NCBI RefSeq assembly: GCF_010500995.1
Contig: NZ_QVMK01000011.1
Location: 1-64,000 of the forward strand
Source of the DNA: Bacteroides sp. 224
Lineage (GTDB): Bacteria; Bacteroidota; Bacteroidia; Bacteroidales; Bacteroidaceae
Length of the DNA stretch: 64,000 nucleotides
Direction of reading: 5' to 3'
The notes under the pieces are model-generated. The model saw only the letters and a program-made list of their open reading frames with translations, made no database searches and was not told the origin of the DNA. A program made the position numbers and the translations under genes. Positions 1 to 64,000 of the stretch are shown here, piece by piece; position 1 is the stretch's first letter; each line of letters starts with the position of its first letter.

Positions 1-28
1 AAGACTAAGGAAAGTGTGCTCAGACAGA

Positions 29-69
29 CCGTTAGCCTTGTGGGTGGAAACCCCACACAAGGCTAACGG
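29..69. terminator. Strong hairpin, possible terminator
   Basis: A 14-bp perfect stem, CCGTTAGCCTTGTG pairing with CACAAGGCTAACGG, encloses a 13-base loop. There is no clear T-run on either side, so it may be a repeat-type hairpin rather than a Rho-independent terminator. Confidence 0.4.
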
Positions 70-90
70 AGACATTTATAGGAGAAACTT

Positions 91-146
91 ACATAAAAAG
101 AATGATTTATAAACGGGTTGAATAAAAAATAATTAATAAACACGGA
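91..146. repeat. 56-bp direct repeat, copy A
   Basis: This stretch matches 3520-3575 in the same orientation with only a few single-base differences (mostly A/G). Copy B lies directly upstream of the promoter of the leftward polyferredoxin gene. Copy A may lie in front of a leftward gene off the window. Confidence 0.7.
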
Positions 147-200
147 GTCACAAAGATACAGAGAAAGAATATAAACTCTGTGTCTTTGTGACTCTGTGTT
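139..200. repeat. Inverted repeat hairpin
   Basis: Two 25-base arms, built from ACAAAGATACAGAG and CTCTGTGTCTTTGT type sequence, pair around a 12-base loop. The two mismatches would still allow G-U pairs in RNA, suggesting that the RNA structure is what is kept. It resembles the other long intergenic hairpins in the window. Confidence 0.65.
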
Positions 201-286
201 CATTTTATTTATAGAGGAAAATTATATAGATTATTTCATAAGTGGATGTTCATAATTAGTTCGTATAGGTTCGGAAATGATTGAAT

Positions 287-383
287 TTGAACCGCAGAGT
301 TACGCAGATTAACGCAGAGGATTAAGTTTTATACAGCATTGTATTAAAAACTCTGCGTTAATCTGCGTAACTCTGCGGTTCAA
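287..383. repeat. 33-bp-arm inverted repeat, copy 1
   Basis: Perfect 33-bp inverted arms (287-319 and 351-383) start with TTGAACCGCAGAGTTACG and enclose a 31-base loop. The same arms recur at 17549-17664 with a related loop in the opposite orientation. The flanks (GATTGAATT before, ATATAACTC after) are also shared, which marks a dispersed element and not chance. Confidence 0.8.
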
Positions 384-413
384 TATAACTCAAAATTAAA
401 TTCAAAACGATTT

Positions 414-1790
414 TTATAACGTCTCCTGCTTCAACTGTTCCACAAACTTATCTATCCGTTGCAATTCTCTCACTATATTAATTTTTTGCGGACACGTAGG
501 CATACACTTCTTGCATCCTATGCAATGGTTTGCCTGGCGAAGCTTCGGCACACTGCGATCATACCCCACAAGGAAGGCACGACGCGCTTTCTTGTAGTTA
601 TCATCTTCCTTACTTTTGGGTGTGTTTCCTTCGTTTACACATTTATTATAGTGCAGAAGAACGGCAGGAATGTCGATACCATACGGGCAAGGCATGCAAT
701 ATTTACAATCATTGCAGGGAATGGTTGGGTATTTAAGCATTAACTGTGCAGTTTCTTCCAGAAAATCTTTATCATCGTCGGTTAAAGGCACGAGTGGCGA
801 GTACGTGCGGATGTTATCTTGCAAATGCTCCATGTACGTCATACCGCTTAACACCGTTAGCACATGCTCCGGAGAACCTGCAAAGCGGAAAGCCCAGGAT
901 GCCACACTACCTTCGGGGTTACGCTGCTTGAGGCGAGTGATAATGTGATCGGGCACCTTAGAAAGACGACCTCCCAGCAACGGCTCCATGATAATGGAAG
1001 GTATATCGCGTTTCGTTAATTCGCTATACAGATAATCTGCATTCACATTTCTGCCCGTAGCATGTTTCCAGTCTGCGTAATTAAGCTGAATTTGCACAAA
1101 GTCCCAATGTATCTCATCGTGCAGAGTTAGCAAATAGTCAAACCCCTCTATAGTGCCATGAAAGGAGAATCCAAGTTTACGGATACGACCCGCCTCGCGT
1201 TCTTTGAGCAGGAATTCCAGCAAACCATTATCTACATATCGCTGCTTAAAAGCCTCTGCACCTCCATTACCAAGAGAGTGTAGCAGGTAATAATCAATGT
1301 AGTCCGTCTGTAAATCTTCCATCGACTTACGGTACATAGCCAGACCACTTTCTCGCGAATGATCGCGGAAGTTAGATAGCTTGGTAGCAATAAATATCTT
1401 CTCGCGCGGATGACGTTTCAAGGCAATACCTGTTGCCTTTTCCGACAACCCCTGAACGTATACAGGCGATGTGTCGAAATAGTTTACACCGTGAGCAATG
1501 GCATAATCTACTAACTCGTTTACAGTCTCCTGATCAACGATGTCTCCCTTTCCATTCGGCGAAGGAATGGTAGGCCAACGCATACAGCCATAGCCCAGAA
1601 GAGACACTTTATCTTTTATCTTGGGGAAAGTACGGTAAGTCATTTTATCTGTAGGCACGGGGGCAGAAGCATTATAAGCTCCTCCCGGTTCTCCTTTCGG
1701 ACTGCATCCATAAAGCGCAGCCGTAGTAGTGGCTGTGCTGATACCTACAATCTTTAAAAACTCTCTACGGTTTATATTTTTGTTTTTCAT
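414..1790 (-). CDS. Aldo/keto reductase with Tat signal and ferredoxin tail
   Basis: The 458-residue protein begins with a twin-arginine motif (RREFLK, residues 8-13), a hydrophobic stretch and a Cys in AALYGC, so export by Tat and perhaps lipid attachment are likely. The middle is an aldo/keto reductase barrel (DTSPVY, KLSNFRDHS, LLHSLG). The C-terminus carries two ferredoxin-like cysteine clusters (CNDCKYCMPCP and CIGCKKCMPTCP). It belongs to the 4Fe-4S aldo/keto reductase family common in Bacteroidales; the substrate is unknown. The next gene upstream, also leftward, is a membrane polyferredoxin, which could supply or accept electrons. That partnership is inferred from position only. Confidence 0.9.
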   Translation of the reverse strand: MKNKNINRREFLKIVGISTATTTAALYGCSPKGEPGGAYNASAPVPTDKMTYRTFPKIKDKVSLLGYGCMRWPTIPSPNGKGDIVDQETVNELVDYAIAHGVNYFDTSPVYVQGLSEKATGIALKRHPREKIFIATKLSNFRDHSRESGLAMYRKSMEDLQTDYIDYYLLHSLGNGGAEAFKQRYVDNGLLEFLLKEREAGRIRKLGFSFHGTIEGFDYLLTLHDEIHWDFVQIQLNYADWKHATGRNVNADYLYSELTKRDIPSIIMEPLLGGRLSKVPDHIITRLKQRNPEGSVASWAFRFAGSPEHVLTVLSGMTYMEHLQDNIRTYSPLVPLTDDDKDFLEETAQLMLKYPTIPCNDCKYCMPCPYGIDIPAVLLHYNKCVNEGNTPKSKEDDNYKKARRAFLVGYDRSVPKLRQANHCIGCKKCMPTCPQKINIVRELQRIDKFVEQLKQETL

Positions 1791-1795
1791 TTTGG

Positions 1796-1955
1796 GTTAG
1801 TTATGAGTTACAAGTTACGAGTTACAAGTTACGGGTTACGAGTTACGGGTTACAAGTTATGATTATAAGTTCAAGTTTTTACAATTCTGCATAGAACTCG
1901 TAACTGGTAACTCGTAACTGGTAACTGGTAACTGGTAACTCATAACTCATAACTC
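1796..1955. repeat. Simple-sequence inverted repeat (GTTACGAGTTAC)
   Basis: Short units such as AGTTACGAGTTAC are repeated in the left half and their complement (GTAACTGGTAACTC) in the right half, making a long imperfect hairpin between two leftward genes. No gene is visible here. Confidence 0.6.
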
Positions 1956-3464
1956 CTAAATTACACGATGCATTCTGTTTCCTTCCACGTAAATGGCACT
2001 GAATGGGCGAGACGGACATAAATTCTCACATGCTCCGCAGCCAATACAACGCTCTTCGTTTACTACGGGTATTTTGGGAGAATTTTTCTTATCAGCATCC
2101 AAAGGAACCATCAGTATGGCTTCTGCCGGGCAATGACGGGCACAGTTACCACATTCTACCTCGTCGGTTAGTACCACGCAATTTTGTTTAATAAATACGG
2201 CACGCCCAATTTGTATGGCCGATTTCTCGGCAGTGTCTATCGGCTTTATCGCTCCTGCAGGGCATACTTCCGAGCATTTGGTACATTCGGGGCGGCAATA
2301 ACCTCGTTCGTAAGACATTTCGGGCTGCATCAGTGTCATTAAGTTGTTCGAAGGGCGCAAAACCTGATTCGGGCAAGCCGATACACACAATTGACAACCG
2401 GTACAATGTTGAGCCATATTGCGCAAACTCAAAGCCCCCGCAGGCACAATAGGGGTGGTACGTTTGGGTATTTTCTTGTCGACGATAACCGCCAGTCCGC
2501 CATCTCCCTTTTCCTGCGCTCTCAATAGAGAGGTAGTTGCCATTAAAGCGGCTACAGAAAGAAAATTGCGACGGGTTTCGTTTTGTGGCTCAGAAGATTC
2601 TGAGCTGCCAACTACTTCTGCCTCTACCTGCTTTGTTGGGGTTTTAGAATAGCGAAATTTATAGCCGATGGCATCACGGTTACACTTCTCAAGGCAATTT
2701 CCACAGGCCACACAACGACTGTTATCTACTTTATATTCTTTAAAATTGATGCAGGAGGCTTTGCAGTTTCGGGCGCAGAGGCTGCATTTGTTGCATTTAT
2801 CCGCATCAATCCGAATCTGAAATAAGGAATAACGAGAAAGGAAACCAAGTGTTGTACCTACCGGGCAAATGGTGTTGCAGTACGTACGTCCGTTTCTCCA
2901 AGCCAGTATAATAAGTACAATGAATGTGCCAACGGTAATCAGGAATGTTGGTATACTTTTGATCCACACATCAGTTCGATAGAAAGCATAACTATCGGCA
3001 CGTTCGGCCAGGTAAGCCAGGAAGTTGTTCCCCCATTGCCAAAGAGGGGCAAAGAGGTTGTTGGCTATACGTCCGTAAGCACTGTATGGCTCCAACAAAG
3101 CGGCAACAGAGCCTATACTGGCCACCAGTGCCACGATGAACAGAGCAAGCATTCCATAGCGCAACCACGAAAGAGCAGGCGAGTAAGAGTAAGGAAGTTT
3201 TTTGCCTCTTTTCCCCATGCGTGCAATCACGTCCTGAAATACACCCAACGGGCAAATAACCGAGCAATAAATACGACCAAATACCAAGGTTAGCAATACC
3301 AACCCCACAAAAATGCCTACATGTAATGCCAACAGTGCGGGTACAAATTGTATTTTTGCCAACCAGCCAAACCACCCGTGTAGGATTCCTGTAAAGTCGA
3401 GAAACAGCAAGGTAATCAGGGTAAAGCAAAGAATAGCTAAAGTTAATCTGATTTTTCGTAGCAT
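1956..3464 (-). CDS. NapH-like membrane polyferredoxin fused to a ferredoxin domain
   Basis: I place the start at the ATG at 3464 (502 residues). The longer frame back to 3677 has an untypical N-terminus and would run over the promoter at 3513-3542. About four membrane segments carry NapH-type motifs (CSVICPLG near 68, CNTICPVG near 196). These are followed by clusters CNKCSLCARNC and CVACGNCLEKC, then an internal RRNFLS motif (298-303) with a hydrophobic run, then four more cysteine clusters, ending with CIGCGACENLC. The layout suggests a NapH-type quinol dehydrogenase joined to a NapG-type Tat-exported ferredoxin. It probably transfers electrons from quinol to an exported partner such as the adjacent reductase. 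Confidence 0.88.
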   Translation of the reverse strand: MLRKIRLTLAILCFTLITLLFLDFTGILHGWFGWLAKIQFVPALLALHVGIFVGLVLLTLVFGRIYCSVICPLGVFQDVIARMGKRGKKLPYSYSPALSWLRYGMLALFIVALVASIGSVAALLEPYSAYGRIANNLFAPLWQWGNNFLAYLAERADSYAFYRTDVWIKSIPTFLITVGTFIVLIILAWRNGRTYCNTICPVGTTLGFLSRYSLFQIRIDADKCNKCSLCARNCKASCINFKEYKVDNSRCVACGNCLEKCNRDAIGYKFRYSKTPTKQVEAEVVGSSESSEPQNETRRNFLSVAALMATTSLLRAQEKGDGGLAVIVDKKIPKRTTPIVPAGALSLRNMAQHCTGCQLCVSACPNQVLRPSNNLMTLMQPEMSYERGYCRPECTKCSEVCPAGAIKPIDTAEKSAIQIGRAVFIKQNCVVLTDEVECGNCARHCPAEAILMVPLDADKKNSPKIPVVNEERCIGCGACENLCPSRPFSAIYVEGNRMHRVI

Positions 3465-3512
3465 ATTTATATTGTTTTTTATATAATGAAGGCGAATTAG
3501 TAGGATATGTTT

Positions 3513-3542
3513 CAAATGTACATAAAAAGAATGATTTATAAA
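3513..3542 (-). promoter_or_regulatory. Promoter of the polyferredoxin gene
   Basis: On the minus strand, TTTA (3542-3539) is followed after 18 bases by TACATTTG (3520-3513), which fits the Bacteroidota TTTG-N19-TAnnTTTG promoter apart from one base in the upstream box. It lies about 50 bp before the ATG at 3464 and supports that start. Confidence 0.6.
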
Positions 3543-3575
3543 CGAGTTGAATAAAAAATGATTAATGAACACAGA
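3520..3575. repeat. 56-bp direct repeat, copy B
   Basis: Matches 91-146 in the same orientation. It overlaps the upstream part of the polyferredoxin promoter, so both copies may be the remains of a duplicated promoter region. Confidence 0.7.
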
Positions 3576-3644
3576 GGAAATATAGCTATTCCCCAACCTC
3601 TTATGGGGCTTCTGACCAGGTTTTTGATTTAACCTATTAACGCC

Positions 3645-3710
3645 AAAGAGTAGAGCCGTCAAGTATAAAGAGTACACGCGTCAAGTATAAAGAGTAGAGC
3701 CGTCAAGTTT
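3645..3710. repeat. Three tandem 22-bp repeats (GAGTAGAGCCGTCAAG family)
   Basis: Three units of exactly 22 bp (3645, 3667, 3689) share AAAGAGTA-(GAGC or CACG)-CGTCAAGT. A small hairpin (TCAAGTTTGGCAACTTGA) follows. Related units occur at 36288-36375 and 55258-55279. All lie between genes read in the same direction. Confidence 0.8.
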
Positions 3711-3762
3711 GGCAACTTGATAGCTGTAGTTTTCGGGGTGATATGGGGTTATTCACCCATAT

Positions 3763-4353
3763 TTACTCCTCTACGCGAAACCATAAATTATTAAAATATC
3801 GAACAAGTTCATTTTCTTCGTTTTGTATATACCATATAGGATCGCATTCATTTAATAGAACATCTATTTCTTCATCTGCTCCTCTTTCTTTAAATCCGAT
3901 AGAACTTTGAGTGCCTAAATTTAGATACATTTCAGCTTTTAAATTCATTTTGCTGCAACGACCTATAAAGATATAACCTACATAAGTTTTGTTATTATAC
4001 CAACTATATGAATTTCTTCCACGAGGAATCATATAAGTATCTTCGCGACTTACTATCTCGTCGTCTGTAATACTAAAACGTTTCCTTGTTGCTCGCGTAG
4101 ATTTTAAGAACATGCACGTTGTATATGTATGTAAAGTATCTATACGGGGAGTTAAGGATAGAAAATGGTGAATCATCAATTGTTTTAATTCCATTTTATC
4201 TTTCGGTACATTTTCTATCAGAATATAATTATTAAATCCACGAGAATCACTGTGTATTTTCTCCTTGCTATCTACTAATGTAAAAATAGGTTCTTTCTTT
4301 TGGCATGAAAAAAGCATGCATAACAAAATCAATACTAATAGTTTTTTCATCAT
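3763..4353 (-). CDS. Putative lipoprotein, unknown function
   Basis: I chose the ATG at 4353 (196 residues), where MMKKLLVLILL starts a lipoprotein signal ending in a MLFSC lipobox; the longer frame overlaps the previous gene. No family is recognised. It is the last gene of a closely spaced leftward operon beginning with the SUKH protein at 5657-6805. A lipoprotein in such an operon could guard the envelope, but this is a guess. Confidence 0.65.
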   Translation of the reverse strand: MMKKLLVLILLCMLFSCQKKEPIFTLVDSKEKIHSDSRGFNNYILIENVPKDKMELKQLMIHHFLSLTPRIDTLHTYTTCMFLKSTRATRKRFSITDDEIVSREDTYMIPRGRNSYSWYNNKTYVGYIFIGRCSKMNLKAEMYLNLGTQSSIGFKERGADEEIDVLLNECDPIWYIQNEENELVRYFNNLWFRVEE

Positions 4354-4363
4354 ATTGTTCTCT

Positions 4364-5005
4364 CTAATTATCGTTGTGTTCTTTTGATGTTTTGTCACAA
4401 GAAATATTTGATTCTATTTTAGTTTTTCTTATACTTAACAATAAGCGTTCAACAGGGATGCATATTTCATTTGTTTCGTGGACTGGAGCAAACATTTGAA
4501 CAAAAAACACCTTGCAGTATACTGGTTCTTTTATCTCGGAAAGCGTCCCTTTTATATTAAACATAACTCTGTAAGAATATAGTTTTCCTATTTGTTTCTC
4601 GAAATATACATCACCTGTCATTATGATAATATTTGCACATTTATTTTTTTCTCTACAATGTATATCTTGATAAGTAAAATTGGGCTTATCTGTGGCCACA
4701 AAAAACAACATATATTCATATCCTGGATTGAATAACTCTAAGTTTTTATCTGATAATATTTCTATAACACCTTCTTCTCTTATATCTATCTTATCATAAT
4801 CATTGACATCAAGTATGGTTTCAGATAGTTTTATATTTGGTGTTTTTTTTAATCCTATATAAAAAGGAATTGAAGTAAATGTATATAAAAATATAAATAG
4901 AAAAATAGTGAAAAGACTAAGTGATAATCTGTACTTTTTCATCAACAGACATAATATTGATATTGCAATATTCACAATGAGTATAATCAATATTAATAAA
5001 AACAT
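4364..5005 (-). CDS. Membrane-anchored protein, unknown function
   Basis: The 213-residue protein has two hydrophobic segments near its N-terminus (about residues 1-22 and 29-48), followed by a soluble domain of about 160 residues with no motif I recognise. It starts 25 bp after the small peptide gene and ends 10 bp before the lipoprotein start, so it is probably translated as part of the same operon. It has the AT-rich composition of its neighbours. Confidence 0.65.
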   Translation of the reverse strand: MFLLILIILIVNIAISILCLLMKKYRLSLSLFTIFLFIFLYTFTSIPFYIGLKKTPNIKLSETILDVNDYDKIDIREEGVIEILSDKNLELFNPGYEYMLFFVATDKPNFTYQDIHCREKNKCANIIIMTGDVYFEKQIGKLYSYRVMFNIKGTLSEIKEPVYCKVFFVQMFAPVHETNEICIPVERLLLSIRKTKIESNISCDKTSKEHNDN

Positions 5006-5030
5006 TACTTCGAATTTTTAATGGATTCTT

Positions 5031-5162
5031 TTAAACATCCCCTTTGGATTCATCCCAATTATCATCATAGACCATTAGTAAGAGGCCTAAAATTAGGTAA
5101 ACAAAGACATCCAGAGTGATGATTGCTGTACCGAGGAGAATATGTTTGGGGCATATTTTCAT
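5031..5162 (-). CDS. Small membrane peptide (43 residues)
   Basis: An ATG at 5162 opens a 43-codon frame ending in TAA at 5031. It begins MKICPKHILLGTAIITLDVF and continues with a hydrophobic run (VYLILGLLLMVY) and an acidic tail (DDNWDESKGDV). One membrane helix is likely. It sits 18 bp after the stop of the gene at 5181-5606 and 25 bp before the start of the next gene, so it fills the only gap in a close operon. No clear Shine-Dalgarno is seen, which is normal in this group. Function unknown. Confidence 0.5.
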   Translation of the reverse strand: MKICPKHILLGTAIITLDVFVYLILGLLLMVYDDNWDESKGDV

Positions 5163-5180
5163 TTCAAACTCATCTATTTA

Positions 5181-5606
5181 TCAAATATAGCTGATTTTCA
5201 ACCAACAGTCTATTTCCAGTGTTTCGGTGGTGTATGGTTTAGCATAACCGTCTTCAACTACTATTCCTTTTATCGAAATATGAACACTTTCGTTGTGAAT
5301 ATCAATTATTTTCAACTGGTATTTGACAAAAGGCTCATGTTCGTAAAGATAAAATGTATCCTCTCGTTCATCGGATTCTTCAATGGTTGAAACCGTTACT
5401 TCCATTCCAATGAGTTCACTAATGTCGTTTTTTTCTGTTTCAAACCAGCGAATATCAATAGAAGGTGCATGCTCTTCGTTGTGATATTCTTTATCCTTTG
5501 TAGAAATATCCAGAGAAAATTGTATCAAATCATTTTCTCTATCAATATAAAAGCATGATTCGCTTTCGTCTATTTCAAAATCAGTTGAACCAAGTTTAAA
5601 CATCAT
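5181..5606 (-). CDS. Hypothetical protein, possible immunity protein
   Basis: The 141-residue soluble, acidic protein is predicted to be mostly beta strand from its alternating pattern. There is no signal peptide and no motif I recognise. It follows the SUKH gene by 50 bp. Single-domain acidic proteins next to SUKH genes are often immunity proteins of polymorphic toxin systems, but no toxin gene is visible in the window. Confidence 0.6.
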   Translation of the reverse strand: MMFKLGSTDFEIDESESCFYIDRENDLIQFSLDISTKDKEYHNEEHAPSIDIRWFETEKNDISELIGMEVTVSTIEESDEREDTFYLYEHEPFVKYQLKIIDIHNESVHISIKGIVVEDGYAKPYTTETLEIDCWLKISYI

Positions 5607-5656
5607 ATTTTCAGTGTTATTATTTGAAGGTTATATATTTCTTCGGATATTATGCT

Positions 5657-6805
5657 TCATAACGTCATCCTTCTTTTTACCAGATTCTCAATAAATTCCT
5701 GATAGTTCTTATTTTCATTCTTTATATGTGGGAATCCGCCCCAGTCAAAGCAGAGGCGTAGATAGTCAATGAAATATAAATCACCGTATGGAGTGTTAAG
5801 CAGTCGGCTGTCGATTTGAGGTTCTCGAGTTATTTCGATTCCATAGGGCATCCCGCCGCTTACGTTGTCTTTATGGTAATAATCGGGGGAGATTTCAAGG
5901 TAAAGCGGAGAATCGTCTTCCTCCTCATCCCATTCGCGCGCTTCTGCCAGTACGATGATTTCGTCGATGTCGGCTATATATAGAGAGTCGGCGTATTGAT
6001 AGGGTAATTTTGACTTCCACGAGGGGATGAAATTGACACTTCCTGCGTATCGGAGGAAAAACTCTAGTGACAGGGGGAGATAGCCGTAGGGTTTGATAAG
6101 GTTTTTCAGTGTTTCTATTTTACTTTCGATTTCCGCATCGGGTTCTTTTACTGAGGTTTCGGAGTTGAATTGATATCCACAGGCTTGCAATTGTCCGAAA
6201 ATGATATTAATATTGATCTTTGCCATGCGTATGGTTTCTTTCAGTACTGCATGGATGTCTTTGAGAGGGAGTATGGCTTTGGATAAGTTATTGTTTGCCA
6301 TAAGTTCTTCCCAGATTTCGGCTTGCCGTCCGTCCCGATACTCAAAGAGGTAATAATTGATTTGATTTAATCCTTCCAGAAATTCGGTGAAGCTGGCGCA
6401 ATGGTATTCCCAATCGCCTTTGTGCAGGTTGTATTCTCCTTTTACATATTTGGGTACACGTACAAAGATTTGTCCGTAGTATTCTTCGCTAAGATCGATG
6501 CAAAATACATCTTCAATCTCTATGACGGCAAAGGGTATTTTTGTTCCATAGTTGAATCCTATATTATCAAACTCTTGCAGTTTCTTTTCAATGGTATCTT
6601 CTCCATAGGTTATGGGGAGGAATGATTCAAAGGGGTAGTTGATTTCTACTCCTGAACTCCAGTTCATATTCGGATAGCCGCCATTGTGTTTTTTGTAATG
6701 TGCCACGAAGTCTTCGGGAAGCTTGGCTCCTAAACGGTTCTCTAAGTTGGTGATATCTTGATCGGCCAATACTTGCTCGCATTTTCTGAAAGTTATTTTT
6801 TTCAT
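5657..6805 (-). CDS. SMI1/KNR4 (SUKH) family protein
   Basis: The 382-residue protein carries a SUKH domain in its first half: the region around ENRLGAKLPEDFVAHYKKHN and GGYPN matches the conserved start, followed by a strand-rich part (PFAVIEIEDVFCIDLSEEYYGQIF). A second region after residue 200 (PLSLEFFLRYAGSVNF) looks like a further, more divergent copy. SUKH proteins are mostly immunity proteins of contact-dependent or polymorphic toxins. It is the first gene of a five-gene operon (SUKH, unknown, small membrane peptide, membrane protein, lipoprotein). Confidence 0.8.
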   Translation of the reverse strand: MKKITFRKCEQVLADQDITNLENRLGAKLPEDFVAHYKKHNGGYPNMNWSSGVEINYPFESFLPITYGEDTIEKKLQEFDNIGFNYGTKIPFAVIEIEDVFCIDLSEEYYGQIFVRVPKYVKGEYNLHKGDWEYHCASFTEFLEGLNQINYYLFEYRDGRQAEIWEELMANNNLSKAILPLKDIHAVLKETIRMAKININIIFGQLQACGYQFNSETSVKEPDAEIESKIETLKNLIKPYGYLPLSLEFFLRYAGSVNFIPSWKSKLPYQYADSLYIADIDEIIVLAEAREWDEEEDDSPLYLEISPDYYHKDNVSGGMPYGIEITREPQIDSRLLNTPYGDLYFIDYLRLCFDWGGFPHIKNENKNYQEFIENLVKRRMTL

Positions 6806-6851
6806 TTAAATGGTGTGTTTGTTGGGTTTTTCATTGGCTCAAAGATAGTAA

Positions 6852-8212
6852 TTATTTGATAAAATAGTATGCCACTCACAGCTAAACCAACGACACAAGA
6901 TTCCACCCAACAACATATTGTTGAATGGTATCGAACTAATTCTCCATAAAGTTTTCAACCTCATAGGTTTTAATCAAATCCAGGATGAGGTACTCAGGCA
7001 TCTGGTCACTACCCGCCTTTCCCAACCTATGAGTAAAGCAGCCACAGTGGATTATCTAAAATCTCATTTTGACCAGGATATACAGCTCCACAAGATATAT
7101 CGTTACTTGGATAAGTTGGGCAACACTCAACAAGACCTCATTCAGCAAATCAGCGTAGAACATACCCGTAAGATTTTGGGCGGTAATATTGGTTTGGTGT
7201 TTTACGATGTGACTACCCTTTACTTTGAATCAGACTATACTGATGGTTTTCGTGAAACAGGTTTTTCTAAGGACGGTAAACATAGCCAACCACAGTGTGC
7301 TTGGTTTATTAGTTAGTGGTGGAGGGTATCCACTTTCATACTCTCTATTCAACGGTTCCCAATACGAAGGCAGAACCATGATGCCTATCATAGAAGATTT
7401 TGTTCACAGGTTCGATTTGGAGGATTTCGTTGTTGTTGCCGATTCCGGTTTGATGAATAAATCCAATCTGGAGCTTTTAGAGCAGAGCGGTTATAACTAT
7501 ATTATTGGTGCCAGAATAAAGAATGAGACTGATGAGGTAAAGCAATGGGTCTTTTCATTAGAGAAAGTTGATGGTGTGTTTTATGAGCACTTCAAAGGGG
7601 AAAGGAGATTAATCGTTTGTTATTCGGAGAAACGGGCAAAAAAGGATTATTACAACAGGCAGAAAGGAATCAGGCGTTTACAAAAGGCGTATAAGAATGG
7701 CAGTATAACAAAAGAGAACATCAATAAACGAGGATATAACAAGTTCTTAGACATCTCCGATGATGTGAAAGTAACTATTAATTCAGAAAAGATAGGCATG
7801 GATGAAAAGTGGGATGGCTTAAAGAGGTATATCACTAACACCAATCTTGCTCCGAAAGACGTTTATGCACAATATAATGAACTTTGGGTTGTGGAACGCG
7901 CTTTTCGTGTCACAAAGGGCACGCTTGAGGTCAGACCAATGTTTCATTTCAATCCTGTGAGGATAGAAGCACATGTCTGTATTTGCTTTGTGGCGTATAA
8001 AGTATATAAGGAACTGGAACGAATAATACGCCTAAAGCAAATCAATCTTAGCATAGACAAAGTATTGAGCATCGCCAGAACCATAACAACCATAAAAATT
8101 AATCTACCTACAAGTGGAAAGGTGATGAGTAAGACCATGATTTTGACGGAACAACAGAGAAGCATTGCCAGCCTTTTCGATGAAAAATTTTGGGAGAATT
8201 TATAGGGTGTCC
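6852..8212 (+). mobile_element. Remnant of an IS1634-type insertion sequence
   Basis: The frame is open from 6852, but the first hundred or so residues usual for this transposase family are missing. The right side ends near GGGTGTCCCAGTGTC (8203-8220), and I find no matching inverted copy on the left. The element therefore appears truncated at its left end and internally frameshifted, hence immobile on its own. Confidence 0.65.
6918..8205 (+). pseudogene. IS1634-family transposase, 5'-truncated and frameshifted
   Basis: The first part (6918 to about 7290) reads through SKAATVDYLKSHF and VFYDVTTLYFES (the first DDE Asp). The second part (from about 7290 to 8205) continues in another frame with VLGLLVSGGGYPLSY, VVADSGLM (second Asp) and YNELWVVERAFRVTKGTLE (the Y-x-x-x-E-R region). 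The frames join at GKHSQPQ/VLGLL. The family usually reads SQPQIVLGLL there, so two bases appear lost or one gained. The N-terminal third is absent. A slippery site for programmed frameshifting is not evident, so I call it inactive. Confidence 0.85.
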
Positions 8213-8416
8213 CAGTGTCAAAGTCAGGAAAATATACTTAATCTATCCAGTGGTGATATTTCAAATTTATCAGCATCAATTGTTTCATTCCTAAATTTTC
8301 CCAAAGTATAAATTCGATAAAAAACAGTATTTTTGGATAAATTTATAGATTCCAAGCTTACTCAGTGATTAGGGATAGAAAAGATGTCTTTTTTATGATT
8401 GTGTTAGCATTAGCAC
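8206..8416. other. Intergenic, end of IS remnant
   Basis: AT-rich stretch following the transposase remnant. It contains the probable right end of the insertion sequence near 8205-8220 and no gene that I can support. Confidence 0.4.
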
Positions 8417-8962
8417 CTAATCCTCATAAAAATCACAATTTTCACATTGTTTATAAATATATGTAATGATGAATTTTTTGCAGACTAAATTTTTAGGTAT
8501 ATCATCAGCTATGTTAAATTCCCAATCAGTCCACTTCAACAACAATTGATATTTAGAAATATCATACTCTGTTAAATACAATGTGTCATTCAATATTTTT
8601 ATATTAAATTCCACAGTTGGGCTGTTCCTAACCAATTCTTTGTACAAAAAACGATCGTTGTCTAAGATATAAGAGATTGGATAATCAAAACTGGATTTAT
8701 CTTTGGTATAAGCTTTACCATTCTCGTATGTGTGAAATTTGTATACTGTTTTTGCTTTCAATTTGGAAATCCAATCATCCAATACTTTAAATGTTAGAGA
8801 GTCAATCATCTCATAATTAGATTCTACCTCTGCTATAATATCTATATTCTCCCAACATCCAAGAATTTTTTTTGAATAGTCAATTTGAGATTGTGCAACT
8901 TGATTTTGCCCAAAGGAATAAGAAGATAATGATAATAGTATAAAAAGTAAATAACACTTCAT
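8417..8962 (-). CDS. Small secreted protein, unknown function
   Basis: I start this at the ATG at 8962 (181 residues), which gives a clear signal peptide (MKCYLLFILLSLSSYSFGQ). The longer frame would need a TTG start inside a transposase relic. The mature protein has GCWEN near its N-terminus, seen in lipocalin-like or copper-resistance-like small Bacteroidota proteins, and a cysteine-rich end (CENCDF). Function unknown. It is flanked on both sides by transposase debris. Confidence 0.6.
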   Translation of the reverse strand: MKCYLLFILLSLSSYSFGQNQVAQSQIDYSKKILGCWENIDIIAEVESNYEMIDSLTFKVLDDWISKLKAKTVYKFHTYENGKAYTKDKSSFDYPISYILDNDRFLYKELVRNSPTVEFNIKILNDTLYLTEYDISKYQLLLKWTDWEFNIADDIPKNLVCKKFIITYIYKQCENCDFYED

Positions 8963-9081
8963 TTTATATAGATTATTCAGAAACCGTTTTGATTTAATAA
9001 AAACATTTATCAGTAGGTAGTTTTTCTGTTTTAGTATCTTATTTGTAAGTACCACATTACTTAAATAAGATGCACCAAAAA

Positions 9082-9190
9082 GCTTACTCAACTGACCTGA
9101 CTGATAAACAGTGGCAAGTTATATAAAAATGAGTAAATTCGGAAGCACGTAGACGAAAACATTCTTTACACTCTATCTAAGATGCGATAT
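9082..9190 (+). pseudogene. Fossil of an IS5-type transposase N-terminus
   Basis: Read from 9082, the frame gives STDLTDKQWQVI, then stop codons, then NSEARRRKHSL, then a stop and DAIFY. This is the conserved opening of IS5-group transposases (DLTDKQW...RKRKHSLR...DAIFYLL) interrupted by three stop codons. Nothing after about 9200 can be aligned, so only the first 35-40 residues remain. Confidence 0.7.
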
Positions 9191-9240
9191 TTTATACTAT
9201 TATTATCGCAAATAACACATCATTACTGATACATATATCA

Positions 9241-9270
9241 AAAAAAGCGGCCCCATCCGGAACCGCTTCT
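9241..9270 (-). terminator. Terminator of the decarboxylase operon
   Basis: On the minus strand, a GC-rich stem (AGCGGTTCC and GGGGCCGCT) with a short loop is followed by a run of T. It lies 25 bp after the stop of the beta subunit gene at 9295. Confidence 0.75.
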
Positions 9271-9294
9271 TTATACTATTTGATAAGTGAACTA

Positions 9295-10455
9295 TTACAT
9301 CAAGAATCCGAGTAAGATACCCGCAGCCACAGCTGAGCCGATTACACCTGCTACGTTCGGACCCATTGCATGCATCAACAAGTAGTTAGTTGGGTCATAT
9401 TCCAAGCCAATTACTTGTGAGATACGCGCGGAGTCGGGCACAGCAGATACACCGGCATTACCGATAAGCGGATTAATCTGATTGTTTTTACCCAGGAACA
9501 AGTTGAAGAACTTCACGAACAACACCCCTGAAGCAGTGGCGATTACGAATGAAGCAGCTCCCAAACCGAAGATCAAAATAGAATCTAAAGTTAAGAACTG
9601 AGATGCCTGAGTAGAAGCACCCACTGTTAATCCTAACAGAATGGTGATGGTATCGATCAGCGGACCGCTGGCAGTGGTTGCCAAACGACGGGTTACGCCA
9701 CTTTCTTTCAACAGGTTACCGAAGAACAGCATACCCAACAGCGGAAGACCGGAAGGCACCAGGAAGCAAGTGAGCAACATACCGATAATCGGGAACATTA
9801 CTTTTTCTGTATGAGATACCACGCGGGGAGGTTTCATACGGATCAATCTTTCTTTGTTGTTGGTAAGCAAACGCATGATAGGAGGCTGAATCACAGGTAC
9901 CAATGCCATATAAGAGTAGGCCGATACTGCGATAGCACCCATCAGGTTAGGAGCCAGTTTAGAAGAAAGGAAGATAGCCGTAGGACCATCAGCACCACCG
10001 ATGATACCGATTGCCCCTGCCTGGTTAGGTTCAAAACCAATTAATAAGGCAATGATGTATGCTCCGAAGATACCGAATTGTGCAGCCGCACCAATCAGCA
10101 TCAGTTTAGGGTTAGATATCAATGCCGAGAAGTCCGTCATGGCCCCAATACCCAGGAATATGAGTGGCGGATACCAGCCGGAAGTTACACCCTGATAAAG
10201 GATATTCAATACAGAGCCTTCTTCGTAGATACCTACCTGAAGCCCGGCATCCAGATTGAAGGGGATGTTACCGATAAGCATACCGAAACCAATAGGAATC
10301 AGCAACATAGGCTCAAATTCTTTGGCTACTGCCAAATAGATAAATAGAAGCCCTACCAGGATCATGATGATATGCTGGTATGTAGCATTCGCAAAACCAG
10401 TATAATCCCAGAAAGCAACTAAGTTATCTCCTAAAAACGATAAAAACTCTCCCAT
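9295..10455 (-). CDS. Sodium-translocating decarboxylase, beta subunit
   Basis: The 386-residue, highly hydrophobic protein belongs to the OAD_beta family (oxaloacetate, methylmalonyl-CoA and glutaconyl-CoA decarboxylases). It shows conserved segments GGADGPTAIF, NAGVSAVPDSAR and the C-terminal HAMGPNVAGVIGSAV. This subunit removes CO2 from carboxybiotin and couples this to export of sodium ions. With MmdA, the biotin carrier, the OadG-like protein and the epimerase in the same operon, the enzyme is most likely methylmalonyl-CoA decarboxylase. It starts 2 bp after the carrier gene. Confidence 0.93.
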   Translation of the reverse strand: MGEFLSFLGDNLVAFWDYTGFANATYQHIIMILVGLLFIYLAVAKEFEPMLLIPIGFGMLIGNIPFNLDAGLQVGIYEEGSVLNILYQGVTSGWYPPLIFLGIGAMTDFSALISNPKLMLIGAAAQFGIFGAYIIALLIGFEPNQAGAIGIIGGADGPTAIFLSSKLAPNLMGAIAVSAYSYMALVPVIQPPIMRLLTNNKERLIRMKPPRVVSHTEKVMFPIIGMLLTCFLVPSGLPLLGMLFFGNLLKESGVTRRLATTASGPLIDTITILLGLTVGASTQASQFLTLDSILIFGLGAASFVIATASGVLFVKFFNLFLGKNNQINPLIGNAGVSAVPDSARISQVIGLEYDPTNYLLMHAMGPNVAGVIGSAVAAGILLGFLM

Positions 10456-10457
10456 AA

Positions 10458-10901
10458 TTATTCAATGATTATGAGGTCTGTACCTTCAAGAACAGAATCT
10501 CCGCTTTTAACATTAATAGCTGCTACTTTACCATCTTTGTGCGCGTTGATGTTGTTTTCCATCTTCATGGCTTCGAGGATAAGTACAGTTTGTCCTTTCT
10601 TCACTTCGTCTCCTTCTTTCACTTTGATATCGAGGATTACACCCGGAAGTGGAGATTTTACACCATCTTTTTTCGCTGCTTTCGGAGCGCTGGCTACCAC
10701 TGGGGCACCGCTGCCTGTTTTCGGAGCAGAAGCCGGACGTTTAATCACTTTAGGAGCAGCAGGGGCAGGTTTGTCGAGTTCCACTTTATAAGGAGTTCCG
10801 TTTACCTCTACATGAGCGATATTATCTTCAACGTCTTTAATTACTACGTTGTAAGGGTTACCGTTGATTTTATATTTATATTCTTTCATTGTTATTTTCA
10901 T
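10458..10901 (-). CDS. Biotin carboxyl carrier protein of the decarboxylase
   Basis: The 147-residue protein has an N-terminal beta region, a flexible Pro/Ala linker (AAPKVIKRPASAPKTGS) and a C-terminal biotinyl domain with the biotin lysine in EAMKMEN. It carries CO2 between the carboxyltransferase MmdA and the membrane beta subunit. The start is either 10901 (MKITMKEYK) or the second ATG at 10889; the latter resembles the usual family start. Confidence 0.9.
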   Translation of the reverse strand: MKITMKEYKYKINGNPYNVVIKDVEDNIAHVEVNGTPYKVELDKPAPAAPKVIKRPASAPKTGSGAPVVASAPKAAKKDGVKSPLPGVILDIKVKEGDEVKKGQTVLILEAMKMENNINAHKDGKVAAINVKSGDSVLEGTDLIIIE

Positions 10902-10922
10902 TTATGATTCGTATCTCTCTGT

Positions 10923-10955
10923 TCCCTCTCCTTGGGAAAGGGTTAGGGAGAGGCT
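10923..10955. repeat. CCCTCTCC...GGGAGAGGCT element, copy 1
   Basis: A small GC-rich imperfect palindrome of the type CCCTCTCCTTGGG-AAAGGGTTAGGGAGAGGCT lies between the carrier gene and the OadG-like gene. Related copies occur at 60137-60172 (inside a coding region) and 60246-60279. Confidence 0.65.
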
Positions 10956-10956
10956 G

Positions 10957-11868
10957 TTATTTTCTTGGATTTTCGCGTAAAGTATAAATCTTCGAACTCC
11001 AGGGCGAGTAGGTACGTTTCACTTTATTGATGGTGATAATCATATCTTCAATATCGTGAACATCATCGAAGTACTCGTGCATAGCCATCGAGATAGCGGC
11101 AAATTCTTCTCCGGAGCGTTTTCCGAAGCCTTGTTCTTTCGCCTCTTCTTTATTTGTAATGCCATGTGCTTTCATTGCATTACGTTTACCCAGTTTAACG
11201 GAGATGTTACCCACGAGTTTAAACGATAGAAACAATAGAATTAAACCGGTAAACACAACGGTCATTGCCGTAAGAGCCATACCGAATCCGCCTGCGTCGT
11301 GTTCTTTGAACTTTTCTATCTTCTCGTTCTTGTCCAGCGTCAGGTTGTTGGTGCTTGGAGTTACATAGCTATTGCCACCTCCTTTTTGCATCCACTCTTT
11401 GCTACCATCTTCTACGCGTGCCCAAGAATGATCGGCAATTTGTCCGGCCGGAATGATAACTTCATCAATCAGCGTTTTACCATTCGAATCATACAATGCG
11501 ATATAATTCTCTTTTGTGGGGTCTAACGTAAAGTTTACGTGGAATGTTCCCCGGCTGGGTTGTCCATCTGCCCAGAATAATGTGTGCTGACGTGGTTTGA
11601 TGAGCGTCATCACATCTCCCTTAGGTATCGGATATTTTTTTGGATTGTCTTTATCATTCGTTAAATAGCAACCACCCATATTTACAGAAGCAAAAGAGGT
11701 GTTGAAGATTTCAATCCAAGCATTATGCAATCCGTAGTCGTCTTGATAGTTTTCTTCGTTGACTACCAGAATCTCATTAATGCGAAGACTTTTGGCACCT
11801 TGTGCCTGTATGTTCAGGCAAACGGCTGCTATTAACAAGATAAATATCCCAAGTTTTCTTTTATTCAT
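10957..11868 (-). CDS. OadG-family subunit with lamin-tail domain
   Basis: The 303-residue protein has a signal peptide (MNKRKLGIFILLIAAVCLN), then a lamin-tail-like domain of about 130 residues (RINEILVVNEENY, NAWIEIFNTS, LYDSNGKTLIDEV), then a membrane segment (ALTAMTVVFTGLILLFLSF) and a cytoplasmic tail. The membrane part matches OadG, the gamma subunit that holds decarboxylase complexes together. The external lamin-tail domain is an addition found in Bacteroidales versions. The gene sits between mmdA and the carrier gene. Confidence 0.85.
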   Translation of the reverse strand: MNKRKLGIFILLIAAVCLNIQAQGAKSLRINEILVVNEENYQDDYGLHNAWIEIFNTSFASVNMGGCYLTNDKDNPKKYPIPKGDVMTLIKPRQHTLFWADGQPSRGTFHVNFTLDPTKENYIALYDSNGKTLIDEVIIPAGQIADHSWARVEDGSKEWMQKGGGNSYVTPSTNNLTLDKNEKIEKFKEHDAGGFGMALTAMTVVFTGLILLFLSFKLVGNISVKLGKRNAMKAHGITNKEEAKEQGFGKRSGEEFAAISMAMHEYFDDVHDIEDMIITINKVKRTYSPWSSKIYTLRENPRK

Positions 11869-11964
11869 AACTTCTTTTTAGTTTATAGTTCTGGAGTTTT
11901 TAGTTTATAGTTTTGGAGCTTTTTTCAACTTCAAACTATAAACTTATTAACTTCAAACTTAAAT

Positions 11965-13518
11965 TTATAATGGAATATTACCGTGCTTTTTAGCCGGATT
12001 CAATAGTTTCTTGGTTTGCAACTGTTGTAGGGCGCGAATGATGCGGAAACGAGTGTTTCTTGGCTCAATTACATCATCAATATAGCCATACTTCGCTGCA
12101 TTGTATGGATTGGCAAACAGTTTGGTGTATTCTGCTTCTTTTTCTGCCATGAATGCTGCCGGGTCTGGCGATTCTGCCGCACCTTTGGCATACAATACTT
12201 CTACAGCACCTGCACCACCCATTACGGCAATTTCCGAAGTAGGCCATGCGTAGTTCATATCACCACGAAGTTGTTTACAGCTCATCACAATGTGCGAACC
12301 ACCGTAAGACTTACGCAGGGTAACTGTTACCTTAGGCACAGTAGCTTCGCCGTAAGCGTAAAGCAATTTGGCACCATGAAGAATTACACCGTTGTACTCT
12401 TGTCCGGTACCCGGAAGGAATCCCGGCACGTCTACCAATGTTACTAAAGGAATGTTGAATGCGTCGCAAAAACGTACAAAACGAGCGGCTTTGCGAGAAG
12501 CATTGCTATCTAACACACCGGCAAGGTATTTGGGCTGATTGGCTACCACACCTACCGATTGTCCGTTGAAACGAGCAAAACCGATGATGATGTTTTTAGC
12601 GTAATCTTGTTGTACTTCAAGGAATTCGCCATTGTCGACGATAGCACCTATTACCTCGTACATATCGTAAGGTTTGTTGGGACTGTCGGGGATGATTTCG
12701 TTCAATGAATCTTCTATACGATCGATAGGATCGGTACAGTTGAGTAGTGGAGCCTCTTCGAGGTTATTTTGTGGAAGGAAGCTGAGTAGGCGACGAATGG
12801 TAGCCAAGCCTTCTTCTTCGGTAGCAGCAGTAAAGTGAGTTACCCCCGATTTGCTGGCGTGTACGCTTGCGCCACCTAATTCTTCTTGGGTTACATCTTC
12901 GCCGGTTACTGTTTTTACTACTTTGGGTCCGGTAAGGAACATGTAAGAAGTACCTTCTGTCATCAGCGTAAAGTCTGTGAGGGCAGGAGAGTATACCGCA
13001 CCACCGGCACAAGGACCAAAGATTCCCGAAATTTGCGGAATAACACCCGAAGCCATGATGTTACGTTGGAAAATCTCGGCATATCCTGCCAGCGCGTTGA
13101 TACCTTCTTGAATACGAGCACCACCCGAGTCGTTGATACCGATACAAGGTGCACCCATTTTCATGGCCATATCCATTACTTTACAGATTTTCAGCGACAT
13201 GGTTTCCGACAGCGAACCTCCAAATACGGTAAAGTCTTGAGCGAAAACATATACCAGTCTTCCTTCGATGGTTCCGTATCCGGTCACTACACCATCTCCC
13301 AGGAAATGTTTTTTCTCTTGTCCGAAGTTGGTGCATCTGTGTTCTACAAACATATCCAATTCTTCGAAGCTTCCTTCGTCCAGCAATTGGGCGATACGTT
13401 CGCGAGCTGTATACTTGCCTTTGGCATGTTGTTTTTCAATCGCTTTTTCGCCACCACCTATACGGGCTTTAGCGCGAAGTTCAATAAGCTCTCTTACCTT
13501 TTCAAGTTGGTTACTCAT
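11965..13518 (-). CDS. mmdA: Methylmalonyl-CoA decarboxylase, alpha (carboxyltransferase) subunit
   Basis: The 517-residue protein is an acyl-CoA carboxylase beta-type carboxyltransferase. Diagnostic segments are [42 protein letters not shown] and [14 protein letters not shown]. It moves the carboxyl group of (S)-methylmalonyl-CoA to biotin. The same fold is used in propionyl-CoA carboxylase, but the neighbouring beta and gamma subunits point to the decarboxylase that pumps sodium. The gene follows the epimerase by about 125 bp, in which short AATGTTTAATTT repeats and their complements form a weak hairpin. Confidence 0.92.
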
Positions 13519-13643
13519 GATTTGATTAATGTTTAATTTTTATTTTTTAATGTTTAATTTCTATGATTGCTTTTTTCTTATGTCGTTTTCTTTTAGGGAG
13601 AATTCAACATTCAACATTTAAAATTCAACATTCAACATTGTAT

Positions 13644-14048
13644 TCAGGCTTCACATAGTTCAGTCAATACTCCTTGTGTTGATTTCGGATGAAGGAAAGC
13701 AATGCTCAAGCCTTCTGCACCTTTGCGGGGGGCTTTATCGATCAGGCGAATTCCTTTTTCTTCGGCTTCGGCTAAGGCGTTGGCTACACCATCTTCTACG
13801 GCAAAAGCAATATGGTGCACTCCTTGTCCTTTGTTTTCGATGAACTTAGCGATGGTGCTGTCGGGACTGGTTGCTTCCAATAGTTCGATTTTAGTGTTTC
13901 CTACCTTTAGAAAAGCTGTTTTCACTTTTTGATCTTCTACAGTTTCGATGTTGTAGCACTTTAACCCTAAAACATTTTCGTAGTAAGGAAGAGCTTCTTC
14001 GATGCTGTTCACTGCGATGCCTAAATGCTCAATGTGTGAAATCTTCAT
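13644..14048 (-). CDS. mce: Methylmalonyl-CoA epimerase
   Basis: The 134-residue protein is a vicinal oxygen chelate (glyoxalase-like) enzyme with HLGIAVNSIEEALPYYENVLG, GVHHIAFAVED and the C-terminal TQGVLTELCE. It interconverts the (R) and (S) forms of methylmalonyl-CoA. The mutase at 49.7-53.9 kb makes the (R) form and the decarboxylase uses the (S) form. It is the first gene of the leftward operon. Confidence 0.95.
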   Translation of the reverse strand: MKISHIEHLGIAVNSIEEALPYYENVLGLKCYNIETVEDQKVKTAFLKVGNTKIELLEATSPDSTIAKFIENKGQGVHHIAFAVEDGVANALAEAEEKGIRLIDKAPRKGAEGLSIAFLHPKSTQGVLTELCEA

Positions 14049-14236
14049 AATAGAATTGTTTTAATCAATATTATAATGTGAGTTTTTAATGCAAAAAACT
14101 GCACAAAGAAAGTAAGAAAAAGCTGAATGGAGAAATATTTCCTCAATTAAGTTCTCGCGTATTATCAAATAATAACAGCGATTTGGAGGAATAGGCGGGG
14201 CTGCGGAAACTGCTGCTTTTTCTGTGGTTTATCGGG

Positions 14237-15217
14237 CTACGAATAAATCTTCCTCATCAAGTTATTAATCCACTTCCAGCGGATGAAGAACCATCGGCGG
14301 GTGCTGCTTTGTTTGCCGCCAAAATGCAGCACGAAGCTGCGAAAGCCATGCTTCTTGAAGGGTAGTCCTACGTCCATAAATTCGAGGTGGCGGTATTTTC
14401 TTTTTTTGGCATCTACCAAGGCGGCCCATACGGCAAGTACACCGGGGTATTGGGTTACGTATGATTTCGTCATTCCGCCCGAGAACCATAAGTAAGCATT
14501 CTGCCCGGAGTAGAGGCAGGTGGAGCCTCCGATGATTTTTCCTTTGTACTTTACTATAAATATTTTGGCCAGTCCTTTGCTGATCAGCCATTCGTCGGTT
14601 AGTTTAAAGAAGTTGCGCGAGGGGAAGTAGCGTCTGATTCGCGAGGAATATATTTTATGAAGCATACGCGAGAATTCTTGAATTTCCTCCGGAGAAGTGG
14701 CTTCGCTTATTTCGGCACCATTCGTTAATCCTTTTTTTATTTGTCTGATGCGCGATGCACTGAAGTACTCCTCTACGTGCTCTATGCTGTGGAGCGAGTT
14801 TCTGACTCTAAGCCAGTTGATGGCAAAATAATGGTTTAGCCTGAAATACTTGTGTCCGTCTAATGCATGCTCTAAATTACGGAATTCAATGATGAAGGAA
14901 TGTCGCAGAGCATCTTTGGTGAGGTGAGAGAGAATTTCGCCAAAAATCAATTCTTTGTCTGCCGTTTCGTCCAGATATTCTCCAATGCCATACACTTCGC
15001 ATCTTTTTCCTAAGAAGGGGAGTATATGGGTCTGTTTGCGCAAATTAGCCAGAAGCTTAGCCACAGGTTTGTCATCGTACGAAGCTACAATAAGTATAGG
15101 TGTGAATTCGGCGGCTTCGTATAAAAGAAATAAATCTTTGGAATGAAAAATATTACATCCCGGAAGGTCTTCCGGGATGTCTTTTCCGCGATAATATGAT
15201 GTTAATTTCAGTGGCAT
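14237..15217 (-). CDS. GNAT/FemAB-like acyltransferase
   Basis: The 326-residue protein has two GNAT-like halves. The second half carries KIFIVKYKGKIIGGSTCLYS and YLWFSGG followed by HLEFMDVGLPFKKHGFRSF, as in FemAB-type transferases that act on peptidoglycan precursors or polysaccharides. The substrate cannot be read from sequence. It is separated from the AraC-type regulator by 23 bp and may share its transcript. Confidence 0.75.
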   Translation of the reverse strand: MPLKLTSYYRGKDIPEDLPGCNIFHSKDLFLLYEAAEFTPILIVASYDDKPVAKLLANLRKQTHILPFLGKRCEVYGIGEYLDETADKELIFGEILSHLTKDALRHSFIIEFRNLEHALDGHKYFRLNHYFAINWLRVRNSLHSIEHVEEYFSASRIRQIKKGLTNGAEISEATSPEEIQEFSRMLHKIYSSRIRRYFPSRNFFKLTDEWLISKGLAKIFIVKYKGKIIGGSTCLYSGQNAYLWFSGGMTKSYVTQYPGVLAVWAALVDAKKRKYRHLEFMDVGLPFKKHGFRSFVLHFGGKQSSTRRWFFIRWKWINNLMRKIYS

Positions 15218-15240
15218 TATCGCAAAGTTACGTTTTTTCT

Positions 15241-15633
15241 TTAAGCTTTACTTTTTTCCAGCCTCTTTTTTTCTTTTTCAGCCTTTTTCGCTTTTTTGAA
15301 TTCGGCAGGTGATACGCCGATTACTTCCTTAAAAGTTTTGTAGAAAGTTGATTTACTGGTAAATCCGGCTTCTTTGTAAAAACCAAGTACGAAACGTGGG
15401 CTAATTCTCGGCTCAGAGAGTACGCGCACGGCTTCTTTCAGTCTGAAGCCATTTACGTATGTACTGAAGTTTTTGCCGGTCACATCGTTAATAGCTCTGG
15501 ACAGTCTGTTGCGAGGAACATTCATGCGATCTGCAAGAGAATTAAGCGAGAGTTCCGGATCTTTGTACAGCTTGTGGTTTGTCATAAGGTTGCGAACTTC
15601 TGCAACGAGTTCTTTGTCAGATATAGTTCTCAT
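15241..15633 (-). CDS. AraC-family DNA-binding protein (HTH domain only)
   Basis: The 130-residue protein consists almost only of an AraC-type double helix-turn-helix: LNSLADRMNVPRNRLSRAIN is the first helix-turn-helix and GFYKEAGFTSKSTFYKTFK the second, followed by GVSPAEFKK and a lysine-rich tail. The usual ligand domain is missing. A -7 box TAGCTTTG is present on the minus strand at 15678-15671. It could regulate the acyltransferase 23 bp downstream. Confidence 0.88.
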   Translation of the reverse strand: MRTISDKELVAEVRNLMTNHKLYKDPELSLNSLADRMNVPRNRLSRAINDVTGKNFSTYVNGFRLKEAVRVLSEPRISPRFVLGFYKEAGFTSKSTFYKTFKEVIGVSPAEFKKAKKAEKEKKRLEKSKA

Positions 15634-15731
15634 AAGCGATTAATTGTAAAAATTGATAAATAAGCTTTTGCAAAGCTAAATAAATATTTTATATAATGTG
15701 CGTTTTGAGAAAGAAAATGCGTTTTTTTCCG

Positions 15732-15770
15732 AAAAAGAAAAAACGGGCTATTCCTCACGGAATTCCCGTT
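15732..15770 (-). terminator. Terminator of a small leftward transcript
   Basis: On the minus strand, AACGGGAATTCC, a GTGA loop, and GGAATAGCCCGTT form a stem with one small bulge, followed by TTTTTCTTTTT. The stop codon of the 40-residue frame lies inside the stem. The next gene starts about 100 bp further on, so this closes a separate small transcript. Confidence 0.8.
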
Positions 15771-16045
15771 TCACCTTCACTTTAGCAATTTTTGGATTAC
15801 TTACCTTTTCGCTACAAGATACCTTGTTTCCGGAGAAACATACAAGAGTAATGGTGAGAGAGAGTACCATGCTCTTTAGGTAGATTCCTGTAGGTTAGCT
15901 CAAGATATGCAGATGAACAACGATTAATCAAGCAATAAAAGACTTCTTTACATAGCTTGAGCTATAGGGTTTCAACCAATGAAGAAACAGTAAATTTTGT
16001 CATAGTTCATTCTAATGTTAGGTCAATCATTCATAACTAAGGTTA
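15735..16045 (-). ncRNA. Short transcript (about 310 nt), RNA or small-peptide gene
   Basis: A canonical promoter (16082-16052) and a terminator (15770-15732) define a leftward transcript of roughly 310 nt. Within it I see a 13-codon frame (16003-15962, MTKFTVSSLVETL), a 9-bp inverted repeat (CTTGAGCTA at 15956-15964 against TAGCTCAAG at 15896-15904) and a 40-codon frame near the end. The layout could be a small RNA, or a leader peptide with a structured region ahead of a small peptide gene. Confidence 0.5.
15748..15870 (-). CDS. Possible 40-residue secreted peptide
   Basis: A frame from ATG at 15870 to TAG at 15748 begins MVLSLTITLVCFSG and contains a Cys in VSCSEK and a basic tail (KVKVKREFREE). 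The hydrophobic start resembles a short signal sequence. AAAGAG precedes the ATG as a weak ribosome binding site. The stop codon lies inside the terminator stem, which is unusual, so the frame may be fortuitous within a non-coding RNA. Confidence 0.35.
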   Translation of the reverse strand: MVLSLTITLVCFSGNKVSCSEKVSNPKIAKVKVKREFREE

Positions 16046-16051
16046 ACATTA

Positions 16052-16082
16052 CAAATGTACCTGTTTAAGATTCCTTTACAAA
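16052..16082 (-). promoter_or_regulatory. Canonical Bacteroidota promoter, leftward
   Basis: On the minus strand TTTG (16082-16079), a 19-base spacer and TACATTTG (16059-16052) match the sigma-ABfr consensus exactly. It drives the small transcript ending at the terminator at 15770-15732. Confidence 0.8.
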
Positions 16083-16172
16083 GAATATGCGACTGTATTT
16101 TTGGGGTCTTTTACGGATAAAGAATACGATATTTCTTATCTTTGCAAATGCTTGATAAAAATTATACTCAAT

Positions 16173-16709
16173 ATGAATAATTTTGATGAATTAATTAAAA
16201 AACGTCGCAGCACACGCAAGTTTACAAAGCAAGAACTTTCGCAAGAAGAAGTGGTTTTGCTTTTAAAGGCTGCCCTGATGTCGCCAACCTCGAAAAGAAC
16301 CAATGCATGGCAATTTATTGTGGTGGATGACAAAGAAACGTTGCAGAAGTTGGCTCATTGCAAAGAGCATAGCGCCTCGTTTATTGCCGATGCTGCTTTG
16401 GCTATTGTGGTAACAGCCGATCCGCTGGTAAGTGATGTGTGGATAGAAGATGCTTCCATAGCCTCTATCATGATACAGTTGCAAGCCGAAGATATGGGAT
16501 TGGGTAGCTGCTGGGTGCAAGTACGCGAGCGATTTACTGCTTCGGGTATTTCTGCCGATGAGTATGTGCATAATTTGCTTGAGCTTCCGTTGCAGTTGCA
16601 AGTGCTGTCTGTTATCGCTATCGGACATAAAGAGGTGGAGCGTAAGCCTTTTAACGAAGAGCATTTGCAATGGGAAAAGATACATATTAATAAGTATGGT
16701 GGACAATAA
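16173..16709 (+). CDS. Nitroreductase family protein
   Basis: I start at the ATG at 16173 (178 residues). The usual family opening, FDELIKKRRSTRKFTKQELS, follows at once, and a -7 box TATCTTTG lies at 16137-16144. The protein has the FMN-binding features LKAALMSPTSKRTNAWQF and GLGSCWVQVRER. These enzymes reduce nitro groups, quinones or flavin-linked substrates with NAD(P)H; the actual substrate is unknown. The next gene starts 9 bp after its stop and is probably cotranscribed. Confidence 0.88.
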   Translation: MNNFDELIKKRRSTRKFTKQELSQEEVVLLLKAALMSPTSKRTNAWQFIVVDDKETLQKLAHCKEHSASFIADAALAIVVTADPLVSDVWIEDASIASIMIQLQAEDMGLGSCWVQVRERFTASGISADEYVHNLLELPLQLQVLSVIAIGHKEVERKPFNEEHLQWEKIHINKYGGQ

Positions 16710-16718
16710 TTAAACCGG

Positions 16719-17510
16719 ATGGGAAATATAAAAAAAGATACTTCTATTGTTTTTATCGGTGCAGGCAACCTGGCTGTCAACCTGGCTAAGGCATTGTATG
16801 GGGCAGGCTTTTGTATCGATCAGGTGTATAGCCGTACGCAACAATCGGCCCAAACATTGGCCGACGCCGTGAATGCTACCTGGACAACTGATTTGGGCGC
16901 GGTAAATAAAAACAAGAGCCTCTACATTGTTGCACTGAAAGATGATGCGTTTCTCGAACTGCTCCCCGAAATTGTGAAGGGAAAGGAGGATGCTCTTTTT
17001 GTTCATACCGCAGGCAGCTTGTCGATGGAGGTGTGGAAAGGGTATGCAACCCGCTATGGGGTGTTTTATCCGTTGCAAACATTTAGCAAGCAGCGTGAGG
17101 TGCATTTTAAAGAAATACCTTTTTTTATAGAGGCACTTTCCGAACAGGACGGCGATTTGTTAAAGGAAATAGCCTCTACGCTCTCGGAAAAGGTGTATGA
17201 CGCAAATTCCGAACAGCGTAAGAGTTTGCATCTGGCAGCCGTATTTGCTTGCAACTTCACCAATCATCTGTACGCACTGGCCAATGAATTGCTGAAGAAG
17301 TACAATCTTCCTTTTGAGGTTATTCTTCCGCTGATCGATGAAACAGCCCGGAAAGTTCATCTGTTATCGCCCAAACAGGCGCAAACGGGTCCTGCCGTAC
17401 GCTATGACGAAACTGTTATAAATAATCATCTGGCCATGCTCGAAGATGAACCTTCTATGCAGGATATTTATAGGATGTTGAGCCAGAGTATTTATCAAAT
17501 TAAGAATTAG
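16719..17510 (+). CDS. DUF2520 Rossmann-fold protein
   Basis: The 263-residue protein has an N-terminal dinucleotide-binding fold (TSIVFIGAGNLAVNLAKALY) resembling pyrroline-5-carboxylate reductase and F420-dependent reductases. A C-terminal helical domain carries the DUF2520 signature (AAVFACNFTNHLYALANELL and GPAVRYDE). The reaction is not established. It probably forms a two-gene unit with the nitroreductase before it. Confidence 0.85.
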   Translation: MGNIKKDTSIVFIGAGNLAVNLAKALYGAGFCIDQVYSRTQQSAQTLADAVNATWTTDLGAVNKNKSLYIVALKDDAFLELLPEIVKGKEDALFVHTAGSLSMEVWKGYATRYGVFYPLQTFSKQREVHFKEIPFFIEALSEQDGDLLKEIASTLSEKVYDANSEQRKSLHLAAVFACNFTNHLYALANELLKKYNLPFEVILPLIDETARKVHLLSPKQAQTGPAVRYDETVINNHLAMLEDEPSMQDIYRMLSQSIYQIKN

Positions 17511-17548
17511 GAATTAGGAATTAAGAATTGGTTGGGTGGTGATTGAAT

Positions 17549-17664
17549 TTGAACCGCAGAGTTACGCAGATTAACGCAGAGTTTTAATTAATACAATGCT
17601 GCATAGAACTAAAACTTAATCCTCTGCGTTAATCTGCGTAACTCTGCGGTTCAATATAACTCTA
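17549..17664. repeat. 33-bp-arm inverted repeat, copy 2
   Basis: The arms (17549-17581 and 17632-17664) are identical to those at 287-383. The loop is longer (50 bases) and related to the loop of copy 1 in reverse complement. It lies between the DUF2520 and kdsC genes. Confidence 0.8.
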
Positions 17665-17727
17665 TATGATATAGAACTAATTACGAATATCTACTCACAT
17701 AATTTTCATTCTAAATTGAAATAAACT

Positions 17728-18249
17728 ATGTCAACAATCAACTACGATTTAACTCAAATTAAAGCTCTTGCCTTCGATGTGGACGGAGTGTTAAGCAGTG
17801 ATGTTATGATGCTGCATCCGAATGGAGAACCGATGCGCTCGGTGAACGTAAAGGATGGCTATGCAATGCAACTGGCAGTAAAGCAGGGCTTGCATATAGC
17901 TATTATTACCGGAGGGAAGACGGAATCTGTACGTAAGCGTTTTGCTTCGTTGGGTGTTAAAGATATCTATATGGGGTCTTCTGTGAAGATTCATGATTAT
18001 CGTGATTTTCGCGACAAATACAATCTAAAGGATGAAGAGATTCTGTATATGGGCGATGATGTTCCCGATATGGAGGTATTGCGCGAATGTGGTTTGCCTT
18101 GTTGTCCGAAAGATGCAATTCCCGAAGTGAAGTCTATTTCCCGTTACATTTCTCACTGCACCGGAGGAAACGGTTGCGGACGCGATGTGTTGGAGCAGGT
18201 AATGAAAGCTCAGGGGTTGTGGATGGCAGGTGATGCTTTTGGCTGGTAG
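17728..18249 (+). CDS. kdsC: 3-deoxy-D-manno-octulosonate 8-phosphate phosphatase
   Basis: The 173-residue HAD phosphatase without a cap domain has the nucleophile motif [11 protein letters not shown] (Asp17 and Asp19), a [11 protein letters not shown] motif and [12 protein letters not shown]. The family (KdsC) removes phosphate from KDO 8-phosphate in the synthesis of the inner-core sugar of lipopolysaccharide. It is followed 30 bp later by maf. Confidence 0.9.
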
Positions 18250-18279
18250 TAATAAGAAACTTTTCTAAGAATAAACAAA

Positions 18280-18855
18280 ATGTGGAAAAACAACTATAAA
18301 CTAATACTTGCCTCTAACTCTCCGCGTAGGCAAGAATTATTAAAAGGGTTGGGGGTTGACTTCGAGGTGAAGGTGCTTCCCGACTTGGACGAATCATTTC
18401 CCGAAGAGCTGGTTGGCGAAGAGATTCCTCTCTATATAGCCCATTCCAAAGCGGAGGCCTATAAATCTTCCATCCTTGCAGATGAGCTGGTGATTACGGC
18501 AGATACCATTGTCTGGCTGCATGGAGAGGTGTTGGGAAAGCCTGTTGATGAAGAAGATGCCCGCCGGATGCTTCGTAAGCTTTCCGGCAATGTGCATCAG
18601 GTAATTACGGGTGTTTGTCTCACCACCTCCGCCTGGCAGAAAGGGTTTGCAGCAGTAACCGAAGTGACTTTCGCTACACTCACGGATGAAGAGATTGATT
18701 TTTATGTCGGCAACTATCACCCAATGGATAAAGCCGGCTCTTATGGTATACAGGAGTGGATCGGGTTTATCGGGGTCGAAAAGATAACGGGTAGTTATTT
18801 TAATGTGATGGGATTGCCGGTGCAGAGGTTGTATAGGGAGTTGGGGGAGATATAG
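18280..18855 (+). CDS. maf: Maf family nucleotide pyrophosphatase
   Basis: The 191-residue protein shows the Maf signature LILASNSPRRQELLKGLG near its N-terminus, ITADTIVWLHGEVLGKP, and the C-terminal MDKAGSYGIQEWI. Maf proteins hydrolyse non-canonical or normal nucleoside triphosphates such as dTTP and UTP, and influence septum formation in other bacteria. Confidence 0.93.
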   Translation: MWKNNYKLILASNSPRRQELLKGLGVDFEVKVLPDLDESFPEELVGEEIPLYIAHSKAEAYKSSILADELVITADTIVWLHGEVLGKPVDEEDARRMLRKLSGNVHQVITGVCLTTSAWQKGFAAVTEVTFATLTDEEIDFYVGNYHPMDKAGSYGIQEWIGFIGVEKITGSYFNVMGLPVQRLYRELGEI

Positions 18856-18921
18856 TATATTAAAAACATAGATAAAACAAAATGTAATTTCTGGTTTTAT
18901 CGTGTATAAAAGGTGGTAGTT

Positions 18922-18942
18922 AAGTGTGGCTATCACTTTTTT
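18922..18942 (+). terminator. Weak terminator after maf
   Basis: A 5-bp stem AAGTG/CACTT with a 7-base loop is followed by six T. It is short, so confidence is low. Confidence 0.35.
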
Positions 18943-18970
18943 AGTATCGTATTGAAAGATGAAATATAAT

Positions 18971-19001
18971 TTTGAATTATAAAATAACTATGCTATATTT
19001 G
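18971..19001 (+). promoter_or_regulatory. Promoter of the higBA operon
   Basis: TTTG (18971-18974), a 19-base spacer and TATATTTG (18994-19001) match the Bacteroidota consensus. It lies 20 bp before the toxin ATG, so the leader is very short. Confidence 0.75.
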
Positions 19002-19021
19002 TATTGAAATAAACATAGATC

Positions 19022-19315
19022 ATGAGAATATTTACAGAGCAAGCGTTAAAAGAGTACTCAGAAAATCATCCAGATGCTAAAGTGGCTCTTCAAGAGTGGG
19101 CTTTAAAAGTTAAACTAAGTGAGTGGACTTGCTTTGCAGATGTTAAGAATACATTTAATAGTGTTGATAGCATTGGTGATCAGAGGTATGTGTTTAATCT
19201 TAAAGGTAATAATTATAGACTGGTCGTCGTTATAAAGTTCACTATAAAGTTTGTTTATATTCGCTTTATTGGTACCCATTCGGAATATGATAAAATTGAT
19301 TGTTCAACAATATAA
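19022..19315 (+). CDS. higB: HigB-type toxin (mRNA interferase)
   Basis: The 97-residue protein has the RelE/HigB fold features of this family: MRIFTEQALKEYSENHPDAK at the start, GDQRYVFNLKGNNYRLVVVI and the C-terminal YIRFIGTHSEYDKID. HigB toxins cleave mRNA on the ribosome. The antitoxin follows 12 bp later, the toxin-first order typical of higBA, and a good promoter precedes the pair. Confidence 0.92.
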   Translation: MRIFTEQALKEYSENHPDAKVALQEWALKVKLSEWTCFADVKNTFNSVDSIGDQRYVFNLKGNNYRLVVVIKFTIKFVYIRFIGTHSEYDKIDCSTI

Positions 19316-19327
19316 AGTAATCGAACT

Positions 19328-19693
19328 ATGACAAAAATTGAAAATGAAGCTCAATATAATTGGGCTATTAAAAGAGTTGAAGAGTTGATTCCATTGGTGA
19401 ATGATGATACTCCTTTGGATAATCCTAATAGCATTGAATTGGAACTTCTTTCTAATTTAGTAGCAGATTATTCTGAAGCGCATTTTTCATTGGGAGAACC
19501 ATCACTTGTTGACATACTTAAACTACGTATGTATGAGATGGGAATAACCCAGAAAAAGCTCTCAGAATTGCTTAATGTTAGCCCATCCAGAGTAAGCGAC
19601 TATCTTACAGGTCGGAGTGAACCTACATTGAAAGTTGCCAGGGAGATGAGTAAAAAATTGAATATTGATGCAAATATAGTTTTGGGAGTATGA
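19328..19693 (+). CDS. higA: HigA-type antitoxin (XRE family)
   Basis: The 121-residue protein has a helical N-terminus and a C-terminal helix-turn-helix (MGITQKKLSELLNVSPSRVS, LTGRSEPTLKVAREMSKKL). It should neutralise the toxin encoded just before it and repress the shared promoter. Confidence 0.92.
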   Translation: MTKIENEAQYNWAIKRVEELIPLVNDDTPLDNPNSIELELLSNLVADYSEAHFSLGEPSLVDILKLRMYEMGITQKKLSELLNVSPSRVSDYLTGRSEPTLKVAREMSKKLNIDANIVLGV

Positions 19694-19726
19694 GTAGTGC
19701 AGAAGAATAAAATTCAAAACAGTTTT

Positions 19727-20215
19727 TTAGTTGTAGAAATTATTTTTCAATAAATTATCAAACTGTTTTTCTATTTCATCGCAGTTTTTGTGAGAAGATG
19801 AATACATAACTATTGCATAAGTTTCACTGTTAGAAGAGTTAAAAGAACCTTCCTTTTTGGCTATACTTCCATTGTTAAACTCGTTATACCATTTATCAAA
19901 CAATCTTTTTCTGTATAATTGCCTACCATCTATACTGTCATATATCACCACAAGTGCAGACTGATTGTTCTCAAAGAACTTAGATAAAATAACTAAAATT
20001 GTATTTCTTACTTTATTTTCGATATCTTTACTTTTCTTGTTTCCCGGATATCTATCAATTATAAAAGAATAAATTGGAAATTTTACATCCATTGCTCCGG
20101 AATAATCAAGAAAAGTTATAATATAATCTACTCCATCGTCAGTTTTGAATACGTATGCATTCTCTGAATAAGAAAAATAGAAATCAAAATGGCTTACCGA
20201 ATTTAATAGTTTCAC
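19727..20215 (-). CDS. DUF6169 family protein
   Basis: The 162-residue protein matches my recollection of DUF6169 of Bacteroidota: a strand-rich N-terminus (HFDFYFSYSENAYVFKTDDG) and RKRLFDKWYNEF in the middle. It begins with GTG at 20215 and overlaps the small upstream gene by 32 bp, which implies coupled translation. Function unknown. Pairs of a DUF6169 gene and a small gene recur in this phylum and may be toxin-antitoxin-like. Confidence 0.7.
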   Translation of the reverse strand: MKLLNSVSHFDFYFSYSENAYVFKTDDGVDYIITFLDYSGAMDVKFPIYSFIIDRYPGNKKSKDIENKVRNTILVILSKFFENNQSALVVIYDSIDGRQLYRKRLFDKWYNEFNNGSIAKKEGSFNSSNSETYAIVMYSSSHKNCDEIEKQFDNLLKNNFYN

Positions 20216-20330
20216 TCTTGAATCCTTTTAATGTTCCATTCTTTTTTATGTACTCGCGAATAGCCTTTTTATCATCCACCATTTGTTGGATAACATTCTT
20301 TTTTTCTTTTGTAATGCTATTGGCTTTCAT
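20184..20330 (-). CDS. Small basic protein paired with DUF6169
   Basis: A 48-codon frame from ATG at 20330 to TGA at 20184. The sequence runs from MKANSITKEKKNVIQQMVDD to NGTLKGFKSETIKFGKPF. It is hydrophilic and probably helical, ending with a conserved-looking KGF...IKFGKP segment. It precedes and overlaps the DUF6169 frame by 32 bp. Small proteins of this kind are usually found next to DUF6169 genes, as far as I recall. Confidence 0.65.
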   Translation of the reverse strand: MKANSITKEKKNVIQQMVDDKKAIREYIKKNGTLKGFKSETIKFGKPF

Positions 20331-20497
20331 TATATACCCCTTTCAATTAAATGTATTTGCTGATATGTTTTGGTAATACAAAGATAATCATCAACCACGA
20401 AAATATTTAAAATTCCTTTTAGTTTAACGAATAAAGACTTTTATTTATACGTTTTCTAAATAATATATGGATATATAATAAAAGTCTCTTCATTCCA
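20331..20497. other. Intergenic, left edge of the phage-like module
   Basis: AT-rich spacer between the start of the leftward DUF6169 pair and the 3' end of the leftward repressor gene. No gene is visible. A direct repeat that could be an attachment site was not found by eye. Confidence 0.4.
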
Positions 20498-21334
20498 TTA
20501 AAAATTCACCGCCCTTGGTTTTTTCTGTATTACATTATACAGCTTACGCACCTGATTTAAGTTGATCACAAAATCGGAATACTCCGGAGAATTATTCAGA
20601 GAGTGGCAGGTGATATCGCCATTTTCCATGTTCTGATGGATGATTTGCTTAATCATCACAGAGTTTTCGTACACAATTACCCAAAAAGGATATTTGTTAA
20701 GCCTTAAGCCATCTTTCCAATATATACTGTCGAGTTCGCGTGCCAGCACTTTGTCGCCGGGTTCAAATCCGAAACGGGTTTGGTCGTCCATGCTGTCGCC
20801 TTTGATTTCGAATGCCAGATAGTTGCCGCGGGCAAGTTGGTTCACTTCGAAGTTTTCGGTGTACCAATCATCCAAATTTTTTTCCAGTTTGTCGGATTCA
20901 TTTGCAAATCTTCCGTAAGCGTAGTAAGGTACTAACGGTACGTTCATTCGGTATGATCCATTCCCTAAATCGTAGAATTTGATTCCGTGGGAGTTTACAG
21001 AAATAAGTTCGCCTTCCTCTGCTGAGTTAGTGATAGCGTCAATTGTTTGAGTGCCATTAAGCTTCGGTGCCTGAACAGTAGGTGTAGGAAGGTTGATAGG
21101 AACGATTTCTCCCGGTTTTGCATGAATATCTCCAGTTCCGGTCAGTATCCAATCGAGGTTGTACTGCGGAAAGCGTTTCGCAATTTTTTGAATGGTAGAC
21201 CAGGAGGGTTTTCTTTTTTCGTTGATAATTCTTGTTATGGTAACATTGTTCCCTATCCCAATGGCCATGCTGAAGGAGTTCCTGTTCAGGTTTAGCTCAT
21301 TTATAATATATTGAATTCTTTCCCACGGTTGCAT
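20498..21334 (-). CDS. CI-like repressor (XRE helix-turn-helix plus S24 domain)
   Basis: The 278-residue protein has an N-terminal helix-turn-helix (NRNSFSMAIGIGNNVTITRI, PSWSTIQKIAKRFP), a linker of about 60 residues and a C-terminal S24/LexA-like domain with the serine motif IKGDSMDD and FEPGDKVLARELD. It resembles prophage repressors that are cleaved after DNA damage. It is divergent from the replication-type genes, with a promoter and a palindrome (TGCTTAAAGCA) in front of it, as in a lysogeny switch. Confidence 0.85.
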   Translation of the reverse strand: MQPWERIQYIINELNLNRNSFSMAIGIGNNVTITRIINEKRKPSWSTIQKIAKRFPQYNLDWILTGTGDIHAKPGEIVPINLPTPTVQAPKLNGTQTIDAITNSAEEGELISVNSHGIKFYDLGNGSYRMNVPLVPYYAYGRFANESDKLEKNLDDWYTENFEVNQLARGNYLAFEIKGDSMDDQTRFGFEPGDKVLARELDSIYWKDGLRLNKYPFWVIVYENSVMIKQIIHQNMENGDITCHSLNNSPEYSDFVINLNQVRKLYNVIQKKPRAVNF

Positions 21335-21373
21335 AGTAAGTGTTGTTATTAAGTTTAGAAACGAAAATGCTAA

Positions 21374-21416
21374 TGCTTAAAGCACAAAGTTAATAGTTAT
21401 TGTTTTGTTTTGCAAA
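21374..21416 (-). promoter_or_regulatory. Repressor promoter with operator-like palindrome
   Basis: On the minus strand TTTG (21416-21413), a 20-base spacer and TAACTTTG (21392-21385) form a consensus promoter. Just downstream, over the likely start site, lies the palindrome TGCTT-A-AAGCA (21374-21384), a candidate operator for autoregulation. Confidence 0.65.
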
Positions 21417-21818
21417 TTATTGGGGAACGAAATGTGTTAAGGTTAGTGCTCTTTTGGTGTATGTCGAATCTTTTATCTGTCTGTTTATTAGCGACTTTTG
21501 TTTTGCTGCATGAATAGTTATTTGTCTCTCCTTTATATGTTAAAAGATGTATTTCGTGGATTCTCTTTCGAATCTTTTGCTTTTCAGGTAAATCTATTTG
21601 ATTGACTGTTTTCATTATATATGCTTCTTTTGACGATTTTTTATTGCTAAGTGTTTTATAGCTAATAAATTGAGTTTCCATTGAAATTCTCGCTGTTTAC
21701 TTCGAATTGCTGTTCGTTTCTTTATTAATATTCCAATTATAAAGTGATTTATTGTGTGGCAATCGAAATATATTCGTTAAATAGTGATAATGAGCGAATC
21801 TTTTTTAGCTTGATATAG

Positions 21819-21848
21819 TTTGCGATAAAATTTAAGTTAGTATGTTTG
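21819..21848 (+). promoter_or_regulatory. Rightward promoter of the phage-like operon
   Basis: TTTG (21819-21822), an 18-base spacer and TATGTTTG (21841-21848) match the consensus. It is about 115 bp before the first gene at 21964. Confidence 0.65.
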
Positions 21849-21963
21849 CACTGTCGAAACGATGAAGAATTGTCGAGTAATCTTTCTTAAGATATTTGAA
21901 AATGAATCATCGAAATCGCCAAGATAATAAATGCAAAATAGATAACTATTAAAAAAGAAACAA

Positions 21964-22287
21964 ATGAAAACTACTCAACCTCTACAGAAAGTAATGAACC
22001 TGGCTTGGCAGTTTGTGCGTAATGATCATTATACAATGAGCGAAGCCTTGAAATGTGCCTGGCTAAATAGCAAGTTGCAAGCAGAAATGGAAAAACGTGT
22101 AGTGTGTTTCTTCTTTCAACGGGTGGATGGAAAGCAACGAATGGCATTCGGCACGCTGGAAGAAACCTTGCTACCACCCCTGAAAGGAACAAATAAAAAG
22201 CCTAATGAGGGTTTGCAAGTGTACTTTGATATCGAATTTGGCGAGTTTCGCTCTTTTAGAAAAGCTAACCTTGTGAGAGTAGCCTAA
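21964..22287 (+). CDS. DUF2693 (SH3-like barrel) protein
   Basis: The 107-residue protein has an N-terminal helical region (NLAWQFVRNDHYTMSEALKC) and a barrel-like C-terminus (VVCFFFQRVDGKQRMAFGT, FDIEFGEFRSFRKANLVRV). It matches the DUF2693/SH3-beta-barrel family common in Bacteroidales mobile elements, of unknown function. Its stop codon overlaps the start of the next gene (TAATG). Confidence 0.75.
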   Translation: MKTTQPLQKVMNLAWQFVRNDHYTMSEALKCAWLNSKLQAEMEKRVVCFFFQRVDGKQRMAFGTLEETLLPPLKGTNKKPNEGLQVYFDIEFGEFRSFRKANLVRVA

Positions 22288-22589
22288 TGACGCTCATAAA
22301 CAATCCTATCGCCAACACCCGCAGAAGCATTGACTTTGTCGTTCGAAAACTCATTTCCCGGTTGGAATTCGAAGACGTCACCGTGGAAGAAGACCTGAAC
22401 GAATGCTGTACCGTTTTTGTGGATATTGCCATTTGCAACTATGACTCTTATCCCGAAATGGAAATTACAGCCGTGGAAGTAATAAAAGACGGAAAGAATC
22501 ACGAATGCTCCCTTCCAAATATCGCCGATTATATAGGTGGTCGGTTGGATGCTGCTGCGAAGAGGATGAATGCGGAGGAATTGAATTAA
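22287..22589 (+). CDS. Hypothetical protein of the phage-like module
   Basis: The 100-residue acidic protein shares a base with the stop codon of the previous gene, so it is translationally coupled. I do not recognise a family. Its C-terminus (IADYIGGRLDAAAKRMNAEE) is likely helical. Confidence 0.65.
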   Translation: MTLINNPIANTRRSIDFVVRKLISRLEFEDVTVEEDLNECCTVFVDIAICNYDSYPEMEITAVEVIKDGKNHECSLPNIADYIGGRLDAAAKRMNAEELN

Positions 22590-22590
22590 A

Positions 22591-22696
22591 ACCACAGATT
22601 AACACGGATTTTCACAGATTAAACTATTCCACTACAAGACCAAAAAGGACAGATTTTTTAATTAATAATCTGTGAGAATCTGTGTTAATCTGTGGT
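22591..22696. repeat. Inverted repeat hairpin (ACCACAGATTAACACGG)
   Basis: 31-base arms (22591-22621 and 22666-22696), nearly complementary, enclose a 44-base loop. It lies inside the operon, between two genes, and may end or slow transcription. The same type of hairpin recurs at 25826-25913. Confidence 0.7.
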
Positions 22697-22721
22697 GAAC
22701 TCACTCAAAACAAAACAAAAT

Positions 22722-23549
22722 ATGAATGGATACAAATTAACCAAAAGACTAAAGGAAGTAAGAGAGAAAACACCCTTATCGGCAATCGACCAGGTTTTAT
22801 TTCATGAACTGGCCTCTATCTGTAATGAAAAGATGTGGGAAGAAACATTTAATGTACGGACATCAAAGTTGGCAGATGCATTGAATATATCAAAGAAAAC
22901 AATTCAAAAATCGAGAAAAGAACTCGCTAAGGCCGGACTAATTGCTTATACCACCGCTGCCAATAATCAGTTGGGATGTTCGTACTCATTAATGGAAAAA
23001 GTAATAAATGATGAGCCAACCAGGGTAACAGTTACTCCAGTTACCTCATCGTTGATACCTGTAACCAGGGAAGCTACTTCCTCGGTTGACCCCCTAACTG
23101 AGGAAGTTATTACCCCGGTTCCCCCATTTTCACCTATTATATATAATAAAACAATATATATAAAACATAAAGATACTGCGCCTAAGCGCAAATCTACTTC
23201 TTTAGAAAATAAAAAGAGTAAACAGATAGATAAAAGGGATCTTTCGACTTTAGATTATCCCCATACCTCGGAAGAGTTTATGGCAATATGGGAGGAGCTT
23301 GCCGGCACTGCCAAATGGAAAACCAAGAAGAATGGATCTTTGCAGCGCTCACTTAACAAGCTGGCAAAATACGAAGAAGCCTTCGCCATCGAACAAATGG
23401 AAAGAGCTATCGAGTGCAACTGGATGGGAGTAGTATTCCCCAATACCGATAAATATTACGAAGAATGGAAAAAAGCCAAAAACGATGAATATAAAAGAAA
23501 TAATCAACCAGAGAAAAAGTCGGCCGGAATCATCTCTTTCGAGTTCTGA
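22722..23549 (+). CDS. Helix-turn-helix replication-initiation-type protein
   Basis: I start at the ATG at 22722 (275 residues); the earlier start falls in the hairpin. The N-terminus is a winged helix (VRTSKLADALNISKKTIQKS, RKELAKAGLIAY) like phage replication proteins of the O or DnaD type. A variable linker follows, then a C-terminal helical region (YPHTSEEFMAIWEELAGTAK, WKTKKNGSLQRSLNKLAKYE). The next gene encodes a DnaC-like ATPase and overlaps by 65 bp. The O/P-like pairing suggests initiation of element-specific replication. Confidence 0.75.
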   Translation: MNGYKLTKRLKEVREKTPLSAIDQVLFHELASICNEKMWEETFNVRTSKLADALNISKKTIQKSRKELAKAGLIAYTTAANNQLGCSYSLMEKVINDEPTRVTVTPVTSSLIPVTREATSSVDPLTEEVITPVPPFSPIIYNKTIYIKHKDTAPKRKSTSLENKKSKQIDKRDLSTLDYPHTSEEFMAIWEELAGTAKWKTKKNGSLQRSLNKLAKYEEAFAIEQMERAIECNWMGVVFPNTDKYYEEWKKAKNDEYKRNNQPEKKSAGIISFEF

Positions 23550-24183
23550 CAAAACATACCAACTGCATGGCAAACCCATAGACCTGAATACATTCGACGC
23601 AGAGAGATTTTGGAAGTTTGAATTCGTAAAATCAATGAAGAAAGTATGTCCTTCTTTTGTGATAGATGATCAGAATAAAGCACTATTAAATACCCTTTAT
23701 AAATATGCCTGGCGAATGGAAACGGGTACTCTGAACCCTACCAAGGGGCTGTTGTTGTGGGGAGGGTTGGGGGTAGGGAAGTCGACTTTGCTAAAAGGAC
23801 TCCAAGACTACGAAATGAAGATGAACCGATATGTTTATCATTCTGAATGCCCCATCTTAGGGTTTCATCTGACGTCTGCCACCGAGATTGCTCTGCGCTA
23901 TGCCGAAAAAGGAGTCGATGCCATTGTAGCCTATACAAGCAAAAGAAATCTGGCTATTGATGAGGTGGGGCGCGAACCTTTGGCTGCCAAACATTATGGA
24001 ACTCAGGCAAATGCCATTCAGCTCATACTGCAACTTCGGTATGAAAAAAGATTCGAAGGGAACAGTCATCTGACAACTAATCTGGACCCCGATAAGGAAT
24101 TCGATGTTTATGGCAATTTCGTGGTCGACAGAATTAAAGATATGTTCAATGTGATTAGAATAAACGGAGAAAGTAGGAGGTAG
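23485..24183 (+). CDS. DnaC-like AAA+ ATPase (helicase loader)
   Basis: The 232-residue protein has Walker A GGLGVGKST (93-101), a Walker B-like LAIDEVG (156-162) and a segment HLTTNLD resembling sensor 1. It fits the IstB/DnaC ATPase group that loads replicative helicase. The overlap with the previous frame (65 bp) suggests coupling. No helicase gene is seen in the module, so it would recruit the host DnaB. Confidence 0.78.
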   Translation: MNIKEIINQRKSRPESSLSSSDKTYQLHGKPIDLNTFDAERFWKFEFVKSMKKVCPSFVIDDQNKALLNTLYKYAWRMETGTLNPTKGLLLWGGLGVGKSTLLKGLQDYEMKMNRYVYHSECPILGFHLTSATEIALRYAEKGVDAIVAYTSKRNLAIDEVGREPLAAKHYGTQANAIQLILQLRYEKRFEGNSHLTTNLDPDKEFDVYGNFVVDRIKDMFNVIRINGESRR

Positions 24184-24240
24184 GTGTTAATTAAGAATTA
24201 AAAATTAAGAATTAAGAATTGAAATTGGGGGGATAAGATT

Positions 24241-24603
24241 ATGATTACGAGCAAACATTTTAAAGAATTAGAATTTAAACGGTGTATTCCAACTTGTAGC
24301 TTACAGGATATGAATCAGCATTTTATGAACAAGTTAGATACGCTTCGCGATGTAGCCGGGATGCCGATTATCATTAACAGTGCATACCGCAGTGAGGGTT
24401 GGGAGAAATCTAAAAACAGGAACGGCAAAGGAGATCATTCTCAGGGGAGAGGAGTAGATATTCGTTGCCATACCTCGACCGATAGATACCGAATTTTGCA
24501 AGCGGCTATTCAAGTAGGGTTCACACGCATCGGAATAGCCAAAACATTTATCCATGTAGGAGAAGGGGAAAATTTACCCCGAGAGGTTATTTGGATGTAT
24601 TGA
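24241..24603 (+). CDS. M15-family zinc peptidase (endolysin-like)
   Basis: The 120-residue protein is a single-domain peptidase of the VanY/M15 type with zinc ligands in HSQGRGVDI and in the later IHVG, and the conserved NSAYRS. Such enzymes cut peptidoglycan stem peptides and act as endolysins in phages. It has no signal peptide. It would need a holin or other route to reach the cell wall; the smalltalk peptide downstream is a candidate. Confidence 0.85.
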   Translation: MITSKHFKELEFKRCIPTCSLQDMNQHFMNKLDTLRDVAGMPIIINSAYRSEGWEKSKNRNGKGDHSQGRGVDIRCHTSTDRYRILQAAIQVGFTRIGIAKTFIHVGEGENLPREVIWMY

Positions 24604-24626
24604 TAGTTGAATAAACCGTTCTTGGC

Positions 24627-24736
24627 TTTTTGCCGCGGGCATAAGAGTAAACTCTTGCGGGCGATCCAATAATTTGGCACGGGCGATTCAACAATTTGCC
24701 ACGGGCATTTGAATATCTTGTTGCGCCCGTATAAGA
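24627..24736. repeat. Five tandem 22-bp repeats (TTGCCGCGGGC core)
   Basis: Five units of 22 bp start at 24627, 24649, 24671, 24693 and 24715. Each has TTG near its left end and a CGGGC or GCCCG core. They match the pitch and architecture of the arrays at 41007-41116 and 55141-55250, in which the core is CGGCCG. The array is GC-rich against an AT-rich background and lies upstream of the HU gene. Confidence 0.7.
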
Positions 24737-24750
24737 TGCACATACTTGCG

Positions 24751-24810
24751 AATGCGGCAATTTGCGGACGTAAGCGGACGTAAGCGGACGGCAGCGGACT
24801 TTGGCGGAAT
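24751..24810. repeat. 10-bp tandem repeats (TAAGCGGACG)
   Basis: Six consecutive 10-bp units each contain GCGG at the same position, two of them exact copies of TAAGCGGACG. They directly follow the 22-bp array and end about 20 bp before the -7 box of the HU gene. A pitch of 10 bp equals about one helical turn. Confidence 0.7.
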
Positions 24811-24829
24811 GAGCCGAAAATGACTTCTC

Positions 24830-24837
24830 TATCTTTG
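24830..24837 (+). promoter_or_regulatory. -7 box of the HU gene
   Basis: TATCTTTG fits the Bacteroidota -7 consensus. A TTTG occurs at 24800-24803, but with a 26-base spacer, so the upstream box is not convincing. Confidence 0.45.
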
Positions 24838-24899
24838 TTTCGGATTAGGAAAATAGAGAGCCTGATCGATTAAAGTATTTATTTAAAAACAATTTAGTT

Positions 24900-25409
24900 A
24901 TGTCATTATTTTACAAAGCTTATCAAAGTACATTGAAGTCGCAAGATGGAATTCGCAAATTCTTTCCGCGAGTAATTAAAACAGGAGGAACGGTAGAAAC
25001 TGCCGAGCTTGCCGAAGAAGTAGCCGAACGATCGTCTCTCACCCCGGGCGATACACAAAATGCTATCAACAACCTGATTCCTGTGATGCGTCGGCATCTA
25101 TTGAACGGTTGCGCTGTGAAGCTGAACGGGTTGGGAACGTTCATCGTAGTTTCCAAATCAAACGGCAAGGGAGTGGACACGGAGGAAGAGGTGAGTGCCT
25201 CGCAGATCACCGGTTTGCGTATTCGTTTTACGCCTTCTTACACCCGTAATAGTATTGAAGGTACTACCCGTGCCATGTTTGGTGGGGTAGAGTTTCGCAA
25301 GTGGGGAGACAAGAATGCAAAAGCGGAAACAACCAATCCCGGTGGTTCGAACCCCGGTGGTGGTAACAACCCGGGTGGCGGTGATGAATTTATCGATCCG
25401 TCGGCTTAA
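24900..25409 (+). CDS. HU-like DNA-binding protein with glycine-rich tail
   Basis: The 169-residue protein has a central HU/IHF-like fold (VETAELAEEVAERSSLTPGD, GCAVKLNGLGTFIV) and an N-terminal extension. The C-terminal tail of repeated NPGG units (NPGGSNPGGGNNPGGG) is low-complexity. This is the HU-like type found next to DUF4248 and smalltalk genes in Bacteroidales. Its DNA targets are unknown. Confidence 0.85.
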   Translation: MSLFYKAYQSTLKSQDGIRKFFPRVIKTGGTVETAELAEEVAERSSLTPGDTQNAINNLIPVMRRHLLNGCAVKLNGLGTFIVVSKSNGKGVDTEEEVSASQITGLRIRFTPSYTRNSIEGTTRAMFGGVEFRKWGDKNAKAETTNPGGSNPGGGNNPGGGDEFIDPSA

Positions 25410-25470
25410 AAAGTAGGCTTTTGGGGAAGCTCAAACCTATGAATTATAAACTTAAAAACGCAAAATTGAA

Positions 25471-25677
25471 ATGAGTAAAGTATATACAAAAGGAGAATTG
25501 GCTTCCCTGTACCTGCCAAACGTGTCGATAGATACAGCCCGTAAAAAGTTGCGGGTTTGGATAAAAAACTGTAGGGATTTAGAGCAAAAATTAACAGAGA
25601 TAGGGTATAGCCCATGCGCCAAATTATTGACACCTGCACAGGTGGAACTGATAATGGAGTATTTGGGGGAGCCTTAA
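25471..25677 (+). CDS. DUF4248 domain protein
   Basis: The 68-residue protein fits DUF4248 (YTKGELASLYLPNVSIDTAR, LTPAQVELIMEYLGEP). It is likely a small helical DNA-binding or adaptor protein; function unknown. It lies between the HU-like gene and the smalltalk gene, its usual neighbours. Confidence 0.8.
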   Translation: MSKVYTKGELASLYLPNVSIDTARKKLRVWIKNCRDLEQKLTEIGYSPCAKLLTPAQVELIMEYLGEP

Positions 25678-25699
25678 AAACAAAAAAAACAATACGATT

Positions 25700-25801
25700 A
25701 TGAAAATGAATAGTAAAACATGGGATGTGATTCTGAAAGCAATTATTGCAGTGGCAAGTGCGGTGCTTGGGGCGCTGGGGGTGCAGGCGATGAATTTGTA
25801 A
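25700..25801 (+). CDS. Smalltalk protein
   Basis: A 33-residue frame starting MKMNSKTWDVILKAIIAVAS and ending GALGVQAMNL. It has one hydrophobic helix with small residues (AIIAVASAVLGALG), the hallmark of the smalltalk family found next to HU and DUF4248 genes in Bacteroidales. It starts 22 bp after DUF4248. A holin-like or small membrane role has been assumed but not shown. Confidence 0.8.
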   Translation: MKMNSKTWDVILKAIIAVASAVLGALGVQAMNL

Positions 25802-25825
25802 GGAGGAGAGGAGTGTGAGGGAGTT

Positions 25826-25913
25826 TTCACCACAGATTAACGCAGATTTCACAGACTAAAATTCAAAAAAGCAATAAATAATCTGTGTTAATCTGCGAAA
25901 TCTGTGGTGAACT
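25826..25913. repeat. Inverted repeat hairpin (TTCACCACAGATT)
   Basis: Imperfect arms of about 30 bases with a short AT-rich loop, of the same type as the hairpin at 22591-22696. It lies between the convergent ends of the smalltalk gene and the gene at 25916, and may serve as a terminator. Confidence 0.65.
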
Positions 25914-25915
25914 CT

Positions 25916-28366
25916 TTACACAAACAAATTCACATTCGCCCCCTCAGCCCGTTCCATATAAGTAGCTACACCTCCAATTGTTACTCCATCCAGAAGTTCC
26001 TCTTTTTTCACTCCCATGACATCCATCGACATTTGGCAAGCAATAAATTCCACACCCTGCTCGATGGCTTGATTTCGCAACGATTCCAACGAATCGATTC
26101 CTTTTACTTTCATTATATGCCGCATCATTCGGCTGCCCATGCCTCCCATATTCATTTTAGATAGTTTGAGCTTGCGGGAGCTGGATGGAAGCATCATGCC
26201 AAACATTTTACCGAAGATATCTTTGGAAACATGAGGCTTTTTCTCCTTTTTGATAGTATTCAACCCCCAGAAAGTAAAGAAGATGGTTACCTTTTCGCCG
26301 GTAGCGGCAGCGCCGTTGGCCAGTACGAAGGTAGCCAGTGCTTTGTCGAGATCGTCGCTGAACATGATGAAGGTTTTGCCCTTGCCGCCGGTGTTGGGAG
26401 AGGAGGGAAGTGTGCAGGAAGGAATCCCCTTTTCGATGACTACTGTATACTTCCCTTTTTCTTCATTGTTAGATATCAGCCTATTGCCGGTGGTATTGCA
26501 CCAGGCTTGTGCATCACGGGCAAATCCGGCGTCGGTGGCAATGATTTCCAGGCGTTCGCCCGGGCTCATGGTGTCGATAGATTGTTTCATACGTAGCACG
26601 GGGCCCGGACATTGCAAGCCGCAGGCATCTACGCGGATGGTTTTTATTTCAGTAGACATGGTTGCTTGAGGGGTATTGTTTTTATTGTTTTCTGAGGTTG
26701 ATGTTGGGGTATTTGTAATGGGGGCAATGGCGGCCGAATAGGTTTTATAGCCTCCCAATAGGTTTTTGATGTTACTAAAACCTTTGGCAACTAATATCTT
26801 AGTGGCCTGATAACCACGCAGCCCAACAGCACAGTAGATGAAAACAGGCTTGTTGGTAGGCACCTCGTTTACTCTACTTCGCAATTCCTCTACAGGGATG
26901 TTTATAGCTCCGGAAATATGACCCATCGAAAACTCATCCCTTGTGCGTACATCCAATAGTACGCTTTCGTTTGCATCTGCTTGCTGCACTTCGCGCCAGG
27001 TGATAGAGGGCATTTCTCTGTTAATGATATTGGAAGCCACATATCCGGCAATTGCAATAGGATCTTTTGCAGAAGAGAAAGGGGGAGCATACGTATGTTC
27101 CACGCGCGTGAGGTCGTAGATGGTACCACCGTTTTTTATGAGTAACGCAATTTGGTCGATGCGCTTGTCTACACCATCATAGCCAACGGCCTGGGCGCCA
27201 TAAAGTTTTCCGCCGACAGGATCGAACGTAAGCTTTATACTTAAAGGCAAGGCATCCGGATAGTAACCCGCGTGAGAACCGGAATGTGTCCAGGAACTTT
27301 GATAGGAAATTTCCATCTGCTTCAGGCGCTTGGCTGCAAGTCCGGTAGAGGCTACGGTTAGATCGAAAACCTTGGCGATACTTGTTCCGATGGCACCTTC
27401 ATAGTGGGTTTTATTGCCGTACACCATGTTGTCGGCTACAATTCTTCCTTGTCGGTTGGCGGGGTTAGCGAGGTAGTTTAGCCAAGGCTTTCCGGTGAGT
27501 GGATGCGGAAATTCAATGGCATCACCCACGGCATAAATATCTTCTTCGGAGGTTTGCAGGTGTTCGTTTACCCAAATGCCTCCTGTTTCTCCTATTTTAA
27601 GATTTGCTTTTCGGGCGAGGGTTGTCTCCGGCCTTACACCAATAGAAAGGATAACGATATCGGCAGGAATCATTTCTCCGCTTTTAAAGTGCACCCGGAT
27701 TTGGTTATCGTCTGAAGTAAATCTCTCCACGCTTTGTTCCAGATAGAGCGAAATTCCTTTCTGTAAAAGGTGTTGATGTACTTGCGATGCCATCGAAAAG
27801 TCGATCGGCGCCATTACCTGATTGCCCATTTCTACAATGGAGACGTGCGCTCCCGCATGATGCAGATTCTCCGCCATTTCCAATCCAATGAATCCGGCTC
27901 CTACTACCACTGCCTTTTCTATTTTCCGATCGGTAATGTACTTCTTTATCCGGTCGGTGTCATTAACATCCCGAAGAGTGAAAATGCCATTGAGGTTAAG
28001 CCCTTCGAGGGGTGGTCTTACGGGTGTTGCTCCCGGAGAAAGTAATAGCTTATCGTAACTCTCGGAATATTCGCTTCCATCTGCTTTTCGTATCTTCACG
28101 GTTTTGGCAGATGGATCAATATCTATCACCTCATTTTCAACCCTCACATCTATATTGAATTGATTACCAAACGATTCGGGAGTTTGTAGGAAAAGTTTTT
28201 CCCTTTCGTCGATTACTCCACCTATATAATAAGGTAATCCGCAATTGGCGTAAGATATGTATTTTCCTTTCTCCAGTAAGATGATTTGTGCTTCTTCATC
28301 TGCCCGACGGATTCTTGCTGCTGCAGTAGCTCCGCCCGCTACACCTCCGATGATAATATGTTTCAT
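25916..28366 (-). CDS. CoA-disulfide reductase fused to rhodanese, TusA and DsrE domains
   Basis: The 816-residue protein begins with an FAD/NAD(P)H disulfide reductase of the CoA-disulfide reductase type: GGVAGG at 7-12, single active Cys42 in SYANCGLPYYIGG, and a second nucleotide fold VVVGAGFIGLEMAENL. A rhodanese domain follows (about 455-545, Cys512 in FIYCAVGLRGYQ), then a TusA-like domain (about 576-645, Cys586 in CGLQCPGP) and a DsrE-like domain (about 662-816). The family handles persulfides and thiols. The chain of sulfur-transfer cysteines in one protein suggests movement of sulfane sulfur along the polypeptide; the physiological role here is not known. Confidence 0.92.
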   Translation of the reverse strand: MKHIIIGGVAGGATAAARIRRADEEAQIILLEKGKYISYANCGLPYYIGGVIDEREKLFLQTPESFGNQFNIDVRVENEVIDIDPSAKTVKIRKADGSEYSESYDKLLLSPGATPVRPPLEGLNLNGIFTLRDVNDTDRIKKYITDRKIEKAVVVGAGFIGLEMAENLHHAGAHVSIVEMGNQVMAPIDFSMASQVHQHLLQKGISLYLEQSVERFTSDDNQIRVHFKSGEMIPADIVILSIGVRPETTLARKANLKIGETGGIWVNEHLQTSEEDIYAVGDAIEFPHPLTGKPWLNYLANPANRQGRIVADNMVYGNKTHYEGAIGTSIAKVFDLTVASTGLAAKRLKQMEISYQSSWTHSGSHAGYYPDALPLSIKLTFDPVGGKLYGAQAVGYDGVDKRIDQIALLIKNGGTIYDLTRVEHTYAPPFSSAKDPIAIAGYVASNIINREMPSITWREVQQADANESVLLDVRTRDEFSMGHISGAINIPVEELRSRVNEVPTNKPVFIYCAVGLRGYQATKILVAKGFSNIKNLLGGYKTYSAAIAPITNTPTSTSENNKNNTPQATMSTEIKTIRVDACGLQCPGPVLRMKQSIDTMSPGERLEIIATDAGFARDAQAWCNTTGNRLISNNEEKGKYTVVIEKGIPSCTLPSSPNTGGKGKTFIMFSDDLDKALATFVLANGAAATGEKVTIFFTFWGLNTIKKEKKPHVSKDIFGKMFGMMLPSSSRKLKLSKMNMGGMGSRMMRHIMKVKGIDSLESLRNQAIEQGVEFIACQMSMDVMGVKKEELLDGVTIGGVATYMERAEGANVNLFV

Positions 28367-28686
28367 GATATTATATTATTAAGTTTGATGCAAAGATAGA
28401 GTAAATATTCGAAAGGAAGAAATTTCCAATGGAAAATTGTTCTTTTGTTGAATTGTTCCTTGTTGGGGCGGTTCTTTTTGCTATCAATTGCCGTCAGTTT
28501 TAACTGACGGATAGAAAAATATAAAGCCAGATCAGGGGATATCTTAGTTTGTTTCTTGTCCGTCAGTTAAAACTGACGGCAATTGATAGAGAAGAGGTGA
28601 GGTTTTATTTCGTAAAAAAGTGAAAACTTGTAGACGAAAGATCAGTTTTCTATTATTTTGTACTATTTTTGCACATGTTTTTGATC
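28367..28686. other. Divergent intergenic region
   Basis: A 320-bp gap between divergent genes, containing the inverted repeat at 28482-28588 and a -7 box TATTTTTG (28664-28671) just before the amidase gene. No further gene is visible. Confidence 0.5.
28482..28588. repeat. Nested inverted repeat (CCGTCAGTTTTAACTGACGG)
   Basis: Arms 28482-28510 and 28560-28588 are 29 bp long and nearly complementary, and each arm itself contains the palindrome CCGTCAGTTTTAACTGACGG. The DNA can therefore form one long hairpin or two short ones. It lies between two divergent genes. Confidence 0.75.
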
Positions 28687-29868
28687 ATGAAATTAGATGG
28701 ACATTATATATTGTATGCCTTTATAGGCATTTGGCTATTCATTTCCCCGATGGCGTTTAATACTGTCTGGGCAAAAGATTTTATAGTAGTTATTGATGCC
28801 GGGCATGGAGGAAAAGATCCGGGAGCAGTCGGAAAGATATCTAAAGAAAAAGATATTAATCTGAAAGTAGCCTTGAAGTTAGGTGATCGGATTAAAAAGA
28901 ATTGCCAGGATGTTAAAGTGGTATATACCAGAGATAAAGATGTGTTTATTCCTTTAGATCGCAGGGCCCAAATAGCCAATGAAGCGAAAGCAGATTTGTT
29001 TATCTCCATTCATACAAACTCGGTGGCTTCTCCTAAAACGGTGAAAGGTACTTCGACGTGGACGCTGGGACTTGCCCGCTCTGATGCGAACTTGGCGGTG
29101 GCCAAGCGAGAAAACTCGGTAATTATGTACGAAGGTGATTATCAAACCCGATATGCAGGCTTTAATCCGGACTCATCGGAATCTTACATCATATTTGAAT
29201 TTATACAAGATCAGTACATGTCTCAAAGCGTTAGGCTGGCTTCTCTTGTGCAGCAGCACTTTAAGGGAACTTGCAAACGCGGAGATCGGGGAGTGCATCA
29301 AGCCGGCTTCCTGGTGCTGAAGAACACGGCAATGCCGGGTATATTAGTGGAACTTGGCTTTATTTCAACCCCCGAAGAAGAAAGATATCTGAATACAGAA
29401 GCAGGTGCTAATAATTTGGCAAATGGTATTTATTGTGCTTTCCTTAACTATAAAGAAGAACAACAAGCACAATCTGCTTCTATTATATCTGTTTTCGATG
29501 AAGTAAAAGAACAACCGAAAGAGCAACCCAAAGAACTACCTAAAGAGCAGCTCAAAGAACCTTTAAAGCCATCGACCCCGGTGGTTGCTACAAACGAAAT
29601 TATTTTTAAAGTGCAAATACTCACAGCTTCTTCCGTGCTGAATAAGAACGATAAACGTTTTAAAGGTTTGAAAGACGTTGACTACTATAAAGATGGCAAA
29701 ATCTATAAATATACCTACGGAGCTTCTGCCGATTATAACGAAGTTCTTAAAACGCGCCGTCGGTTGGCCGGTAACTTTAAAGGTGCCTTTGTTGTGGCAT
29801 TTAAAAATGGCAAAAGAATAGATACGAACAAAGCTATTGAAGAATTTAAAAAGAAGAGAAATAAATAA
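28687..29868 (+). CDS. N-acetylmuramoyl-L-alanine amidase
   Basis: I start at the ATG at 28687 (393 residues) because the -7 box at 28664-28671 leaves no room for earlier starts. A hydrophobic signal (YILYAFIGIWLFISPMAF) leads to an Amidase_3 domain: FIVVIDAGHGGKDPGA, SIHTNS, GILVELGFISTPEE. A Lys/Pro/Glu linker (EQPKEQPKELPKEQ) then joins a C-terminal SPOR-like region. It cuts the amide bond between muramic acid and the stem peptide during cell division. The MCE gene follows 11 bp later. Confidence 0.9.
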   Translation: MKLDGHYILYAFIGIWLFISPMAFNTVWAKDFIVVIDAGHGGKDPGAVGKISKEKDINLKVALKLGDRIKKNCQDVKVVYTRDKDVFIPLDRRAQIANEAKADLFISIHTNSVASPKTVKGTSTWTLGLARSDANLAVAKRENSVIMYEGDYQTRYAGFNPDSSESYIIFEFIQDQYMSQSVRLASLVQQHFKGTCKRGDRGVHQAGFLVLKNTAMPGILVELGFISTPEEERYLNTEAGANNLANGIYCAFLNYKEEQQAQSASIISVFDEVKEQPKEQPKELPKEQLKEPLKPSTPVVATNEIIFKVQILTASSVLNKNDKRFKGLKDVDYYKDGKIYKYTYGASADYNEVLKTRRRLAGNFKGAFVVAFKNGKRIDTNKAIEEFKKKRNK

Positions 29869-29879
29869 CAAAAGAATAT

Positions 29880-30782
29880 ATGAACTTACAGAAATACTTT
29901 ACTAAAGAAGTCAGAATCGGAATAGCCGGAATTGTGGCTTTATGTCTTTTAGTATACGGAATTAATTATTTAAAGGGAATCCGGATGTTTCATCCTACCA
30001 GCTATTTTTATGTGAAGTACACAAATATAAATGGGCTGACGAAATCGAGTCCTGTTTTTGCCGATGGCTATAAAGTAGGAATTGTGAGCGATATTATATA
30101 TGATTATAATAGCCCGGGAAATGTGATTGTAGAAGTAGATCTTGATCAGGATATGCGCATCCCGAAAGGTAGTTCGGCCGAATTGGAGACGGAAATGTTG
30201 GGAGGAGTAAGAATGAATATTCTGCTGGCCAACAATCCTCGCGAAAGACATGAAATAGGAGATACCATACCCGGAATATCAACAAGTGGACTAATGGGAA
30301 CGGTTACAAACCTGATGCCTAAAGTAGAGATGCTGTTGCCAAAGATGGACTCTATCTTGGTGTCGTTGAATAAAATATTGGCAGATGAGAATATTCCTGC
30401 CACTCTTCAATCTCTTCGTAATATGACGGCAAATTTAGAAGTAACTTCTACACATATCAATACGTTGGTAGGCAGAGATATTCCTCAACTTACCAGCAAA
30501 TTAAATACGATAGGAGATAACTTTGTGGTGATAAGCGATAACCTGAAAGATTTTGATTATTCGGCCACCCTTCATAAAGTAGACTCTACGATTAGTAATG
30601 TAAAAATGCTTACAGAGAGATTGAACAGCAGAGAGGGCTCAATTGGGATGTTGCTCAATGATACTCAACTATACAATAATCTGAATAGCACTACAGCTAA
30701 TGCTGCAAGTTTATTGGAAGACCTCCAGAAGAACCCAAAACGCTATGTTCATTTTTCCCTTTTCGGGCGAAAAAATAAATAG
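29880..30782 (+). CDS. MCE-domain (MlaD-like) lipid transport protein
   Basis: The 300-residue protein has one N-terminal membrane helix (IGIAGIVALCLLVYGINYL), an MCE domain (YFYVKYTNINGLTKSSPVF, NVIVEVDLDQDMRIPKGSS) and a C-terminal coiled-coil-like region. MlaD-type proteins carry lipids between the inner and outer membranes. The gene is cotranscribed with the amidase (11 bp spacing) and has a strong terminator at 30862. Confidence 0.88.
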   Translation: MNLQKYFTKEVRIGIAGIVALCLLVYGINYLKGIRMFHPTSYFYVKYTNINGLTKSSPVFADGYKVGIVSDIIYDYNSPGNVIVEVDLDQDMRIPKGSSAELETEMLGGVRMNILLANNPRERHEIGDTIPGISTSGLMGTVTNLMPKVEMLLPKMDSILVSLNKILADENIPATLQSLRNMTANLEVTSTHINTLVGRDIPQLTSKLNTIGDNFVVISDNLKDFDYSATLHKVDSTISNVKMLTERLNSREGSIGMLLNDTQLYNNLNSTTANAASLLEDLQKNPKRYVHFSLFGRKNK

Positions 30783-30861
30783 AAAAAAAACTCTTATATA
30801 GATTTTATCTAAATTAGCGTGGGGATAAAAGAAGAATTTAAAAAACCCATTTAGAGATAAC

Positions 30862-30897
30862 TAAAGGAACGAAAAGGCAACTTTTGGTTCCTTTTTT
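30862..30897 (+). terminator. Strong Rho-independent terminator
   Basis: A 14-bp stem AAAGGAACGAAAAG paired (one G-T like step) with CTTTTGGTTCCTTT around a GCAA loop, followed by TTTTTTCTTTG. It ends the amidase-MCE operon. Confidence 0.85.
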
Positions 30898-31135
30898 CTT
30901 TGTTGTAAAGAATGGTTGTTGTATGGGTTAATTTGCAGTATATCAGTTATTTGTGTCTTGCAAGTGGAAGAAAAATGTGTTTGTTGTGAACAATTCCATA
31001 ACTCGCTGAAATTAAATGCTTTATTTTAAATGTAATAAATACAAGAAAAAAGCAATTTGTTTTTTTGAAATAAGATTCTCAATTTTGCATTCGTAGAAGT
31101 TTCACTCATTTATTAATTGTGTATTTACTGTTGCT
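30898..31135. other. Region upstream of dnaA
   Basis: A 238-bp AT-rich gap. I looked for DnaA boxes of the form TTATCCACA or TGTGGATAA and found none, so nothing here identifies the replication origin. No gene is visible. Confidence 0.5.
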
Positions 31136-32545
31136 ATGATAGAATCTGATCATATCAGGTTGTGGAATTCATGTCTTAAAGTGATTAAAGACAACATTCC
31201 GGATACCACATACAATACTTGGTTTGTCCCTATTGTTCCCATGAAATATGAGAACAAAACTTTAACATTGCAAGTTCCAAGTCAATTTTTTTATGAATTT
31301 ATAGAAGAGAAGTTTGTCGACTTGCTCCGCACCACCTTATATAGAGTGATTGGAGAAGGAACCAAACTAATGTATAACGTGATGGTAGATCAAAGTTCTC
31401 AAACTACTGTGAACCTTGAGGCTACCAATCGTATTGTTTCTTCGAATCCTAAACCAACCGCACAAGCGGGTAATAAAGCACCTAATATATTAAAAGCGCC
31501 TGCCGTGCAGGACTTGGATTCTCAACTGAATCCGGAATATAATTTCGATAACTTTATTGCAGGTTCCAGTAACGTGCTTTCGCGTAGTGTGGCAGAGGCC
31601 GTAGCAAAGAGTCCGGCAAAAACTGCCTTCAACCCCTTGTTTGTTCACGGAGTGTCGGGGGTAGGTAAAACGCACCTCTCTAACGCTGTGGGTAATAAGA
31701 TTAAAGAGCAGTATCCTCACATGAGGGTTTTGTATGTATCTGCCCATTTGTTTCAGGTGCAATATACCGACTCTGTGCGTAACAATACCACCAATGATTT
31801 TATCAATTTCTATCAAACAATTGATGTGTTGATTATTGATGATATTCAGGAATTTGCAGGTGTTACAAGAACTCAGAATACATTCTTCCATATATTTAAT
31901 CACCTACACCAGAACGGAAAACAGTTGATTTTGACTTCCGACCGCGCACCTGTACTTTTGCAGGGAATGGAGGAAAGACTTTTAACCCGTTTTAAATGGG
32001 GAATGGTGGCCGAATTAGAGAAACCTTCGGTTGAGCTAAGGAAAGATATTCTCCGCAATAAAATTCACCGTGACGGGCTTCAATTCCCGCCGGAAGTAAT
32101 CGACTATATTGCAGAGAATGTAAACGAGAGTGTGCGCGACCTGGAAGGGGTGGTTATTTCTATCATGGCACATTCTACCATTTATAATAAAGATATCGAC
32201 TTGGAGTTGGCTCAACGCATTATCCGTAAAATCGTTCGTTGCGAAACAAAAGCCATCACAGTAGATAATATTGTGGATACAGTTTGCCGCCATTTCGAAG
32301 TGGAGCCTTCTGTAATTCATACCAAATCAAGAAAAAGAGAAGTGGTACAAGTACGTCAGATTGCTATGTATCTGGCGAAGAAACATACAGATTCATCTTC
32401 TTCTAAAATCGGACAACTAATTGGAGGGAAAGATCATGCCACTGTTCTGCATGCTTATAAAATAGTAAAAGAGCAGTGCGAAGTTGATAAGAATTTCCGT
32501 GCCGATGTGGAAAGCCTGGAAACACAGTTGAAGAGGAGGGGGTGA
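31136..32545 (+). CDS. dnaA: Chromosomal replication initiator protein DnaA
   Basis: The 469-residue protein has domain I (1-80), a low-complexity linker, the AAA+ domain with Walker A GVSGVGKT (172-179) and Walker [10 protein letters not shown] (232-240), and the C-terminal DNA-binding domain with the signature [13 protein letters not shown]. Length is normal for Bacteroidota. It binds the origin and loads the helicase. Its neighbours are not the DnaN/RecF genes seen in many Firmicutes. Confidence 0.97.
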
Positions 32546-32548
32546 ATT

Positions 32549-32643
32549 GAGAATTAGGAATTAAGAATTAGGAATTTGAGAGATTTCCTTATGTAGCTTT
32601 TTTAATTTTCTTAATTCCTAATTCCTAATTCTCAATTCCTAAT
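32549..32643. repeat. Simple-sequence inverted repeat (GAATTAGGAATTAAG)
   Basis: Units of GAATTAGGAATT on the left and their complements (AATTCCTAATTCC) on the right form a long hairpin between convergent genes. It may terminate both. Confidence 0.6.
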
Positions 32644-32646
32644 TAC

Positions 32647-33384
32647 TCACTCAAACCCTTGTTCACGAATCACCTTAAACAAGTTTTCGGTAATTGCTTC
32701 ATTATCTTTTTTGCTGTAACGAATATCCGTAAACACCTGAGCCAATGTTTCTTTTTGATTTTCTTCTATGAATTTCTTATTGATAGCTAATGACTCTTTG
32801 AAGCTGTATAGCCTGTCGATATCTGCCGGACTATAATCTTTATACGTTTCTTCGTGAATGATGCCTTCGATTGGTAAGCGATCTACAAGTTCGGGGCATT
32901 CGTCGGGATAGCCTACGGTAATAGTGGCAATAGGGAAAACTAATTTCGGCAGTTGAAGCGTTTTAATAATCATCTGAGGATTATAAGTGGTGGTGCCCAG
33001 GTAGCAAATGCCTAACCCTTTATCTTCGGCAGCGGTGCAAAAGGTTTGGGCAACGATTAAAGCATCCATGGCGGCATTCATAAAAGACTGGAAATTGTTG
33101 TAACCGGGAACGGCTTTTCGCTCTTCGCACCATTTGCAAAAACGATTGAAATCTGCACAAAAAGTGAGTACAACGGGTGCAGTTTGTATGGGTTTCTGGT
33201 TGTAATGAGCAGGAGATAATTGAGCTAACATTTCTTTATCTCGCGTTACTACAACGCTATAAAGTTGCATGTTTCCGGTAGTGGAAGCTCTGAATGCTGT
33301 TTCGAGTAAATCATTTAACAATTCGGAGGAAATAGTTTCCTGTTTGTACTTCCTGATTGTTCTTCTGTTTTTCATTGATTCCAT
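32647..33384 (-). CDS. Nitroreductase family protein (NfsA/FRP-like)
   Basis: The 245-residue protein starts with MKNRRTIRKYKQETISSELL and has FRASTTGNMQLYSVVV and GLGICYLGTTTYNP, typical of NfsA/FRP-type oxygen-insensitive nitroreductases. It binds FMN as a dimer. The substrate is unknown; quinones or nitro compounds are likely. It is read against dnaA. Confidence 0.88.
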   Translation of the reverse strand: MESMKNRRTIRKYKQETISSELLNDLLETAFRASTTGNMQLYSVVVTRDKEMLAQLSPAHYNQKPIQTAPVVLTFCADFNRFCKWCEERKAVPGYNNFQSFMNAAMDALIVAQTFCTAAEDKGLGICYLGTTTYNPQMIIKTLQLPKLVFPIATITVGYPDECPELVDRLPIEGIIHEETYKDYSPADIDRLYSFKESLAINKKFIEENQKETLAQVFTDIRYSKKDNEAITENLFKVIREQGFE

Positions 33385-33727
33385 AATAAAAATGTTTTTT
33401 GCAAAGATAGTTTAAGATCTGCATATAATGCATTTGAAGCCTTTTTATTCTTGTTAAATTTTCCTTTTTGGATAACTTCAAATGCATTTATCTATAATTA
33501 ACTTTTCTTTTTGGAGAACTTTTTGTAGTCTCAGTTGTTGTTATTTTATTGATAATTAGCAATTTGTATGTTGGAAATGGAAAACTTAGTTGTCTGTTCA
33601 TAAATACTTCTGTATTTGTTTTGATATAATAAAAAACATTCATAGTTTTGTGTCGCATATTCAATGAAAGGGGTAACTTCTACAAATTTGCTCTTAAAGA
33701 TAAAAAACCATCAAAGAAATATTAAAA
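33385..33727. other. Divergent intergenic region before nrdJ
   Basis: A 343-bp gap with the nrdJ promoter at 33620-33650. I looked for the conserved box (GCCACTG) of a cobalamin riboswitch, expected for a B12-dependent enzyme, and saw none. Confidence 0.5.
33620..33650 (+). promoter_or_regulatory. Promoter of nrdJ
   Basis: TTTG (33620-33623), a 19-base spacer and TAGTTTTG (33643-33650) match the consensus. The GTG start of nrdJ is 78 bp further on. Confidence 0.75.
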
Positions 33728-36265
33728 GTGGAAAAGCAGATTTATTCTTATGACGAAGCTTTTGAAGAATCTTTACGATACTTCCAAGGCGACGAGCTTG
33801 CTGCGAGGGTTTGGGTAAACAAATACGCAGTAAAAGACTCTTTCGGAAATATTTATGAAAAATCTCCGGCAGATATGCATTGGAGAATTGCTAACGAAGT
33901 TGCACGTGTAGAAGCAAAGTACCCTAACCCGTTGAGTGCTAAGGAACTTTTTGAATTGCTCGATCATTTTAAGTACATCATTCCCCAAGGAAGCCCGATG
34001 ACGGGAATTGGGAACGACTATCAGGTAGCCTCTTTATCTAACTGTTTTGTTATTGGGGTAGATGGTGCGGCCGACTCTTACGGAGCCATTATTAAAGTAG
34101 ACGAAGAACAAGTACAATTAATGAAGAGACGCGGAGGCGTAGGGCACGACCTTTCTCACATTCGCCCCAAAGGATCTCCCGTTAAAAACTCGGCGTTAAC
34201 CTCTACAGGTATTGTGCCGTTTATGGAAAGATACTCCAATTCAACCCGCGAGGTAGCACAAGACGGTCGCAGAGGCGCACTTATGTTGAGCGTATCTATT
34301 AAACACCCCGATTCGGAATCATTTATTGACGCTAAGATGACGGAGGGCAAAGTAACCGGTGCCAACGTATCCGTGAAACTGGATGACGAATTTATGGCAG
34401 CAGCAATCGAAGGTCGCCCTTACCAACAAAAATACCCGGTTGACTCAACACAGCCAACGGTAACAAAAGAAATCGATGCTTCGAACTTGTGGAAAAAAAT
34501 AGTTCACAATGCCTGGAAATCGGCCGAGCCCGGTGTTTTATTCTGGGACACAATCATCAAAGAATCTGTTCCCGATTGCTACGCCGATTTAGGATATCGT
34601 ACCGTTTCTACCAATCCTTGCGGAGAAATACCGTTGTGTCCTTACGATTCTTGTCGTTTGTTGGCTATCAACCTTTATTCTTATGTGGTAAATCCGTTTA
34701 CTAAAGATGCTTACTTTGATTTCGATTTATTTAAGAAGCATGTAGCATTGGCACAACGCATCATGGATGATATCATCGACCTGGAATTGGAGAAAATCGA
34801 GCAAATCCTTGAAAAAGTAGACGAAGATCCCGAAGAGTCTGAAGTGAAACGCACAGAACATGTATTGTGGGAAAAAATATATAAGAAGAGCGGACAAGGT
34901 AGACGCACCGGAGTAGGTATTACTGCGGAGGGCGATATGCTTGCAGCACTGAACCTGAGATACGGAACCGAAGAGGCTACCGAATTCTCCGAAAAAGTAC
35001 ACCGTGAAGTTGCACTTTGCGCATATCGTTCATCGGTTGAGATGGCTAAAGAACGCGGCGCCTTCGAAGTGTACAATGCGGAAAGAGAAAAAAACAATCC
35101 GTTTATTAATCGTCTTCGCGAAGCTGATGCCGAACTATACGAGGAGATGAAGAAATACGGACGTCGTAATATCGCTTGTTTAACCATCGCCCCTACGGGC
35201 ACTACCAGTTTGATGACTCAAACTACTTCGGGCATTGAGCCTGTGTTCTTGCCTGTGTACAAGCGTCGTAGAAAAGTAAATCCGAACGATGCGCAAGTGC
35301 GTGTGGATTTTGTAGACGAAACAGGAGATGCTTTCGAAGAATATATCGTATTCCACCATAAATTTGTAACTTGGATGGAAGCCAATGGTTACGATCCTTC
35401 CAAACGATATACGCAGGAAGAAATCGACGAATTGGTAGAAAAATCACCTTATTATAAAGCTACGTCCAACGATGTAGACTGGTTGATGAAGGTGAAAATG
35501 CAAGGTAGAATCCAGAAATGGGTAGACCACTCCATCAGTGTAACCATCAATCTGCCAAACGATGTAGACGAAGAACTCGTAAACCGTTTGTACGTAGAGG
35601 CTTGGAAATCGGGTTGTAAAGGTTGTACTGTGTATCGCGACGGATCTCGTTCGGGGGTTCTTGTTTCGACAAAAGATGATAAAGGCGGAGAACTGCCTCC
35701 ATGCAAACCGCCTACAGTAGTGGAAGTGCGTCCGCAAAGTCTGGAAGCCGATGTGGTAAGATTCCAAAACAACAAAGAAAAGTGGGTAGCTTTCGTTGGC
35801 TTGCTCGATGGCAGACCTTACGAAATCTTTACCGGGCTTCAGGATGACGACGAAGGTATTTTGCTTCCCAAAACCGTGGTTAGCGGAAAGATCATTAAAA
35901 GTGTAGATGAAAACGGAGCCAAAAGATACGACTTCCAATTCCAGAACAAGCGCGGTTACAAAACCACCATCGAAGGACTTTCTGAAAAGTTCAACAAAGA
36001 ATACTGGAACTATGCAAAATTGATTTCCGGCGTACTTCGTTGGAGAATGCCAATCGAACAGGTTATTAAATTGGTAAGTTCGCTTCAGTTAGACAGCGAA
36101 AACATTAATACCTGGAAGAATGGGGTGGAACGTGCCTTGAAAAAATATATTCAGGATGGCACCGAAGCCAAAGGAAAGAAGTGTCCGAACTGTGGCAATG
36201 AATCCTTGGTGTATCAGGAAGGATGTTTGATTTGTAAAACTTGTGGATCATCCCGCTGCGGATAA
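33728..36265 (+). CDS. nrdJ: Adenosylcobalamin-dependent (class II) ribonucleotide reductase
   Basis: The 845-residue protein starts at GTG and shows the class II core: SLSNCFVIGVDG (first redox Cys), TNPCGEIPLCPYDSCRL (radical Cys), APTGTTSLMTQTTSGIEP and TVYRDGSRSG. The C-terminus ends with a zinc-binding tail (CPNCGNESLVYQEGCLICKTC) followed by a redox CG. It reduces ribonucleoside diphosphates to deoxy forms, using adenosylcobalamin as radical source in place of oxygen, which suits an anaerobe. Confidence 0.96.
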   Translation: MEKQIYSYDEAFEESLRYFQGDELAARVWVNKYAVKDSFGNIYEKSPADMHWRIANEVARVEAKYPNPLSAKELFELLDHFKYIIPQGSPMTGIGNDYQVASLSNCFVIGVDGAADSYGAIIKVDEEQVQLMKRRGGVGHDLSHIRPKGSPVKNSALTSTGIVPFMERYSNSTREVAQDGRRGALMLSVSIKHPDSESFIDAKMTEGKVTGANVSVKLDDEFMAAAIEGRPYQQKYPVDSTQPTVTKEIDASNLWKKIVHNAWKSAEPGVLFWDTIIKESVPDCYADLGYRTVSTNPCGEIPLCPYDSCRLLAINLYSYVVNPFTKDAYFDFDLFKKHVALAQRIMDDIIDLELEKIEQILEKVDEDPEESEVKRTEHVLWEKIYKKSGQGRRTGVGITAEGDMLAALNLRYGTEEATEFSEKVHREVALCAYRSSVEMAKERGAFEVYNAEREKNNPFINRLREADAELYEEMKKYGRRNIACLTIAPTGTTSLMTQTTSGIEPVFLPVYKRRRKVNPNDAQVRVDFVDETGDAFEEYIVFHHKFVTWMEANGYDPSKRYTQEEIDELVEKSPYYKATSNDVDWLMKVKMQGRIQKWVDHSISVTINLPNDVDEELVNRLYVEAWKSGCKGCTVYRDGSRSGVLVSTKDDKGGELPPCKPPTVVEVRPQSLEADVVRFQNNKEKWVAFVGLLDGRPYEIFTGLQDDDEGILLPKTVVSGKIIKSVDENGAKRYDFQFQNKRGYKTTIEGLSEKFNKEYWNYAKLISGVLRWRMPIEQVIKLVSSLQLDSENINTWKNGVERALKKYIQDGTEAKGKKCPNCGNESLVYQEGCLICKTCGSSRCG

Positions 36266-36287
36266 TCGAATATAGAAAACATATTTT

Positions 36288-36375
36288 TAAGAGTAGAGCC
36301 GTTAAGTCCACAAACTTGACGGCTCTACTTTTAAGAGTACACGCGTCAAGTTCAAAGAGTAGACGTGTCAAGTGT
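36288..36375. repeat. Four 22-bp repeats, one inverted
   Basis: Units of 22 bp at 36288, 36310, 36332 and 36354 belong to the family of 3645-3710. The second unit is inverted and pairs with the first (AGTAGAGCCGT and CTTGACGGCTCTACT), making a hairpin followed by TTTT that could end nrdJ transcription. The unit length stays 22 bp through the inversion. Confidence 0.78.
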
Positions 36376-36432
36376 AAATTCAAAAAATATTCATCACAGA
36401 AGAAAGATAGGGGGAAAGTTTGTTATTGATAA

Positions 36433-36462
36433 TTTAATTCCGAAGAATAATAGCTACATTTG
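36433..36462 (+). promoter_or_regulatory. Promoter of the ATPase-nuclease cassette
   Basis: TTTA (36433-36436), an 18-base spacer and TACATTTG (36455-36462) give one mismatch to the consensus. It is 28 bp before the ATG at 36491, so the cassette has its own transcription start. Confidence 0.6.
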
Positions 36463-36490
36463 TATGGTTGTAAATTAATTATTCAACAGT

Positions 36491-37708
36491 ATGGGAAAGA
36501 TTAAAATAAAATATTTCGGTCCTATCAGAGAAGGTTATTTAGAAGATGATGGTTTTATGGACATCTCTAAAGTGACGTTTTTTATAGGAAATCAGGGAAG
36601 TGGTAAAAGTACTGTTGCTAAACTTATATCCACTTTTTCATGGATCGAAAAGGTAATATTCCGAGGTGATTATGAAGAAGAATGGTTCACACGGGAAGGA
36701 ATATTAAGAGAAAACTATTGTACTTATCATCGAATTGAAAACTATTTTCGTCCTGATACATATATTGAGTACCAAGGAGATGCATATACTATAAAATATG
36801 AAAATAATGGAGTAAGTATCTCTAAAACCGACAATAATGAATATGAACTGCCGCAGGTAATGTATATTCCGGCTGAACGAAATTTTCTGGCTTATGTTGA
36901 GGACCCGCGAAAATACAAAGATATATCAGAGTCGTTGGTAGAATTTTTGGGTGAATATATAAAAGCATATCGAAAATCGGAAAAGGCTGTATCTCTTCCT
37001 ATCAACGGAGTGACTATTGAATATGAAAAGTCGAATGATCTGGTTTACATCAAAGGTCGTGATTATCGTATTAAGCTTTCTGAAGCATCAAGCGGTTTTC
37101 AATCAGTAGTTCCACTTTATTTGGCATCAAAATACCTTTCAGATTCAATCAAAGATTTTAAAAAGAATGTTTCAATGAGTAGTGAGGAGGAAGAACGCTT
37201 TGCTAAACTAACAGCGGATGTTCTTGCTGATTCTTCGCTCACTGATAAGCAAAGGCGAATTGTGCTCTCTCAGTTAGGTAAAAGATTTAATAAAACGGCT
37301 TTTATTAATATTGTAGAGGAGCCGGAGCAAAATCTGTTTCCTACATCACAGTGGGAGATGTTGCAAAGTTTGTTGTCGTTTAGTAACGAAGAGAAAGGGA
37401 ATAAACTAATTGTTACTACGCATAGTCCTTATCTGATAAATTATTTAACGCTGGCTGTGAAGGCTGCAATTCTGAATAAGAAAATTGAGAGTGATAAATT
37501 GAGAGAGGAACTCGGGCAGATTATTGCATTGAATTCTGTTGTTGCCCCGGAAAACTTATCTGTTTTCGAACTGAATGAAGAAAACGGAACAATCAGAAAG
37601 TTGGAAACTTATAAGGGGCTGCCTTCCGATGAGCATCAACTGAATGAGAAATTAGAAGAGAGTAACGATTTATTTGCTGCTTTACTGGAAATTCAACAGA
37701 AATTATGA
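36491..37708 (+). CDS. ABC-type AAA ATPase (OLD/RecF-like), candidate defence gene
   Basis: The 405-residue protein has the SMC/RecF-like ATPase layout: Walker A GNQGSGKST (33-41), signature motif EASSGFQS (198-205), Walker B FINIVEEPEQNLF (271-283) and the H-switch TTHSPYL (309-315). No membrane segment or DNA-binding domain is visible. The middle insert (about 85-190) is of unknown fold. The 4-bp overlap with the nuclease-like gene (ATGA) means the two are coupled. The pair resembles defence systems such as PARIS or Septu, with ATPase plus effector nuclease, but I cannot assign it to one of these. It lies between housekeeping genes (nrdJ, malQ) with a promoter of its own. Confidence 0.8.
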   Translation: MGKIKIKYFGPIREGYLEDDGFMDISKVTFFIGNQGSGKSTVAKLISTFSWIEKVIFRGDYEEEWFTREGILRENYCTYHRIENYFRPDTYIEYQGDAYTIKYENNGVSISKTDNNEYELPQVMYIPAERNFLAYVEDPRKYKDISESLVEFLGEYIKAYRKSEKAVSLPINGVTIEYEKSNDLVYIKGRDYRIKLSEASSGFQSVVPLYLASKYLSDSIKDFKKNVSMSSEEEERFAKLTADVLADSSLTDKQRRIVLSQLGKRFNKTAFINIVEEPEQNLFPTSQWEMLQSLLSFSNEEKGNKLIVTTHSPYLINYLTLAVKAAILNKKIESDKLREELGQIIALNSVVAPENLSVFELNEENGTIRKLETYKGLPSDEHQLNEKLEESNDLFAALLEIQQKL

Positions 37709-38223
37709 GTACAGTTTTTTTTCCAATTGATAAGAAGGCTGTTTCTGATAAAAAACGTTTTGGTCTTTGCGATAATCCGCCACCACCACATAATCCGGCC
37801 TATTTAGATGAAAAGAATGGTGAATTGTGGATTGCGGTTGTTGAAAATGATTCGTTGGAATCAATTACATTTTATCCTTTGGATAATTGTATTGTATTAA
37901 AACGTGCTGATGAAAAGAAAGCTAAATGTTGCGACGCAGTTCTGGTGCATGATTCTACGGTTATCTTTGTGGAGTTAAAGCAGAGAACAGAGCGTGGAAA
38001 GACTTGGATTGTAGAGGGCGAAGAACAGTTGAGAAGTACCATAACTCACTTTAACGAGAGTAGTGAAGCAGAGAATTACGAAATAAGAAAAGCATATATA
38101 GCTAATAGTGAACGGCCAGTTTCTAAAAAGTCATGGTTGCTACGTATGGAGCGTTTCTTTGATGAAACAGGATATATCTTGAGAATAGGAAACAGGATAA
38201 AGATTAACGAAGCAGCTTTATAG
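37705..38223 (+). CDS. PD-(D/E)XK nuclease-like partner
   Basis: The 172-residue protein has no annotation I can recall, but Asp77 in CCDAVLVHD, followed by Glu90 and Lys92 in FVELKQRT, form the D...ExK core of a PD-(D/E)XK nuclease. A Gln108 in EEQLRS sits where many family members have a conserved helix residue. The strands CDAVLVHDSTVIFVELK fit the core sheet. It overlaps the ATPase stop codon by 4 bp. As a toxic effector nuclease controlled by the ATPase it would make a two-gene anti-phage system; this is inference. Confidence 0.6.
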   Translation: MSTVFFPIDKKAVSDKKRFGLCDNPPPPHNPAYLDEKNGELWIAVVENDSLESITFYPLDNCIVLKRADEKKAKCCDAVLVHDSTVIFVELKQRTERGKTWIVEGEEQLRSTITHFNESSEAENYEIRKAYIANSERPVSKKSWLLRMERFFDETGYILRIGNRIKINEAAL

Positions 38224-38262
38224 GTGTCGTAAACTAATTTTGAACATATACTTATATCTGAT

Positions 38263-40965
38263 ATGATACTATCATTCCATATAGAATATAAAACAAACTG
38301 GGGAGAAGAAATTAAAGTAATAGGTTCTATTCCCGAATTAGGCAATGGCGATATTCAAGAAGCTGTTACTTTGCACACAGAAGATGGTGTGTATTGGTGG
38401 ATTGAATTGGAAGCTCAACACCCTGCCAACCACCTGATTCAATATAATTACTATCTATATAGAGGAAACGAAATTATTCGTATGGAATGGAAAGCCCTTC
38501 CTCGTTTCATTCATCTATCGAGCGATATAAACAAAGAGTATAAAATGCACGATCATTGGCGCAACTTGCCCGATCAGCAATACTTTTATAGTTCGGCGTT
38601 TTCAGAGTCTCTGTTGGCTCGTACTAATCGGGAGAAAACGACAGAGAGTTACCGGAAGGGGCTTGGTATCCGAACCATGTCTCCTCGTATCAGTAAAGAT
38701 TATTGCCTGGCTATTTGTGGTAATCAGGATGTATTGGGCAATTGGAACCCGGATAAAGCCTGCTTAATGAGCGACGCAAACTTCCCGGAATGGGAGGTAG
38801 AGCTGGATGCGCACTCATTAAAATTCCCTATCGAATACAAATATGTTCTTTATAATAAAAAAGAGAATAGAGTAGAAGAATGGGAAAGTGGCTCGAACCG
38901 ACAGATATCCGACCTTGAAATACGGGAATATGAAACGCATATTATTTCGGATCAATATGTAAACTTCGATTTTCCTACATGGAAAGGGGCTGGTGTGGCT
39001 ATTCCTGTTTTTTCGTTACGATCGGAGAATAGTTATGGAGTAGGAGATTTTGCAGATTTAAAGAAGATGATTGACTGGGCGGTTGTTACCAATCAAAAGG
39101 TTGTACAAATTTTGCCTGTTAATGATACTACCATGACTCACACATGGACGGATTCTTACCCTTATAATAGCATTTCTATTTATGCTTTCCACCCCATGTA
39201 CCTGAATCCGGATAAGATGGGTGTTTTAAAAGATCCTGAAAGAGCAGCCGGCTATGAGCAAAGGCGAATAGAATTGAACGCATTGCCCGTTATAGATTAT
39301 GAAGCAGTGAATGCACTGAAGTGGGAGTATTTTTATGAACTTTTTGCGCAGGAAGGAAATGAAGTGCTTGCTTCCGATTCTTTCAGACTATTCTATATGG
39401 CCAATAAAGAATGGCTTCAACCATACGCGGCATTTAGCTATTTGCGCGATCGGTATAATACGCCCAACTTTCATAAATGGCCCGAGTATTCCAACTACAA
39501 TGCTCATGAAATAGAAATGCTTTGTCAACCGGGCAGTGCTTATTATGCTCAGATATCAATTTATTATTATATTCAGTTTAACTTGCATATACAGTTGAAA
39601 GAGGCTTCCGAATATGCACGTGCCAACGGAGTGGTGCTGAAAGGAGATATACCAATCGGCATCAGTCGCAACAGCGTAGAGGCTTGGACGGAACCTTATT
39701 ACTTTAACCTGAACGGGCAAGCAGGTGCTCCCCCCGACGACTTTTCTGTAAACGGACAGAATTGGGGGTTCCCTACCTATAATTGGGATGTTATGGAGAA
39801 AGACGGCTATAAATGGTGGATGAAGCGTTTCCGCAAAATGTCGGAGTACTTTGATGCTTATCGTATCGACCATATTTTAGGCTTCTTCCGTATTTGGGAG
39901 ATACCGCTGAATGCCGTCCACGGATTGTTGGGGCAGTTTGTTCCTGCACTTCCGATGACTCGCGAAGAGATTGAAAGTTATGGTTTGCCATTTCGCAACG
40001 ACTTCCTGGAACCTTATATTCATGAATCTTCCTTGCAACAAATATTCGGGCAGCATGCCGATTACGTAAAGCAAACCTTTATTGAATGTACTGATAAGTG
40101 GGAGGTGTACCGTATGCGACCGGAGTATGATACCCAACGCAAAGTAGAGGCTTTCTTTGCCGGTAAAACAGACAGTGACAGTATTTGGATTCGCGACGGA
40201 CTGTATTCGCTGATTAGTGAAGTGCTGTTTGTGCCCGATCATCGGGAACCTTTCAAATATCATCCTCGCATCAGCGTACAAAAAGATTTTGTTTACCAAT
40301 CACTGTCCGACTCGGAAAAAGGGGCTTTTGATTATTTGTATGATCAGTATTTCTACCACAGGAATAACGAGTTCTGGCGCGGGCAAGCCATGAAAAAGCT
40401 ACCCGGGTTAACGCAATCTACCCAAATGCTTGTTTGCGGAGAAGATTTAGGGATGATTCCCGAAAGCGTGCCTCAGGTGATGAACGATTTGCAAATTCTG
40501 ACTTTGGAAGTGCAAAGAATGCCAAAGAAAGCTTTTCAGGAGTTCGGTAGCTTATCCGAATATCCTTACACCTCTGTTTGTACCATTTCTACACACGATA
40601 TGTCTACCCTGCGAGGATGGTGGGAAGAGAATTACCAACAAACGCAGCGCTATTTTAATGAGGTGCTGGGGCATCATGGCATAGCTCCTGTTACTGCCGA
40701 TTCTGCAATATGCGAAGAAGTAGTCAGCGCTCATTTGCGTAGCCATTCAATGTTGTGTATTCTGATGTTTCAGGATTGGATGTCTATTGATGAACAGTGG
40801 AGAAATCCGAATGTACAAGAAGAACGGATAAATGTGCCGGCTAACCCCGAAAATTACTGGCAATACAGAATGCACATTACGCTGGAACGGTTAATAGAGT
40901 TGGATAACTTCAATGAGAAGGTCAGAGAGTTGATAAATCAATCCGGAAGAAACCCCGAAAAGTAG
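38263..40965 (+). CDS. malQ: 4-alpha-glucanotransferase with two CBM20 domains
   Basis: The 900-residue protein has two N-terminal starch-binding CBM20-like domains (about 1-110, and about 140-230 with GNQDVLGNWNPDKA), then a GH77 catalytic domain: AIPVFSLRSENSYGVGDF, YRIDHILGFFRIWEIP, CGEDLGMIPE and the late STHDMSTLRGWW. It transfers maltodextrin chains between glucans in glycogen or starch metabolism. The length is typical of Bacteroidota versions. The start is only 39 bp after the nuclease gene. Confidence 0.95.
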   Translation: MILSFHIEYKTNWGEEIKVIGSIPELGNGDIQEAVTLHTEDGVYWWIELEAQHPANHLIQYNYYLYRGNEIIRMEWKALPRFIHLSSDINKEYKMHDHWRNLPDQQYFYSSAFSESLLARTNREKTTESYRKGLGIRTMSPRISKDYCLAICGNQDVLGNWNPDKACLMSDANFPEWEVELDAHSLKFPIEYKYVLYNKKENRVEEWESGSNRQISDLEIREYETHIISDQYVNFDFPTWKGAGVAIPVFSLRSENSYGVGDFADLKKMIDWAVVTNQKVVQILPVNDTTMTHTWTDSYPYNSISIYAFHPMYLNPDKMGVLKDPERAAGYEQRRIELNALPVIDYEAVNALKWEYFYELFAQEGNEVLASDSFRLFYMANKEWLQPYAAFSYLRDRYNTPNFHKWPEYSNYNAHEIEMLCQPGSAYYAQISIYYYIQFNLHIQLKEASEYARANGVVLKGDIPIGISRNSVEAWTEPYYFNLNGQAGAPPDDFSVNGQNWGFPTYNWDVMEKDGYKWWMKRFRKMSEYFDAYRIDHILGFFRIWEIPLNAVHGLLGQFVPALPMTREEIESYGLPFRNDFLEPYIHESSLQQIFGQHADYVKQTFIECTDKWEVYRMRPEYDTQRKVEAFFAGKTDSDSIWIRDGLYSLISEVLFVPDHREPFKYHPRISVQKDFVYQSLSDSEKGAFDYLYDQYFYHRNNEFWRGQAMKKLPGLTQSTQMLVCGEDLGMIPESVPQVMNDLQILTLEVQRMPKKAFQEFGSLSEYPYTSVCTISTHDMSTLRGWWEENYQQTQRYFNEVLGHHGIAPVTADSAICEEVVSAHLRSHSMLCILMFQDWMSIDEQWRNPNVQEERINVPANPENYWQYRMHITLERLIELDNFNEKVRELINQSGRNPEK

Positions 40966-41006
40966 TCTGGAAGTAGGAAAATGTTTTCATATTTGTTGTG
41001 CCTGGT

Positions 41007-41188
41007 ATTGTTGCGGCCGTGGCAAAGTTCTGTTGCGGCCGTGGCAGAATCTTGTTGCGGCCGCGGCAAAATCTTGTTACGGCCGTTGCGAAATCTTGTT
41101 GCGGCCGTGGCAAAATCTTGCTAAAGCAATCAAAAATATGCCGCAGGGGGAAGTTTATTCAACGAAGATTGAATAAAATCGGTTAGTT
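41007..41188. repeat. 22-bp palindromic array with conserved flank, copy 1
   Basis: Five exact 22-bp units (41007, 41029, 41051, 41073, 41095) each contain TTG-N3-CGGCCG-N3-CAA, a palindrome with a CGGCCG centre. They are followed by about 72 bp (CTTGCTAAAGCAATCAAAAA and onward) that also follow the array at 55141-55250 in inverted orientation. The composition is very GC-rich against its surroundings. Confidence 0.85.
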
Positions 41189-41193
41189 GATGT

Positions 41194-41201
41194 TATATTT
41201 G
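41194..41201 (+). promoter_or_regulatory. -7 box of folB
   Basis: TATATTTG fits the -7 consensus; no TTTG is found at the right distance. It lies just beyond the conserved flank of the 22-bp array. Confidence 0.4.
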
Positions 41202-41345
41202 CGCAGGTATTTTGAATACGTAACGGTTTCATCTTTGTGAAGATTATGCCTCAATTTGTGGCGCAGAAAGATTTAATTCCACCCCCTCGCAAACCGAAAG
41301 AAAAAGAAGAAAAAGACAAAATAACTATAAATAACAATTGAAATT

Positions 41346-41714
41346 ATGAATATAAAAGATTCCTATATCCTATTGAATAATCTCTCGTTTCATGCGTATC
41401 ATGGAGTTTCTCCGCAAGAAACGAAAGTAGGCAATGTTTTCATTCTCGATCTTAAGCTTAAAGTAGATTTACGAAAAGCCATGAGAACGGATTTGGTATC
41501 GGATACAGTGAGTTATGCCGATGTTTTTCAATCCGTTTCGGAAGAGATGGCAATCCCTTCTTTATTATTGGAAAATGTGTGCGGACGTATTGCACAGCGT
41601 ATCTTTATTGATTTTCCTGCTGTAGAAGAAGTTAAGATAAAACTGTGCAAACGGAATCCACCTATGGGAGCCGATATAGAATCGGCAGGGGTTAAGGTGC
41701 GTTGTATCAGATGA
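41346..41714 (+). CDS. folB: Dihydroneopterin aldolase
   Basis: The 122-residue protein has the FolB start YILLNNLSFHAYHGVSPQET, SYADVFQSVSEEM and VKIKLCKRNPPM. The Tyr and Lys of the active site are present. It forms 6-hydroxymethyl-dihydropterin in folate synthesis. It is a single gene here, convergent with the HAD hydrolase gene. Confidence 0.93.
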   Translation: MNIKDSYILLNNLSFHAYHGVSPQETKVGNVFILDLKLKVDLRKAMRTDLVSDTVSYADVFQSVSEEMAIPSLLLENVCGRIAQRIFIDFPAVEEVKIKLCKRNPPMGADIESAGVKVRCIR

Positions 41715-41717
41715 TTC

Positions 41718-42446
41718 TTAGCTGAATGCCCGGTAAAGCGCTTCCCAATTCTTAGCCAACTCTTCCATAGAGCTAAACAGTACATCGGCACCTGCATCAA
41801 GCAGAATATGGTCTTCCAAAGGTCCGGTATTTACTGCTATGGTAAATACTCCTGCTGCAACGGCTGCTTCCACACCCAGAGGGGCGTTTTCTACTACAAT
41901 GGCTTCGCTGGCTTGGAAATTACCTTTTTTTAGTGCCATCAGGTAAGGTTCCGGATGAGGCTTTCCGTGTTTTACATCGAATGCCGTAACCATTAATTCT
42001 TTTTTGAATGTATGCGGGAAGTTTTGTTCCAAACGACTTAGCAAGGAGGTTTGTCCCGATCCGGTTACAATCATGGGAGTGAGATTTTCCTTCTTTACTT
42101 TAGCAAGTACCTCTGCTGCGCCTTCCATAGCTTTGGCTTCGGGATAGCTATTAAAGATTTTACTTTTAACGGCATATATACCTTCAACCTCTTCGGCAGA
42201 AACCGATTTCCCGAATTGACGCTGACTAACGAGATTAATAGTGCCGGCTCCTGTGCGTCCTTCATGAAGATAGGCTTCCGCTTCGCTGAAATCGAAACCA
42301 TAATCAGTCATTACCTGATGCCAAGCTTTGGCATGGTAGGGCATGGAGTTAAACAATACGCCGTCCATATCGAACAGTACGGCTTTTAAGTCAATTTTAT
42401 TATAGGAATGTTTTTGAAGATATCGTTGTATAGCTTGCTGATACAT
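41718..42446 (-). CDS. HAD-family sugar phosphatase or phosphoglucomutase-like
   Basis: I start at the ATG at 42446 (242 residues); the longer frame uses TTG. The protein has FDMDGVLFNSMPYHAKAW (nucleophile Asp with the second Asp), MIVTGSGQTSLLSRL and ENAPLGVEAAVAAG, with a helical cap inserted after the first motif. It is of the beta-phosphoglucomutase subgroup; sugar phosphates are the likely substrate, but the exact one is unknown. It ends 3 bp past the convergent folB stop. Confidence 0.88.
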   Translation of the reverse strand: MYQQAIQRYLQKHSYNKIDLKAVLFDMDGVLFNSMPYHAKAWHQVMTDYGFDFSEAEAYLHEGRTGAGTINLVSQRQFGKSVSAEEVEGIYAVKSKIFNSYPEAKAMEGAAEVLAKVKKENLTPMIVTGSGQTSLLSRLEQNFPHTFKKELMVTAFDVKHGKPHPEPYLMALKKGNFQASEAIVVENAPLGVEAAVAAGVFTIAVNTGPLEDHILLDAGADVLFSSMEELAKNWEALYRAFS

Positions 42447-42571
42447 TATTTCATAATTTTTTTGGATGTGCAAAGTTAGTTATTATTGCTTATATTGCTG
42501 AGTATCTTCCTCTTTTTTTGTGATTCTCAAGATAATGTGTATTTTTGCAGAGTTATCAACCAATATACTTT

Positions 42572-43057
42572 ATGAAAAACCAGTTGATATTAATTCTTTT
42601 TTCGATATTGCTTTATGGTTGCTCAGAAGCTGAGGCAGAAACTCCGATACTTGAATTAACAGGAGTATATACCAATGAAAGTGATACTAATTATGCGAAC
42701 ACTTTAGATCAATTGCCTACTTTAAGTGTGGGAGATGAGATAGACATAAGTTTTTATCTAAATGGAAATGGAAACAATTTAAGAAGTTTTGTTTTAAAGA
42801 ATAATAACTCGGCTATTAAAACGAAATTCTTTTTTTATGGAGATGATATCTCCGATGATTTTTCCGATCTTACTAATGGAGTTGTTGGCTTTGTAGATAT
42901 TCCTGAAACAGAGATTGCCGTAAAAGCAACCATTCTGGAGGTTACTGAAGAAAACCCTGTATTATCTTTCTATTTATCTTCTAAGGCTGTGAATTGTGAA
43001 GGGGCTTCCTTTAAACTGGAAATACCTGTGGGAGAGAAAGTTGTAAATAATGAGTGA
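42572..43057 (+). CDS. Small lipoprotein, unknown function
   Basis: I start at the ATG at 42572 (161 residues), which gives a lipoprotein signal MKNQLILILFSILLYGC. The mature part is strand-rich and acidic (DIPETEIAVKATILEVTEEN, FYLSSKAVNCEGASFKLEIP). No family is recognised. A hairpin with a T-run follows at 43074. Confidence 0.65.
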   Translation: MKNQLILILFSILLYGCSEAEAETPILELTGVYTNESDTNYANTLDQLPTLSVGDEIDISFYLNGNGNNLRSFVLKNNNSAIKTKFFFYGDDISDDFSDLTNGVVGFVDIPETEIAVKATILEVTEENPVLSFYLSSKAVNCEGASFKLEIPVGEKVVNNE

Positions 43058-43073
43058 TCTATAAATGGTGGAA

Positions 43074-43116
43074 TGGGGGTGTGTCATGACTTTATGAAAC
43101 ACCCCCAATGTTTTTT
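43074..43116 (+). terminator. Terminator after the small lipoprotein gene
   Basis: A stem GGGGGTGTGTCAT paired with ATGAAACACCCCC (one bulge) is followed by TTTTTTAT. The last bases overlap the stop codon of the convergent pgi gene. The core GGGTGTGTCA is also found in the hairpin at 58747-58784. Confidence 0.75.
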
Positions 43117-44452
43117 ATAATCTTGCTTGTATCGCTTTAGATTCTTCTTCGTATCCCGGTTTGTTTAACAGGGCAAACATATTCTTCTTATACGCTTCTA
43201 CACCCGGTTGATCGAATGGGTTAACCCCCAACACATATCCGCTTATTCCGCAACCAATTTCAAAGAAATAAAGAAGCTGACCGATATTGTATTCGTTAAG
43301 TTCGGGGATGGTGATGCGTAAATTAGGCACTCCACCGTCTACATGAGCAATTTGTGTTCCTAATTCGGCCATTTTGTTTACTTCGTCTACACGTTTACCT
43401 GCAAGGAAGTTCAAGCCGTCAAGGTTAGCTTCATCAGAAGGAACAGACAGGCTATGGTTTGTTTTCTCTACAGAAATAACGGTTTCGAAAATGGTGCGTT
43501 CACCTTCCTGAATCCATTGACCCATAGAATGTAAATCGGTAGAGAAATCTACAGCAGCGGGGAAAATACCTTTGTTTTCTTTTCCTTCCGATTCTCCGTA
43601 TAATTGTTTCCACCACTCACTTACATAATGCAGTTTGGGGTTGTAGTTAACTAAGATTTCAATTTTCTTTCCGTTCTTATATAGCTCATTGCGGGTAGCA
43701 GCATAAATGGCAGCGGGATTCTTTTCGAAAGGAACATCCATTCCGCAAGACTTTTCCATATCGACAGCTCCGGCAACCAGCTTTTCGATGTCATATCCGG
43801 CCACGGCAATAGGCAATAAACCTACCGGAGTAAGTACAGAAAAACGTCCGCCTACATTGTCGGGGATAATGTATGATTTGTAACCTTCCTGATCGGCGGT
43901 GATACGTGCAGCACCTTTTTTTTCGTCGGTAACGGCTACGATAACCTTTTTAGCCATGTCTTTACCTCTTTGATCTTCGCATTGTTTTTTGAGAAGACGG
44001 AAAGCCAAAGCTGTTTCGGTAGTAGTACCGGATTTGGAAATATTGATTACCCCAAACTTTTTGTCTTTTAAGAAAGTAGTCAGTTCATATAAGTAATCTT
44101 CGCCAATGTTATGTCCTGCATAAACAATTACCGGATTCTTTTTATCTTCCTGCAACCAGCTAAAGCTGTTGGCAAGCGCCTCAATTACGGCACGTGTTCC
44201 CAAATAACTTCCACCAATGCCGGCTACAACTACTATTTCGCAGTTTTCCTTTAAAACCTGAGCTGTAGCTTTAATGTCTGCCAGAAATTCTTTGGTAATA
44301 GAAGAAGGGAGATGCAACCATCCTAAGAAGTCGTTTCCTTTACCGGTTCCTTTTTCAAGAGCTTCCTGAGCTGCTTTCACTTTAGACTCGTATGAAGCAA
44401 CTGCTTCTTTAGAAATAAATCCAAGAGTTTTTTCAATGTTTAAAGTAATCAT
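43115..44452 (-). CDS. pgi: Glucose-6-phosphate isomerase
   Basis: I start at the ATG at 44452 (445 residues), since the longer frame reads through a repeat. Family motifs are [49 protein letters not shown] and the C-terminal [20 protein letters not shown]. It interconverts glucose 6-phosphate and fructose 6-phosphate in glycolysis. It is the last gene of a lysS-gpsA-pgi run. Confidence 0.97.
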
Positions 44453-44464
44453 ATTATATAGTTT

Positions 44465-44537
44465 AAGTTGAGAGTTGAGAGTTGAGAGTTGAGAGATTCG
44501 ATGCCGCATGGTAACTTTCAACTCTCAACTCTCAACT
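44465..44537. repeat. Inverted repeat of GAGAGTTGA units
   Basis: Tandem GAGAGTTGA units on the left are complementary to TCAACTCTC units on the right, giving a hairpin between gpsA and pgi. It is similar in kind to those at 1796, 32549 and 51618. Confidence 0.65.
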
Positions 44538-45531
44538 ACCTAAATGAATCCGTCAACAACTTGATTTCAATCATTGGGGAAATTCGTTCATATAGAATAT
44601 TGTACACCGCATCAAGAATCGGCATATTTACATGATGATGCTTGTTTATTTCCTTGATACATTTAGTACCGAAATAACCTTCAGCAATCATTTCCATTTC
44701 AATCTGGGCACTTTTTACCGAGTAGCCTTTACCTATCATGGTTCCGAATGTACGGTTGCGGCTGAAATTGGAATATGCTGTCACTAAAAGGTCTCCCAGA
44801 TACACAGAGTCGTCCACATTTCGGTCGATAGGATGCACGGTATTCAAGAACCGGTTCATTTCCTGTATGGCGTTTGCTATTAATACGGCCTGAAAGTTAT
44901 CTCCGTATTTAAGACCGCTGCAAATACCTGCGGCTATGGCATACACGTTTTTGAGTACAGAGCCGTATTCAATGCCGGTTACATCATCGCTGATAGATGT
45001 TTTCACAAAACTACTGCTCATTCTACGAGTCATGGCACGTGCTTTGTCTTTATCCGGGCAGGCCACTGTAAGGTATGAAAGTCGCTCAAGCGCAACTTCT
45101 TCCGCATGACAAGGCCCTCCGAGAACAGCAATGTTTTCGGGAGGCACTCCGTATATTTTGGTGAAATATTCGGAAACAATTAAGTTTTCGTCGGGAACTA
45201 TACCTTTGATGGCAGTTAGGATAAACTTATCTTTCAGCTTTACCTTTAGTTTCTTGAGATGTGCTTTCAGGTAAGGAGACGGAGTTACAAAGATGAGTGT
45301 ATCCGACTCTCTTACTACATCATTAATATTGGAACTAAAGTTAATCCGCTTAACGTCAAATTTGACACTTGTGAGATAGGAAGGATTATGTCCCAAGCGT
45401 TTAAAATCGGCAATACGATCATCTCTTCGCATATACCAATTTATCGAATCTTCCTGAGACAGAATAATTTTGGCAATCGCTGTTGCCCAACTACCGCCTC
45501 CCATAATGGCTATCTTACCGGGTATTTTCAT
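44536..45531 (-). CDS. gpsA: Glycerol-3-phosphate dehydrogenase (NAD(P)+)
   Basis: The 331-residue protein has the Rossmann start AIMGGGSWATAIAKIILSQ, LGGPCHAEEVALERLSY, GIEYGSVLKNVYAIAAGICS and NFSRNRTFGTMIGKG. It reduces dihydroxyacetone phosphate to glycerol 3-phosphate for phospholipid synthesis. It starts 17 bp after lysS and is probably cotranscribed. Confidence 0.97.
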   Translation of the reverse strand: MKIPGKIAIMGGGSWATAIAKIILSQEDSINWYMRRDDRIADFKRLGHNPSYLTSVKFDVKRINFSSNINDVVRESDTLIFVTPSPYLKAHLKKLKVKLKDKFILTAIKGIVPDENLIVSEYFTKIYGVPPENIAVLGGPCHAEEVALERLSYLTVACPDKDKARAMTRRMSSSFVKTSISDDVTGIEYGSVLKNVYAIAAGICSGLKYGDNFQAVLIANAIQEMNRFLNTVHPIDRNVDDSVYLGDLLVTAYSNFSRNRTFGTMIGKGYSVKSAQIEMEMIAEGYFGTKCIKEINKHHHVNMPILDAVYNILYERISPMIEIKLLTDSFR

Positions 45532-45548
45532 CTATCCGATCTAAGAGT

Positions 45549-47279
45549 TTATGAGTTGAGCTTGTTCACCCATCCGGTAACGTCGTTAACCGAAAGGCTG
45601 CTTAGTTCCAATTTATATTTCTTGTTGATTCCGGAGATATCCTGATGCAATTTCTGAGGATTTACATCTTTCATCTCTTCTACGGTATTGTAACCTGCTT
45701 TTTGAATGGCAGGCACCCACTCTTCGGGAATACCCAGTTCCATATATTTGTTGGCAGAATCTTTCTTAATCGTTTTTTCGGGACGCATTTGCGGGAAGAA
45801 CAATACTTCCTGTATGGTGGTTTGTCCGGTAAGCAGCATGGTTAAACGGTCCATACCGATACCCATTCCCGATGTTGGAGGCATACCGTATTCCAAAGAA
45901 CGAACGAAGTCCATATCTATAAACATAGCTTCATCGTCTCCCTTTTCGCTTAATTTAAGTTGATCTTGGAAACGGCCTAACTGGTCGATCGGATCGTTAA
46001 GCTCAGAGTATGCATTACACAGTTCTTTTCCATTAACCATCAACTCGAAACGTTCGGTCAGTTCCGGATTGTTGCGATGGCGTTTGGTCAATGGCGACAT
46101 TTCAATCGGGTAATCTGTAATGAATGTGGGTTGTATGTAGTTTCCTTCGCAGAATTCTCCAAAGATTTCGTCAATGAGTTTTCCTTTACCCATTGTTTCG
46201 TCAATCTCCATCTGGAGAGTTTTGCAGATTTCGCGAATTTCTTCTTCACTTTTCCCGGTTAAGTCATGACCGGTGAATTCTTTAATAGAATCCAGCATAG
46301 TAACTCTTTTAAAGGGAGCTTTGAAGTTGATAACATTATCGCCCACTTTAATTTCGGTAGTGCCGTTTACGTCGGTAGCTATTTTTTCGAGCATATTTTC
46401 CGTAAACTTCATCATCCAGTTATAGTCTTTGTATGCTACGTATATTTCCATGCAAGTAAATTCCGGGTTATGCGTACGGTCCATTCCTTCGTTGCGGAAG
46501 TTTTTGGAGAACTCATACACACCTTCGAAACCACCTACGATAAGACGTTTCAAATAAAGTTCATTGGCAATACGCAGATATAGAGGCATATCCAGTGCAT
46601 TGTGGTGGGTGATAAACGGACGTGCTGCCGCTCCTCCCGGTATGGATTGTAAAACGGGGGTTTCTACTTCAATGTATCCTTGGCTATTAAAGTATTCGCG
46701 CATGGAGCTATATACTTTTGTGCGCTTAATGAATATGTCTTTCACTCCTTCGTTTACAGCCAAATCTACATAGCGTTGGCGATAACGAAGTTCGGGATCT
46801 TCAAAGGAATCATAAGCTACACCATCTTTGTACTTCACAATAGGAAGAGGCTTAATAGATTTAGCCAATACGGTAAGCTTTTGGGCATGTACACTGATTT
46901 CGCCCATTTGAGTTCTGAATACAAATCCTTCGATTCCTACAAAATCGCCTAAGTCGAGCAAACGCTTGAAAACGGTATTGTACAATTCTTTATCTTCGTC
47001 CGGACAGATGTCATCACGTGTAATATACACCTGAATACGTCCTTTGGAATCTTGGAGTTCGATAAATGATGCTTTACCCATTACACGACGACTCATGATA
47101 CGCCCGGCTATAGATACCTTGCGGGGTTCGTCTTCGTCTTTAAAATCCTGTTTTATATCTGTAGAGAAAGCATTGGTTATATACTCTGCAGCCGGATAAG
47201 GCTCGATACCCATTGCACGGAGTTCGTTCATACTGTTCCGACGAATAATCTCCTGCTCACTAAGTTCTAATATATTCAT
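45549..47279 (-). CDS. lysS: Lysyl-tRNA synthetase (class II)
   Basis: I start at the ATG at 47279 (576 residues). The protein has an OB-fold anticodon-binding region ([20 protein letters not shown]) and class II motifs [35 protein letters not shown] and [17 protein letters not shown]-terminal extension after LFFPQMRP, of about 70 residues, occurs in Bacteroidota forms. It charges tRNA-Lys. Confidence 0.97.
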
Positions 47280-47453
47280 TTTAAACAAGTTTGTGGGTTT
47301 TCAGGTTTTCAGGCTTCTAAAGTTTTTGCGGTTGTGAGGCTTCTTATTTGTAAGGTTGGTTAACCCAACAAAGAACCTGAGAACCTAAAAACAGACGGAC
47401 CTAAAAACTAAAAACTCAAATCCATTTTGGGGCAAAAGTACGAAACATTTCCT

Positions 47454-47461
47454 TAACTTTG
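47454..47461 (+). promoter_or_regulatory. -7 box of the MATE gene
   Basis: TAACTTTG is a consensus -7 box 24 bp before the ATG at 47486. A TTTG lies 24 bases upstream, longer than the usual spacing. Confidence 0.45.
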
Positions 47462-47485
47462 CACACTTTTATAAAAAATAGGTGT

Positions 47486-48850
47486 ATGTCAGGTCAAAAA
47501 ATTCCCACAGCATTAGGTACGGAAAAGATTGGTAAGTTATTAATGCAATATGCGATTCCTGCAATTATTGCTATGACGGCCGCTTCTTTATATAATATGG
47601 TCGATAGTATTTTCATCGGACAAGGAGTAGGTAAATTGGCTATTTCAGGATTAGCATTAACTTTTCCTTTAATGAATTTAGCAGCTGCATTCGGTTCTTT
47701 GGTTGGAGTAGGGGCTGCTACATTGGTATCGGTGAAGTTGGGGCAGAAGGATTATGATACAGCACGTAACGTATTAGGGAATGTTGTATTGCTGAATATT
47801 TTGATTGGGGGAGTATTTACTGTTGTATCGCTTATCTTCCTGGACCCGATTCTTTACTTCTTTGGTGCCAGCGAGTTTACCATCGATTATGCCCGCGATT
47901 ATATGCAAATTATCTTATTGGGTAATATTGTTACGCATTTATATTTAGGGCTTAACTCTATACTTCGTTCTGCCGGACATCCTCAAAAGGCGATGGCAGC
48001 TACCATTTTCACAGTTATATTGAATACGATATTGGACCCTATCTTTATCTTCGTATTTGATTGGGGAATCAAAGGTGCGGCTATTGCAACCATCTTGGCG
48101 CAACTTCTGGCTCTGTTATGGTTAGTTAAGCAATTTATGAATAAGAATGAGTTGATTCATTTCGATAAAGGGATTTTCAGACTGAAAAAACGTATCGTAA
48201 AGGATTCGCTGTATATTGGTGCTTCTCCTTTCTTAATGAATCTGGCAGCTACTTTCGTGGTTATCTTTATTAATAAGGGATTGAAGGAACATGGAGGAGA
48301 TTTAGCAATTGGTGCTTACGGCATTGTGAATCGCATTACCTTCCTGTTTGTAATGATTGTGATGGGGATTAACCAAGGTATGCAGCCCATTGCGGGGTAT
48401 AACTTCGGAGCCAAATTGTATAGTAGGGTGACTTCGGTTCTTAAACTTTCTATTTATGCGGCAACGGCTGTTACTTCTTTAGGATTTATTGTCGGAATCT
48501 TTATGCCTGAACTGGCCGCATCTGTCTTTACTTCGGATGAAGAACTTATAAAATTGGCTGCCGACGGGATGAGAGTCGTTGTTATTTTCTATCCTATCAT
48601 TGGTTTTCAAATTGTTACGGCTAATTTCTTCCAGAGTATAGGTATGGCAGACAAAGCTATCTTCCTATCGCTTACACGGCAGTTGTTGTTCTTGATACCT
48701 TGTTTATTAATACTTCCGCATTACTTTGGAACATTCGGTGTTTGGGTGAGTATACCCGTAGCGGATTTAGCTTCGAGCCTTATTGCAGGCATTATGCTAT
48801 GGCATCAGTTCAGGGTGTTTAAAAGTGGAAAAGTAACTAATACATTATAA
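47486..48850 (+). CDS. MATE-family efflux transporter
   Basis: I start at the ATG at 47486 (454 residues), which places the -7 box properly. About twelve membrane helices are seen, with the MATE features AIPAIIAMTAASLYNMVDS, IFIGQGVGKLAISGL and NQGMQPIAGYNFGAKLYSRV. MATE transporters export drugs or cationic compounds using sodium or proton gradients; the substrate is unknown. The next gene starts 64 bp later. Confidence 0.93.
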   Translation: MSGQKIPTALGTEKIGKLLMQYAIPAIIAMTAASLYNMVDSIFIGQGVGKLAISGLALTFPLMNLAAAFGSLVGVGAATLVSVKLGQKDYDTARNVLGNVVLLNILIGGVFTVVSLIFLDPILYFFGASEFTIDYARDYMQIILLGNIVTHLYLGLNSILRSAGHPQKAMAATIFTVILNTILDPIFIFVFDWGIKGAAIATILAQLLALLWLVKQFMNKNELIHFDKGIFRLKKRIVKDSLYIGASPFLMNLAATFVVIFINKGLKEHGGDLAIGAYGIVNRITFLFVMIVMGINQGMQPIAGYNFGAKLYSRVTSVLKLSIYAATAVTSLGFIVGIFMPELAASVFTSDEELIKLAADGMRVVVIFYPIIGFQIVTANFFQSIGMADKAIFLSLTRQLLFLIPCLLILPHYFGTFGVWVSIPVADLASSLIAGIMLWHQFRVFKSGKVTNTL

Positions 48851-48914
48851 TCTTCGGAAAGATTTTTTAATTTTGTAGATGTAATGAAAAACAGATACTC
48901 TAAAAGATAATAGT

Positions 48915-49556
48915 ATGAAAGATAATCACTTTGTTATTAATATAGGACGTCAGTTAGGTAGTGGCGGGAGAGAAATTGGTACAAAACTTGCCGAAAAGTT
49001 GGGTATTTCTTTTTATGATAAAGAATTGATCAATCTGGCCTCTAAAGAAAGCGGTTTATGTAAAGAACTCTTTGAAAAAGCAGATGAAAAACCCTCTCAA
49101 ACAGTTGTAGGAAGCTTTTTGGGTGCTCGGTTTTCATTGTTTACAGACGCTTCGGTACCTTATGCCAATTATTTAAGTAACGACACCTTATTTAAGATAC
49201 AAAGTGATGTAATCAGAGATCTGGCTGCTAAGCAATCTTGCATTTTTGTAGGACGATGCGCAGATTATATTTTGCGAGACTTTCCTCGTTGTGTCAACGT
49301 ATTTATATCGGCACCTACCGAAGACCGGGTAAAACGTCTTTGTGCCACAGAAAATCTTTCGGAAGAAGAAGCGAAAGAGGTTATTCGGCGCACGGATAAA
49401 AAACGCTCCGAATACTATAATTATTATAGCTATAAAACCTGGGGCGCTGCCGAAACATATCATTTGTGTATAGACTCTTCTATATTGGGAATGAATGAAA
49501 CCATCCTTTTTATTGAGGAGTTTGCGAAGAAGAAGTTGAAGCTCTTCCCCAAGTAA
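48915..49556 (+). CDS. Cytidylate-kinase-like protein
   Basis: The 213-residue protein has a P-loop start of the type GRQLGSGGREIGTKLAEKLG (residues 11-30) and ISFYDKELINLASKESGL, with a later IFVGRCADYILRDF. These match the cytidylate kinase-like family rather than true Cmk. The substrate may not be CMP. A -7 box TAATTTTG is present at 48868-48875. Confidence 0.8.
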   Translation: MKDNHFVINIGRQLGSGGREIGTKLAEKLGISFYDKELINLASKESGLCKELFEKADEKPSQTVVGSFLGARFSLFTDASVPYANYLSNDTLFKIQSDVIRDLAAKQSCIFVGRCADYILRDFPRCVNVFISAPTEDRVKRLCATENLSEEEAKEVIRRTDKKRSEYYNYYSYKTWGAAETYHLCIDSSILGMNETILFIEEFAKKKLKLFPK

Positions 49557-49714
49557 CATACTGTTACATAAAGATCCCTTTCACTGCGAAATTTCTCTAA
49601 AAAAAATCCCTTGTTCTAAGTTATTCTGTATATTTGTAGCTCGTTTTTAGACATTTGGAAAGAATTAAAGAAAAAAATCAATAATTAATCTGATTTTAAA
49701 TTTTAATATAAACT

Positions 49715-51610
49715 ATGGCAGACAAAAAAGAAAAACTCTTCTCGGATTTTTCTCCGGTATCTACAGAGCAGTGGATGGAGAAAGTGACAGCCGACCTTAA
49801 AGGCGCTGACTATGAGAAGAAACTTGTTTGGAAAACAAACGAAGGATTTAAAGTAAAACCTTTCTACCGGATGGAAGATATTGAAGGACTTGCAACCCTC
49901 AACGCACTGCCCGGTGAATATCCTTACTTAAGAGGTACCCGTAAAAACAACAATTGGCTGATCCGTCAGGAAATTCGTGTAACAGATCCTAAAGAGGCAA
50001 ATGCAAAGGCGCTGGATCTCTTAAACAAAGGAGTCGACTCCCTTGGTTTTAGCATAAATGCGAAAGAGCTTTCGGCCGAATATATAGCCACTTTATTGGA
50101 AGGTGTTCATGCACCGGCTATTGAGTTGAACTTCTCGACTTGTCAGGGACATGTGGTAAAGTTGGCCGAGTTATTGGTAGCCTATTTCGATAAGAAGGAT
50201 TACGATGTGAAAGAACTGAGAGGTTCTATCAACTTCGATTATTATAATAAAATGCTTACCAAGGGTAAGGAAAAAGGCGATGTGGTTCAAATAGCTAAAG
50301 CGTTGCTCGAGGCTATTCAGCCGCTTCCGTACTATCGGGTATTAAACGTAAATGCATTAACATTGAATAATGCAGGAGCGTATATCTCTCAGGAACTTGG
50401 TTATGCATTGGCTTGGGGTAATGAGTACATGCAGCAACTAACAGAAATTGGTATACCTGCCGGGCTGATTGCCAAAAGAATTAAATTTAACTTCGGTGTA
50501 AGCTCCAACTATTTTATGGAGATAGCTAAATTCCGTGCTGCACGTATGTTGTGGGCAAATGTGGTAGCTTCTTACAAACCCGAAAGCCTCTCGGATTGCG
50601 AAAACAGAGGTCCTAACGGCGAATGTCGTTGTGCAGGACGTATGCAAGTACATGCAGAAACTTCCTCTTATAACCTTACTTTATTTGATGCTCATGTGAA
50701 TTTGCTTCGTACACAAACCGAAGCCATGAGTGCTGCATTGGGTGGAGTAAATTCAATGACTGTTACTCCGTTCGATAAAACTTATCAAACTCCGGATGAA
50801 TTCTCAGAACGTATGGCACGTAATCAACAATTGTTGTTGAAGGAAGAATCTCATTTCGATAAAGTAGTCGATCCGGCTGCCGGTTCTTATTATATTGAAA
50901 ACCTAACTGTTTCTATCGCTAAGCAAGCATGGGAAATCTTCTTGAAAGTTCAGGAAGAAGGTGGTTTCTATGCAGCACTGAAAGCAGGAAGCGTTCAAAA
51001 AGAAATTAACGAAACAGGTAAAAACCGTCATAAAGCAGTAGCGCAACGCAAAGAGATTTTATTGGGTACCAACCAATATCCTAACTTTACGGAAGCTGCT
51101 AACGGAAAAACTCCGGTAGGATCTACCTGCTGCTGCGGTGGAAATGATAATTGTGAGAAAGACGTACAGACCTTGAACTTCGATCGTGCTTCGAGCGAAT
51201 TTGAAGCCTTACGTTTGGAAACCGAAGCTTCCGGCAAACGTCCGAAAGCATTTATGTTGACGATCGGTAATTTGGCTATGCGTCAGGCACGTGCTCAGTT
51301 CGCTTGCAACTTTCTGGCTTGCGCCGGATATGAAGTGGTAGATAACTTAGGATTCCCAACTGTTGAAGAAGGAGTAGAGGCTGCCATGAAAGCGAAAGCA
51401 GATATCGTAGTGCTTTGTTCGAGCGATGATGAATACGCAGAATATGCTGTTCCGGCATTCAAAGCATTGAATGGTCGTGCTATGTTCATTGTAGCAGGTG
51501 CTCCCGCCAATATGGATGAACTGAAAGCCGCAGGTATTGAGAACTTTATCAATGTTCGTTCCAATGTATTGGAAACATTGAAGTCTTATAATGCACAATT
51601 ATTGAAATAA
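49715..51610 (+). CDS. mutA: Methylmalonyl-CoA mutase, small (beta) subunit
   Basis: The 631-residue protein has the same fold as MutB but lacks the DxHxxG cobalamin motif in its C-terminal domain and is shorter, as expected for the non-catalytic subunit. It shows SDFSPVSTEQWMEKVTADLK, the repeated FRAARMLWANVV, and SYYIENLTVSIAKQAW. With MutB it converts succinyl-CoA to (R)-methylmalonyl-CoA. A -7 box TATATTTG lies at 49629-49636. MutB follows 105 bp later. Confidence 0.95.
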   Translation: MADKKEKLFSDFSPVSTEQWMEKVTADLKGADYEKKLVWKTNEGFKVKPFYRMEDIEGLATLNALPGEYPYLRGTRKNNNWLIRQEIRVTDPKEANAKALDLLNKGVDSLGFSINAKELSAEYIATLLEGVHAPAIELNFSTCQGHVVKLAELLVAYFDKKDYDVKELRGSINFDYYNKMLTKGKEKGDVVQIAKALLEAIQPLPYYRVLNVNALTLNNAGAYISQELGYALAWGNEYMQQLTEIGIPAGLIAKRIKFNFGVSSNYFMEIAKFRAARMLWANVVASYKPESLSDCENRGPNGECRCAGRMQVHAETSSYNLTLFDAHVNLLRTQTEAMSAALGGVNSMTVTPFDKTYQTPDEFSERMARNQQLLLKEESHFDKVVDPAAGSYYIENLTVSIAKQAWEIFLKVQEEGGFYAALKAGSVQKEINETGKNRHKAVAQRKEILLGTNQYPNFTEAANGKTPVGSTCCCGGNDNCEKDVQTLNFDRASSEFEALRLETEASGKRPKAFMLTIGNLAMRQARAQFACNFLACAGYEVVDNLGFPTVEEGVEAAMKAKADIVVLCSSDDEYAEYAVPAFKALNGRAMFIVAGAPANMDELKAAGIENFINVRSNVLETLKSYNAQLLK

Positions 51611-51617
51611 CATTTTC

Positions 51618-51697
51618 TACCACAGAGGACACTGAGGACACAGAGTTTTTATGTTCTTAGTTATATTTACTCCGTGACCTCTGTGTACTCTGTGGTG
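51618..51697. repeat. Inverted repeat between mutA and mutB
   Basis: CTACCACAGAGGACACTGAGG on the left half-pairs with CTCTGTGTACTCTGTGGTG on the right across a loop of about 25 bases. It could attenuate mutB translation or transcription. Similar to the hairpins at 22591 and 25826. Confidence 0.6.
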
Positions 51698-51715
51698 AAT
51701 AGAAATCATAAAACA

Positions 51716-53863
51716 ATGAAACCGGATTTTAAAAATATAGATATTTTCGCCGGATTTCAGCCCGCAAACGGAGCTGAATGGCAAAAGGCAAATAACATTG
51801 CTGCGAACTGGGAAACCCCGGAGCATATTAATGTGAAGCCTGTTTATACCAAAGAAGACCTGGAAGGAATGGAGCACCTGAATTATGCAGCCGGACTTCC
51901 TCCGTTTCTTCGCGGACCTTATTCCGTAATGTACACCCTTCGTCCCTGGACGATCCGTCAGTATGCCGGGTTCTCTACTGCCGAAGAATCGAATGCTTTC
52001 TATCGTCGTAACCTGGCTTCCGGACAAAAAGGTCTGTCTGTAGCATTCGACTTGGCTACTCACCGCGGATACGACCCCGACCACGAACGCGTAGTAGGTG
52101 ACGTGGGTAAAGCAGGTGTATCTATCTGTTCATTGGAAAACATGAAAGTTCTTTTCGATGGTATTCCATTGAATAAGATGTCTGTATCCATGACAATGAA
52201 CGGTGCAGTGCTTCCTGTATTGGCTTTCTATATCAATGCAGGATTAGAGCAAGGTGCTAAATTGGAAGAACTTGCAGGTACTATTCAAAATGACATCCTG
52301 AAAGAATTCATGGTGCGTAATACTTATATCTACCCGCCTGCATTCTCTATGAAGATTATCTCTGATATCTTTGAATATACTTCGCAAAAGATGCCTAAGT
52401 TTAATTCAATCTCTATTTCAGGTTATCACATGCAAGAAGCAGGAGCAACCGCAGATATTGAGTTGGCTTATACATTGGCAGACGGTTTGGAATATCTTCG
52501 CGCAGGTACTGCCGCAGGTATTGATATTGATGCGTTTGCACCTCGTTTGTCCTTCTTCTGGGCAATTGGTATGAACCACTTTATGGAGATTGCCAAGATG
52601 CGTGCCGCTCGTTTGCTTTGGGCTAAGATTGTAAAACAATTCAATCCGAAGAACCCGAAATCATTGGCATTGCGTACACACTCGCAAACTTCCGGATGGT
52701 CTTTAACAGAGCAAGATCCATTTAATAATGTAGGACGTACTTGTATCGAAGCCATGGGAGCTGCGTTAGGTCATACCCAATCTTTGCACACCAATGCATT
52801 GGATGAGGCTATCGCTTTACCTACCGATTTCTCTGCACGTATTGCTCGTAATACACAGATTTATATTCAGGAAGAAACATACATCACCAAAAATGTAGAC
52901 CCATGGGGAGGTTCTTATTATGTAGAATCTTTAACCAATGAAATAGCTAATAGAGCATGGGAACTCATCGAGGAAGTTGAGAAACTGGGTGGTATGGCCA
53001 AAGCCATCGAAACCGGTATTCCTAAAATGCGTATTGAAGAAGCGGCTGCCCGTACACAAGCTCGTATCGACTCCGGTTCGCAAACCATTGTAGGAGTAAA
53101 TAAATACCGTTTGGAAAAAGAAGATCCGATTGATATTCTTGAAATTGACAATACAGCCGTTCGTAAAGAACAGATTGAGCGTCTGAAAGAATTGAAAGAA
53201 GGTCGCGATGAAGCCAAAGTACAAGCTGCGTTGGAAGCCATTACCAAATGTGTGGAAACCAAAGAAGGTAACTTGCTGGAGTTAGCCGTAGAAGCTGCTC
53301 GCGTACGTGCCACATTGGGAGAAATCTCTTATGCATGCGAAAAAATTGTAGGACGTTATAAAGCAATAATCAGAACGATATCAGGCGTGTATTCATCAGA
53401 AAGTAAAAATGATCCGGACTTCAAGAAAGCTACTAAGCTGGCCGAGAAGTTTGCGAAGAAAGAGGGACGTCAACCTCGTATTATGGTTGCAAAAATGGGA
53501 CAAGATGGTCACGATCGCGGTGCCAAAGTAGTTGCAACAGGTTATGCCGATTGTGGTTTCGATGTGGATATGGGACCTTTGTTCCAAACTCCGGCAGAAG
53601 CTGCTCGTCAGGCTGTTGAGAACGATGTAAACGTAGTAGGGGTATCTTCACTGGCTGCCGGACACAAAACACTGATTCCTCAAATTATGGAAGAATTGAA
53701 GAAGTTGGGCCGCGAAGATATCATTGTAATTGCAGGGGGGGTAATTCCTGCTCAGGATTACGATTTCTTATATCAGGCAGGTGTAGCGGCTATTTTCGGA
53801 CCGGGTACTCCGGTGGCAAAAGCTGCTTGTCAGATTCTTGAAATCCTGATGGACGAAGAGTAA
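51716..53863 (+). CDS. mutB: Methylmalonyl-CoA mutase, large (alpha) subunit
   Basis: I start at the ATG at 51716 (715 residues), after the repeat; the earlier start falls inside it. Motifs are [36 protein letters not shown] and the cobalamin-binding DGHDRG (597-602) with PLFQTP and GGVIPAQDY in the C-terminal domain. It is the catalytic, adenosylcobalamin-binding subunit. A strong terminator follows. Confidence 0.97.
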
Positions 53864-53891
53864 GATTGAATGTATCTCTTATAATAATAGT

Positions 53892-53926
53892 AAAGGATCG
53901 GCTGATGTGTCGATCCTTTGTTTTTT
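53892..53926 (+). terminator. Terminator of the mutAB operon
   Basis: AAAGGATCG pairs with CGATCCTTT around a 10-base loop and is followed by GTTTTTTATT. It lies 28 bp after the mutB stop codon and ends against the convergent gene at 53925. Confidence 0.85.
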
Positions 53927-55031
53927 ATTCAAAATCCCACCAAACATCCCTTTTAGCAGGCGTGCCTATGGTGTAGGGTTCTCCGATTTTAGGAACCGTT
54001 ACAGGAATACCGACAGCATCCATTAAAGGTAGAAACTCCTTAATAGGCTCGTTCCAAATATGATAGGCAGCAGCAAAACGACTCCAATGTACAGGCAGCA
54101 CCATTTTTGCTTTTAATTCTTGCGCAGTATGAACTGTTTGTTCCGGAAAAGAGTGATTAGGAATCCAATCTACATTATACTGTCCGTTTTCCAGAAAGGC
54201 AAGATCGAAGGGACCGTATTTATCTCCGATATCTTTGAAATGTTTGTTGTAACCTCCGTCACCTCCAATGAAGATGCGGTGTCCGTGTATATTGAGTACA
54301 TAAGATGTCCAGAGAGTTCTTCCTTTCTTTTTGAAACGTCCGGAGCGATGTTGTTGTGGGGTAGAGATAACCTGAATATCCTGATTGAAAACCACAGTAT
54401 CTCCCCAGTTTACTTCCTGGTAGTTGCCGGATTTCCATCCCCATTGATCCAATAAAGTACCTATCCCCAACGGTACAATGGCTTGTGTATCCTTTTTACG
54501 ATATTTGCGAACGGTATGGCAGTCCAGATGATCGTAATGATCGTGTGTAATTAGAATTAAATCAATAGGAGGGAGGTCTTTTACTTTGTAGATATGACTA
54601 CCCGGCATGCTTCGGTTAAAATAAAACATGGGAGAGGCGTAATCGCATAACACAGGATCTACTAAAATATTGAATCCTTTCGACTGAATGAGGTAAGAGG
54701 AATGTCCGAACCAAACAACCGTAGTTTCCTCGAAAACAGTATCTTTCAGATTTGTTTTTACGGAAGGTATATCTTGCGATAGTTTGGGGCGTTTTCTGAA
54801 TTTTCGATCTGTTTTCTCTTTGCGGATACGTTCATTGATGTACATAACACTATCCGTATTGTATAGATTTTGAAAAGATCTGTCCTTATAATTAGGTAAT
54901 AAAGCATATTCTGCTTCTTTCTTTTTGGAAGGATATCTCCCTACGGAGCGTATAACAGAACAACTTGAGAGTGTACCAATGCACACTAAAATCAAAAAGG
55001 TTGGAATAATCGTTTGCTTTAGGTTAGGCAT
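53925..55031 (-). CDS. Metallo-beta-lactamase-fold hydrolase lipoprotein
   Basis: The 368-residue protein has a lipoprotein signal ending LSSCS and an MBL-fold domain with LILITHDHYDHLDCHTV (zinc ligands) and the later HWSRF. It belongs to the UlaG/RomA/NAPE-PLD-like group. As a lipoprotein it may act in the periplasm on lipids. It lies downstream of the 22-bp repeat element at 55071-55250, which is placed in the same relative position as the copy in front of folB. Confidence 0.85.
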   Translation of the reverse strand: MPNLKQTIIPTFLILVCIGTLSSCSVIRSVGRYPSKKKEAEYALLPNYKDRSFQNLYNTDSVMYINERIRKEKTDRKFRKRPKLSQDIPSVKTNLKDTVFEETTVVWFGHSSYLIQSKGFNILVDPVLCDYASPMFYFNRSMPGSHIYKVKDLPPIDLILITHDHYDHLDCHTVRKYRKKDTQAIVPLGIGTLLDQWGWKSGNYQEVNWGDTVVFNQDIQVISTPQQHRSGRFKKKGRTLWTSYVLNIHGHRIFIGGDGGYNKHFKDIGDKYGPFDLAFLENGQYNVDWIPNHSFPEQTVHTAQELKAKMVLPVHWSRFAAAYHIWNEPIKEFLPLMDAVGIPVTVPKIGEPYTIGTPAKRDVWWDFE

Positions 55032-55070
55032 AATTGGTTAGCAATAACTGTTTATGTAAAGATAACCAAA

Positions 55071-55250
55071 ACTAACTGATCTTACCCAATCTTCGTTGAA
55101 CAATTTTTCTCTGCGATATATTTTTGATTGCTTTAGCAAGATTTTGCCGCGGCCGCAACGAGATTCTTCCACGGCCGTAACCAGGTCTTGCCACGGCCGT
55201 AACAAGAATTTGCCGCGGCCGCAATAAAACCTTGCCGCGGGCGTGGCAAG
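55071..55250. repeat. 22-bp palindromic array with conserved flank, copy 2 (inverted)
   Basis: Five 22-bp units (55141, 55163, 55185, 55207, 55229) have TTGCC-RCGGCCG-YAACA type sequence; the last has GCGGGCGT. The 70-bp flank at 55071-55140 matches the flank of the array at 41007-41116 in reverse complement at about 80 percent identity. Read on its own strand, the array comes before the flank and then the leftward metallo-hydrolase gene. Confidence 0.85.
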
Positions 55251-55257
55251 GTTATTT

Positions 55258-55279
55258 AAAGAGTACACGTGTCAAGTAT
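55258..55279. repeat. Single 22-bp unit of the AGTACACGTGTCAAG family
   Basis: One unit of the family at 3645-3710 and 36288-36375 lies 7 bp after the end of the CGGCCG array. Both families thus occur side by side here. Confidence 0.75.
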
Positions 55280-55332
55280 ACACATGCTCAGGTTATTATT
55301 TCTTACAGGATATGCTTAGCGTTGCTTAGATG

Positions 55333-56331
55333 TTATTTTGTAGTTCTCAATCTGATTCTATATGCTACATCAATCGTTATTAAGTGTCCATAACGAAATT
55401 CGGTTTTCGGATTAATATGAATCAATTTGGGAAAATACATAATGCCTAAACTAAAATTCTTTGTAGGTGTATAGTAGGCTGACAATATGAATCCTATATT
55501 CTTTTCTGTAAGCTTTTTGTTCGGAGGGCGAATTCCATTGTGAAATGTTTCAAAATCGTCATTATCTCCATAATAATTATGTCGCCACGTGTCTTTAGAA
55601 AAAGATAGGCCATAACCATAAATAAAAGATTTATATCGATGGTTATTGGTTAATCCCACATATATTGAATTTGCGAATTCTTTTTCGCCGGAAGAGTAAT
55701 CAACGGGAGCTGGAAGAGGAAGGAAAAAATCTAATCCTCCTCCTGCAAAAAGACTTAAATACATTTTGTCTGTATGGTAATAATCAAGTCCGATTAATGC
55801 TCCTATAAAACCTATAGAGTTTTTTGTTTTTTCATTATGCAAATTAAGTGTAAACTGATTTATGTAGGGCAAAGATAATCTCAAATCAATTGTTCCTTTT
55901 TTATAAGTTTCTAATTTACTGATAATTCGCTTAGAATGAAAAGAGTCTATAGGTGCTAAAAAATCATGAACTTTCAGCATTTGAGCTTTTAATCTAATAT
56001 CGGAATTGAATAGGGTTGGCTTCTTATATTTATTCACTAATAGGGCATTTCCTCCAATTTTTCGGGTTTCGTTTTCAGCAAACATAAAGATTGAAGACGA
56101 ATCACAACTTTTATTAATACCATCTATACAGCTAATTTCCAGTTTTCCCAATATCTCATAATTAATAGGTATATCATGAGGCTTTTGATAAAAAACAATT
56201 GTATCTTCTTCATTTGTAGGTGAATAACTCTTCTTTATTGATCTGTGTATTTGAGGCGAACACGATGATAATAAGACTAAAATGCTTATTGTAATTGTTT
56301 TATTCAGAAAAGCAGTGACCAATTTACTCAT
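55333..56331 (-). CDS. Lipoprotein, unknown function, possible outer-membrane barrel
   Basis: The 332-residue protein has a lipoprotein signal (TISILVLLSSCS). The C-terminal half contains alternating strands with aromatic ends (YYHTDKMYLSLFAGGGLDFF, AYYTPTKNFSLGIMYFP, HLITIDVAYRIRLR) as in an outer-membrane beta barrel or porin-like protein. No family is recognised. Confidence 0.6.
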   Translation of the reverse strand: MSKLVTAFLNKTITISILVLLSSCSPQIHRSIKKSYSPTNEEDTIVFYQKPHDIPINYEILGKLEISCIDGINKSCDSSSIFMFAENETRKIGGNALLVNKYKKPTLFNSDIRLKAQMLKVHDFLAPIDSFHSKRIISKLETYKKGTIDLRLSLPYINQFTLNLHNEKTKNSIGFIGALIGLDYYHTDKMYLSLFAGGGLDFFLPLPAPVDYSSGEKEFANSIYVGLTNNHRYKSFIYGYGLSFSKDTWRHNYYGDNDDFETFHNGIRPPNKKLTEKNIGFILSAYYTPTKNFSLGIMYFPKLIHINPKTEFRYGHLITIDVAYRIRLRTTK

Positions 56332-56568
56332 ATTCCAAGCTTTACATAGTATTGATACGCAGTATTTAGAAACCGTTTTGAGTTTCTTAAACTACAAATT
56401 AAGCAAATATTTGATACAAGTAAAAGTTGTGGCATAAAAAAATGCCTTTCTCTCCCACAGAATCAGGCAGCTTTCTCTTATAGACTTAGAAATTGTTTTT
56501 AATAACTCTAAAATTGAATAAACAAAATATTAAATACTGTTATAAAACATCTGTTTTCGCACACGGAA

Positions 56569-56599
56569 TTTGCTAATATCAAAAAACTCCGTATCTTTG
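56569..56599 (+). promoter_or_regulatory. Consensus promoter of a candidate small RNA
   Basis: TTTG (56569-56572), a 19-base spacer and TATCTTTG (56592-56599) match the consensus exactly. A terminator follows 44 bp later, so it should yield a transcript of about 60 nt. Confidence 0.8.
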
Positions 56600-56605
56600 T
56601 ACTGT

Positions 56606-56667
56606 GTTTTTCATAGTATTAGATTTAAGGTTAACAAAGGTTGGGGTCAGGCGTGATCCCTTTTTTT
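56606..56667 (+). ncRNA. Candidate small RNA (about 62 nt)
   Basis: The start is inferred from the -7 box and the end from the terminator. It contains ATTAGATTTAAGGTTAACAA, followed by the hairpin GGGGTC/GATCCC and a T-run. No reading frame of note is present. My impression is that this stretch recurs ahead of genes in Bacteroidales, but I cannot check it here. Confidence 0.55.
56643..56667 (+). terminator. Terminator of the candidate small RNA
   Basis: A 6-bp stem (GGGGTC and GATCCC, one G-T pair) with a 6-base loop, followed by seven T. It precedes the topB promoter by 24 bp. Confidence 0.7.
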
Positions 56668-56690
56668 ATACCCATACGTAATCTTAACAC

Positions 56691-56721
56691 TTTATACTTT
56701 CCTGCTTTTTGCCTACCTTTG
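56691..56721 (+). promoter_or_regulatory. Promoter of topB
   Basis: TTTA (56691-56694), a 19-base spacer and TACCTTTG (56714-56721) give one mismatch to the consensus. The ATG at 56741 follows 19 bp later. Confidence 0.65.
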
Positions 56722-56740
56722 CTCATCTAAAGTAAAATCA

Positions 56741-58744
56741 ATGATAGTTTGTATTGCCGAAAAGCCCTCTGTGGCACGTGATATAGCCGATGTTCTCGGT
56801 GCCCGAAATAAAAAAGACGGATATATAGAAGGAAACGGATACCAGGTGACTTGGACATTCGGACATCTGTGTACCCTGAAAGAACCTCATGAATATACTC
56901 CTTCCTGGAAATCGTGGAGTTTGAGTAGTTTACCTATGATTCCTCCCCGTTTTGGGATTAAGTTGATAAGTAATCCTACTTATGAAAAGCAATTCCGTGT
57001 AATAGAAGAGCTGATGAAGAATGCTGATGGCATTATCAACTGCGGGGATGCCGGGCAGGAGGGAGAGCTGATACAACGTTGGGTGATGCAAAAAGCCGGA
57101 GCCAAATGCCCTGTAAAGCGTTTATGGATTTCATCGCTGACCGAAGAGGCCATTAAAGAAGGATTTGTAAAGCTGAAAGACCAAATAGAATTTCAACCTC
57201 TTTATGAGGCGGGCCTTTCAAGAGCTATTGGCGACTGGCTACTGGGAATGAATGCTACTCGCCTTTATACCCAAAAGTATGGGCAAGGTAAGCAAGTGCT
57301 TTCTATTGGTAGAGTGCAAACTCCTACATTGGCTCTGATTGTAAATAGGCAATTAGAAATACAGAATTTTGTTCCCGAACCTTATTGGGAGTTGAAAACA
57401 ATTTATAGAGACACTACCTTTTCTGTAACTAAAGGTCGGTTTACTAAAAAAGAAGAGGGGATGGAATTTCTGGAAACAGTAAAGAATGCTCCTTTCTTTG
57501 TAACAGATATTTCGGCTAAAAAAGGAACTGAGTATGCACCACGTCTCTTCGACCTGACTTCTTTACAGGTAGAGTGTAATAAGAAATTTGGTTATTCGGC
57601 AGATGAAACATTGAAGTTGATTCAGTCTTTATATGAGAAGAAGGTCACTACCTATCCTCGTGTAGATACTACTTTTCTGAGTGATGATATTTATCCAAAA
57701 TGTCCTGCTATTCTGCAAGGATTAAAAGATTACACGGTATTGGTTTCTGCCTTGAATTTGGCGAAGCTTCCTAAATCTAAAAAGGTATTTGATAGTTCGA
57801 AAGTAACCGATCACCATGCCATTATTCCTACCGGTGTGCATCCGCAGAACCTTACAGATATGGAAAAGCAGGTGTTCGATTTAATAGCCCGTCGTTTTAT
57901 TGCTTCCTTTTATCCCGATTGTAAAGTCTCTACCACTACTATATTGGGCGAAGTAGAAAAGATTGAGTTTAAAGTAACCGGAAAACAAATACTGGAGCCC
58001 GGTTGGCGCGTTGTTTTTGCCAAAGAACAGGTTGAGGAAAAAGAAGGCGACGAAGAGCGCGTATTGCCCGAATTTGTAAAAGGAGAAAGTGGACCGCATG
58101 TGCCCGACCTGAACGAAAAGTGGACACAGCCCCCCAAGCTCTACACCGAAGCTACCTTGTTGCGCGCCATGGAAACAGCAGGTAAGTTAGTTGATAATGA
58201 TGAATTGAGAGACGCGTTAAAGGAGAACGGTATCGGACGCCCTTCTACTCGCGCGGCTATCATAGAAACGCTTTTCAAACGGAACTATATTCGTAAAGAG
58301 AAAAAGAACCTGATAGCTACCCCTACCGGCATGGAATTGATACAACTCATTCACGAGGAACTCCTGAAATCTGCCGAACTAACCGGTATCTGGGAAAAGA
58401 AGCTACGCGAAATAGAAAAGAAAACGTATGATGCCCGACAGTTTCTGGAAGAGCTTAAACAGATGGTTACCGAAATCGTAAACAGCGTACTCTCGGACAA
58501 CAGTAACCGACGGATTACAATTCAGGATGTTTCCATTCCTGTAAAAGAAGAAAAAGCAAAGAAGGAACCCAAGAAGAGAGAGAGTAAACCACGGGCTAAG
58601 AAAGTAAAAGAGGAAAAGTCAAAGGCTGTCATTCAAGAAGGACAAGTTTGTCCGGTATGTGGTAAGGGAACGGTTATAAAAGGGAAAACGGCATTTGGTT
58701 GCTCGGAATGGAGGAATGGGTGTCAGTTTAGGGAATCGTTTTGA
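56741..58744 (+). CDS. topB: DNA topoisomerase III (type IA)
   Basis: The 667-residue protein starts with the Toprim domain (CIAEKPSVARDIADVL, NCGDAGQEGELIQRWV) and contains the catalytic Tyr in TTYPRVDTTFL, the GIGRPSTRAAIIETL motif and a C-terminal zinc ribbon (CPVCGKGTVIKGKTAFGC). It relaxes and decatenates single-stranded DNA. The lysine-rich linker (KEEKAKKEPKKRESKPRAKK) is typical. Confidence 0.96.
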   Translation: MIVCIAEKPSVARDIADVLGARNKKDGYIEGNGYQVTWTFGHLCTLKEPHEYTPSWKSWSLSSLPMIPPRFGIKLISNPTYEKQFRVIEELMKNADGIINCGDAGQEGELIQRWVMQKAGAKCPVKRLWISSLTEEAIKEGFVKLKDQIEFQPLYEAGLSRAIGDWLLGMNATRLYTQKYGQGKQVLSIGRVQTPTLALIVNRQLEIQNFVPEPYWELKTIYRDTTFSVTKGRFTKKEEGMEFLETVKNAPFFVTDISAKKGTEYAPRLFDLTSLQVECNKKFGYSADETLKLIQSLYEKKVTTYPRVDTTFLSDDIYPKCPAILQGLKDYTVLVSALNLAKLPKSKKVFDSSKVTDHHAIIPTGVHPQNLTDMEKQVFDLIARRFIASFYPDCKVSTTTILGEVEKIEFKVTGKQILEPGWRVVFAKEQVEEKEGDEERVLPEFVKGESGPHVPDLNEKWTQPPKLYTEATLLRAMETAGKLVDNDELRDALKENGIGRPSTRAAIIETLFKRNYIRKEKKNLIATPTGMELIQLIHEELLKSAELTGIWEKKLREIEKKTYDARQFLEELKQMVTEIVNSVLSDNSNRRITIQDVSIPVKEEKAKKEPKKRESKPRAKKVKEEKSKAVIQEGQVCPVCGKGTVIKGKTAFGCSEWRNGCQFRESF

Positions 58745-58746
58745 AT

Positions 58747-58784
58747 ATGAGGGTGTGTCAAAAATGTCAATGACACACCCTCAT
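58747..58784. terminator. Hairpin between convergent topB and dipeptidase genes
   Basis: A 14-bp stem, ATGAGGGTGTGTCA pairing with TGACACACCCTCAT, around a 10-base loop. It has no T-run, but its position between two convergent genes suggests that it ends both transcripts. The core GGGTGTGTCA recurs at 43074. Confidence 0.55.
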
Positions 58785-58788
58785 AGTA

Positions 58789-60204
58789 TTACATTTCCCC
58801 GTAAGCCTTATAGAACTCTACCACAGCCACAATTCCCTTCCGGAAAATATCCAGGCTAAAGTTCTCGTTCGGAGAATGAATGGCATCTGATTCTAAACCA
58901 AATCCCATTAATACCGTTTTTACTCCTAATACTTGTTCGAACGTAGAAATAATAGGAATACTTCCACCACGACGAACGGCTAATGGTTTCTTACCAAATG
59001 CTACTTCAAAACCTTTCTCGGCTGCTTTATAGGCAGGAAGTGTAATGGGGCAAACATATCCTTCGCCACCGTGCATAGGAGTTACTTTTACCTGTACCGT
59101 ATCAGGAACAATGGATGCTATATAGTCAATAAACATTTGCGATATCTTGTGATGTTCCTGGTGGGGCACCAATCGACAAGAAACTTTGGCATAAGCTTTA
59201 GAAGGGAGTACTGTTTTAGAACCTTCGCCTGTATATCCACCCCAAATGCCACAAACGTCAAAAGAAGGGCGACAGCTATTGCGCTCTAAGGTAGAATATC
59301 CTTTCTCGCCAAATAATTCTTTTACGCCAATGGAAGCTTTATATTTTTCTTCATTGAAAGGAATACTTGCAATCATGTCCCGTTCTTCTTTAGAGAGTTC
59401 TTCTACATCGTCATAGAATCCCGGAATGGTAATGCGACCGTCTTTATCAATCACCTTATCTATAATGCTGCAAAGTGTATTTATAGGGTTGGCAACCGCA
59501 CCACCAAAGTGACCGGAATGCAGATCGCGGTTGGGGCCTGTTACTTCTATTTCCCAATAAGCCAATCCGCGGAGTCCGGTGGTCAACGAAGGAAGATCGG
59601 CACCTAACATACTGGTATCGCTTACCAGAATAATATCAGATTTGAGCAATTCTTTATGTTCTTTGCAGAATGCTTCAAGGCTGGGGGAACCTATTTCTTC
59701 TTCTCCTTCAAAAATAAATTTTACGTTCGTTGTTAACAAGTTATTCTTAACGAGGTATTCGAATGCTTTTACCTGAATGAAGGCTTGTCCTTTATCATCG
59801 TCGGCACCACGAGCCCAGATATAGCCATCGCGTATTTCTGCTTCGAATGGCTCGCTTTTCCAAAGGTCGAACGGTTCGGCAGGCATTACATCGTAATGAG
59901 CATATACCAATACGGTTTTGGCTTTCGGGTCGATGATCTTCTTTCCAAATACGATTGGGTTACCGGCCGACGGCATAATTTCTACTTCATCGGCTCCGGC
60001 CTCTAATAGTAGTTCTTTCCATCTTTCGGCACATTTTTGCATATCTGCTTTATGCTCCGGTTTAGCACTGATACTGGGAATGCGGATGAGGCTGAATAAG
60101 TCTTCCATCATCGCAGATTCGTTTTCTTGGATGTAGAGCCTCACCCCATCCCTCTCCGAGGGAGAGGGAGCTTGGTTAGCTCTGTCTTTCATTTTCTTTT
60201 CCAT
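58789..60204 (-). CDS. M20-family dipeptidase
   Basis: The 471-residue protein has the M20 zinc-site motifs YAHYDVMPAEPFDLW, ARGADDDKGQ and FEGEEEIGSPSLEAF, and the C-terminal GFGLESDAIHSPNENF. It cleaves small peptides. The first 25 residues (MKDRANQAPSPSERDGVRL) are encoded by a copy of a GC-rich repeat (60137-60172). The family usually starts just before the YIQEN segment, so the repeat seems to have been incorporated into the frame. Confidence 0.88.
   Translation of the reverse strand: MEKKMKDRANQAPSPSERDGVRLYIQENESAMMEDLFSLIRIPSISAKPEHKADMQKCAERWKELLLEAGADEVEIMPSAGNPIVFGKKIIDPKAKTVLVYAHYDVMPAEPFDLWKSEPFEAEIRDGYIWARGADDDKGQAFIQVKAFEYLVKNNLLTTNVKFIFEGEEEIGSPSLEAFCKEHKELLKSDIILVSDTSMLGADLPSLTTGLRGLAYWEIEVTGPNRDLHSGHFGGAVANPINTLCSIIDKVIDKDGRITIPGFYDDVEELSKEERDMIASIPFNEEKYKASIGVKELFGEKGYSTLERNSCRPSFDVCGIWGGYTGEGSKTVLPSKAYAKVSCRLVPHQEHHKISQMFIDYIASIVPDTVQVKVTPMHGGEGYVCPITLPAYKAAEKGFEVAFGKKPLAVRRGGSIPIISTFEQVLGVKTVLMGFGLESDAIHSPNENFSLDIFRKGIVAVVEFYKAYGEM
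60137..60172. repeat. CCCTCTCC...GGGAGAGG element, copy 2, inside a gene
   Basis: A GC-rich palindromic element (AGCCTCACCCCATCCCTC and its GAGGGAGAGGGAG arm) of the same type as at 10923 and 60246. It lies in frame at the 5' end of the M20 gene and encodes SPSERDGVR. Confidence 0.7.
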
Positions 60205-60245
60205 TTTAATATAGAGTATATTTAAAGTTAATTTGCCGAATGGTT

Positions 60246-60279
60246 CCCCCTCTCCTTTGGAGAGGGCTGGGGAGAGGCT
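60246..60279. repeat. CCCTCTCC...GGGAGAGGC element, copy 3
   Basis: CCCCCTCTCCTTTGGAGAGG followed by GCTGGGGAGAGGCTT. It lies between the chorismate synthase and dipeptidase genes, about 70 bp from copy 2. Confidence 0.7.
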
Positions 60280-60280
60280 T

Positions 60281-61357
60281 CTACAATTGAGTTGTTCTAT
60301 CTATTAAATAAAAATCAAGTATTGTCATAGCTGTCATGGCTTCTACAATGGGTACGGCACGAGGGAGTACACATGGGTCATGTCGGCCTTTAGCTTGCAG
60401 AGTAGTATCTACGCCATCGGCATTTACGGTATGTTGTTCCATTAATACAGTAGGAACGGGTTTGAAGGCTACCCGGAAATAAATATCCTGCCCATTGCTG
60501 ATGCCTCCTTGTATACCTCCGGAATGATTGGTGTGGGTAGAGATCACTCCGTCTTTGTTATAGAATACATCGTTCTGTTCCGAGCCTTTAAGTTTTAGTC
60601 CTTTAAAACCTTCTCCGTATTCAAAGGCTTTGGCAGCATTGATGCTGAGCATGGCACCTCCCAAAGCTGCGTGTAACTTACCGAATACAGGTTCTCCTAA
60701 ACCGATAGGGCAATTTTGGATAACACAAGTTACAATTCCGCCAATGGTGTCGCCTTCGTTTTTTATTTGGGCAATGTATTCCTCCATTTCCTTGGCTAAT
60801 TCAGGATCGGGGCAACGAACGGCATTTGTTTCCGCTACGCTTAAATCATAATCTTTATAATTTCCATCCAATTTTAAGTAGCCAACCTGAGAAGTATAAG
60901 CTTTCACCCCAATACCCAATTGCTTGAGAGCAATTTTGGCTAAGGCTCCGGCAACTACCCGTGATATGGTTTCGCGAGCAGAAGAACGCCCTCCACCACG
61001 ATGATCCCGTATACCATATTTAATCGAATAAGTGTAATCGGCATGAGATGGGCGATACACTTCTTTCAGGTTATTATAATCGTTGGAATGTTGATTCTCA
61101 TTCCAAACAATAAATCCAATAGGCGCACCGGTTGATTTTCCTTCAAAGATTCCGGAGAGGAATTCTACTTTATCACCTTCTTTCCGGTTGGTGGTTATGT
61201 TAGATTGTCCGGGCCGACGGCGATTAAGTTCTGCTTGTACAAAATCCATGTCTATGGTAACACCGGCAGGAAATCCGTCAATTACTCCACCGATTCCTTG
61301 TCCATGAGACTCGCCGAAACTGGTAAGTCTGAATATATTTCCAAATGAATTGAACAT
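60281..61357 (-). CDS. aroC: Chorismate synthase
   Basis: The 358-residue protein has [20 protein letters not shown], the [20 protein letters not shown] region, [20 protein letters not shown] and the C-terminal [18 protein letters not shown]. It makes chorismate for aromatic amino acids, folate and quinones, using reduced FMN. The dipeptidase gene follows 77 bp downstream, with repeat copy 3 between the two genes. Confidence 0.97.
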
Positions 61358-61498
61358 ATTGAATTAAAGGTTTTGGTTTTATAGCCTCAAATTTATGTAA
61401 AAAAATGTTTGAAAACAATTATCTGCGGTAAATTTATAGGGTATTATTGTGTTAGATGCTTTGGCGTGTATACAAAGAATAAAAAATTATTTTGTTCT

Positions 61499-63340
61499 TT
61501 ATTCTTCTATAAACTCCCCATATTCATTATATACACTTTGGTCGAGGTGGTATTTTCTTTTACTTATACGAGTTATTGAATAATTGTGCGCTTTGGCAGG
61601 TACAATAAATTCTCCTTTTCTATTAATTAAACCATACTTCTTGTTGTACTCAACAACTGTTATCCCATGCAAAAAAGGTTCTGCTCTATCATAAATCAAT
61701 GGCAATACAATTTTTCCGTTGACATCAATAAATCCATATTTTCTATTTTTATCAGTAACAACAGCTAAACCTTCGGAGAACTCTGTCGCTCTCAGATACT
61801 GTGTTAGCGGTATTGCCTGTTCGCCTGCTTCATCAACAAACATTACCGGTCTTTCACCTCTTCCCACTGATACGCTCACTAATGCCCTTCCGTTTGTATA
61901 GTCGCTTATCTGGTCGTAAGTTACAGGCAAAACGGTTTCGCCTTTAGTATTTATTAATCCGCATTCATCATCTATAAAAACACGTATTATATCTTCGCTG
62001 CCTTCAATGCCTTCAATCCTGTCGTATATATAAGGTGTTACAGCTTTCCTTTCTGCATTCCACAATGCCTTTTTTCCGTCTTTTTCAACAGAAACACAAG
62101 TGTTTGTAACTGCCCTTACAGATTGTATCTCGGGTATTTTCATTAGTTGTTCCTTGTCGGTATCCAGGAAGTAAATCTCGTAAACAGGCTCCTCCTCTTC
62201 GTTGTTTTGCGTTTTAGTATAGTAATATAAATCATTTTTCTGATACAAATTTTTATAGGTGGAGTACATCACAAGTTCGCCTGCCTGATTTAAAAAGCAG
62301 TTTTCTTTTTTGTTGGTATCAAACGCGTAAATCAGTTTTTGAATATTGGGATTTTTGTTTACTAAAGTAAAATTGATTTGCTTTGATGCTGTGTTGGTAG
62401 GCATATACACAATAAACGAACTTACATTGCCCTTGAAAAAGCCCGTATAGCTCTTTTCATTATTGTTTATTGGTGGTAGTTTAGAGTATGTTTTTCTTAC
62501 AGCTTTCTTCAACTCATCAACTGTTTTAAAATTGTTGGCTTCATTTACAAGTTTTTTTAAAGCCTTAGCATATACTTTACTTGTCTCCTTTACTCCTTTT
62601 GTTCCCGATGAAGATGATGAAGATTTTAAAACTTTGCCTTCATCGTTTAAAGCAATGATTTTTTCATAATTCTTGGCCTTACCTGTAAAAATAAGCTCGG
62701 CCATATTACCTTGCATTTTAGCAACTTTAATGCTTCCCCCATCAAAATTTACTTCATCTGTAAACTCGTATTGTTTATAATCTTCGATATAGGAATAGCT
62801 AATGGTGGTTTGTATACTGTCTATTACCTTGGTTGTGTTCATATCTCCCCAGCTATAAAATTTCTGTATTTTATCGTCAACACTACCATCGTGAAAAAAT
62901 ATTTTATTAGCTTGGTAATCTGCATTTCCGGAAGTTTCATCAAAATAATCTACCCGTACCTTGATTGTGGTTTTTGGATATTTATAGTATTGTAATATAT
63001 AAGCATTGGCAGAGAATTTTTTGTATTCCTTTTCAATATCTTCAGGTTTCGCAAATGTTGGAAACTCGGAGTATGACTCGTCTTCCTTAGCATATTCTTT
63101 GGGAGTTTCGTTTCCGAAAAAAGAACCGCCATTAAACAAAGCCTCAAGCTGCTGATAGTCCTCATATTCTTTTTTCAGGAATTCTTTTGCTTCGTCAAGG
63201 TTCATTTCATCAAATTGAGAAATAAATTTATCAACCACCTCTTGTGAGTTGATTTTACCAGAACAGGCTGTTAGTAATACAATTGTAGGGAGTATTATTG
63301 TTTTTCTGATGATTGTTGTGAATGCTCTTTTCATTTTCAT
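61499..63340 (-). CDS. WG-repeat lipoprotein
   Basis: The 613-residue protein starts with a lipoprotein signal ending LLTACS. An N-terminal region of about 290 residues has no known domain. The C-terminal half holds WG repeats (KDGKKALWNAERKAVTPYIY, DECGLINTKGETVLPVTYDQ, NRKYGFIDVNGKIVLPLIYD, NKKYGLINRKGEFIVPAKA). WG-repeat proteins are extracellular or periplasmic; ligands are unknown. It is a close duplicate of the next gene upstream (63359 onward). Confidence 0.85.
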   Translation of the reverse strand: MKMKRAFTTIIRKTIILPTIVLLTACSGKINSQEVVDKFISQFDEMNLDEAKEFLKKEYEDYQQLEALFNGGSFFGNETPKEYAKEDESYSEFPTFAKPEDIEKEYKKFSANAYILQYYKYPKTTIKVRVDYFDETSGNADYQANKIFFHDGSVDDKIQKFYSWGDMNTTKVIDSIQTTISYSYIEDYKQYEFTDEVNFDGGSIKVAKMQGNMAELIFTGKAKNYEKIIALNDEGKVLKSSSSSSGTKGVKETSKVYAKALKKLVNEANNFKTVDELKKAVRKTYSKLPPINNNEKSYTGFFKGNVSSFIVYMPTNTASKQINFTLVNKNPNIQKLIYAFDTNKKENCFLNQAGELVMYSTYKNLYQKNDLYYYTKTQNNEEEEPVYEIYFLDTDKEQLMKIPEIQSVRAVTNTCVSVEKDGKKALWNAERKAVTPYIYDRIEGIEGSEDIIRVFIDDECGLINTKGETVLPVTYDQISDYTNGRALVSVSVGRGERPVMFVDEAGEQAIPLTQYLRATEFSEGLAVVTDKNRKYGFIDVNGKIVLPLIYDRAEPFLHGITVVEYNKKYGLINRKGEFIVPAKAHNYSITRISKRKYHLDQSVYNEYGEFIEE

Positions 63341-63358
63341 TATTATTATTAATATTCT

Positions 63359-64000
63359 TTATTCTTCTATAAACTCCCCATATTCATTATAGACACTTTG
63401 GTCGAGATAGTATTTTCTTTTATACATACCAGTCATTGAATAACCGTATGATGTGGCAGGTACAATAAAAGTTCCTTCTCTATTAATTAAACCATACTTT
63501 CCGTTGTACTCAACAAGTGTTATCCCATGCGAAAAAGGTCTTGCGTCATCATAAATTAATGGCAATACAATTTCTCCGTTAACATTAATAAATCCATATT
63601 TTCTATTTTTATCAGTAACAACTGCTAAACCTTCGGAGAACTCTGTCACTCTCAAATACTGTGTTAGCGGTATTGCTTGTTTACCTGCTTCATCAATAAA
63701 CATTACCAGTTTTTCACCTCTTTCTACTAATGCCCTTCCGTTTGTATAGTCGCTTATCTGGTTGTAAATTACAGGCAAAACGGTTTCACCTTTAGTATTT
63801 ATTAATCCACATTTATCATCTATAAAAACTCGTATTATATCTTCACTGCCTTCAATACGTTCAATCCAATTGTATATATAAGGTGTTACAGCTTTCCCTT
63901 CTGCATTCCACAATGCCTTTTTTCCGTCTTTTTCAACAGAAACACAAGTGTTTGTAACTGTCTTTACAGATTGTATCTCGGGTATTTTCATTAGTTGTTC
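63359..64000 (-). CDS. WG-repeat protein, partial at window edge
   Basis: The 3' part of a leftward gene that continues beyond the window: the frame is open to base 64000, where it reads EQLMKIPEIQ, as in the neighbour. The visible 213 codons include WG repeats almost identical to those of the gene at 61499-63340. The upstream copy lacks four residues after GRALV found in the other. It ends 18 bp before the start of its neighbour. Confidence 0.85.
   Translation of the reverse strand, partial: EQLMKIPEIQSVKTVTNTCVSVEKDGKKALWNAEGKAVTPYIYNWIERIEGSEDIIRVFIDDKCGLINTKGETVLPVIYNQISDYTNGRALVERGEKLVMFIDEAGKQAIPLTQYLRVTEFSEGLAVVTDKNRKYGFINVNGEIVLPLIYDDARPFSHGITLVEYNGKYGLINREGTFIVPATSYGYSMTGMYKRKYYLDQSVYNEYGEFIEE

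Follow-up and report, generated by a model that had tools for sequence, protein, structure and literature searches.

A phage-like locus of Bacteroides sp. 224 belongs to a cassette family, present in many copies across the genus, whose HU proteins share a genome-specific C-terminal tag in most genomes read

A compact locus in the genome of Bacteroides sp. 224 (positions 20498-25801 of the window, the 64,000-nucleotide stretch of contig NZ_QVMK01000011.1 that was analyzed) combines phage-type repressor and replication genes with a peptidoglycan peptidase and with HU, DUF4248 and smalltalk genes, which raises the question of what kind of element it is. A sequence-only reading had proposed a reduced phage satellite or a domesticated, damage-inducible lysis unit. 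The following features were found:

19022-19693, plus strand: toxin-antitoxin-like pair beside the cassette (HTH_3 and PHROG 5734 by HMM)
20498-21334, minus strand: S24/CI-like repressor (PHROG transcriptional repressor, E=8e-15; Pfam HTH_3 and S24 below cut-offs only)
21385-21416, minus strand: Bacteroides-type promoter match ahead of the repressor (motif TTTG-N-TANNTTTG)
21819-21848, plus strand: Bacteroides-type promoter match ahead of the replication operon (motif search)
21964-22287, plus strand: WYL_2 (DUF2693) protein (E=3.9e-17), also present in prophage early regions
22287-22589, plus strand: 100-aa ORF without family match, not named in the sequence-only reading
22591-22696, no strand: long palindromic repeat between the 100-aa ORF and the O-like gene (repeat search)
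22722-23549, plus strand: O-like initiator protein carrying a winged HTH (PHROG replication initiation, E=3e-8)
23485-24183, plus strand: DnaC-like helicase loader (PHROG, E=1.2e-13)
24241-24603, plus strand: M15_3 peptidoglycan peptidase (M15_3, E=1e-9; also PHROG endolysin)
24900-25409, plus strand: HU-HIG DNA-binding protein with Gly-rich linker (Pfam 6e-18; TIGR01201 4e-32)
25380-25406, plus strand: codons of the HU C-terminal tag GDEFIDPSA (tail comparison)
25471-25677, plus strand: DUF4248 small protein (E=1e-25)
25700-25801, plus strand: smalltalk/DUF6486, 33 aa with a single hydrophobic stretch (E=1e-15)

All genes named in the sequence-only reading are open and arranged as described there, with the repressor gene divergent from the replication operon on the plus strand. 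Matches to TTTG-N-TANNTTTG, which we take to be the Bacteroides-type promoter, point in both directions in the gap between the S24 and DUF2693 (presumably the former name of WYL_2) genes; the whole window contains nine matches vs. 2.19 expected. Related copies of the palindromic repeat are located at other loci of the same genome. The O-like gene starts with the ATG at 22722, and a GTG at 22692 is a possible alternative start. For the M15_3 peptidase, no signal peptide was evident by eye and the search for catalytic-type motifs returned IHVG as the sole match. The AlphaFold2 model of DUF4248 predicts a four-helix fold (pLDDT 86.6), for which no PDB match below E=1 was found; no PDB relative of the M15 peptidase was obtained at E 0.01, and the S24 repressor gave merely three chance antibody matches. 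By HMM, the HU protein is a member of the HU-HIG family (PF18291/TIGR01201), with the same HU domain and a Gly-rich C-terminal extension. This family, described by Burroughs, Aravind and colleagues in 2017, is reportedly expanded in Bacteroidetes.

As the sequence-only reading had stated, no match to integrase, terminase or capsid families was found in the nine cassette ORFs using Pfam, NCBIfam and PHROGs. Terminase, portal and capsid genes of a complete prophage were likewise unmatched among the ORFs scanned, a set that comprised the flanking ORFs (19022-19315, 19328-19693 and 19727-20215) with one library each and left out small ORFs such as 21397-21681 on the minus strand. No Rfam match was obtained in 18800-26500. 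The toxin-antitoxin-like pair, presumably of HigBA/RelE type by resemblance, has homologues adjoining other cassettes and represents optional cargo.

The window cassette is one of a genus-wide multi-copy family, defined by DUF4248 and HU-HIG genes within 6 kb. DUF4248 was detected in 129 of 158 genomes, with eight copies in the Bacteroides sp. 224 genome itself, and since the gene combination recurs elsewhere it is not a product of chance. A census covered 70 loci in 11 genomes, using HMMs built from these same loci. HU is present in 66 and amidase in 44 of the 70 loci; the recurrent core consists of DUF4248 and HU-HIG, often accompanied by a small protein as well as a wall hydrolase, usually an amidase. 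VapE-type (27/70) and DnaB-type (23/70) genes never occur together (Fisher p=7e-7), nor do smalltalk (25/70) and the 96-aa protein mem96 (19/70; p=4.7e-5), both p values being too small because many loci are orthologous. Four alternative replication sets were identified: PrimPol/BT4734-VapE, DnaD-like with DnaB, Lin1244-like with Toprim-DnaB, and the O-like protein with DnaC. The last, found in the window, is a rarer variant, as 50 of the 70 loci contain VapE or DnaB. Primase-helicase replication modules, among them the BT4734-like family and DUF3987 helicases, replace one another in integrated mobile elements (PMC5862659, 2018); HU-HIG, DUF4248, smalltalk, amidase and multi-copy cassettes are not mentioned in the available part of that paper.

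The small-protein gene lies directly upstream of the amidase gene in 28 of 45 loci, and the HU gene upstream of it in 41 of 45. The window has a small hydrophobic protein and a wall hydrolase as well (smalltalk and M15_3, i.e., M15 instead of Amidase_2), encoded by non-adjacent genes. With these gene pairs elsewhere, a role as lysis unit is plausible on sequence grounds. An S24 repressor is located within 6 kb in just 4 of the 70 loci and tyrosine recombinases within 6 kb of 12, counts that may miss other repressors and recombinases since each HMM was built from one cluster. An annotated integrase adjoins the Parabacteroides cassette L355, and several IMG/VR stretches with cassettes also have tyrosine recombinases nearby.

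Selection was estimated at loci other than the window as dN/dS sums over pairs with dS 0.1-2 (22 pairs tried). Apart from smalltalk, the family genes are under purifying selection at these loci (0.055-0.185 by gene): HU 0.079, DUF4248 0.095, amidase 0.102, VapE 0.122, DnaB 0.093, mem96 0.055, C8 0.185 and Lin1244-like 0.169 (one pair). Neighbouring genes gave 0.078 (UpxY) and 0.114 (Wza). The smalltalk sum is 0.438 over four pairs, one of them (L209/L226) in the wrong frame, and a single amidase pair (L198/L208) gave 0.52. The nearest homologues of the window's own genes are about 40-58% identical, and dN/dS was not measurable for the window.

The proposed damage inducibility is unsupported because the window repressor has no canonical Ala-Gly (or Cys-Gly) cleavage bond, although Ser181 and Lys229 are kept in all six aligned S24 repressors and, judged by their position, may form a Ser/Lys dyad. 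Gly-Arg occupies the aligned position, at which the relatives L061 and L070 have Ala-Gly.

Regarding the phage-like character of the module, the early block (S24, DUF2693, O-like, DnaC) does resemble early regions of Bacteroides tailed prophages, and structural and integration genes are unmatched in the window cassette. The regions compared were L073 and L249 of G234, L072 and L250 of G233, L071 of G212 and the IMG/VR stretch L175, with identities of 41-43% for S24 (G234), 53-54% for DUF2693 (G234 and G233) and 48-54% for DnaC. The resembling prophages carry NinB/NinG, Erf, RecT or, once, a terminase small subunit; unlike them, the window cassette gave no match to genes for recombination, terminase or structural proteins and ends in the HU/DUF4248/smalltalk core. 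In the window variant, an early block of temperate-phage type is linked to the family core. The HAD-maf and LT-amidase/mce/dnaA blocks on either hand are conserved, but none of 11 stretches upstream of LT-amidase contains maf, which places the cassette at a synteny break; an empty site for it was not obtained.

Close species differ in which cassettes they carry, and several cassettes sit at one and the same site across a number of species. Mobility would fit both these differences and G266, the closest relative, where this gene combination lies at a different site, but no mechanism of insertion emerged. Attachment-site repeats were sought in 19000-26000 up to 600 bp distance and none was established. 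In the comparisons of G222, G218 and G217, a deletion scar or plain absence was found, and excision or attachment repeats were not seen. A clean insertion of L178 with target duplication (7.08 kb, 4-bp overlap in G218) was considered and rejected, as the junction, where orf770 is fused to the 3′ end of smalltalk, is a deletion scar.

DUF4248 was also found in 12 faecal contigs that are labelled 'Bacteriophage sp.' and carry no annotation (one looked into) and in 12 'plasmid' records (10 of the 11 looked into were from TSDC17.2-1.1 assemblies). Viral sequence scans with HU, one DUF4248 alignment (A2) and the Bacteroides sp. 224 tag gave no match, and the scan with DnaC gave one contig. Scanning for the tag EAPDPAA revealed 10 IMG/VR stretches, eight of them with HU and DUF4248; no match was found in genome contigs with DnaC.

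An unexpected observation, absent from the sequence-only reading, concerns the last approximately eight residues of HU, which are genome-specific and common to divergent paralogues in most genomes read. In Bacteroides sp. 224, where at least 12 loci encode a tagged HU protein, all eight cassette HU tails read end in DEFIDPSA or DDFIDPSA and all 12 pattern matches in D[E/D]FIDPSA, while the protein bodies are 25% identical (median). The pattern FIDP[S/A]A-stop has 12 matches each in this genome and G266 and none in four other genomes, all 24 being HU; the reversed pattern matched once in Bacteroides sp. 224 and not elsewhere. For 104 proteins from 22 genomes, excluding eight HU paralogues that end differently, the tails were 0.93 identical within a genome and 0.375 identical between genomes (0 of 500 shuffles). 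The counts cover HU proteins whose stop lies in the locus (unlike, e.g., L066), which some of the 40 regions retrieved for this comparison do not have. A stricter set of 41 proteins from nine genomes, excluding near copies and the genomes G225 and G237, gave 0.96 vs. 0.48 (0 of 2000 shuffles). As controls, the HU linker reached 0.192 vs. 0.158 and the first seven residues 0.29 vs. 0.30. The excess of within over between identity is up to 0.71 in the last eight HU residues; the largest values elsewhere are 0.06 (DUF4248), 0.13 (amidase), 0.17 (smalltalk) and 0.09 (VapE). The tails are uniform in 14 of the 22 genomes, near-uniform in four and mixed in four (G335, G338, G244 and G241). In Parabacteroides, one of four HU tails differs, and two Phocaeicola loci have no tail in common. 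Six loci of G204 end in VTPDPSV and the seventh in QTPDPSI; the counterparts in the sister species end in EAPDPAA or EAPDPAE.

The constraint appears to act on the protein, because synonymous codons of the tail differ within each genome; a DNA site at the 3′ end of HU was rejected for the same reason. The shared tag suggests a common, putative partner. Short conserved C-terminal peptides that recruit a partner via a flexible linker are known from the SSB C-terminal tip and the encapsulin cargo-loading peptides; unlike these, the HU tag differs from species to species and agrees among divergent paralogues. To our knowledge, descriptions of the HU-HIG family include no terminal tag that is genome-specific and common to paralogues, and no pointer to one was found in the literature searched.

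Homogenisation of the tail by gene conversion among paralogues, instead of selection as a tag, would account for four loci of the same genome whose last 36-39 bp of HU share 86-92% identity with the window copy, and codon sharing at the PDP positions (0.679 vs. 0.667) does not distinguish conversion from point change. It is nevertheless unlikely, given the varying synonymous codons and the linker just upstream, which is not homogenised. Furthermore, the third base was retained through an Ala/Thr difference in five of the seven G204 loci, and the tails of G344 and the TSDC17.2-1.1 assembly (97-98% identical to G344 where compared) are mostly DPAE, with one DPAA.

The tag, kept at the protein level across paralogues, also argues against a decaying prophage remnant without present function. 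The phage-like early genes would fit a remnant, as would internal deletions (L199 retains DUF4248 and a DnaB fragment; L274, deletion scar), and no estimate of selection was obtainable for the genes of the window itself; however, each of the nine cassette ORFs in the window is open and the low dN/dS of the family elsewhere was obtained at dS below 2, making decay improbable. A PICI-like satellite, replicating on entry of a helper phage and packaged in its capsids, is about equally doubtful. The early block with repressor, initiator and loader, its similarity to tailed prophages without a matched structural gene, and the differing sites in Bacteroides sp. 224 and G266 point towards it, but neither integrase nor excisionase is matched among the scanned ORFs, several cassettes occupy the same site across several species, and the three genomes compared show scars or absence. 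A single reduced satellite is not supported as stated, the cassette being one of a multi-copy family at sites often shared between species. Somewhat less improbable is a local chromatin or regulatory unit, in which HU-HIG and DUF4248 would regulate adjoining variable surface loci and the replication and wall genes would be inherited baggage. UpxY, Wza or Wzc genes lie within 6 kb of 11 of the 70 loci (raw count) and polysaccharide genes adjoin three of four Parabacteroides cassettes, comparable to Porphyromonas gingivalis PG0121, an HU gene beside a capsule operon that affects, and according to the available text is required for, its normal transcription (PMC3969353). PG0121 is, however, a classical HU of about 10 kDa, for which neither cassette genes nor a tag are described in the available part of that source; no capsule locus was recognised beside the window cassette, and replication and amidase genes are constrained similarly to HU. 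A defence function, with HU-HIG recognising invading DNA and hydrolase and membrane protein killing the cell, is very unlikely. A hydrolase and a small hydrophobic protein are present, but such a model assigns no obvious role to replication initiators and helicases, and among eight window proteins compared with PADLOC (smalltalk left out) the O-like protein alone matched, weakly throughout and in its HTH. Recognition of invasive DNA by the expanded Bacteroidetes HU proteins was reportedly proposed by Burroughs et al. in 2017. The BT4734-VapE protein of L193 matches PrimPol and DRT-associated PADLOC models.

We favour, tentatively and with a probability of about 0.4, a chromosomally resident replication-and-lysis cassette without its own integrase or capsid genes. 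The S24 repressor would hold the operon off until some signal relieves repression, whereupon the O-like protein and DnaC could load DnaB helicase of the host onto a local origin, leading to amplification of the locus in situ. HU may coat or bend the replicated DNA, and its tag, on the flexible Gly-rich linker, would bind a single partner that is encoded on the chromosome and serves all cassettes in the species. The M15 peptidase and smalltalk would act last, as hydrolase and membrane factor. As a far more speculative extension, itself improbable, the cassettes of one genome might form a decentralised element: separate replicons with a common species-specific HU address tag, read by a single co-evolving chromosome-encoded carrier or docking protein that would deliver HU-bound amplified DNA and adjoining variable surface loci to one packaging, export or segregation machine, with the hydrolase and small membrane protein opening the cell. 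A change of carrier would then require the cassettes to change their tag together, as suggested by the G204 tails.

Many Bacteroides chromosomes carry several cassettes that are annotated piecemeal as DUFs, HU, smalltalk, amidase, VapE or DnaB. Their function becomes testable once they are seen as a single selected family that uses alternative replication sets. The HU tag offers a concrete handle, a peptide of 7-8 residues predicted to bind one host protein, for which the natural tag differences of sister species provide ready controls. If this partner is a carrier or partition factor, dispersed loci could share one machine.

The genes proposed for 20498-25801 in the sequence-only reading (S24 repressor, DUF2693, O-like, DnaC-like, M15_3, HU-HIG, DUF4248 and smalltalk) were verified by ORF reading and family searches as present and of the families claimed, and a 100-aa ORF not named before also lies in the interval. 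Matches to what we take to be the Bacteroides-type promoter motif were located on both strands between the divergent S24 and DUF2693 genes. The reported lack of integrase, terminase and capsid genes held among the cassette ORFs scanned, none of which matched such families. The ideas of a phage satellite and of a damage-inducible unit are possible and fit the gene content; support beyond gene content was not found. A 130-bp stretch holding the smalltalk gene has a 91.5% identical copy at another locus of the source genome (L061), and the HU proteins of these two loci are 32% identical. The following features were found within and beside the cassette:

17540-17675: dispersed repeat with copies at two source-genome loci (L062, L067), up to 93% identical
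19022-19693: toxin-antitoxin-like gene pair; homologues of both genes adjoin three other cassettes (L193, L218, L235)
22591-22696 and 25833-25895: long palindromes, repeats based on AATCTGTGTTAATCTGTGGT; five other source-genome loci (L061, L062, L065, L066, L068) carry related copies

Ser181 and Lys229 are kept in all six aligned S24 proteins. The Ala-Gly bond present in the S24 proteins of L061 and L070 (a cassette of the closest relative, G266) corresponds to Ala-Arg in those of L063 and a prophage of genome G234 (L249), and to Gly-Arg in the window and a second G266 cassette (L184). Because Gly-Arg replaces Ala-Gly in the window protein, its damage induction by SOS-type cleavage is unsupported; the repressor could instead respond to a different signal or to an antirepressor.

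Relatives of the window DnaC were found in 33 of the 158 genomes of the genus (source genome included), and at an identity of at least 50% only in G266, G212, G233 and G234, besides the window protein itself. In G234, G212 and a viral contig these relatives sit in early regions that contain NinB, NinG, Erf, RecE/ExoVIII-like or RecT genes, and in G212 a terminase small subunit gene lies downstream of the early region. Since the DnaC relatives sit in such regions, the early block of the window cassette is of phage type.

The blocks to the left (HAD-maf) and right (LT-amidase, mce, dnaA) of the cassette are conserved, and maf upstream of LT-amidase was found in none of the 11 stretches fetched from relatives. 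Beside either the HAD-maf or the LT-amidase block of G266 there were no matches to the cassette genes. The search for the cluster at the same or other loci identified a similar cassette on another G266 contig (L070), with S24, DUF2693, an O-like gene, DnaC (51%), HU and DUF4248; the S24 of the second G266 cassette (L184/L272) is 58% identical to that of the window. By these comparisons, the window cassette is a mosaic without a conserved place.

DUF4248 was detected in 129 of the 158 genus genomes, with up to 14 copies per genome and 8 in the source genome. The census comprised 70 loci: nine of the source genome, including the window and one locus found via smalltalk that lacks DUF4248 (L062), L070, and 60 regions from ten genomes. 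Within 6 kb, HU was found at 66 loci, amidase at 44, VapE-type genes at 27, smalltalk at 25, DnaB-type genes at 23, the 96-aa protein mem96 at 19, tyrosine recombinase at 12 and S24 at 4, the last two counted with one cluster each. VapE and DnaB never co-occurred, nor did smalltalk and mem96, as if each pair occupied one slot. Pfam and PHROG names for the alternatives are BT4734-N with VapE, DnaB with a DnaD-like partner, Lin1244-like with Toprim-DnaB, and Amidase_2. As the hydrophobicity of seven mem96 proteins is only moderate (best 19-residue mean 1.1-2.5), mem96 is a putative membrane protein.

Such cassettes were also found in Parabacteroides distasonis under RefSeq names, one adjoined by an annotated integrase. 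A further cassette with an adjoining glycosyltransferase gene lies on a 190 kb record of Bacteroides ovatus BFG-107 called a circular plasmid (NZ_CP081918.1, 'plasmid unnamed1'). This cassette is 98% identical to a chromosomal region (L191), and the record represents either a large circular molecule or an artefact of assembly. At L345, L346, L348 and L349, two cassettes flank a tyrosine recombinase gene and a gene of about 1000 aa, lipoprotein-like by eye, and the stretch is an IMG/VR virus entry.

In orthologous cassettes at shared sites, dN/dS was 0.055-0.185 by gene, similar to the neighbouring UpxY (0.078) and Wza (0.114), except for smalltalk (0.438, with one of four pairs misread). G222 and G218 carry one cassette (L180) that G217 lacks; another (L178) is carried by G222, has left a deletion scar in G218 and is missing from G217 and G243. 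The direction of gain or loss appears settled for G218 only, and no insertion mechanism was seen in these comparisons.

In most genomes read, the HU proteins share a C-terminal tag of about eight residues, even between divergent paralogues. Over the last seven residues, 14 of 22 genomes are uniform, four nearly so (G000, G002, G204, G344) and four mixed.

Table. HU tails by genome
Source genome: DEFIDPSA or DDFIDPSA (8 of 8 tails read)
G266: FIDPAA (6 of 6)
G222 and G217: IVDDPTA (6 of 6)
G343, G225, G237: EAPDPAA (27 of 27; three HU with another ending set aside)
G344: EAPDPAE 5, DPGE 1, DPAA 1
G204: VTPDPSV 6, VTPDPAV 1, QTPDPSI 1
G214, G252: ETPDPAA
G203: ESPDPTL
G216: ENENPLG
G290: LDENPLG
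G339: VDENPLG
G342: QGENPLG
G163: NGGNEVG
G335, G338, G244, G241: mixed

In P. distasonis, three of four HU proteins end in DSESPDEI; one genome holds a natural tag variant, with nearly identical HU bodies and the tails GFGVA (L354) and DSESPDEI (L355). Two Phocaeicola loci have no tag in common. At six loci (L190, L202, L216, L211, L321, L326) a second, untagged HU paralogue ending in VYIKV, VYTKV or IEHH, possibly of the HU-wHTH type, lies near the tagged one.

Tail identity over these seven residues was 0.93 within and 0.375 between genomes (104 proteins, 22 genomes), a difference reached by 0 of 500 label shuffles. Within genomes, tails were 0.97 identical where HU bodies were <30% identical (203 pairs); between genomes they were 0.31 identical at 60-80% body identity (140 pairs) and 0.72 at >80% (120 pairs), the latter because sister species often share a tag. 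The result holds in a stricter protein set, and linker and N-terminal controls were without effect. Column-wise, the effect is limited to the HU end and small in DUF4248, amidase, smalltalk and VapE. A search of six genomes for FIDP[S/A]A-stop gave 12 matches in each of the two expected genomes and none in the other four, and all 24 were HU.

Codon sharing, taken alone, may be compatible with gene conversion of the tails. The synonymous codons of the tails, however, differ within each genome; between EAPDPA(A/E) and VTPDPSV the third base of the Ala/Thr codon is kept at five of seven G204 loci; and in G344 and the TSDC17.2-1.1 assembly, 97-98% identical where compared, most loci encode DPAE tails and a single one DPAA. 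Codon variation, the kept base and the lone DPAA thus favour separate substitutions under selection on the protein. The simplest reading would be one tag partner per genome, encoded outside the testable cassette families.

Few papers of the literature searched mention DUF4248 and smalltalk, either as entries in lists or as a small gene of P. gingivalis. Neither the cassette family nor the HU tag was found described in this literature, which included few subscription papers and preprints. Recognition of invasive DNA by the expanded Bacteroidetes HU proteins (HU-HIG) was reportedly predicted by Burroughs et al.

Taken together, these cassettes may replicate in place and lyse the cell, with their HU proteins recruited by a host factor common to them, a reading to which we tentatively assign a probability of about 0.4. 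Our confidence is higher for the cassette family and the tag and lower for replication and lysis.
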